The notes below the pieces were generated by a model that worked only from the letters and a program-made list of their open reading frames with translations, was not told where the DNA came from and ran no database searches. DNA of 22,425 bases. It comes from a virus. Where the stretch lies: positions 1 to 22,425 of IMG/VR virus record IMGVR_UViG_3300030109_002138; one strand, given 5' to 3'. Positions within the stretch are counted from its first letter, which is position 1. Each line of letters opens with the position of its first letter. Position numbers and translations under genes: made by a program. This document shows, piece by piece, positions 1 through 22,425 of the stretch.

Positions 1-1444
1 CAAAGTTGTTAGCAGCTTGAGTTACTAAACATCTTTCTGAAAGGAAGTTTACTTCCATTGCATCAAGATCACTAGTAAATGCACCACCAACAGAACCTGT
101 TAACCAAGATTTCATTCTTCTATCATCTGATTGAGACGCTCTATATCTTACATGTAAGAAAGGTCTACGGATGTTAGTTCCTAAAATTTGATCATAAACA
201 GTTGTAGTACCAGCAGGAACTAAAACTCCTTCAATAGAGTTTGGTCCAGTCATAGCACCACGAGTTGAAGCGTCATTAAGGTATTTCCAGTCAGTCTTAT
301 AGAAATCATAAGAACCTCTTCTGAAACCACTAAAACCTAAGTTTAATGCCATTTCTTCTGAGTTTTCAAATAATCCATAAGCAGTACCACCTGAAGATCC
401 AGATGAGATTGCAGCAAGCATATCATCAAAATCTAAAGCAGTTTGTCTGTCTAAGAATAACATGTTTTCTTCAATTGCTCCTTGAGTATCTAAGTTTCTA
501 AGAATATCATCAAAGTCACTAATACCTGCAGCAGCAGAGAATCCAACTTGTACGTTACCTCTAGCTTGAACAGCAGCAAATAAACCTTGCGATCCGATTT
601 GCCCGTTACCAAGTGCACCAGAAGCAGCCGCAGCGATTTCACCTTCAACACACATCATTTCTAAATAGTCCTCAAATCTTAGTCTTGTTTCAGACTCAGC
701 TTTTAGGTACCATAAATAACCACCTGTTCCATCTTCAGTAGAAACTTCTACCCAACCGATCTGAGCAGTGTCAGAACCGTTTATTACGTATTTGTTTCTA
801 ATGATAAGAGGGTTATTTGAAAATTGAGTAAATGAAGGAGTAACACTAACATAACCGTTAGCCGCAACACCAGCTCCAGACGTATTGTTAGGAGTTGTTG
901 ATCCTTTTGCGTATTCAGAACCGTATACAAATACTTTTACTAAACCTACTAAACCAGCAGCAGCAATAGTTGCAGCAGTATAAGGTAGAGCTGTAATTGT
1001 ACCAACACCGGCAGCACCTGGAGTAGAAGCAGAAACATAACATTTAACTTCGTTTCCAAAGTCATCCATTACTACTACTGTTGCTCCTGGAGATATAACG
1101 TTAACAACACCGGCAGCAGTACCTGTCCAGTTAATAACGTTAGCACCAGCTAATGTAAGTCCATCATATGCAATATGTAATCTATTTTGTTCTGACCAGA
1201 TTACTTGGTCACTTGTCATTGGTAATTCAGCACCGACCATTCTTAAGAAACCAGATAACGTTCTGTTACCATATCTTTCTACTTCTTGTTCGTAAATTTC
1301 AGGTAGATATTGCTGAGCAAAATCTGCGAAATTAGCTGGAATACCCGCACCTGCACCATTATTTGTCCATTGCAAATAATTAGTAGCTAATGCTTGTTGT
1401 GATTGGGAAGGTACTAACGACCCAAACTGTGGGGATAAAGCCAT
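1..1444 (-). CDS. Major capsid protein, C-terminus cut by window edge
   Basis: An open frame begins at an ATG just upstream of the scaffold-like gene's stop and runs without a stop off the left edge (481 codons visible). It is called major capsid protein from its place (terminase, portal, scaffold-like, then this), its length, and a composition typical of an abundant virion protein: Gly/Ala/Thr-rich, few Cys. It begins MALSPQFGSLVPSQ and continues with a region about residues 45-75 (FAQQYLPEIYEQEVERYG) plausible for the N-arm and first helix of an HK97-type shell protein. Codon use is unlike the neighbours: AAC, TTC and GGT/GCT are frequent, while terminase and portal favour AAT and TTT, which fits very high expression. 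The leader is A/T-rich with no Shine-Dalgarno box. The fold is inferred, not seen. Alternative: another abundant shell protein. Confidence 0.8.
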   Translation of the reverse strand, partial: MALSPQFGSLVPSQSQQALATNYLQWTNNGAGAGIPANFADFAQQYLPEIYEQEVERYGNRTLSGFLRMVGAELPMTSDQVIWSEQNRLHIAYDGLTLAGANVINWTGTAAGVVNVISPGATVVVMDDFGNEVKCYVSASTPGAAGVGTITALPYTAATIAAAGLVGLVKVFVYGSEYAKGSTTPNNTSGAGVAANGYVSVTPSFTQFSNNPLIIRNKYVINGSDTAQIGWVEVSTEDGTGGYLWYLKAESETRLRFEDYLEMMCVEGEIAAAASGALGNGQIGSQGLFAAVQARGNVQVGFSAAAGISDFDDILRNLDTQGAIEENMLFLDRQTALDFDDMLAAISSGSSGGTAYGLFENSEEMALNLGFSGFRRGSYDFYKTDWKYLNDASTRGAMTGPNSIEGVLVPAGTTTVYDQILGTNIRRPFLHVRYRASQSDDRRMKSWLTGSVGGAFTSDLDAMEVNFLSERCLVTQAANNF

Positions 1445-1460
1445 AATTTATAATTTTTAA

Positions 1461-2681
1461 TTAGTTAAATTTTCTTTTTTTGATTTTCAATTTTGATGAA
1501 TCTGCTCCACTAACAGCTTTAACCTTAAAACCTCCCACGTAGACATCCCCACCGGCAACTTGCCTAGGTGCATCTGCACTTGGATTTTTAGATTTTTGTA
1601 CAATAGTTTTAACACCATCTGCTTTACCTTGCTCATAAAAATGAGAGGCTAATTTATCAGTATTCATCGCAGCATATAAAGCTTTATGATAACCTGCCGT
1701 GTCACTAATCTTTCCATCTTTGTCTAAAAATTTATTTACAAAATTAGAAATATTAGATTGAGTTTCAGCTATCTTACTCGGGTCTTGAACTTTGTACCTA
1801 AATTTTTTATCTCCTACACTGTAATCAAAACCTTTGAAATCAGTGTTAAATAAAGTATCAGTACGTTGTTTAAAGTCCTCTTGAGTTTGCTTTATAGTTT
1901 CTTGCTGTTTGTTGTGACGATTAAAAAAGTCCATTGCTTTTTGCTGCTCTTGAGTAACACCAGGTCTTTGCTTTATTTCTGCATAGTACTGATTTTTTCT
2001 TTTCTCTAGATCTTGCTTAGCTCCAGCAACCGCTTCTTTATAAGCTAACTTTTTTCTTCGTATGTCTTTTTGCTCATCTAATTCTTCATCATATTTATAA
2101 TCTTCCATTATAAGATTAATATCTTCTGAGTCTAAATGAGGTTTTGTTTTTCTTAAATATTCATGTAAAAGTTGATCATTGTTTAGTTTAGAATAATCTT
2201 TATTTAATTCTACATAATCTTCAACTGTACCACCTGTTTCTTCCATAAACTTTACAAGTTTATCTATATTTTCTGGTAACTTAGGTTGTTCTACAGTTTC
2301 TTCTTTTACAACTTCTTTTTTTGGTTCTTCTTTTGATTCAACTATCTCTTCAATTACTTGGATTGGAGATTCTTCTTTAACATCTGTATCGCTGACCCGT
2401 ACTTCTTCTTCCACCTTTGGTAAATCTCCGGCTTGTTTATCATCAGGTAGCTTCTCTGTTTTTTGCTCTTGAACGGCATCTTCTTTTGGTTTTTCTGTTA
2501 AATCAATTTTAGTTACTTCAGGAATTACTTCTCCTTGCGCTTCAGGTTTAGTTAAATCAATTTTTACTGGTTGAGTATTAGATTTACCTAAATCTTTAAC
2601 TTTACGCTTAGGTTTTAATTTACCTTTTAAAGTAAATTCACCCTCTTGTTTGACCTCTACGGCCGCTTTTTTTGTTGACAT
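1461..2681 (-). CDS. Scaffold-like, highly charged coiled-coil protein
   Basis: A 406-residue, extremely charged protein between portal and major capsid protein, the usual place of a scaffolding protein. Residues 1-135 are low-complexity Glu/Lys/Val/Pro and look disordered, with a repeated KIDLT motif near residues 40 and 58. Residues about 138-185 look folded or helical (KLVKFMEETGG onward), and about 190-270 is a Gln/Glu/Lys-rich coiled-coil candidate. The C-terminal part contains a compact segment around NTDFKGFDYSVGDKKFRYKV and ends in a very basic tail (KLKIKKRKFN), which could contact the capsid protein as basic C-termini of scaffolds do in other phages. No protease motif is visible. 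The role as internal scaffold is inferred from position and composition; sequence alone gives no family match I can name. Confidence 0.6.
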   Translation of the reverse strand: MSTKKAAVEVKQEGEFTLKGKLKPKRKVKDLGKSNTQPVKIDLTKPEAQGEVIPEVTKIDLTEKPKEDAVQEQKTEKLPDDKQAGDLPKVEEEVRVSDTDVKEESPIQVIEEIVESKEEPKKEVVKEETVEQPKLPENIDKLVKFMEETGGTVEDYVELNKDYSKLNNDQLLHEYLRKTKPHLDSEDINLIMEDYKYDEELDEQKDIRRKKLAYKEAVAGAKQDLEKRKNQYYAEIKQRPGVTQEQQKAMDFFNRHNKQQETIKQTQEDFKQRTDTLFNTDFKGFDYSVGDKKFRYKVQDPSKIAETQSNISNFVNKFLDKDGKISDTAGYHKALYAAMNTDKLASHFYEQGKADGVKTIVQKSKNPSADAPRQVAGGDVYVGGFKVKAVSGADSSKLKIKKRKFN

Positions 2682-2706
2682 AATATAATATAATTAAAAA
2701 TTAATA

Positions 2707-5100
2707 CTAAATAACTGGTGCTTGTCCTCCTTGATTTTCAAAATCAATAGGTAATAAATCATTTTTTCTTTGATCTATCATTTGACTTTGTTGTGTTCCA
2801 GCTATTCTTGTTCTTTTATCTTTACGATCTTCTATTTCTTGCTCCTTCATTGTTTCTCGCTGAGTTTTCATTTGCTCTAATTGCAATTGATAATTAAACT
2901 CTTCAGCCATTAATTGACGTTTAATTTCAGCTTCTGTTTGCATACGTTGTATTTCAAACTGAGACTTTGCTTGTTCAAAGTTTACTTTTTCACTAGTTAA
3001 TGCTTGTTGTTTTTGTACTTCTGCTTCAGCAGCTGCTTGAGAAGCTTGAGAATTAGCTTGAGCTTGTTGTTGAGCCATTTCTGCTTGCATCTGTCTTTCT
3101 CTTTGCAACTTACGTCTACGTTTTTGTTTTAGCATTTGATTAGCTAATTTTAAATTACGTATTTGACGTATTTCAATAGCATCTTCTAAATCTATACCAC
3201 CACTAGATAAAGCAACTTGTATGTTTTGTTCTAATTTAGCTTTTTCTTCTTCATCTGGTTCTAAATCTAAAAATATACCAAAGTCATGTAGATTTAATTG
3301 ATCTATTTGTCTTAATGTAGAAGTGTTAAATATATTTAAACTATCTCTTAATGAATTTGCTGTTAAAGGATAATCTAACATATCTTTTATTTTCTTAGAA
3401 ATATTTTCACACATTCTTAATGTTAAAAATAAACTAGCATTATTTATATGCTTAGTAGCTATATTAGATGCTTGAGCTGCAAGTTTTTGTAATCCAACTA
3501 ATGTATTACTATCTTGTATACTTCCATCTCTTGCTTCGTTTAATCCCGTCACATCTCTTATCATTTGTAAATAATAATTATATGTAGTTATTAAACTTTG
3601 TATTTTCGCTTGACCAGATCCACTACTTAATTCTTGCACTGGAACTTTACCTCTATTTAATTCACCGTCTTGTGTAAGTGATCTACCTACAACAGAACCA
3701 GTTTGAAAGTACATGTTTAAAGCTTCTTGTGGATTATAATTAGTACCATTACCAAGATCAACTTCTGCTAAACCATCCATATCTAAAAATACTCCATCTG
3801 GAACCATTCTAGCAATTACTTGTTGAAGTTTTAAATGAGTTATTTGAATCATATCTGCAAACCCAGTTATTCTGCTAACTGTAGAATCAATACGTCCTTT
3901 GTAGATTCTTGGTGCACATATAGCATAATTCATTTCTACTTTAGTTGTGTCTGCAAAAGGTCTTGTCATGTTTTTACACATCTCCCATTTTAACAACATA
4001 TCAGTTCCTAAAACCTTAACACCTTTGTATAAAACCTCTATAGTTCTACCAACTCTTTCAAAATTTTCATTTTCAGGTGGATTAAATGTATCTGGTTTTT
4101 CAATAGCTTTAATTAATCCTTGCTCTGTTTGTTTTATTTTAAAAACCTGATCCATATAAGTTTTATATTCAAAATATAAAACCGGTATAGTATTTTCATC
4201 ATTTGGTCCATTACCATAACCATACATATATGTTCTATTACCTTGGTATTCTTGAATTTTTTTTAATTCACTATCTGATAGGTTTGGAAACTGTTTAGCA
4301 ATTTCAGGTAAAGTAACCATTTTATATTCACCAACATAATATATATCTTCAAAATTTGGATCTTCTGTATAAGAATATACTAAATTAGCAGGATCAACAT
4401 AATCAATAGTTATACCATTTGAAGTATTGAAGTTTGTTTTTACAGCACCTATACCACAAGTAACTAGATCATAATTTATTCTTCTTCTAATTAAATCCCA
4501 TCTATTTACATCTAAAACTTGATTAATAGCTTCTTCTTCTGCTATTTCTATACCTTGTTTATAAGATAACTGCATGTGTAATTCTAACTCTTCTGCTGAT
4601 TGAGGCATTTTATCCTCAGGTATATCTGTATTAAATAAATTTGAACCTAAAGTGCTAGTTATTTTTTTCATTACATCTCTAGCAAACATATCTTGAGCTA
4701 ACATCTCTGCGTAGTTAGTTCTTTTTTCTACTGAAGCAGGATCTTGAGCAAAAGCATTAACATCATAATCTTTATTAGATATACCATTTGTTAGTATATC
4801 TACGAATTTAGAAATAATAGGAACTGGTTTCCAATCTAAATTTAAATAAGATAAATCACCATTAATAGATAATTCATCTTTATATTTTTGAGTAGGTTGT
4901 TCACCTCTTGCGTACAACCTTAATCTATTGTAGTTATTCCAAGTAGTTAAATACCTATTACCATTAGTTCTTCCCTGAGAAAACCACTCTTGCTCTATAG
5001 CTTGAGCCACTTGCTCGCCATATTCAAAGCTTGCTTTTTCCGCGTCGCTAACCACTTGGCTAGGGAAAATACTACTACCGTTAGTGTATATACTCTTCAT
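2707..5100 (-). CDS. Portal protein
   Basis: The portal is the dodecameric ring at one capsid vertex through which DNA is packaged and ejected. This 797-residue protein lies directly after the large terminase; the terminase TAA abuts the portal ATG with no gap, suggesting translational coupling. Residues 60-104 (LYARGEQPTQKYKDELSING, then DLSYLNLDW and PVPIISKFVDIL) resemble, from memory, a signature of crAss-like and related Bacteroidota phage portals. The middle has the mixed alpha/beta stem-wing character of large portals. Residues about 657-775 form a long Gln/Glu/Ala/Met-rich coiled coil beginning with a basic patch (KRRRK), reminiscent of the helical barrel on P22-type portals. The length fits podovirus-like portals of 700-800 residues. 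Little doubt about the role; the crAss-like kinship is less certain. Confidence 0.88.
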   Translation of the reverse strand: MKSIYTNGSSIFPSQVVSDAEKASFEYGEQVAQAIEQEWFSQGRTNGNRYLTTWNNYNRLRLYARGEQPTQKYKDELSINGDLSYLNLDWKPVPIISKFVDILTNGISNKDYDVNAFAQDPASVEKRTNYAEMLAQDMFARDVMKKITSTLGSNLFNTDIPEDKMPQSAEELELHMQLSYKQGIEIAEEEAINQVLDVNRWDLIRRRINYDLVTCGIGAVKTNFNTSNGITIDYVDPANLVYSYTEDPNFEDIYYVGEYKMVTLPEIAKQFPNLSDSELKKIQEYQGNRTYMYGYGNGPNDENTIPVLYFEYKTYMDQVFKIKQTEQGLIKAIEKPDTFNPPENENFERVGRTIEVLYKGVKVLGTDMLLKWEMCKNMTRPFADTTKVEMNYAICAPRIYKGRIDSTVSRITGFADMIQITHLKLQQVIARMVPDGVFLDMDGLAEVDLGNGTNYNPQEALNMYFQTGSVVGRSLTQDGELNRGKVPVQELSSGSGQAKIQSLITTYNYYLQMIRDVTGLNEARDGSIQDSNTLVGLQKLAAQASNIATKHINNASLFLTLRMCENISKKIKDMLDYPLTANSLRDSLNIFNTSTLRQIDQLNLHDFGIFLDLEPDEEEKAKLEQNIQVALSSGGIDLEDAIEIRQIRNLKLANQMLKQKRRRKLQRERQMQAEMAQQQAQANSQASQAAAEAEVQKQQALTSEKVNFEQAKSQFEIQRMQTEAEIKRQLMAEEFNYQLQLEQMKTQRETMKEQEIEDRKDKRTRIAGTQQSQMIDQRKNDLLPIDFENQGGQAPVI

Positions 5101-7314
5101 TTATTTTATTATTTTTGATAAAGAACCTCTATTATCATATTTTTTAATTCCTAAATTGTAACTCTGTCTAACTATTTTTGGAATAGGTCTATATTTATTT
5201 TTATTACAAGCCATTAAAGCAAGTCCTGAACTAATAGAAGCATCATGAGTGGTTCTATTATTTATATCAAATCTACTCCAATCATTTAATGTGCGTTGAA
5301 AATAAGTATCACCATGTGTATTATCTGATCTTAATCCTACATAGTTTTCAATATAACTTTCTATCGCAGAAGCATGAGCTTGTTTAACATCTTCACTTGA
5401 ATTAGGTATTCCACCTATTTCTCTTTCTGTTACTGATAATTTATTATATATTTTATCAGGTCTATTCATTGCAAAACCTCTGTAACCTCTACGTTTAAAA
5501 TGATATAATAATCTTGGTTTGTTGTTTTCAGCAAGTATTGGCATTCCATAAAATATACAAGCCATAAGAACATCTTCAAAAAATATTTCTGCTGTTTGTG
5601 GTCTTGCTATATATTCTAAAAAGAAATGATTAGGTGGAACATCTTCCATGCTAAACTTAGTTAAACCATGAAGAGATCCTTTAGAACCTCTTTTATCTAC
5701 AGTACCAGATATATCATAAGGATCACATCCAAATGCTCCAAGTGTTTCATTTCCAGGATATTTAATGCCTAGTTTATTTATTACATTATTTTGTAATCTT
5801 TTAGGCGGAACCCATGAAATAAAAAATCTTCCGGTTTTACTTGGACTAAAAACTACTTCAGTATCTTTTATTCCTCCTATCCATTGAAAACTTCCTTGTG
5901 TTATAATTGCTGAGTTTTTAATATCTTCATTCCAGTCTATTTGCTCATAGATTTTTGTTAAATTAAACAATGATGATTTTGCTTCATCTCTAAAAGCATG
6001 TTCAGTTGTTCTTGGAAATTGTCTATAAAATTCATTTAAAGCATCTTGATCTTGTTTTAAACCATCAACTTCATTTTGCCAATAATCAACTACGCCTAAT
6101 GTTATAGGAATTCCTTGTGGTCCTTTAATTAAATCTTTCGGTGTTTCAAATACAGGTATTCCATAAGAATCAATGTATCCCTCGTAGTTCCACTCCATAG
6201 GTATGAACAAACTATAGAGTCCCGAACGAGTCTGTCCGTTGCGGTTTCTTTGTGTGACGTCTGAATCATTATATAATTTTTTAAAATTACTACCACCTTT
6301 ATCTAAAGCGTTTGATGTTGAACCCATCATACATTTACCAATAATTCTACTACCTAATCGTAAACAAGTTTTAGTAACTCTCCAATTGTTTAATATATTG
6401 TTTGGTCTTTCCCATTTACCAGATTCATCATGTACTAATAATTTTAACTTTTCACCGTCATAACTATTATCTCCAGTATTTTTCCAATCAATAGTTGTAT
6501 CTAATCCTTGTAATTCTGGAAGTGTTTCATTTTGTGTAAGTTTACGTCTTGTAAATTTACTAGCTGGTACTCTATAAGCTAATTCTGTTTTAGGTCTATC
6601 CATACCATCTTGAATTGGCTTAAAGAAAAAAGGATAGTTTACTGATATTGGAACAACTTTATCTGTGAACATTGTTTTAGCATCAGGACCTGATTTTGAT
6701 AATATACCATATCTACTATCAGAAGATATTGTTGCTTGATTAACTGTTTCACCTGAAGCCATAAATGAAAATCCTGATCTACGGTTTTTAAGGTAACACA
6801 TTCCATAACATCTATCATCTGCTTTACAAGCTTCCCAAAATATAAAGAATAATCTATTTGCTTCTCTAAAATCTGGTTTACCAACATCAATTTTACTCCA
6901 CTGTAAATACATGTAATGAGTACCTGTAATGTAAGTAGAATTACCTTTGTTATAGAACCAAAAACCTTGTTCTCTACGGGTAAATTCTTTATCAATATAA
7001 TCGTACCATGTTTCTTTAAAATCTAAATCATATTCTTCCCAATCAAAAATAGTTTTAATTCTTTTTAATTCTTTAGGTAAAGGTTGATATTCAAATTTAT
7101 CTGATTTAAATTTAAAAGTATCTTTTTCTTTAGGTAAAGCTATTTTTAGATTTTGTATTTCATATACATCACCTATTTCACCTGTTCTAGATATAACTAT
7201 TACATCATGTTCTATGTTATACCCATAATCCCATTTTTTATACCTATTATTTTTTTTAATAATTTTAGGTTTAATGTGATCTTTTAATATTTTATATAGA
7301 GATTGATTATGCAT
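5101..7314 (-). CDS. terL: Terminase large subunit
   Basis: ATP-driven DNA packaging motor and nuclease of the phage, 737 residues. Visible motifs: a deviant Walker A around residues 175-183 (LKNRRSGFS), a Walker B at 290-297 (LKLLVHDE, with Asp296/Glu297), and a coupling motif near 329-341 (MMGSTSNALDKGG). The C-terminal RNase H-type nuclease has candidate metal ligands Asp531 (GCDPYDISG), Glu596 (ILAENN) and Asp691 (THDASIS). A conserved-looking stretch DKRGSKGSLHG follows the first nuclease Asp. The long N-terminal extension of about 110 residues before the ATPase core is larger than in small terminases of the lambda or T7 type. The start overlaps the previous gene's stop as TAATG. It lies immediately before the portal, the classic packaging order. 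No intron or frameshift is seen. Confidence 0.9.
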   Translation of the reverse strand: MHNQSLYKILKDHIKPKIIKKNNRYKKWDYGYNIEHDVIVISRTGEIGDVYEIQNLKIALPKEKDTFKFKSDKFEYQPLPKELKRIKTIFDWEEYDLDFKETWYDYIDKEFTRREQGFWFYNKGNSTYITGTHYMYLQWSKIDVGKPDFREANRLFFIFWEACKADDRCYGMCYLKNRRSGFSFMASGETVNQATISSDSRYGILSKSGPDAKTMFTDKVVPISVNYPFFFKPIQDGMDRPKTELAYRVPASKFTRRKLTQNETLPELQGLDTTIDWKNTGDNSYDGEKLKLLVHDESGKWERPNNILNNWRVTKTCLRLGSRIIGKCMMGSTSNALDKGGSNFKKLYNDSDVTQRNRNGQTRSGLYSLFIPMEWNYEGYIDSYGIPVFETPKDLIKGPQGIPITLGVVDYWQNEVDGLKQDQDALNEFYRQFPRTTEHAFRDEAKSSLFNLTKIYEQIDWNEDIKNSAIITQGSFQWIGGIKDTEVVFSPSKTGRFFISWVPPKRLQNNVINKLGIKYPGNETLGAFGCDPYDISGTVDKRGSKGSLHGLTKFSMEDVPPNHFFLEYIARPQTAEIFFEDVLMACIFYGMPILAENNKPRLLYHFKRRGYRGFAMNRPDKIYNKLSVTEREIGGIPNSSEDVKQAHASAIESYIENYVGLRSDNTHGDTYFQRTLNDWSRFDINNRTTHDASISSGLALMACNKNKYRPIPKIVRQSYNLGIKKYDNRGSLSKIIK

Positions 7315-7592
7315 TACTTAGATCTTCCTTCAGCAAAACCTTTAAATTCTTTAGGTTTTTTATTCTCTTGTTCAACTCTACCTTCTATGATATTTTCTTC
7401 TTCATTTATTTTTGATAAAATTTCAAAAGCATCAAATATAGCTAGTTTTTTTGTAGCTGCAGCGTTTTTTAATCTATCTGCGGAAATATCTGGTCCAAAA
7501 TCTATAATCGGTTCTTTAGCAACTTTAATCAGTTCTTCAACTGCCACATGCCCAGCTTGGATTATATTCTTTTTTATTTTCTTTATCTCCAT
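7314..7592 (-). CDS. Small conserved phage protein upstream of terminase
   Basis: A 92-residue, mostly helical protein without Cys. The N-terminus is basic (MEIKKIKKN), followed by a probable amphipathic helix (AVEELIKVAKEP), a conserved-looking ISADRLKNAAATKKLAIFDAF stretch, and a disordered Glu/Lys-rich tail ending KGFAEGRSK. I recall similar proteins in uncultured marine phage contigs, always small and of unknown role. Its position directly before the large terminase, with a TAATG stop/start overlap, makes a small terminase or packaging accessory role possible, but no helix-turn-helix is evident and this is inference only. The start lies inside the end of the upstream double-GroES-like gene (56-nt overlap); a downstream start is not needed because the N-terminus looks plausible. 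Confidence 0.6.
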   Translation of the reverse strand: MEIKKIKKNIIQAGHVAVEELIKVAKEPIIDFGPDISADRLKNAAATKKLAIFDAFEILSKINEEENIIEGRVEQENKKPKEFKGFAEGRSK

Positions 7593-8142
7593 ACTTAATT
7601 ACAATATCATTTGATTTCATACAATAAAGGCGTTCTTCATCTATAAAAAACTCCCATTCAGCACCTGGTTTAAAACCTACCATATCACCTGGGTTAATTT
7701 TAGATGCTTCTAATGAATTATTACCAATTTTTAACAACCCAATATAAGGATCTTCTTTTCTATTCTTTAAAGAATCAGAATTTTTTAATGGTTTTATAAA
7801 ACATCTTTCACCAAAAGACTTCCATGTATCTTTATTTTTGTATAAGTATATTTGATCCATACCTGCAAAATACATATTATCTTTAAAATAAGATCTACTA
7901 TTTTTTTGTACACCTTTCATATCATAGAATCTTCTAAATATGTTTTGATGAACAATAATAATATCTCCTTTTTTAATAGGTGTAGAAAAAGCAATTGGTG
8001 TTTCAATTACTTTTGCCAACCTATTTACAAATTTCCAAGATTCAACTTTTGTATTTAAAATTAAATCTTTTTTACCTATTTTTTTACTATTAGCATACCT
8101 ATCACCTATAGGTTGTATAATAAAATCATATAAACTTTTCAT
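7537..8142 (-). CDS. Tandem GroES-fold-like protein
   Basis: A 201-residue protein that reads as two chaperonin-10-like beta-barrels in a row. The second, about residues 111-186, aligns by eye with GroES: ERCFIKPL matches the first strand, YIGLLKIGN matches GEVLAVGN, and INPGDMVGFKPG followed by DEERLYCMKSNDIVIKYG matches the VGDIVIF and EEVLIMSESDILAIVE parts. The first, about 5-103, has the same order in weaker form: FIIQPIGDR, RLAKVIETP, IKKGDIIIVHQ, then MDQIYLYK. No clear mobile loop with a Gly-Gly-hydrophobic triplet is seen, so it may not act as an ordinary co-chaperonin. It sits among the small genes before the terminase and overlaps the next gene by 56 nt. It could modify the phage or host chaperonin, or be a structural protein that reuses the fold. 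Fold assignment is by eye only. Confidence 0.6.
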   Translation of the reverse strand: MKSLYDFIIQPIGDRYANSKKIGKKDLILNTKVESWKFVNRLAKVIETPIAFSTPIKKGDIIIVHQNIFRRFYDMKGVQKNSRSYFKDNMYFAGMDQIYLYKNKDTWKSFGERCFIKPLKNSDSLKNRKEDPYIGLLKIGNNSLEASKINPGDMVGFKPGAEWEFFIDEERLYCMKSNDIVIKYGDKENKKEYNPSWACGS

Positions 8143-8369
8143 TAATATTCTAAATCATATTCAATAGAAATAGCCATATGTGAATTAAATTTTTTCCAAG
8201 GTAATATTTCACCGCTTTTCTTTATATGAATATTATATGAATTATCTTTTTCTTCAAATAAAATATGAGAAATAATATGATTACCATATACTTCTTGACC
8301 TACCGAATAATGCATAGCATTATTTTTATAATCAGCACCAATGCTAATTTTACGTATTACACTACTCAT
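8142..8369 (-). CDS. Small conserved protein of unknown function
   Basis: A 75-residue protein predicted to be mostly beta: MSSVIRKISIGADYKNNAMHY, then alternating hydrophobic segments (VYGNHIISHILFEE, YNIHIKKSGEILPW), then a Tyr/Glu-rich acidic end. I recall similar short proteins in uncultured marine phage contigs, usually near the terminase, with no assigned role. No catalytic motif, transmembrane segment or Cys. The stop overlaps the next gene's start by 1 nt, and the start overlaps the preceding gene's stop region by 8 nt, so it is translationally embedded in the late operon. Existence as a gene is well supported by coupling and coding character; function unknown. Confidence 0.6.
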   Translation of the reverse strand: MSSVIRKISIGADYKNNAMHYSVGQEVYGNHIISHILFEEKDNSYNIHIKKSGEILPWKKFNSHMAISIEYDLEY

Positions 8370-8619
8370 TTTCTTCTTCTTCTACTACAACATCCGTGTA
8401 AGAACCGTCTTCTAAATTTATATTTATTGAACCGTAATTATCTTCTAATTCTTTTTTGAATTTTTCTTGATCTTGATTAACACCAGCTAACTCATGTAAA
8501 AAACCGTGTTTTTGAGATTCTACTAATCCAATATTAAATACTATATTGTTTAATTTTGTTTGAAAATCTTTTACTGTTTCAAATTCTTTTTCTGTTATTT
8601 TTTTAACTTCTTCACTCAT
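8362..8619 (-). CDS. Small acidic coiled-coil protein, unknown function
   Basis: An 85-residue acidic protein. Residues 1-60 look like one or two long helices with heptad character (KITEKEFETVKDFQTKLNN and QDQEKFKKELEDNYG), with a turn around HGFLHELAG. The last 20 residues form an acidic strand and tail, ININLEDGSYTDVVVEEEENE. A similar helix plus INLEDGSY ending is, in my recollection, common in small proteins of marine phage genomes and has no assigned function. It follows the holin by a 66-nt gap, one of the larger gaps in the late block, so a processing or promoter site may lie in between. Its end overlaps the next start by 8 nt. Confidence 0.6.
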   Translation of the reverse strand: MSEEVKKITEKEFETVKDFQTKLNNIVFNIGLVESQKHGFLHELAGVNQDQEKFKKELEDNYGSININLEDGSYTDVVVEEEENE

Positions 8620-8654
8620 TTTATTTAATTTTAATTAATTTAATTTAATACTTC

Positions 8655-8684
8655 TATAGATATAATCACTTATTTTTATCTATA
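8655..8684. repeat. 8-bp inverted repeat after the holin gene
   Basis: TATAGATA and its reverse complement TATCTATA are separated by 14 nt, beginning 1 nt after the holin stop on the minus strand. The stem is all weak pairs but for one G-C, and there is no clean T-run on the minus strand, so it is a poor intrinsic terminator. It may be an RNA-processing or regulatory element, or chance in AT-rich DNA. Confidence 0.3.
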
Positions 8685-8685
8685 T

Positions 8686-9141
8686 TTACCCTTTGAATAT
8701 GCTTGTAACCTTTTCACTACTTCGACCACCGAAATAAGCTAGAACAACAGCCATCATAACTTTTTCAAAAGTATCGTTCCATAATTCATTTATATGAAAA
8801 GGTATTGTTTCTACACTATCTAGTATACCTGCAAAAGAAAATACAACAATACACCATACTAAAACTAATGGACGTACATTTTTTGACATCCAAGAATCAG
8901 ACATAGAATCTGCTTCCCATCTTGATGTTATAGCTTCTATTTCTTTATTCTGTTGTTCGTATATTATTTGTTGTAATTTTATCTTATCATCTGCAGGAGC
9001 ATCTGATTTTATTATTTCAGCTATAGCTTCTTTAGGAGAAGTTACTCCTTGTAATACATTTCCTAATGTAGGGTTTATTACAGAAGCAGCACCAAATAAC
9101 AATTGACCTACCGTAGTATCTTTAAATTTCTTTTTTGACAT
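8686..9141 (-). CDS. Holin-like membrane protein (3TM holin type)
   Basis: A 151-residue protein whose layout matches the 3TM-holin family (the family I know as Holin_3TMs, related to gene-transfer-agent holins). There is an amphipathic or weakly hydrophobic N-terminal segment (about residues 11-33), a charged linker with Gln/Glu-rich helix, the typical stretch RWEADSMSDSWMSKNVRP (74-91), a strong membrane segment (about 90-109, PLVLVWCIVVFSFAG), a short loop, and a second membrane segment (about 127-140, VMMAVVLAYFGGR). The end is SSEKVTSIFKG. The protein would form lesions in the inner membrane to release or activate a lysin at the end of infection. No endolysin is seen next to it; the neighbours are small structural-like genes. 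Confidence 0.8.
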   Translation of the reverse strand: MSKKKFKDTTVGQLLFGAASVINPTLGNVLQGVTSPKEAIAEIIKSDAPADDKIKLQQIIYEQQNKEIEAITSRWEADSMSDSWMSKNVRPLVLVWCIVVFSFAGILDSVETIPFHINELWNDTFEKVMMAVVLAYFGGRSSEKVTSIFKG

Positions 9142-9144
9142 TAT

Positions 9145-9924
9145 TTAATTAGTTTCTTCAGTTTCTTCGCTAATAATTTCCCAGTCTCCAACGTTTCTCT
9201 CTGTACTTGTACTACTACTAGGAGGATTGTCTATGTTGTACTGTATTGATTCTTCTTTCCATTCTTCAAAATTCATTCCTTTGTACGTGCCATCATCTTC
9301 AACAATCTCTTCCCATCTTTCTTCATACCCAGGTCTTTGATTTTCGTTAGTGGTTGTAGTTATATCTCTTTGTTCTGTAATGGTAGTTAATAAACCTTTA
9401 TTTATTTCTTTCCACTCTTCATATTGCTTTGGTCTATATTTTCTATACCAGCTGTCATTATAATTATAGACAAATTCAGGATCAGTTTTTCCTTGTTTTC
9501 TAATCCATGTGTCAAAAAGACTTTTTCGCGTACAAGGTGGTAGTGCGTATTTAGAGTCCATGTTACGTCTAGATCTGTAATCCCTTACAAACTGATGGTA
9601 TGAGTCAAGCATTTCTTTACCTTTTTTAAAATCTCGTTTTCCATCTTCATTTTTAAACTGCTGTTGCATGTTAGATATTCTTCTAATTGTCCAGTCTCGA
9701 GCTGTTTCTGGGTTACACTTTCCTCCACCTGAGCTTACGTGTCTTACATTAGTTCCAGGCGTGTAGCTTTTACTAGTTCTTGTTTCAGTCTCAACCTCAG
9801 TATTTCCTGAGTGACCTGCTTCGTGATTAAATAACGGAGTGTTTGATTCCATTTTCTGCATTCCTCTAGGTATATTAGAGTTTGAATATCGAGATGTAAA
9901 AGGATTATTTATTTTAAATGCCAT
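9145..9924 (-). CDS. Unknown protein with NPF/TPL motif N-terminus
   Basis: A 259-residue hydrophilic protein with no family I can name. It begins MAFKINNPFTSRYSNSN and carries SNTPLFNHEAGHSGN near residue 30, so it belongs to the run of neighbouring proteins that share a short S/T/N-P-F/M/L motif. The HEAGH string has the HExxH spacing but sits in a low-complexity N-terminus and is unlikely to be catalytic. The middle (about 75-185) is basic and aromatic-rich with many Arg, Tyr and Trp (CNPETARDWTIRRISNM, WYRKYRPKQYEEWKE) and probably helical. The last 60 residues are acidic and Ser/Thr-rich, ending in EEWKEES and IISEETEETN. Spacing to both neighbours is 2-3 nt. Likely a virion or maturation protein by position; function unknown. 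Confidence 0.6.
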   Translation of the reverse strand: MAFKINNPFTSRYSNSNIPRGMQKMESNTPLFNHEAGHSGNTEVETETRTSKSYTPGTNVRHVSSGGGKCNPETARDWTIRRISNMQQQFKNEDGKRDFKKGKEMLDSYHQFVRDYRSRRNMDSKYALPPCTRKSLFDTWIRKQGKTDPEFVYNYNDSWYRKYRPKQYEEWKEINKGLLTTITEQRDITTTTNENQRPGYEERWEEIVEDDGTYKGMNFEEWKEESIQYNIDNPPSSSTSTERNVGDWEIISEETEETN

Positions 9925-9926
9925 AA

Positions 9927-10271
9927 TTAATATTTTTCAAATGGATCAGTTTGTGAATATGCTTCAGATTCCCATGGTAAGTTTTTATTACCTTCTTGCA
10001 TTTCTTCTCTTGAATATTTTTTTCCTTTCCAGTATACAAACTCATCATCATAATCTAAATCACCTCTTTTGATTTGATCTATGTGAACTTTTTCGTGTTC
10101 TATTACACTTTCTCTTTCTTCTGGATCGGTTATTTTATCTGATACTAATATAGTACCATTTTTATTTGCTTTTCCTAAAACACCTTCTTCTAAATCAACA
10201 TTATGTATAGGTGTATTATCTTCCATAAATGGAGCATTGATTTTAAAACCTTTACTTAATCTAAAGAACAT
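9927..10271 (-). CDS. Small HExxH protein, metallopeptidase-like
   Basis: A 114-residue protein. The N-terminus FRLSKGFKINAPFMEDNTPIHNVDLEEGVLGKANKNGTI repeats the APF/TPI motif of the neighbouring proteins. In the middle is VIEHEKVHIDQIKRGDLDYDDEF: a helix with HExxH (HEKVH) followed about 10 residues later by acidic residues that could give a third zinc ligand, a pattern seen in small zincin-type metallopeptidases. The C-terminal part, YWKGKKYSREEMQEGNKNLPWESEAY, places another Glu (WESEAY), a common third-ligand position. It is much shorter than most metallopeptidases, so activity is uncertain. I recall similar small proteins in uncultured marine phages. It could process neighbouring virion proteins or be a structural remnant. 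The start is 4 nt from the previous stop. Confidence 0.6.
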   Translation of the reverse strand: MFFRLSKGFKINAPFMEDNTPIHNVDLEEGVLGKANKNGTILVSDKITDPEERESVIEHEKVHIDQIKRGDLDYDDEFVYWKGKKYSREEMQEGNKNLPWESEAYSQTDPFEKY

Positions 10272-10275
10272 ATTA

Positions 10276-10428
10276 TTATTTATAAGGAAATTTTTTATTT
10301 AAATAGTTTTGTCTTTCTTGACAACCACAGGGTTTATTAAGGCTGCTGGCAATATTCTGCACAACAGCCTTAATACCTGTTTTGTTAGTGAACTTTGCGA
10401 TTGAATCGCCTAATCCTCTAGACTTCAT
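10276..10428 (-). CDS. 50-residue protein with CGC motif
   Basis: A short gene filling the gap between two longer ones, with 2-nt and 4-nt spacings: the previous TAA is followed by GT and then this ATG. The product starts MKSRGLGDSIAKFTNKTGIK, continues with an amphipathic helix (AVVQNIASSL), and ends NKPCGCQERQNYLNKKFPYK. The ending pattern P-C-G-C-x2-R-x3-LN-x2-FPY is one I recall from small proteins in many phages, including marine ones, with no agreed function; two Cys alone could bind metal only as a dimer. Conserved motif, perfect spacing and normal codon use make it a real gene. An 11-bp perfect inverted repeat lies inside the coding sequence. Confidence 0.72.
   Translation of the reverse strand: MKSRGLGDSIAKFTNKTGIKAVVQNIASSLNKPCGCQERQNYLNKKFPYK
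10335..10375. repeat. 11-bp perfect inverted repeat inside a small gene
   Basis: Arms TATTAAGGCTG and CAGCCTTAATA are separated by 19 nt, within the 50-residue CGC-motif gene. It would give a stable RNA hairpin just after the abundant 143-residue structural gene on the minus-strand transcript. It is not followed by a T-run, so it is not a standard terminator. It might protect the 3' end of the upstream message or slow ribosomes. Confidence 0.5.
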
Positions 10429-10430
10429 AC

Positions 10431-10862
10431 TTATGCTACTGTAAAGCTTCTAAAGTATACCTTAAGTGTTGGGCTGTAAGCAGCTGTTGCATCCGCTGTA
10501 TCTTGCGGTAAACTAACTGAAGACTTAACACCACCTGGGTTAGCTGTAATTGCTCTTTGAATAGCAGCTTTAACTTTATTTACATAATTAGCTGAAGCTG
10601 GTACGTTGTTGTTAGGTGAAGCACCTGCGCCAGCAGCTGTAGCTACTAACATAGTTGCTGTAGTTGGTCCACCACCAGTTGAAAGATTTAATGTTGCTTT
10701 AATAGCGCCATCATCTGGAGCTCCTGCAGCAGTTACTACAACTGATACATTTACAATACTATCTGCTAACAATAAATTGTCTCCATCCATTTGAGGAGCT
10801 GGAGTACCACCTTGTCCAGTAGTAACACCACCTACAACGTTGAAATTAATCCATTTTGCCAT
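10431..10862 (-). CDS. Abundant structural protein, decoration-like
   Basis: A 143-residue protein, low in charge and rich in Ala, Gly, Thr, Val and Asn, with no Cys and no membrane segment. It begins MAKWINFNVVGG, has a Gly/Pro-rich turn (TGQGGTPAPQMDG), a beta-rich core, one helix (ANYVNKVKAAIQRAITA about 93-109) and a final strand LKVYFRSFTVA. The base composition is clearly richer in G+C than its neighbours and the codons are of the highly expressed kind, like the capsid gene. The unusual A-rich leader of repeated CAAAAA directly precedes it. These features suggest an abundant virion component such as a head decoration or minor shell protein; the specific role is inferred. The spacing to the downstream 50-residue gene is 2 nt. 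Confidence 0.65.
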   Translation of the reverse strand: MAKWINFNVVGGVTTGQGGTPAPQMDGDNLLLADSIVNVSVVVTAAGAPDDGAIKATLNLSTGGGPTTATMLVATAAGAGASPNNNVPASANYVNKVKAAIQRAITANPGGVKSSVSLPQDTADATAAYSPTLKVYFRSFTVA

Positions 10863-10880
10863 GATTTTTGTTTTTAATTA

Positions 10881-10904
10881 TTTTTGTTTTTGTTTTTGTT
10901 TTTG
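10881..10904 (-). promoter_or_regulatory. A-rich (CAAAAA) repeat leader of structural gene
   Basis: On the minus strand the leader holds four perfect CAAAAA units and further A-runs right up to the ATG of the 143-residue structural gene. In hosts that do not rely on Shine-Dalgarno pairing, unstructured A-rich leaders favour ribosome entry, so this may be a translation enhancer. A weak 5-bp hairpin (ACAGT/ACTGT) lies just upstream after the previous stop. Confidence 0.45.
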
Positions 10905-10931
10905 GTTTTATACAGTTCCATGACTGTTTTT

Positions 10932-11402
10932 TTATTCACTAGAATTTACTCCAGAACTTGTTAGAGAAAATATTTTATTTGTATCTATTCTACCATCTTC
11001 ATTCAATAATCCGTCTTTTTCTAATTTAGCTGTATCTCTAGCTGTAATATAACTTTGGTATCCTTTAGGATCTATAAGTTTTTGAGCTTGACTACCTGGT
11101 TTTAATTTTTTTGATTTCACCTTGGTTTTATTATCATCTTCATTATCTTTTTTATTTCCTGCTAAAGCTCTACCTATATTAATTAAACCTTGAGTAAATT
11201 GTCTACCACCACTATTTATAGAGGCATAGTTAGATTCAGTGCTTAGTTTGTAATCACCTGGATTAGCACTAACAGTAGGTACAGATATGAAATTTGTAGG
11301 CATACTGCTTTTGTAACTAAATGGTGATCTATTATTAAACCCTATATTAAAAGAATTTTTATTACCTAAAAAGTTTGTTTTATATTTACCTAAAGTATCC
11401 AT
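10932..11402 (-). CDS. Unknown basic protein with SPF motif
   Basis: A 156-residue protein of unknown family. The N-terminal half is Asn/Ser/Phe-rich and looks unstructured (FLGNKNSFNIGFNN), carrying RSPFSYKSSMP near residue 25, the motif shared with neighbouring genes. The middle GGRQFTQGLINIGRALAG (about 67-84) may be a short amphipathic helix. Then comes a strongly charged linker (KKDNEDDNKTKVKSKKLKPGSQ) and a C-terminal part with DPKGYQSYITARDTAKLEKDGLLNEDGRIDTN. The composition suggests a virion-associated internal or assembly protein. It starts 1 nt from the preceding stop and is followed by the longest A-rich leader in the block. No catalytic motif is seen. Confidence 0.55.
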   Translation of the reverse strand: MDTLGKYKTNFLGNKNSFNIGFNNRSPFSYKSSMPTNFISVPTVSANPGDYKLSTESNYASINSGGRQFTQGLINIGRALAGNKKDNEDDNKTKVKSKKLKPGSQAQKLIDPKGYQSYITARDTAKLEKDGLLNEDGRIDTNKIFSLTSSGVNSSE

Positions 11403-11403
11403 A

Positions 11404-11997
11404 TTATCCCGCGTGATAACCCCTTAAAGCAGCTTTTGCCTTTGATTCACTACCATATTTAGCTGGCCAAGGTTTATCTGTTTTATTGCTAATTACTCTC
11501 CAAGATCCACCCATTTTTTTAATACATCCACTACCACCTTCGTCTATAGCACATGCGTTAAACGGTGATCTATCAGACATATTTTCATAATATGCTTCTT
11601 GAGGATCTTGTTGGAAACCAGCTTCACCTCTTTTAGGTTCTTTACTTTTCTTTAACATTTCATAATAAATATCTTGCTCATCACCTTCTGTTCTTCTAGC
11701 TATTCTTTTAGCCTCTCTTTTCATATGCTTATCGGTGTGTCTAGTAGCTGGAGACATATGATTTTTTCTCATATGATTATCAAGTTTCATACCTCCAGTT
11801 TTACTCATTTCTTGATGAGTTTTTCCTGACTCATCTTTCATACTAGCTGGAGAATCATGATCATGTCTAACATTTTCTAAATAATGTAATCTTGCAGAAT
11901 CTGACAAGTCTTTATTATATGCTTCTTTTGCATCATATCTCTCGTCTGCTCTTTTAGAAAAACGAGGGTGATTACCACTATATCTTTTATGTCCCAT
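11404..11997 (-). CDS. His/Lys-rich protein with SPF motif
   Basis: A 197-residue, very hydrophilic protein with unusually many His, Lys, Arg and Met. The first 120 residues look disordered (GHKRYSGNHPRFSKRADERYD; HMRKNHMSPATRHTDKHMKRE) and contain SPASMKD and SPATRH. Around residue 143 is DRSPFNACAIDEGGSGCIKKM, with two Cys. The C-terminal 40 residues look like a small folded unit, GSWRVISNKTDKPWPAKYGSESKAKAALRGYHAG, of a type I recall at the ends of small marine phage proteins. High basic charge suggests binding to DNA or to acidic capsid surfaces, perhaps packaged with the genome. The gap to each neighbour is 1-2 nt. Function unknown. Confidence 0.6.
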   Translation of the reverse strand: MGHKRYSGNHPRFSKRADERYDAKEAYNKDLSDSARLHYLENVRHDHDSPASMKDESGKTHQEMSKTGGMKLDNHMRKNHMSPATRHTDKHMKREAKRIARRTEGDEQDIYYEMLKKSKEPKRGEAGFQQDPQEAYYENMSDRSPFNACAIDEGGSGCIKKMGGSWRVISNKTDKPWPAKYGSESKAKAALRGYHAG

Positions 11998-11999
11998 AA

Positions 12000-12680
12000 T
12001 TAACTCATTTTTGGATCAGAAGAGTAAGCTCCTTTTCCCATAAATTTTTCCATTCCTTTTGATTCGTCTCTACGATCTTTCATAGATTGTTTTTTGCTAG
12101 ATTCTTTACCGTCTTTAGCTAAACTTTCATCTAATCTATCATCGTACCCTTGTCTATTAAATGGACTACTTTTGTGATGATGCTCATCTGCTTTAGTAGA
12201 ATTTCTTGCTACGTGTTTTTTATAATCTTCATCACTTCCTGGATGATTTTTTCTTCCTCCTTTTGCTTTTGCTGGAGAACCTTTAGCATCACCTTTTTCA
12301 ATATCTACTATTGGCATGTCTTTTAATTCTGCTGACTCTCTATTCATTGGTGAATGTGGATGAGAATGTGATCCTTTATCAGTATCATAATTCATAGCTG
12401 GTGAATCTCCTTTTCTATGCATGTCATCTACGATAGGCATATATTTTAATTCATCAACTCCTTGAATTCCATATTTGCTAGCGTTTTCCATAGGTGATTC
12501 ATGACCTGCTTCCATAGGTGATTCATGACCTGCGTTCATAGGTGACTCGTGACCTGCATACATTGGTGAATTCATATACATAGCTGAATCTCTATGCATA
12601 CCTTGCTTTTTTTCAGCTTTGTACATATGTAAAGCTGACTTCATCATTTTTACCGGGTTTTTCTTTTGTGAATAAGGCAT
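12000..12680 (-). CDS. His/Met-rich protein with AGHESPM tandem repeats
   Basis: A 226-residue hydrophilic protein. The N-terminus is basic (MPYSQKKNPVKMMKSALHMYKAEKKQG). Residues about 35-66 hold three near-identical 8-residue repeats, AGHESPMx, encoded by 24-bp tandem DNA repeats, flanked by NSPMY. Further copies of the same short motif are HSPMNRES and KSSPFNRQGYDD, and ELKYMPIVDDM/ELKDMPIVDIE is a second repeated element. His clusters (SHSHPHSP, DEHHHKS) suggest metal binding or pH response. The C-terminus is Lys/Ser/Asp-rich. No known domain is visible and most of it should be disordered. It is the upstream partner of the equally His-rich 197-residue gene, 2 nt away, so both may act together in the virion. 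Confidence 0.6.
   Translation of the reverse strand: MPYSQKKNPVKMMKSALHMYKAEKKQGMHRDSAMYMNSPMYAGHESPMNAGHESPMEAGHESPMENASKYGIQGVDELKYMPIVDDMHRKGDSPAMNYDTDKGSHSHPHSPMNRESAELKDMPIVDIEKGDAKGSPAKAKGGRKNHPGSDEDYKKHVARNSTKADEHHHKSSPFNRQGYDDRLDESLAKDGKESSKKQSMKDRRDESKGMEKFMGKGAYSSDPKMS
12488..12575. repeat. 24-bp tandem repeats inside the His/Met-rich gene
   Basis: About 3.6 copies of a 24-bp unit beginning CCATAGGTGATTCATGACCT, in frame, each encoding the 8-residue AGHESPMx unit. The first two copies are nearly identical and the later ones diverge, consistent with recent local expansion by slippage. The array is coding and lacks spacers, so it is not a CRISPR. Confidence 0.85.
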
Positions 12681-12713
12681 AATTGTTTTTTTTATTGTTA
12701 TTGTTTTTTTTAT

Positions 12714-12959
12714 TTATACTGGTAAATCTTCATACTTATCTGCATAGTCTGCAGGTAAATAAGACTCCATAGAACTTATTTGTTCAGCGGATAATTCTGT
12801 TTTATAGAAATCATTAGCTAATACCCATTCAAAATGAGTTTTAATAGCTTCTAAATTTTCATTTGCTGCTGCTTGTTCTAATTGCCTACTTATTTGGTTA
12901 GTAATTACCTCTTTGTGCGAATCAGGTGTGTTTTCTGTTGTTATTACGTTTTTATACAT
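12714..12959 (-). CDS. Small helical acidic protein, unknown
   Basis: An 81-residue acidic protein that lies directly downstream of the large fibre gene (14-nt gap). It looks all-helical: SHKEVITNQISRQLEQAAANENLEAIKTHFEWVLANDFY, then a turn and LSAEQISSMESYLPADYADKYEDLPV. No membrane segment, no Cys, no catalytic motif. Position just after a fibre gene fits a tail-fibre assembly factor or a small structural protein, but nothing in the sequence proves that. It is followed by an A-rich leader containing repeated CAATAA-type units ahead of the His/Met-rich gene. Confidence 0.55.
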   Translation of the reverse strand: MYKNVITTENTPDSHKEVITNQISRQLEQAAANENLEAIKTHFEWVLANDFYKTELSAEQISSMESYLPADYADKYEDLPV

Positions 12960-12973
12960 TTTATTAATTTTTG

Positions 12974-15900
12974 TTAGTTTTTACAATTTTTACAATTTTT
13001 TACTTCTTCTCTTAATTCTTGGATTGCTTTAACAAGTACAGGGATTAATCTTCCGTAACTTGCTTTTAATTTTTCAGGATTATTTGAGTTAACAAGTTGT
13101 AGAAATTCATCATCAGATTCTTGTAAATCTTGAGCAATAAATCCTAAATCTTTTAACCCTTTTCTTTCTCCATCTCTTTGATTCCACTCAAAAGTTACTG
13201 GCTTTAAAGAATCTATTAAATCTAATCCATAGTTAGAATCTTGAATATTTGTTTTATCTCTTTTATCTGATAAAGCTGATATGGTTTGAACTTGACAATG
13301 AATAGCAGTAATACTAGAGTTTCCAAAAGTAACTGTATTACTTCCGTTTCCTGCAGCATTTCTACCTAAAATAATGGAGTTGTTATCTGAGCCACTACCT
13401 AAATCTGCACCCTGCCCAATTACAACGTTTTGACTACCTGTAGTAGCTGTTAAAACTGCATTTTCTCCGATTACTACGTTAGAACTTCCACCATCAGTAT
13501 TTTTATATGCAGAAACACCTATTACAGTATTACCACCACTACCACCTCTACGCTGAAGCATAGCGTTCATACCAATTGCAACATTACTACCAGCAGTTGA
13601 AGTTCCTGCGCCATATCCTTTACCTGCGCCTGTACCAATAAAAGTATTATTAGCACCAACACCAGCAGAATTAGCTTCATAACCAAGACTAGTATTTGAG
13701 CCATCAGTTGTAAGTGCGTAACCAGCTTGATAACCTAAATTTGTGTTTGAGGTTCCAGAAGTATTTGAGTAACCTGATTGATAACCTACTGAAACTAAAC
13801 CACTAACAGTTGACAGTGCATTTCCAGCATTTGCACCAACTAGAGTATTGTTATCCCCACTACTTAAATTATTTCCAGCTTGATGCCCAAGAGCTGTATT
13901 AAATTCAGCACTATAACCACTTGCTGCTAAACAATTAGAGCCAATAGCTACAGTTTGCCCCGCGCCTGCTGTTACATTAGATGCCATATAATTACCAATA
14001 AATACACAACTTGTTGCAGCAGCACTAGTTTCCATAACCCCTTGCCCAATTGCCACATTTGCAATCCCTGATCCAGCACCTTTAGCGCAATTTTTACCTA
14101 TAAAAACATTATAACCACCAGTGTGTCCATATCCTGCATCGTAACCTATACATACTCTATCTACGCCAGTTGTATTAGAATAACCAGCTTGATAACCCAT
14201 ATTAGTATTTCCTGTTCCTGAACTTTGAGAATAACCGGATTTAAAACCAACTGACACATGTCCAGCTGCTGTATTAGACCTACCAGCGTTTCGACCAACA
14301 GAAACCATTTCAGATGCCCCACCTGATATACCAGAAGCAAAACTTCCTATGGCAACAGAATCTTCAACTCCTGATCCCCAATTTGTACCCGCAGAACTAC
14401 CAATAGCGACATTATCATCACCAGCATTGGCTCTACAAGCCATATCTCCAATAACTACATTTCTGTCAGAACCAGCAGCCATCCCTTTTGCAGCTTCATA
14501 ACCATATACTGTATTACTATTAGCAGTAGTTATAGTCGAAGCAGCATCGTATCCAATTATAGTGTGTCTTGTACCTGTGGTTAACGCGTTACCCGCTGAA
14601 CTTCCAATTACTGTATTCTCTTGAGGATTACCACTTAAACCAGCAGGTATATTTACTAAATAACTTGAAGTTCCATCTATTAAACAATCAGTTAATCCAT
14701 TTAAAGAGGTTGCACCACCACCTCCGGCAGCTTGTAAAGTTATTAAACCTGTACCAGAAGCAAAAGTTAAAACATCTCCATCGGATGCACTCGCTTGTAA
14801 ACCTGGTATTCTTAATGCTGTTACGTTAGCATCACCAAAAGTTATTTCATTTGTAGCACCTATTGCGCTAGGTTGTGCCTCGTTTCCAATAACAGTTAAA
14901 TTACTACCTGTAGTAACAGTTTTTCCTGTTTCATAACCAATAAAAGTATTATTATCTCCATCAGTTATTGCTGCTCCGGAATTATACCCTACTAAAGTAT
15001 TATAAAACGCTCCTGCGGCTACTGTACCTGCGTAATTTCCAATAGCAACGTTTCTATCTTTTGCTGTTCCTGTTGCGTTTAAAGCTTGGTATCCTATAGA
15101 AATATTATCATTTCCTGCTTGATTCCATTTCCCTGACTCCATACCAACCATAACATTTCTTGCACCCGTAGTTATATATCTACCTGCTTCTGTTCCTATT
15201 GCTGTGTTGCTATCACCTGCGCCTGTTTGCTCTCCAGTTTTTACACCAATAAAAGTATTTGATGCTCCAGTATTGTTTTCTCCAGCTTCAACACCTATAC
15301 AAGTACGTGATCCAGCGGTTGTGTTTGCGTAACCAGCATTATAACCTAAATTAGTATTACTTGCTCCAGATGTGTTTGAGTAACCTGCTGCATATCCAAT
15401 ATTTACTGTATAAGTTGCAATATTACTTCTTCCACATTGCCCTGCTCCTACTGCTACAGCACCAGTTTGAGCATCTGAGCCATAAGCACCAGCTTCTCTA
15501 CCAATTAGGACAGTTTCATTTCCACCTACTTGTCCTGCAGAATCCCCTATAATAGTTGCTTTAGTTTGTGTGCCTGCATCTACACCCGCATTATCTCCTA
15601 TAATTACAGCATTATTCCCAGTTCCACTATATTTAGCATTATATCCAATTACAATATTATTTTGAAAAGTTGCTGCAGATGAGTTTCCTGCTGCTCTTGA
15701 GCCTATAATAACATTTTGCGCACTTGTTGTAATTCTGCTTCCTGTATCAGCGTCTCCTAAAATAGTATTTCCACTTCCTGTTGTTAAGTTACCTCCCCCT
15801 TGAATTAATAAGTTATCACTTGGCGTACCACTTAAACCACTTGGAATATTTACAAAATAAGATGATATAGTACTACCACTACCTGTAATTAATACATCAC

Positions 15901-16039
15901 TTAAGTCATTTAAACTAGTAACGCTACCTAAATTACCAGGTGCTATTTTTTTCATAGTGGTTCCTTGATAACCAGCTAAAAAATCTATTTGAGTAGGATC
16001 TGTTTCAGTTGTAAATGCTGAAAATTTTATATTTGCCAT
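12974..16039 (-). CDS. Trimeric tail fibre with S74 intramolecular chaperone
   Basis: A 1021-residue receptor-binding or fibre protein. Residues 1-40 (IKFSAFTTETDPTQIDFLAGYQG) look like a virion-attachment segment. Most of the rest consists of short repeats of the type NTxIGxxAG, like the head repeats of YadA-type trimeric adhesins, which build left-handed beta-rolls. The fibre is internally duplicated: TSLNDLSDVLITGS...VNIPSGLSG near 41-71 recurs as TSLNGLTDCLIDG...VNIPAGLSG near 444-470. A block with GYSNTSGxSNTNLGYxAGY occurs three times (about 211, 596 and 749). The C-terminal 98 residues are a peptidase S74 chaperone of endosialidase type: SDKRDKTNI has Ser924 and Lys929 at the dyad spacing, followed by LKPVTFEW, GFIAQDL and YGRLIPVLVKAIQEL. 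It should trimerise, then cut itself off before Ser924. The tail ends KNCKNCKN. Confidence 0.88.
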   Translation of the reverse strand: MANIKFSAFTTETDPTQIDFLAGYQGTTMKKIAPGNLGSVTSLNDLSDVLITGSGSTISSYFVNIPSGLSGTPSDNLLIQGGGNLTTGSGNTILGDADTGSRITTSAQNVIIGSRAAGNSSAATFQNNIVIGYNAKYSGTGNNAVIIGDNAGVDAGTQTKATIIGDSAGQVGGNETVLIGREAGAYGSDAQTGAVAVGAGQCGRSNIATYTVNIGYAAGYSNTSGASNTNLGYNAGYANTTAGSRTCIGVEAGENNTGASNTFIGVKTGEQTGAGDSNTAIGTEAGRYITTGARNVMVGMESGKWNQAGNDNISIGYQALNATGTAKDRNVAIGNYAGTVAAGAFYNTLVGYNSGAAITDGDNNTFIGYETGKTVTTGSNLTVIGNEAQPSAIGATNEITFGDANVTALRIPGLQASASDGDVLTFASGTGLITLQAAGGGGATSLNGLTDCLIDGTSSYLVNIPAGLSGNPQENTVIGSSAGNALTTGTRHTIIGYDAASTITTANSNTVYGYEAAKGMAAGSDRNVVIGDMACRANAGDDNVAIGSSAGTNWGSGVEDSVAIGSFASGISGGASEMVSVGRNAGRSNTAAGHVSVGFKSGYSQSSGTGNTNMGYQAGYSNTTGVDRVCIGYDAGYGHTGGYNVFIGKNCAKGAGSGIANVAIGQGVMETSAAATSCVFIGNYMASNVTAGAGQTVAIGSNCLAASGYSAEFNTALGHQAGNNLSSGDNNTLVGANAGNALSTVSGLVSVGYQSGYSNTSGTSNTNLGYQAGYALTTDGSNTSLGYEANSAGVGANNTFIGTGAGKGYGAGTSTAGSNVAIGMNAMLQRRGGSGGNTVIGVSAYKNTDGGSSNVVIGENAVLTATTGSQNVVIGQGADLGSGSDNNSIILGRNAAGNGSNTVTFGNSSITAIHCQVQTISALSDKRDKTNIQDSNYGLDLIDSLKPVTFEWNQRDGERKGLKDLGFIAQDLQESDDEFLQLVNSNNPEKLKASYGRLIPVLVKAIQELREEVKNCKNCKN

Positions 16040-16061
16040 TTGTTGTTTTGTTTAATTTTTT

Positions 16062-16235
16062 TTATGGTGCTACTTCTTGTACCATGAGATTACCACCTGC
16101 TTCTGTTTCACATATATCACCGTTCTCTGCTAAAATAAAAAATGTAACAGGACTAGGACCACCTCCACCTTGTATAGTTAAAGGTATTGCTAATATCGCA
16201 TTGGCGTTAGCCAACATACTTGGTCCACCTGGCAT
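16062..16235 (-). CDS. 57-residue Gly/Pro-rich small protein
   Basis: A short gene fills the gap between the 163-residue gene (1 nt away) and the fibre gene (22 nt away). The product starts MPGGPSMLANANAILAIPL, continues with a glycine run (TIQGGGGPSP), a hydrophobic strand VTFFILAEN and ends GGNLMVQEVAP. It has two likely beta strands and no charge clusters. The even spacing, lack of any other explanation for the 197-bp gap, and codon use like its neighbours make it a probable real gene. Its place beside the fibre suggests a small tail or fibre accessory protein, which is inference. Confidence 0.55.
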   Translation of the reverse strand: MPGGPSMLANANAILAIPLTIQGGGGPSPVTFFILAENGDICETEAGGNLMVQEVAP

Positions 16236-16236
16236 T

Positions 16237-16728
16237 TTAGTTAAGTGCTAAAATGTTACTACAAGTTGTACCAGTTGCAAAAACTCTTATAGCTTGCAAA
16301 GGAATAAATGAAGAATCAGGTATGTTATTTAAAGTTACATCATCTCCTGCTGGAGTTCTTAATTTTAATGTTGAACCTGCTCCTCCTGTACCTACAAATA
16401 AAGTAAAAGCAGTATCTCCGCTTATATTTCCTTTATATATATCATAAGTAGTAGCAGCTGTACTACTCTGCATTGTCAATGTAGTTGGTGATGCTATTGC
16501 TAGTATTTCATCAATTGCACCTCCAGCATATACTACATCTCCACCTCTAATATTGTAACCGCTAGGTGAAGCTGAGTTTGTAGTTGCATTTGTAAAGTCT
16601 TGCCCAGCGTCAGTTAAAGTAGTTCCTACTGTAGCATTTGTTCCAGATGTTATAATTCCAGGTTGTGGAATATTAAGTGTATCACTAGGGATAACAGGAA
16701 CTGAACTGAATGGTTGATTGTTTGCCAT
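16237..16728 (-). CDS. Probable structural protein upstream of fibre
   Basis: A 163-residue, weakly charged protein rich in Thr, Ala, Ser, Gly and Asn. The N-terminus MANNQPFSSVPVIPSDTLNIPQPG is extended and contains a QPF motif. A Gly/Ala/Thr-rich beta core follows (TDAGQDFTNATTN; IRGGDVVYAGGAIDEILAIASPTTL; TAFTLFVGTGGAGSTLKLRTPAGDDVTLNNIP), ending in FIPLQAIRVFATGTTCSNILALN. The all-beta look and the composition fit a virion surface or tail protein, and I recall similar sequences among marine phage structural proteins. It precedes the 57-residue gene by 1 nt and the fibre gene after that. No enzymatic motif is seen. Confidence 0.6.
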   Translation of the reverse strand: MANNQPFSSVPVIPSDTLNIPQPGIITSGTNATVGTTLTDAGQDFTNATTNSASPSGYNIRGGDVVYAGGAIDEILAIASPTTLTMQSSTAATTYDIYKGNISGDTAFTLFVGTGGAGSTLKLRTPAGDDVTLNNIPDSSFIPLQAIRVFATGTTCSNILALN

Positions 16729-16742
16729 GTTAGTTTTTATTA

Positions 16743-16970
16743 TTATTTATATACTTTTGCTTTTTGTGTAATTGGACCCATACCAGAAAAAGGAACAGCA
16801 CCAAGTTTTAGTTTCATACCGTATATACCTGAACTAGACCCTTCACCGTGCAGTCTACCTGCTTGGCTTAATGGTCCGTCCCATATATGAGTTTCTCCAA
16901 CTATTCCACCTCTTTTACCACCCATATCTTTAGTGTGGCCTGGATCTATTTTAAAATCTTTGTGATTCAT
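16743..16970 (-). CDS. Small Gly-rich protein, unknown
   Basis: A 75-residue basic, Gly-rich protein without recognisable domain: MNHKDFKIDPGHTKDMGGKRGGIVGETHIWDGPLSQAGRL, then HGEGSSSGIYGMKLKLGAVPFSGMGPITQKAKVYK. It contains a PF (AVPFSG) and His/Gly motifs similar in style to its neighbours. It probably lacks a stable fold on its own. Gaps to neighbours are 4 and 14 nt, inside the late operon. Possibly a small virion protein; function unknown. Confidence 0.5.
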   Translation of the reverse strand: MNHKDFKIDPGHTKDMGGKRGGIVGETHIWDGPLSQAGRLHGEGSSSGIYGMKLKLGAVPFSGMGPITQKAKVYK

Positions 16971-16974
16971 AATT

Positions 16975-17253
16975 TTATAAGTTTATTAATGGTTTAGGTT
17001 TTTGAAATAAACCTCTTTGTTGTTCTGTTCCATAAATTCCTGCTGCTGCTTGCTGAGCAGAAGGATTAAAATTACCTGCTGTTGCCGCTGGCATTTCACC
17101 CACTACTGTATTTTCCATAGGCATTATTTCAGAACCTGGTTGATTCAAGCTATTAATTCCTTGACTTGCTAATTGTTGATTAGCTATTTGTTGAGCTGTC
17201 ATTCCAGGCATCATGCCTCCAAACATAGCTCCAGCTGTAGGTGTTGTGAACAT
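16975..17253 (-). CDS. Met/Gly/Gln-rich small protein, unknown
   Basis: The start chosen is the ATG that lies 1 nt after the upstream gene's TAA, giving 92 residues beginning MFTTPTAGAMFGGMMPGM; an earlier in-frame ATG would add nine residues but overlap the upstream gene. The protein is rich in Met, Gly, Gln and Ala (TAQQIANQQLASQG, NFNPSAQQAAAGIYG) and has a short basic end (GLFQKPKPLINL). No domain recognised. It may be a small structural or membrane-interacting protein. It sits between a winged-helix-like gene and the Gly-rich 75-residue gene. Confidence 0.5.
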   Translation of the reverse strand: MFTTPTAGAMFGGMMPGMTAQQIANQQLASQGINSLNQPGSEIMPMENTVVGEMPAATAGNFNPSAQQAAAGIYGTEQQRGLFQKPKPLINL

Positions 17254-17254
17254 A

Positions 17255-17701
17255 TTATCTATTTTTATCTTTATTAACATTATGTATAGAAGTTTGTAAA
17301 ACTTTATCCATATATGTATTTCCTTTCATTATACTGTTTCTTCTTTCACTAGTTGGAATATCATCTTCTCCTAGCATAATTCGGTAAATTCTTTGTATTA
17401 ATTGTTTACCTTTAAAAGAAACCTTGTATATATTATATTTTTGAGTTGTTCTGTTTCTGTTTCTCCATACCACAACCCAATCACCTTGTATTAATCTATT
17501 CCATCTTCTATTCTCCCAACTATAAGAATAACTACCCATTTTAAAATCTTGTATTGTAAATAAATCAATACAATCTAAATAAATTAATAATTCAAGGTCA
17601 CTATCAGTTAAGCCGTTATTTTTACAAGCCCATTTGCGTATTATACGGTAATGTTTTAGCAAGTTTAAATCTTTAAGATCTCTTGCTTCTAGCTTTTTCA
17701 T
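17255..17701 (-). CDS. Winged-helix-like protein coupled to GroES
   Basis: A 148-residue basic protein. Residues about 10-52, LKHYRIIRKWACKNNGLTDSDLELLIYLDCIDLFTIQDF, read like the helix-turn-helix of MarR-type winged-helix proteins: a helix, then LTDSDLELLIYLDC as the support helix, then FTIQDF. The next stretch, WNRLIQGDWVVVWRNRNRTTQKYNIYKVSFKGKQLIQRIYRIML, fits a beta-wing followed by another helix. The end is basic and Met/Ser-rich. The start overlaps the GroES stop as ATGA, so it is translated together with the chaperonin pair. It may regulate late genes, or be a small-terminase-like DNA-binding protein. I recall close relatives in uncultured marine phages but no tested function. Confidence 0.6.
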   Translation of the reverse strand: MKKLEARDLKDLNLLKHYRIIRKWACKNNGLTDSDLELLIYLDCIDLFTIQDFKMGSYSYSWENRRWNRLIQGDWVVVWRNRNRTTQKYNIYKVSFKGKQLIQRIYRIMLGEDDIPTSERRNSIMKGNTYMDKVLQTSIHNVNKDKNR

Positions 17702-17961
17702 AAAACAACGACGACGTCTTGCGCCTTAATAACATGATATAATTTTTTGTTTATTTCTATTTGATGACCAGCATGACGATCAAAAAATATTTTATTATCT
17801 TTTTTTAACCCTACAACTTCTTCACCAACAGAAATAACATTAGCTTCTATGTATCTAATATCACTTCTATCGTTTTTATTAAGAAGTAAACCACCTTCTG
17901 ATTTAGTTATTCCTTCGTCTTCGGTTTTTTGTATTATTAAATTTCTACCTATTGCTTTCAT
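17698..17961 (-). CDS. groES: Co-chaperonin GroES (phage-encoded)
   Basis: An 87-residue chaperonin-10, slightly shorter than the usual 95-100. It closes the GroEL cavity as a heptameric lid. Seen: first strand AIGRNLIIQK, the mobile loop about residues 14-30 (EGITKSEGGLLLNKN) with hydrophobic triplet LLL at 25-27 in place of the usual IVL that docks into GroEL, then RYIEANVISVGEEV, KKDNKIFFDRHAGHQIEI and the last strand KLYHVIKAQDVVVVL. The roof hairpin region seems shortened. It lies after groEL, overlapping its end by 17 nt, the reverse of the usual bacterial groES-groEL order. Its stop overlaps the winged-helix-like gene as ATGA. Functionally comparable to T4 gp31 or other phage co-chaperonins in role, though here a GroEL is carried too. 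Confidence 0.88.
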   Translation of the reverse strand: MKAIGRNLIIQKTEDEGITKSEGGLLLNKNDRSDIRYIEANVISVGEEVVGLKKDNKIFFDRHAGHQIEINKKLYHVIKAQDVVVVL

Positions 17962-19486
17962 TAATTCTAATATTATTGATTACACAATCGGTTGATAAAA
18001 TTGTTGTTGCTACAGAAGCTGCATTAGTTAAAGCACTTTTAGTAACTAACAGTGGATCTATAATACCTGCTTTAATCATTTGTACCATATTTCCTGTAAC
18101 TACATTAAGACCATCACCTTCTTTTTCTGGTTCTACATACTCTATACCAGCATTATCTAATATAGTGTAATAAGGAGATTTTATAGCATTGTATAAAATC
18201 TTTTCACCAATATTATTTTGATCTAATGTTTTTGAAGCGTTTAATAAAGCAATACCACCGCCTGAAACTATACCTTCTTTTATTGCAGCTTTAGTAGCAC
18301 AGATAGCATCTTCAATCCTATCTTGTTTTTCTTTGAGTTCAATATCAGAATTAGCACCTACTTTTACAATAGCAACTTTAGCTGATAATCTAGCTAACCT
18401 GTGTTCTAATCCTATAACCTGATGAGGTTTTAATTTTTTAGTTAAATCTTTTTTGATTTTTTTAATTATTTCCTCAATCTCTTCATTTACTCCTTCTATT
18501 TGTATTATACTTTGATCTTGTTCAGTTGTAACTTTAGAACACGTACCCAAGTAATCTACTTGTATTGTATTTAAATCATCTCCAAGATTTTCATCTATAA
18601 TTTGAGAATTTGTAAGTAAAGCTAAATCTTCTAGTATTTCTTTACGTCTTAATCCAAAAGCTGGTGCGTCTAAAACATTTACTTTTATATTACCCTTTAT
18701 TTTATTCATTACAAGTGCTGATAAAACCGGAGGATCTATGTCACCAATAATCAATAAAGGTTTGTTTTGTTTTATAACATGCTCTAATACTGTTTGAATT
18801 TGTCTAATAGATTCTATTTTAGAATCAACTATCATTACTAGAGGGTTTTGTAATTCACAAATACCTTTATCTTTATCTGTTATAAAATTAGGATTTAATA
18901 ATCCTTTATTATATTCTACACCTTCTACAACTTCTACTTCTGTTTGTCCAGCACTAGAAGGTTCCATTATAACTACACCTGTTTTACCTACAGCATTAAA
19001 TGCATCAGCAATTAAATTTCCAAGATCAGGATCGTTATTTGTAGATATAGTAGCTATTTGTTCTATTCTATCATCTACAGGAACTGATTTGTCTGTAACG
19101 TATGTTATAACTTTTTCAACACCATTTAAAATACCTTCTTTAATTTCTCTGGTATTTGTGTTGTTTAATTCTTTATATGCTTCTTTTAATATTGCGTGCG
19201 CTAATACTGTTGCTGTTGTTGTACCATCTCCAGCTTCTTTAACTGTTTTACGCGCTGCTTCTTTAATTAAAGTAGCACCTAGGTTTTCTACAGGATCTAA
19301 AAGGACAATAGAATCAGCAACTGTTACACCATCTTTGGTTATTACTGGATTTCCTTGTTGGTCTTCAAGAATAACACACTTGCCGCTAGCTCCTAAAGTG
19401 GAACTAACAGCATTAGTGAGTTTTTCAATACCTTTAAAGACCTGATTCTTGGCATTATCGCCAAAATTTAGGTTTTTTACTATCAT
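17945..19486 (-). CDS. groEL: Chaperonin GroEL (phage-encoded)
   Basis: A 513-residue group I chaperonin (bacterial GroEL about 548). ATP-site elements are intact: TLG at 30-32, Lys51-Asp52 (TKDGVTVA), GDGTTT at 86-91 including Asp87, catalytic Asp393 (IEDAICATKAA), the SGGG turn at 408-411 and Asp477 (IIDPLLVTKSAL). The common Pro33 is Ala. In the apical domain, several residues known in E. coli to touch substrate or GroES differ: the Y199/Y203/F204 segment reads KGLLNPNF, and Leu234 is Gln (RQIQTVLEHV), while the LSALVM helix is kept. The C-terminal Gly-Gly-Met tail is absent; it ends NNIRINESNR. So it should hydrolyse ATP and form rings, but with an altered client surface. It sits inside the late structural operon, ahead of groES. 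Confidence 0.93.
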   Translation of the reverse strand: MIVKNLNFGDNAKNQVFKGIEKLTNAVSSTLGASGKCVILEDQQGNPVITKDGVTVADSIVLLDPVENLGATLIKEAARKTVKEAGDGTTTATVLAHAILKEAYKELNNTNTREIKEGILNGVEKVITYVTDKSVPVDDRIEQIATISTNNDPDLGNLIADAFNAVGKTGVVIMEPSSAGQTEVEVVEGVEYNKGLLNPNFITDKDKGICELQNPLVMIVDSKIESIRQIQTVLEHVIKQNKPLLIIGDIDPPVLSALVMNKIKGNIKVNVLDAPAFGLRRKEILEDLALLTNSQIIDENLGDDLNTIQVDYLGTCSKVTTEQDQSIIQIEGVNEEIEEIIKKIKKDLTKKLKPHQVIGLEHRLARLSAKVAIVKVGANSDIELKEKQDRIEDAICATKAAIKEGIVSGGGIALLNASKTLDQNNIGEKILYNAIKSPYYTILDNAGIEYVEPEKEGDGLNVVTGNMVQMIKAGIIDPLLVTKSALTNAASVATTILSTDCVINNIRINESNR

Positions 19487-19513
19487 TTGATTGAATTTAA
19501 TTTAATTTGATTA

Positions 19514-19798
19514 TTACTTAAAGGTTTTTACGACTTTCGGCCCGTTTAAGAACTCAAGCTTCTTTGTATAATGATCTACTGATGCATCTATTGCTTGTTC
19601 CGCTCCTTCTAAGGTCTCTCTTCGTGTTACATCTACCCAGTTTTCATCTAAATCTAGGTATTCTGTTTGGTAAAAACCATTAGGTAACTGAGTTATTCTC
19701 CAATTACTTTTTTCAGCTACATGCTTCCAAAGGTCTATGGTTTCTTTTGTTATTTGTGGTTGACTATTCCACGTTTTAGTCTGATAATAAAACGTCAT
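19514..19798 (-). CDS. Conserved 94-residue phage protein, unknown
   Basis: A 94-residue soluble protein with mixed helix and strand: MTFYYQTKTWNSQPQITKETIDLWKHVAEKSNW, then RITQLPNGFYQTEYLDLDENWVDVTRRETLEGAEQAIDASVDHY, ending TKKLEFLNGPKVVKTFK. The segment LPNGFYQTEY...WVDVTRRETLEGAEQAID is one I recall as well conserved in uncultured marine phage proteins, where no role is assigned. No catalytic motif. It lies 27 nt before groEL, so it may be a chaperonin client or partner, which is pure inference. Codon use and spacing support a real gene. Confidence 0.65.
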   Translation of the reverse strand: MTFYYQTKTWNSQPQITKETIDLWKHVAEKSNWRITQLPNGFYQTEYLDLDENWVDVTRRETLEGAEQAIDASVDHYTKKLEFLNGPKVVKTFK

Positions 19799-19857
19799 TT
19801 GGTTTAGGTTTTATGTTAATGTTTGGTTTGTTGCTCTTTACCCGAGCCGGTTATGTT

Positions 19858-20385
19858 TTATGTATATACTCTAAGTTCTAGAAATATTTTCATGTTATCT
19901 GATTTTGTAGCAGCACCGGATTGTGCTAATACAAAATGATTTATCTGTACTGTACTTACTGTTGGAAACGTTACGATCTGTTGTCCTGGCCATTCATTAG
20001 TATCTAGAACACCATTTACTCCGTTTGCTCCAATAGATGGATTACTTACAATCTGTGATTGGCTTGATGCCCAGGATTTCCCTGTCGTGAATGCATTCAG
20101 TAGTGTCCCGGTGTAAACACCCACACTATTTCTTGTCCAAACTATATTTCCAACGCCGTTTGACATAATCGTAGCGGTTGGTGCAACTGCACCTCCACCG
20201 AAATTACTTAATTCTGCTACGTATGTAGTATATCCCAGTCCTAATGTTCCAGCTAAAGAAGAAAGATCTGATACAGTAAACTGTACAGTTCTATTCTGAG
20301 GTACGCTTGTTGAGGATTTTTGTGTACCTAAAACCAAGTCAGCTGAAACTGGAGTAACTTGTGGATATGAAATTATTTGTGCCAT
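19858..20385 (-). CDS. Fibre-like structural protein, first gene of late block
   Basis: A 175-residue, weakly charged protein. The N-terminus IISYPQVTPVSADLVLGTQKSSTSVPQNRTVQFTVSDLSSLAG resembles in layout the first 40 residues of the large fibre (a short hydrophobic strand, then T-x-x-D-x-L-x-G), suggesting the same kind of virion attachment segment. The rest is beta-rich: ATIMSNGVGNIVWTRNSVGVYTGTLLNAF, then TNEWPGQQIVTFPTVSTVQINHFVLAQSG and KIFLELRVYT. G+C is somewhat higher than the surroundings. It is the gene nearest the divergent region and so the first on the leftward transcript. Likely a short tail appendage or decoration protein; the exact role is unknown. Confidence 0.6.
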   Translation of the reverse strand: MAQIISYPQVTPVSADLVLGTQKSSTSVPQNRTVQFTVSDLSSLAGTLGLGYTTYVAELSNFGGGAVAPTATIMSNGVGNIVWTRNSVGVYTGTLLNAFTTGKSWASSQSQIVSNPSIGANGVNGVLDTNEWPGQQIVTFPTVSTVQINHFVLAQSGAATKSDNMKIFLELRVYT

Positions 20386-20525
20386 AGTATTTTGTTATTT
20401 GTCTATAGATATATACTTACACGTTAAAATAACAATTTACAATATATTTTATCTATTATTTAAGTAAATTTAAAAATAACTGTGTAATATAGGTTATCTA
20501 TTATATAATACCTTACTCCTATCTA

Positions 20526-20548
20526 GATATTATACGTAGTATAATATC
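20526..20548. promoter_or_regulatory. 23-bp near-perfect palindrome, operator-like
   Basis: GATATTATAC and GTATAATATC are perfect reverse complements, separated only by GTA. As DNA it looks like a dimeric regulator's operator; as RNA it would be a 10-bp stem with a triloop. It lies just upstream of the structured plus-strand segment, so it could control that transcript or the leftward late promoter. Confidence 0.5.
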
Positions 20549-20552
20549 ATTA

Positions 20553-20662
20553 AGGGGGAGATATGTTCGGTACCTCACATATCTAATGTACTGGTACCCT
20601 TGACTTTTTAGAAAGCTGTTTACATATAGAGAAGTAGGGCGTTCCCCCTCCACTTTTTTTTT
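20553..20662 (+). ncRNA. Candidate structured RNA or attenuator leader
   Basis: On the plus strand this stretch starts with AGGGGGA, holds an 8-bp inverted repeat (AGATATGT/ACATATCT, 10-nt loop), two GGTACC motifs 24 bp apart that could pair with each other, and ends in a terminator-like hairpin with nine T. AGGGGGA can pair over seven bases with TCCCCCT, which overlaps the descending arm of that hairpin, so two exclusive folds exist. That suggests either a short noncoding RNA or a leader that decides read-through into the early genes. G-rich runs are rare in this AT-rich DNA. No coding frame explains it. Expression is not shown. Confidence 0.4.
20633..20662 (+). terminator. Intrinsic-terminator-like hairpin, plus strand
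   Basis: The stem pairs AGT-AGGG with CCCT-ACT, with a CC bulge and a 6-nt loop (CGTTCC), followed directly by nine T. It is the only clear hairpin plus T-run in the divergent region and points rightward, before the early genes. Confidence 0.5.
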
Positions 20663-20725
20663 GTCATTTTGTCATAAAACTCATTTTTTTTCACATACGG
20701 GCACTATTTTAATGACATTTTGTCA
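20662..20725. promoter_or_regulatory. Two 13-bp TGWCATNWTGWCA sites
   Basis: Site 1 (TGTCATTTTGTCA) starts at the end of the terminator-like T-run; site 2 (TGACATTTTGTCA, a perfect inverted pair of TGACA around TTT) ends at the right boundary. Half-sites are exactly 8 bp apart, as in the three sites after the first small gene. They are likely binding sites of one regulator or replication initiator. Confidence 0.6.
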
Positions 20726-20778
20726 CTATATATACAACTTTTTTATATATTACTAAAATACTTTTTAAGTTTTTTATA

Positions 20779-20837
20779 TCGAAAGTTAATACTAATATAA
20801 CAAGATAATATATATAAATAAATAACTTAATACTATG
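20779..20837 (+). repeat. Duplicated early leader, copy 1
   Basis: From TCGAAAG to the ATG this 5' leader matches the one in front of the next gene at most positions, with small indels: TCGAAAG, then TAATACTAATA, AGATAATATA, ATAA and CTTAATACTATGA are shared. It probably contains the same promoter and translation-start element, since only noncoding sequence plus the start codon is duplicated. Confidence 0.65.
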
Positions 20838-20978
20838 AATTACATTTTAGAAACTTCAATTGACAATATCATTAATCAAATTAAAAAAGAATATCCATAC
20901 AATAATACAATGTGTCGAGATAAATATAATGAATCAATACAAGATTACTTATATCAATCAATTACTATTAATTTATAA
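20835..20978 (+). CDS. 47-residue early protein, unknown
   Basis: The first gene of the rightward block, flanked on both sides by the 13-bp sites. The product MNYILETSIDNIINQIKKEY plus PYNNTMCRDKYNESIQDYLYQSITINL is helical, polar and carries one Cys; no domain is recognised. Support for it being real: its ATG is placed at the end of a 57-bp leader that recurs almost identically before the next gene, ending in CTTAATACTATGA in both. Tiny proteins in such positions in phages often block host enzymes, but nothing here shows that. Confidence 0.55.
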   Translation: MNYILETSIDNIINQIKKEYPYNNTMCRDKYNESIQDYLYQSITINL

Positions 20979-20980
20979 TA

Positions 20981-21035
20981 TGACATATTGTCACTAGTAT
21001 GACATCATGACATATAGTGCAATGACATCTTGACA
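20981..21035. promoter_or_regulatory. Three 13-bp TGWCATNWTGWCA sites
   Basis: Three copies within 55 bp, starting 2 bp after the first small gene's stop: TGACATATTGTCA, TGACATCATGACA and TGACATCTTGACA. Half-site spacing is always 8 bp, about 0.8 helical turn; starts are 19 and 23 bp apart. They lie upstream of the second duplicated leader, so control of that promoter or iteron-like replication binding are the two obvious options. Confidence 0.65.
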
Positions 21036-21067
21036 TATTAAACACATAAACAAACAAACACTTATAA

Positions 21068-21127
21068 TCGAAAGATAATACTAATAATACTAGATAATAT
21101 AATAAACAATTAATACTTAATACTATG
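21068..21127 (+). repeat. Duplicated early leader, copy 2
   Basis: Second copy of the TCGAAAG-to-ATG leader. It is preceded by TTATAA, which with the following TCGAAAG looks like a -10/start region (copy 1 has TTATA there). The internal 15-mer AGATAATATAATAAA occurs a third time before the gene starting at 21848, hinting at a reused translation-leader element. Confidence 0.65.
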
Positions 21128-21367
21128 ACTACAATTAACTCAAAGAGATTTGTAATAAGAAAATCTCTAATCAACAAGAATACTACAATCAATGTAGAGT
21201 TTAAAAACGGTAAGACTTGCTCTTATAATCACGACGAGGTGTACAATATAATGAAAGATACACTTGAAAAATTACCTTGTTTTATAAAGTATAGCTCTTA
21301 CACCTCATCAACTAACGTACCAGTGATGGCAAGAGAGATAGTGCAAACAATAAATCCAACTGTATAA
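21125..21367 (+). CDS. 80-residue early protein, unknown
   Basis: A basic 80-residue protein: MTTINSKRFVIRKSLINKNTTINVEFKNGKTCSYNHDEVYNIM, then KDTLEKLPCFIKYSSYTSSTNVPVMAREIVQTINPTV. The first half looks like a beta hairpin with NVEFKNGKTCSYN, followed by a helix (HDEVYNIMKDTLEKL). Two Cys. No family recognised. It follows the second copy of the duplicated leader and the triple 13-bp sites, so it is probably transcribed from its own early promoter. Its stop overlaps the next start as TAATG. Likely a host-directed or regulatory micro-protein, by position only. Confidence 0.65.
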   Translation: MTTINSKRFVIRKSLINKNTTINVEFKNGKTCSYNHDEVYNIMKDTLEKLPCFIKYSSYTSSTNVPVMAREIVQTINPTV

Positions 21368-21588
21368 TGAGAATAATAAAATACATTAACCCTTGCTTTC
21401 CTGAGAAAGATTGGTACAGGTGTAATATCAAGAATGAAACTTATTCATCTCCTCATAGAGAACAGGTTGAACTGTGGCGAGATGATAAGCTAATCAATGC
21501 TGATTACTATAAAGAACTAGAAGAATTACATAATAAATCTATGCAATATATGTATGATAATAACCACAATAATTGGACAGGAGATTAA
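21367..21588 (+). CDS. 73-residue Trp/Tyr-rich early protein
   Basis: A 73-residue acidic-to-neutral protein rich in Trp, Tyr and Asn: MRIIKYINPCFPEKDWYRCNIKNETYSS, then PHREQVELWRDDKLINADYYKELEELHNKSMQYMYDNNHNNWTGD. The C-terminal half should be one helix. Two Cys near the N-terminus. The start overlaps the preceding stop by 1 nt (TAATG), so translation is coupled. Unknown family; part of the early micro-gene row. Confidence 0.65.
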   Translation: MRIIKYINPCFPEKDWYRCNIKNETYSSPHREQVELWRDDKLINADYYKELEELHNKSMQYMYDNNHNNWTGD

Positions 21589-21589
21589 T

Positions 21590-21703
21590 ATGACTATAAT
21601 AAATAAATATACAGGTAGAGATGTATCTACAGAATACTTAGCTTTAATGGAAGGTATTATAACTAATGATGAATTTGAATTAATAACTTTAACAATTAAA
21701 TAA
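21590..21703 (+). CDS. 37-residue early protein
   Basis: A very short gene whose ATG starts 1 nt after the previous TAA and whose TAA overlaps the next ATG. Product: MTIINKYTGRDVSTEYLALM then EGIITNDEFELITLTIK, a strand-helix-strand-like layout with acidic C-terminal part. No family recognised. The tight packing on both sides is the main support for coding; length alone would not be. Confidence 0.55.
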   Translation: MTIINKYTGRDVSTEYLALMEGIITNDEFELITLTIK

Positions 21704-21831
21704 TGAAAAAAGATTTATATAGATTTGCTAAGGCAAGAAAATACGGTGAAAGAATAATATTGTGGGAAGATGAGTGGTATACTAAATACAACAAGGAATA
21801 TTCGAAACATAATACAAATACAGTAAGATAA
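21703..21831 (+). CDS. 42-residue basic early protein
   Basis: Starts inside the previous stop (TAATG). The product MKKDLYRFAKARKYGERIIL then WEDEWYTKYNKEYSKHNTNTVR is basic and aromatic-rich (Tyr, Trp). The ending GTAAGATAA contributes the start of the AGATAATATAATAAA leader used by the next gene. Unknown function. A minus-strand open frame over this area is an AT-rich shadow without leader or coupling. Confidence 0.55.
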   Translation: MKKDLYRFAKARKYGERIILWEDEWYTKYNKEYSKHNTNTVR

Positions 21832-21847
21832 TATAATAAATAACAAT

Positions 21848-21961
21848 ATGAATAAAATACTAGATAAAATCGCGCAAGAAAAATATGGAGAATTTGGTTT
21901 TTCTACTTGTACAGATGAGCAACAAATGGAAATAATAACTAACAATTTAAAACTTAAATAA
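21848..21961 (+). CDS. 37-residue acidic early protein
   Basis: MNKILDKIAQEKYGEFGFST then CTDEQQMEIITNNLKLK: two likely helices split by an aromatic turn (YGEFGFSTC). It is preceded by the third copy of the 15-mer AGATAATATAATAAA followed by TAACAAT, an SD-less leader. The TAA stop directly abuts the next ATG. No family recognised. Confidence 0.5.
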   Translation: MNKILDKIAQEKYGEFGFSTCTDEQQMEIITNNLKLK

Positions 21962-22138
21962 ATGAATACAATTAAATTTACTTCTAAAACTACTCTTAAA
22001 TTAAATGGATTAGAATACAAGGGTTATAATGTCGGTGAATTACCAAACTCATTTGGTTTTATTTACAATGAAGACAAAGAATCGTGGGGTCAATCAAAAT
22101 GGTTTAACTTAAATGGACTTACATGGCTAGTAGCGTAA
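21962..22138 (+). CDS. 58-residue early protein, unknown
   Basis: Begins immediately after the previous stop (TAA then ATG). Product: MNTIKFTSKTTLKLNGLEYK, GYNVGELPNSFGFIYNEDKE, SWGQSKWFNLNGLTWLVA. It looks like a small all-beta protein with several Trp, Tyr and Phe and the end GLTWLVA. Its coding end overlaps the upstream-start variant of the next gene by 16 nt. Unknown function; the row of coupled genes supports it. Confidence 0.6.
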   Translation: MNTIKFTSKTTLKLNGLEYKGYNVGELPNSFGFIYNEDKESWGQSKWFNLNGLTWLVA

Positions 22139-22143
22139 CAAAT

Positions 22144-22320
22144 ATGAAAGAATTATGCGAGTATGTTTCTAATAAAAGAAAAGCTCGTAAGCATAAACAC
22201 TTAGAAATGATTAAAATCTATGGTGAGTGTAAAGGTATGGGAGACAAGAATTATAAATTACCGCAAAAATCTTCGTTCCCTAAACAATATAAAGCGGCGT
22301 ATAATAAAATATGGAAATGA
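22144..22320 (+). CDS. 58-residue basic early protein
   Basis: Basic protein: MKELCEYVSNKRKARKHKHL, EMIKIYGECKGMGDKNYKLP, QKSSFPKQYKAAYNKIWK. An N-terminal amphipathic helix is followed by a Lys/Arg/His cluster (KRKARKHKH), two Cys in total, and a basic C-terminal part; nucleic-acid binding is possible. The start chosen has the leader TAACAAATATG, like TAACAATATG of the gene two before; an in-frame ATG 21 nt upstream would add seven residues (MASSVTN) and overlap the previous gene by 16 nt. The stop overlaps the next start as ATGA. Confidence 0.6.
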   Translation: MKELCEYVSNKRKARKHKHLEMIKIYGECKGMGDKNYKLPQKSSFPKQYKAAYNKIWK

Positions 22321-22425
22321 AAATAAATAAAAATCTAAAAAGAGTCTTAGTCACTTTAGCTCTTATAACTGTAGGATTTACTGCAGGTAAACAACAAGGT
22401 GAGCAAAATATATTAGATAGATGCG
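22317..22425 (+). CDS. Membrane or exported small protein, cut by window edge
   Basis: Starts in the previous stop (ATGA overlap) and runs off the right edge (36 codons visible). The N-terminus MKINKNLKRVLVTLALITVG then FTAGKQQGEQNILDRC has a basic start (K/R) and a hydrophobic segment about residues 10-23, typical of a signal anchor or signal peptide, followed by a polar part. The role cannot be told from the fragment. Confidence 0.55.
   Translation, partial: MKINKNLKRVLVTLALITVGFTAGKQQGEQNILDRC

Follow-up and report, generated by a model that had tools for sequence, protein, structure and literature searches.

A short S-P-[F/L/M] motif on unrelated small proteins of uncultured phages as a candidate tag for targeting cargo to the head

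In encapsulins, a short cargo-loading peptide, as a rule C-terminal, brings unrelated proteins into a shell of the HK97 fold, which is not a DNA-filled phage head. In phage T4, the internal proteins have only the capsid-targeting sequence (CTS) in common, and the first 10 residues are enough for packaging (PMC9026906, PMC3012670). The CTS is found on IPI, IPII, IPIII and Alt; ipII and ipIII both start with MKTYQEFIAE. The crassvirus phicrAss001, a phage of Bacteroidota, stores viral proteins in its capsid and tail. This cargo (gp45, gp46 and RNA polymerase subunits) is made up of polymerases and large ejection proteins that sit on the portal and tail barrel, and the accessible part of the account describes no shared short tag (PMC10172136).

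The stretch of virus DNA analyzed here, referred to as the window, is 22,425 nucleotides long and has a cluster of small proteins (Table 1) among its late genes, adjoining holin, terminase and spike. A preliminary description proposed that five neighboring proteins carry an S/T/N-P-F/M/L motif that serves as a shared tag, either a virion-packaging signal, a protease site or a docking motif for one partner. All the peptides quoted were present in the genes named. However, the definition was dropped since S proved to be specific in counts against the reversed motif in relatives, and the shared element was redefined as S-P-[F/L/M] (SP[FLM]), sometimes SPA, which is mostly N-terminal. In the five named proteins, 8 SP[FLM] sites were observed versus 0.47 expected from within-protein shuffles, and the other 22 window proteins had 0 versus 1.5 expected (contrast with the five, p = 0.0002), confirming enrichment over shuffled proteins. 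The loose motif [STNA]P[FMLI] was seen 12 times versus 1.67 expected in the five and 5 times versus 10.25 in the other window proteins. Three of the five, the 226-, 197- and 156-aa proteins, are clear carriers, but the 114- and 259-aa proteins have no SP[FLM]. Taken singly, only the 226-aa protein is strong (SP[FM] 6 versus 0.17 expected), and significance is nominal for the 197- and 156-aa proteins (p ~0.04 for SP[FM]). The genes are consecutive only in the sense that the five are among seven consecutive minus-strand ORFs, with 50- and 143-aa ORFs between them that lack the motif.

Table 1. Features of the gene cluster at positions 9145-12680 of the window
Feature	Position	Strand	Remarks
226-aa tagged protein	12000..12680	-	SP[FMA] at aa 38, 46, 54, 62, 93, 110, 135, 172
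24-bp tandem repeat, codes AGHESPM(N/E), 3.7 copies	12486..12575	-	inside 226-aa gene
197-aa tagged protein	11404..11997	-	SPA at aa 49, SPA at aa 82, SPF at aa 144
SPF codons, aa 144-146 of 197-aa protein	11560..11568	-	
156-aa tagged protein	10932..11402	-	one site, NRSPFSY
SPF codons, aa 26-28 of 156-aa protein	11319..11327	-	
Two untagged ORFs within cluster	10276..10862	-	50 aa (10276-10428) and 143 aa (10431-10862)
114-aa HExxH (SprT-like) protein	9927..10271	-	candidate tag reader or processing enzyme
259-aa protein	9145..9924	-	variable slot after HExxH gene

Motif positions were found to be conserved in homologues. In the 156-aa protein, S and P are invariant in 31/31 non-redundant homologues, the third residue is only F (16) or L (15), and conservation of the site is at the 95th percentile within the protein. 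In the 197-aa protein, S49, P50, S144 and P145 are invariant in an 18-row alignment, the SPA at residue 82 is SPM in relatives, and all three sites are in segments with a pLDDT below 50. A fold search with this protein gave no match. Its SPF at residue 144 directly precedes a CAxxEGGSGC body, which stands right behind the tag in contigs L288-L290 as well. In the 226-aa protein, the sites at residues 93 and 172 are kept in homologues (P in 17/19 at each). Part of its SP count comes from the single 24-bp tandem repeat, the copy number of which differs between relatives in alignments. This protein begins with MPYSQKKNPV, similar to the M[AG]Y.Q..NP at the N-terminus of other tagged proteins.

Counts in relatives were made with one representative per family. 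In the gene module of 12 long relatives, SP[FLM] was found 33 times versus 1 for the reversed motif [FLM]PS, and outside the module the counts were 29 versus 19. SP followed by other residues was seen 20 times versus 28 reversed; TP[FLM] was not enriched (5 versus 5) and NP[FLM] was only mildly so (11 versus 3). SP[FLM] has an N-terminal bias, with 8.3 sites per 1000 aa in the first 20 residues versus 1.0 beyond residue 120, and the tag consensus is [SKRN]-S-P-[LFM]-[NK]. SP[FLM] falls within the first 50 residues of 115 non-redundant proteins, or of 102 once core structural and other doubtful matches are left out. The tagged bodies are mutually unrelated and include DUF6321 (E = 2.5e-23), HExxH and CAxxEGGSGC. 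Tagged genomes have 2-9 SP-tagged proteins each (1 in the fragment G009), a few of them outside the cluster. The families of capsid, portal, terminase and chaperonin, taken as a class, do not carry SP[FLM]. As with the T4 CTS, one short N-terminal signal is borne by diverse small proteins, several unrelated ones per genome. Unlike the CTS, the sites are sometimes internal and repeated, and the sequence is unrelated (SP[FLM] here versus MK[TS][FY]xx[FY][LI]xE). The encapsulin peptides, likened here by description only, are similar in being short loading peptides. No earlier description of the motif turned up in the literature searched. Since SP[FLM] takes the position that the head-directing peptide has in T4-type phages, it is probably a novel type of loading tag.

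Bodies of the DUF6321 and CW-GY types were found with either tag. In contigs with window-like genes, 10 had the SP tag and 0 a CTS, whereas in other contigs 20 had a CTS-like start and 2 the SP tag (Fisher p = 1e-6); 13/23 homologues in the window-like contigs had neither, which was counted against a head-cargo role. A strict CTS (F/Y/L at position 4, F/Y at 7, L/I at 8 and E at 10) was present on 14/48 of these bodies, with ~0 expected by shuffling. Within window-like contigs, it was present on 0/24 such bodies and 0/391 other ORFs, and none of the five window proteins has a T4-type CTS at its N-terminus. One CTS carrier (L241) belongs to a 160-kb record of T4-like type, which also has homologues of gp20, gp21 and gp23. 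In pelagiphage Jormungand and in cyanophage S-CBP4, DUF6321 genes are flanked by those for scaffold and capsid. Two further observations were counted against: T4 head markers are missing from most of the contigs with a CTS, which are fragments, and the DUF6321 proteins of the T4-like cyanophages Syn9, P-SSM4 and S-RSM4 do not have a CTS at their own start. In the phage collection, DUF6321 had its best match in marine virus AG-345-E15, which was set aside as T4-like and untagged. The S77 (gp21) prohead protease PF03420 was found in the T4-like G023 and in none of 16 SP-lineage records, which included long ones and otherwise fragmentary ones; in this the tagged contigs differ from T4, and the HExxH protein co-varies with the tag instead. 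Of the three proposed options, head targeting would fit best, given that a T4-type CTS is found on the same bodies in other phages.

In one subclade, the tag itself appears to have been exchanged. Fourteen contigs and a 15th, L021, have the module without SP[FLM] and with 5-10 copies of GAA[KR], which in the subclade is on 3-4 unrelated proteins; genomes with SP in the module have no GAA[KR] there. In two cases, the motif is swapped right before the same body (SSPFLKAGKGCAES / RLGAAKAGKGCAES and SSPLDKKVSWKYG / HHGAAKTVSWKYG). The switch was seen in one main clade and in contigs L011 and L025, each with one GAA-rich protein adjoining the HExxH gene, and, therefore, the independent GAA events number one or two. 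Both the concerted GAA[KR] switch and the tag swap between lineages suggest that one common partner recognizes the tag. The proposal of a shared tag recognized in trans is well supported by the conserved position, the unrelated bodies, the absence from the core families named above and the concerted switch.

Among 21 conserved families, HExxH alone was found to change type with the motif, with an identity of 64% (48-99) between SP genomes versus 37% (28-43) between SP and GAA genomes. Where HExxH was near TerL, tags were present in 38/56, compared to 2/18 without HExxH (p = 2.7e-5, kinship ignored). The link to the HExxH protein suggested in the preliminary description is, therefore, supported by both co-variation and co-occurrence, and co-transfer of neighbors could account for part of it. 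When the link was checked separately in genome collections, most of the contigs were short or did not contain the module. The chaperonin, also suggested as docking partner, showed no co-variation, with the SP-GAA identity of GroEL within the SP-SP range, and SP genomes were not separated from GAA genomes by TerL, the portal, the scaffold, MCP or the genes that follow it. H59, E60 and H63 of HExxH are invariant in 22 sequences. The 114-aa protein (AF2 pLDDT 80) matches PHROG 16532 and 10499 (phage SprT-like / HExxH metallopeptidase-like) and, in a fold search of BFVD, SprT-like phage proteins (E ~2e-4); matches in the PDB were weak (best E = 0.14, TM ~0.3). These matches are what it shares with the SprT-like families, and its tie to a tag system, made only through co-variation, is what sets it apart. 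With less confidence, we infer that it could be the tag reader or a protease that processes the tag. Its own NAPFMED and NTPIHN had been listed as copies of the tag, but APF/TPI is part of the family's own conserved N-terminus, where genomes that lost the SP motif, the GAA genomes included, still have the F and K of FKxxPF.

On balance, we consider it probable from sequence comparison and analogy that SP[FLM] is a head-cargo targeting tag that acts like the T4 CTS with a different sequence. In a lineage of uncultured phages whose hosts are probably marine Bacteroidota, a varying set of small proteins would carry it, in most cases close to the N-terminus; one phage-encoded partner would gather these during head assembly, and the neighboring HExxH protein may read the tag or, as a protease, process it. 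No tagged proteins were found in the cultured relatives (Elemovirus, Cellulophaga, Maribacter and Tenacibaculum phages), so we infer the packaging into the head itself. One close relative, G004, has zero tags, which was counted against this reading.

Another possible explanation is that SP[FLM] is mainly a cleavage site or exosite for the HExxH protein, a putative peptidase cutting small virion or assembly proteins, with targeting secondary or absent. The change of HExxH type with the motif, the tracking of tags by HExxH presence, the arrays such as AGHESPM x4 that resemble multiple sites and the lack of an S77-type protease in tagged contigs would all fit. However, the residues flanking SP[FLM] vary and the PDB matches to known peptidases are weak, so we regard this as unlikely; T4 also combines processing with targeting, and the two are not exclusive. 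Binding to one host target by host take-over proteins seems less likely still. The small size, fast change and largely disordered state of the proteins, together with their short linear motif, would suit such effectors, but the set is among late genes, the motif state follows a phage protein, and the same bodies bear a head-targeting sequence in other phages.

Two further explanations do without a common partner. The N-termini could be recombining copies of one leader, with duplication and tandem repeats spreading disordered stretches rich in SP, as the DNA-level repeat in the 226-aa protein and the many similar M[AG]Y.Q..NP starts could suggest. This is improbable: selection holds S and P in every divergent 156-aa homologue while the rest changes, internal sites before folded domains are conserved, and copying drift does not predict two unrelated motif states replacing each other across several proteins. 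The proteins are also Ser/Pro-rich and disordered, and singly only one in the window is overwhelming, so Ser, Pro and hydrophobic residues might have yielded the motif by chance. The within-protein shuffles and reversed motif (8 versus 0.47 in the window; 33 versus 1 in the module) refute this, and we give it almost no credence.

More tentatively, and with some doubt, the data could reflect a second, independently evolved head-cargo system in tailed phages, in which a small HExxH protein is dedicated to reading SP[FLM] and may also cut it, a sister group uses a co-evolved GAA[KR] code, and a pool of cargo domains passes to and from T4-like phages with only the tag swapped. If the head-cargo reading is right, many nameless marine phage proteins would become a recognizable class that can be listed from sequence alone, probably head cargo injected at infection. 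Phages would have evolved address labels for head cargo separately and would trade cargo domains across them, and a short label would be available for putting foreign proteins into a phage head.

For the 259-aa protein, a single, truncated homologue was found. Its NNPF...NTPLFNH is similar to the bipartite tag seen in other proteins that occupy this slot, such as MGYKQSNNPFSRRTSSPLFSGHN in L093.

The preliminary description had proposed an S/T/N-P-F/M/L motif in five neighboring, dissimilar proteins (259, 114, 156, 197, and 226 aa), and every peptide that it quoted was found in the window's proteins. Redefined as SP[FLM], the motif occurred eight times in these proteins, compared to 0.47 expected from within-protein shuffles (p = 0.0002), and the reversed motif was absent from them. 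The enrichment held less strongly without the 226-aa protein (2 vs 0.27, p = 0.03), in which a 24-bp tandem repeat inflates the count. The window's other 22 proteins had no SP[FLM], with 1.5 expected from the same shuffling. Because of the weaker signal without the 226-aa protein and the repeat inflation, support from the window by itself was moderate and the relatives decide.

The window is a 22,425-base IMG/VR record taken whole and probably a fragment. By homology and gene order, its minus strand encodes the major capsid protein, a scaffold-like protein, portal, TerL, holin, the motif cluster, an S74-type spike, GroES, and GroEL. By TerL, the window is related to Flavobacterium Elemovirus, Cellulophaga, Maribacter, and Tenacibaculum phages (30-44%) and to one environmental phage (63%); closer matches come from hundreds of marine viral contigs (up to 92%). 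Genome-binned relatives are mostly Bacteroidota MAGs, and the tag was not found in cultured relatives.

Relatives were counted on 12 long contigs with one protein per family, comparing the module (GroES to the 201-aa gene upstream of TerL) with the rest; ORFs were the longest ATG frames and many contigs overall are fragmentary. SP[FLM] exceeded its reverse by 33 to 1 in the module and 29 to 19 elsewhere, counts that are not independent since the contigs are mutually related. Control motifs against their reverses gave 20 vs 28 (SP plus any other residue), 5 vs 5 (TP[FLM]), and 11 vs 3 (NP[FLM]). Positions were skewed to N-termini: 246 proteins had SP[FLM] within the first 50 residues, 115 after removal of near-copies, and 102 after removal of core structural and other doubtful matches. 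The consensus is [SKRN]-S-P-[LFM]-[NK], and the usual tagged N-termini are M[AG]Y[KN]Q..N[NS]P[FL]..K.SPLN and MSSPFQ..F..KSPLK. Unrelated bodies follow, including HExxH proteins, DUF6321, a CAxxEGGSGC domain, and many of no family. Motif position was also kept in homologues: S and P are invariant in all 31 non-redundant members of the otherwise divergent 156-aa family, as are S49-P50 and S144-P145 in 18 rows of the 197-aa family, where every motif site is predicted to be disordered. Since some tagged proteins are encoded away from the cluster, the tagged proteins, judged by sequence, form a genome-wide class concentrated there.

Coordinates of the HExxH gene, the slot directly after it, and two partial matches (L085 and G012 are example relatives)
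Feature	Record	Positions	Strand	Residues	Match
HExxH (SprT-like) gene, 114 aa	window	9927..10271	-
Slot after HExxH gene, 259-aa protein	window	9145-9924		93-182	Peptidase_S78_2 (XkdF), sub-threshold, E=0.013
Slot after HExxH gene	L085	11969-13255
Slot after HExxH gene	G012	11166-12698
Cluster product, 197-aa protein	window	11404-11997		156-195 (C-terminal 40)	70% identity to a stretch of unannotated human-faeces phage contig MT837925.1

Among relatives, the slot's occupants are mostly non-homologous, and most share a similar tagged N-terminus. In L076 / G004 (76,964 bases; TerL 77% identical), tags are lost, the HExxH protein is very divergent, and a 75-aa VGIVGE..IWDGPL family present in all tagged genomes is missing.

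Within the same lineage, 14 contigs with TerL about 80% identical had a module free of SP[FLM]; in its place stood 5-10 GAA[KR], spread over three or four proteins unrelated to each other. L021 is a further contig with the same genes. GAA[KR] was absent from the module of SP genomes. In two cases the change falls immediately before a body that both states have in common, SSPFLKAGKGCAES vs RLGAAKAGKGCAES and SSPLDKKVSWKYG vs HHGAAKTVSWKYG, and a third comparable context is HSHPHSPMNRE vs HDHPHGAAKMG. Tagged proteins outside the module are also GAA in GAA genomes. Such a joint change across several unrelated proteins fits what a common trans-acting partner would predict.

Among 21 conserved families, only the HExxH protein, whose predicted fold is probably a small HExxH metallopeptidase-like one near phage SprT-like proteins, separates SP from GAA genomes, at 64% identity (48-99) within SP and 37% (28-43) between. 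Its GAA-genome form, type B, is one clade (100/100) in the tree of the HExxH protein, and at least two changes on the TerL tree are needed for its distribution. At the second place of type B (L011, L025), an adjoining GAA-rich protein arrived together with the HExxH gene. The gene's presence also tracks the tags: they occurred in 38 of 56 contigs with the HExxH gene within 9 kb upstream of TerL and in 2 of 18 lacking it there (p = 2.7e-5), among contigs that are interrelated. That the HExxH protein is the reader or processing enzyme of the tag is a tentative proposal, somewhat less likely than not; co-transfer of adjacent genes and common ancestry are alternative explanations of the link.

The main reason to favor head targeting, resting on domain context, is that the same bodies carry the SP tag in one lineage and a T4-like signal elsewhere. 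A tagged DUF6321 protein, used as query, recruited contigs of other phages. Among DUF6321/CW-GY proteins on contigs that have window-like genes, 10 had the SP tag, 0 a T4-like start, and 13 neither; among those on other contigs, 20 had T4-like starts and 2 the SP tag (Fisher p = 1e-6 between these sets of interrelated contigs). T4 ipII and ipIII begin with MKTYQEFIAE. These ten residues, the T4 capsid-targeting sequence (CTS), are enough for packaging, with positions 4 and 7 mattering in targeting and 8 and 10 in cutting (PMC9026906). A strict CTS at these four positions matched 14 of 48 DUF6321/CW-GY bodies; shuffling the N-termini would yield practically no matches. MKTYKEFLFESPAWTRKEG is an example and MGYIQSNSPFLKKTAAWTRKEG its SP-tagged counterpart. 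Where a contig has T4-like starts, two to four of its proteins often bear the signal. In one such 160-kb record, the portal, protease, and capsid genes are of T4 type; the remaining contigs, which are fragments, had none of these markers and are probably T4 kin.

We infer that tagged proteins, made alongside late genes, would be held via SP[FLM] by a partner while the head assembles, ending up enclosed in the prohead, with repeated sites giving additional binding. The HExxH protein may then cut them there, playing a part like that of gp21 in the T4 prohead, and the cargo would pass into the cell once infection occurs.

In the T7-like marine phages Pelagibacter phage Jormungand (L312) and Synechococcus phage S-CBP4 (L313), the DUF6321 gene lies between the scaffold and major capsid genes, and in Syn9 and S-RSM4 it lies near the gp16 gene; these locations suggest that the unnamed domain has a function linked to the head. 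T4-type starts (MK[ST]F..[FY][LI].E) recur within single viral contigs of the set L212-L286, each time on several proteins with no mutual relation, among them nucleotidyltransferase-like GRFNPPT.GHE proteins; such starts offer a ready route to listing head cargo.
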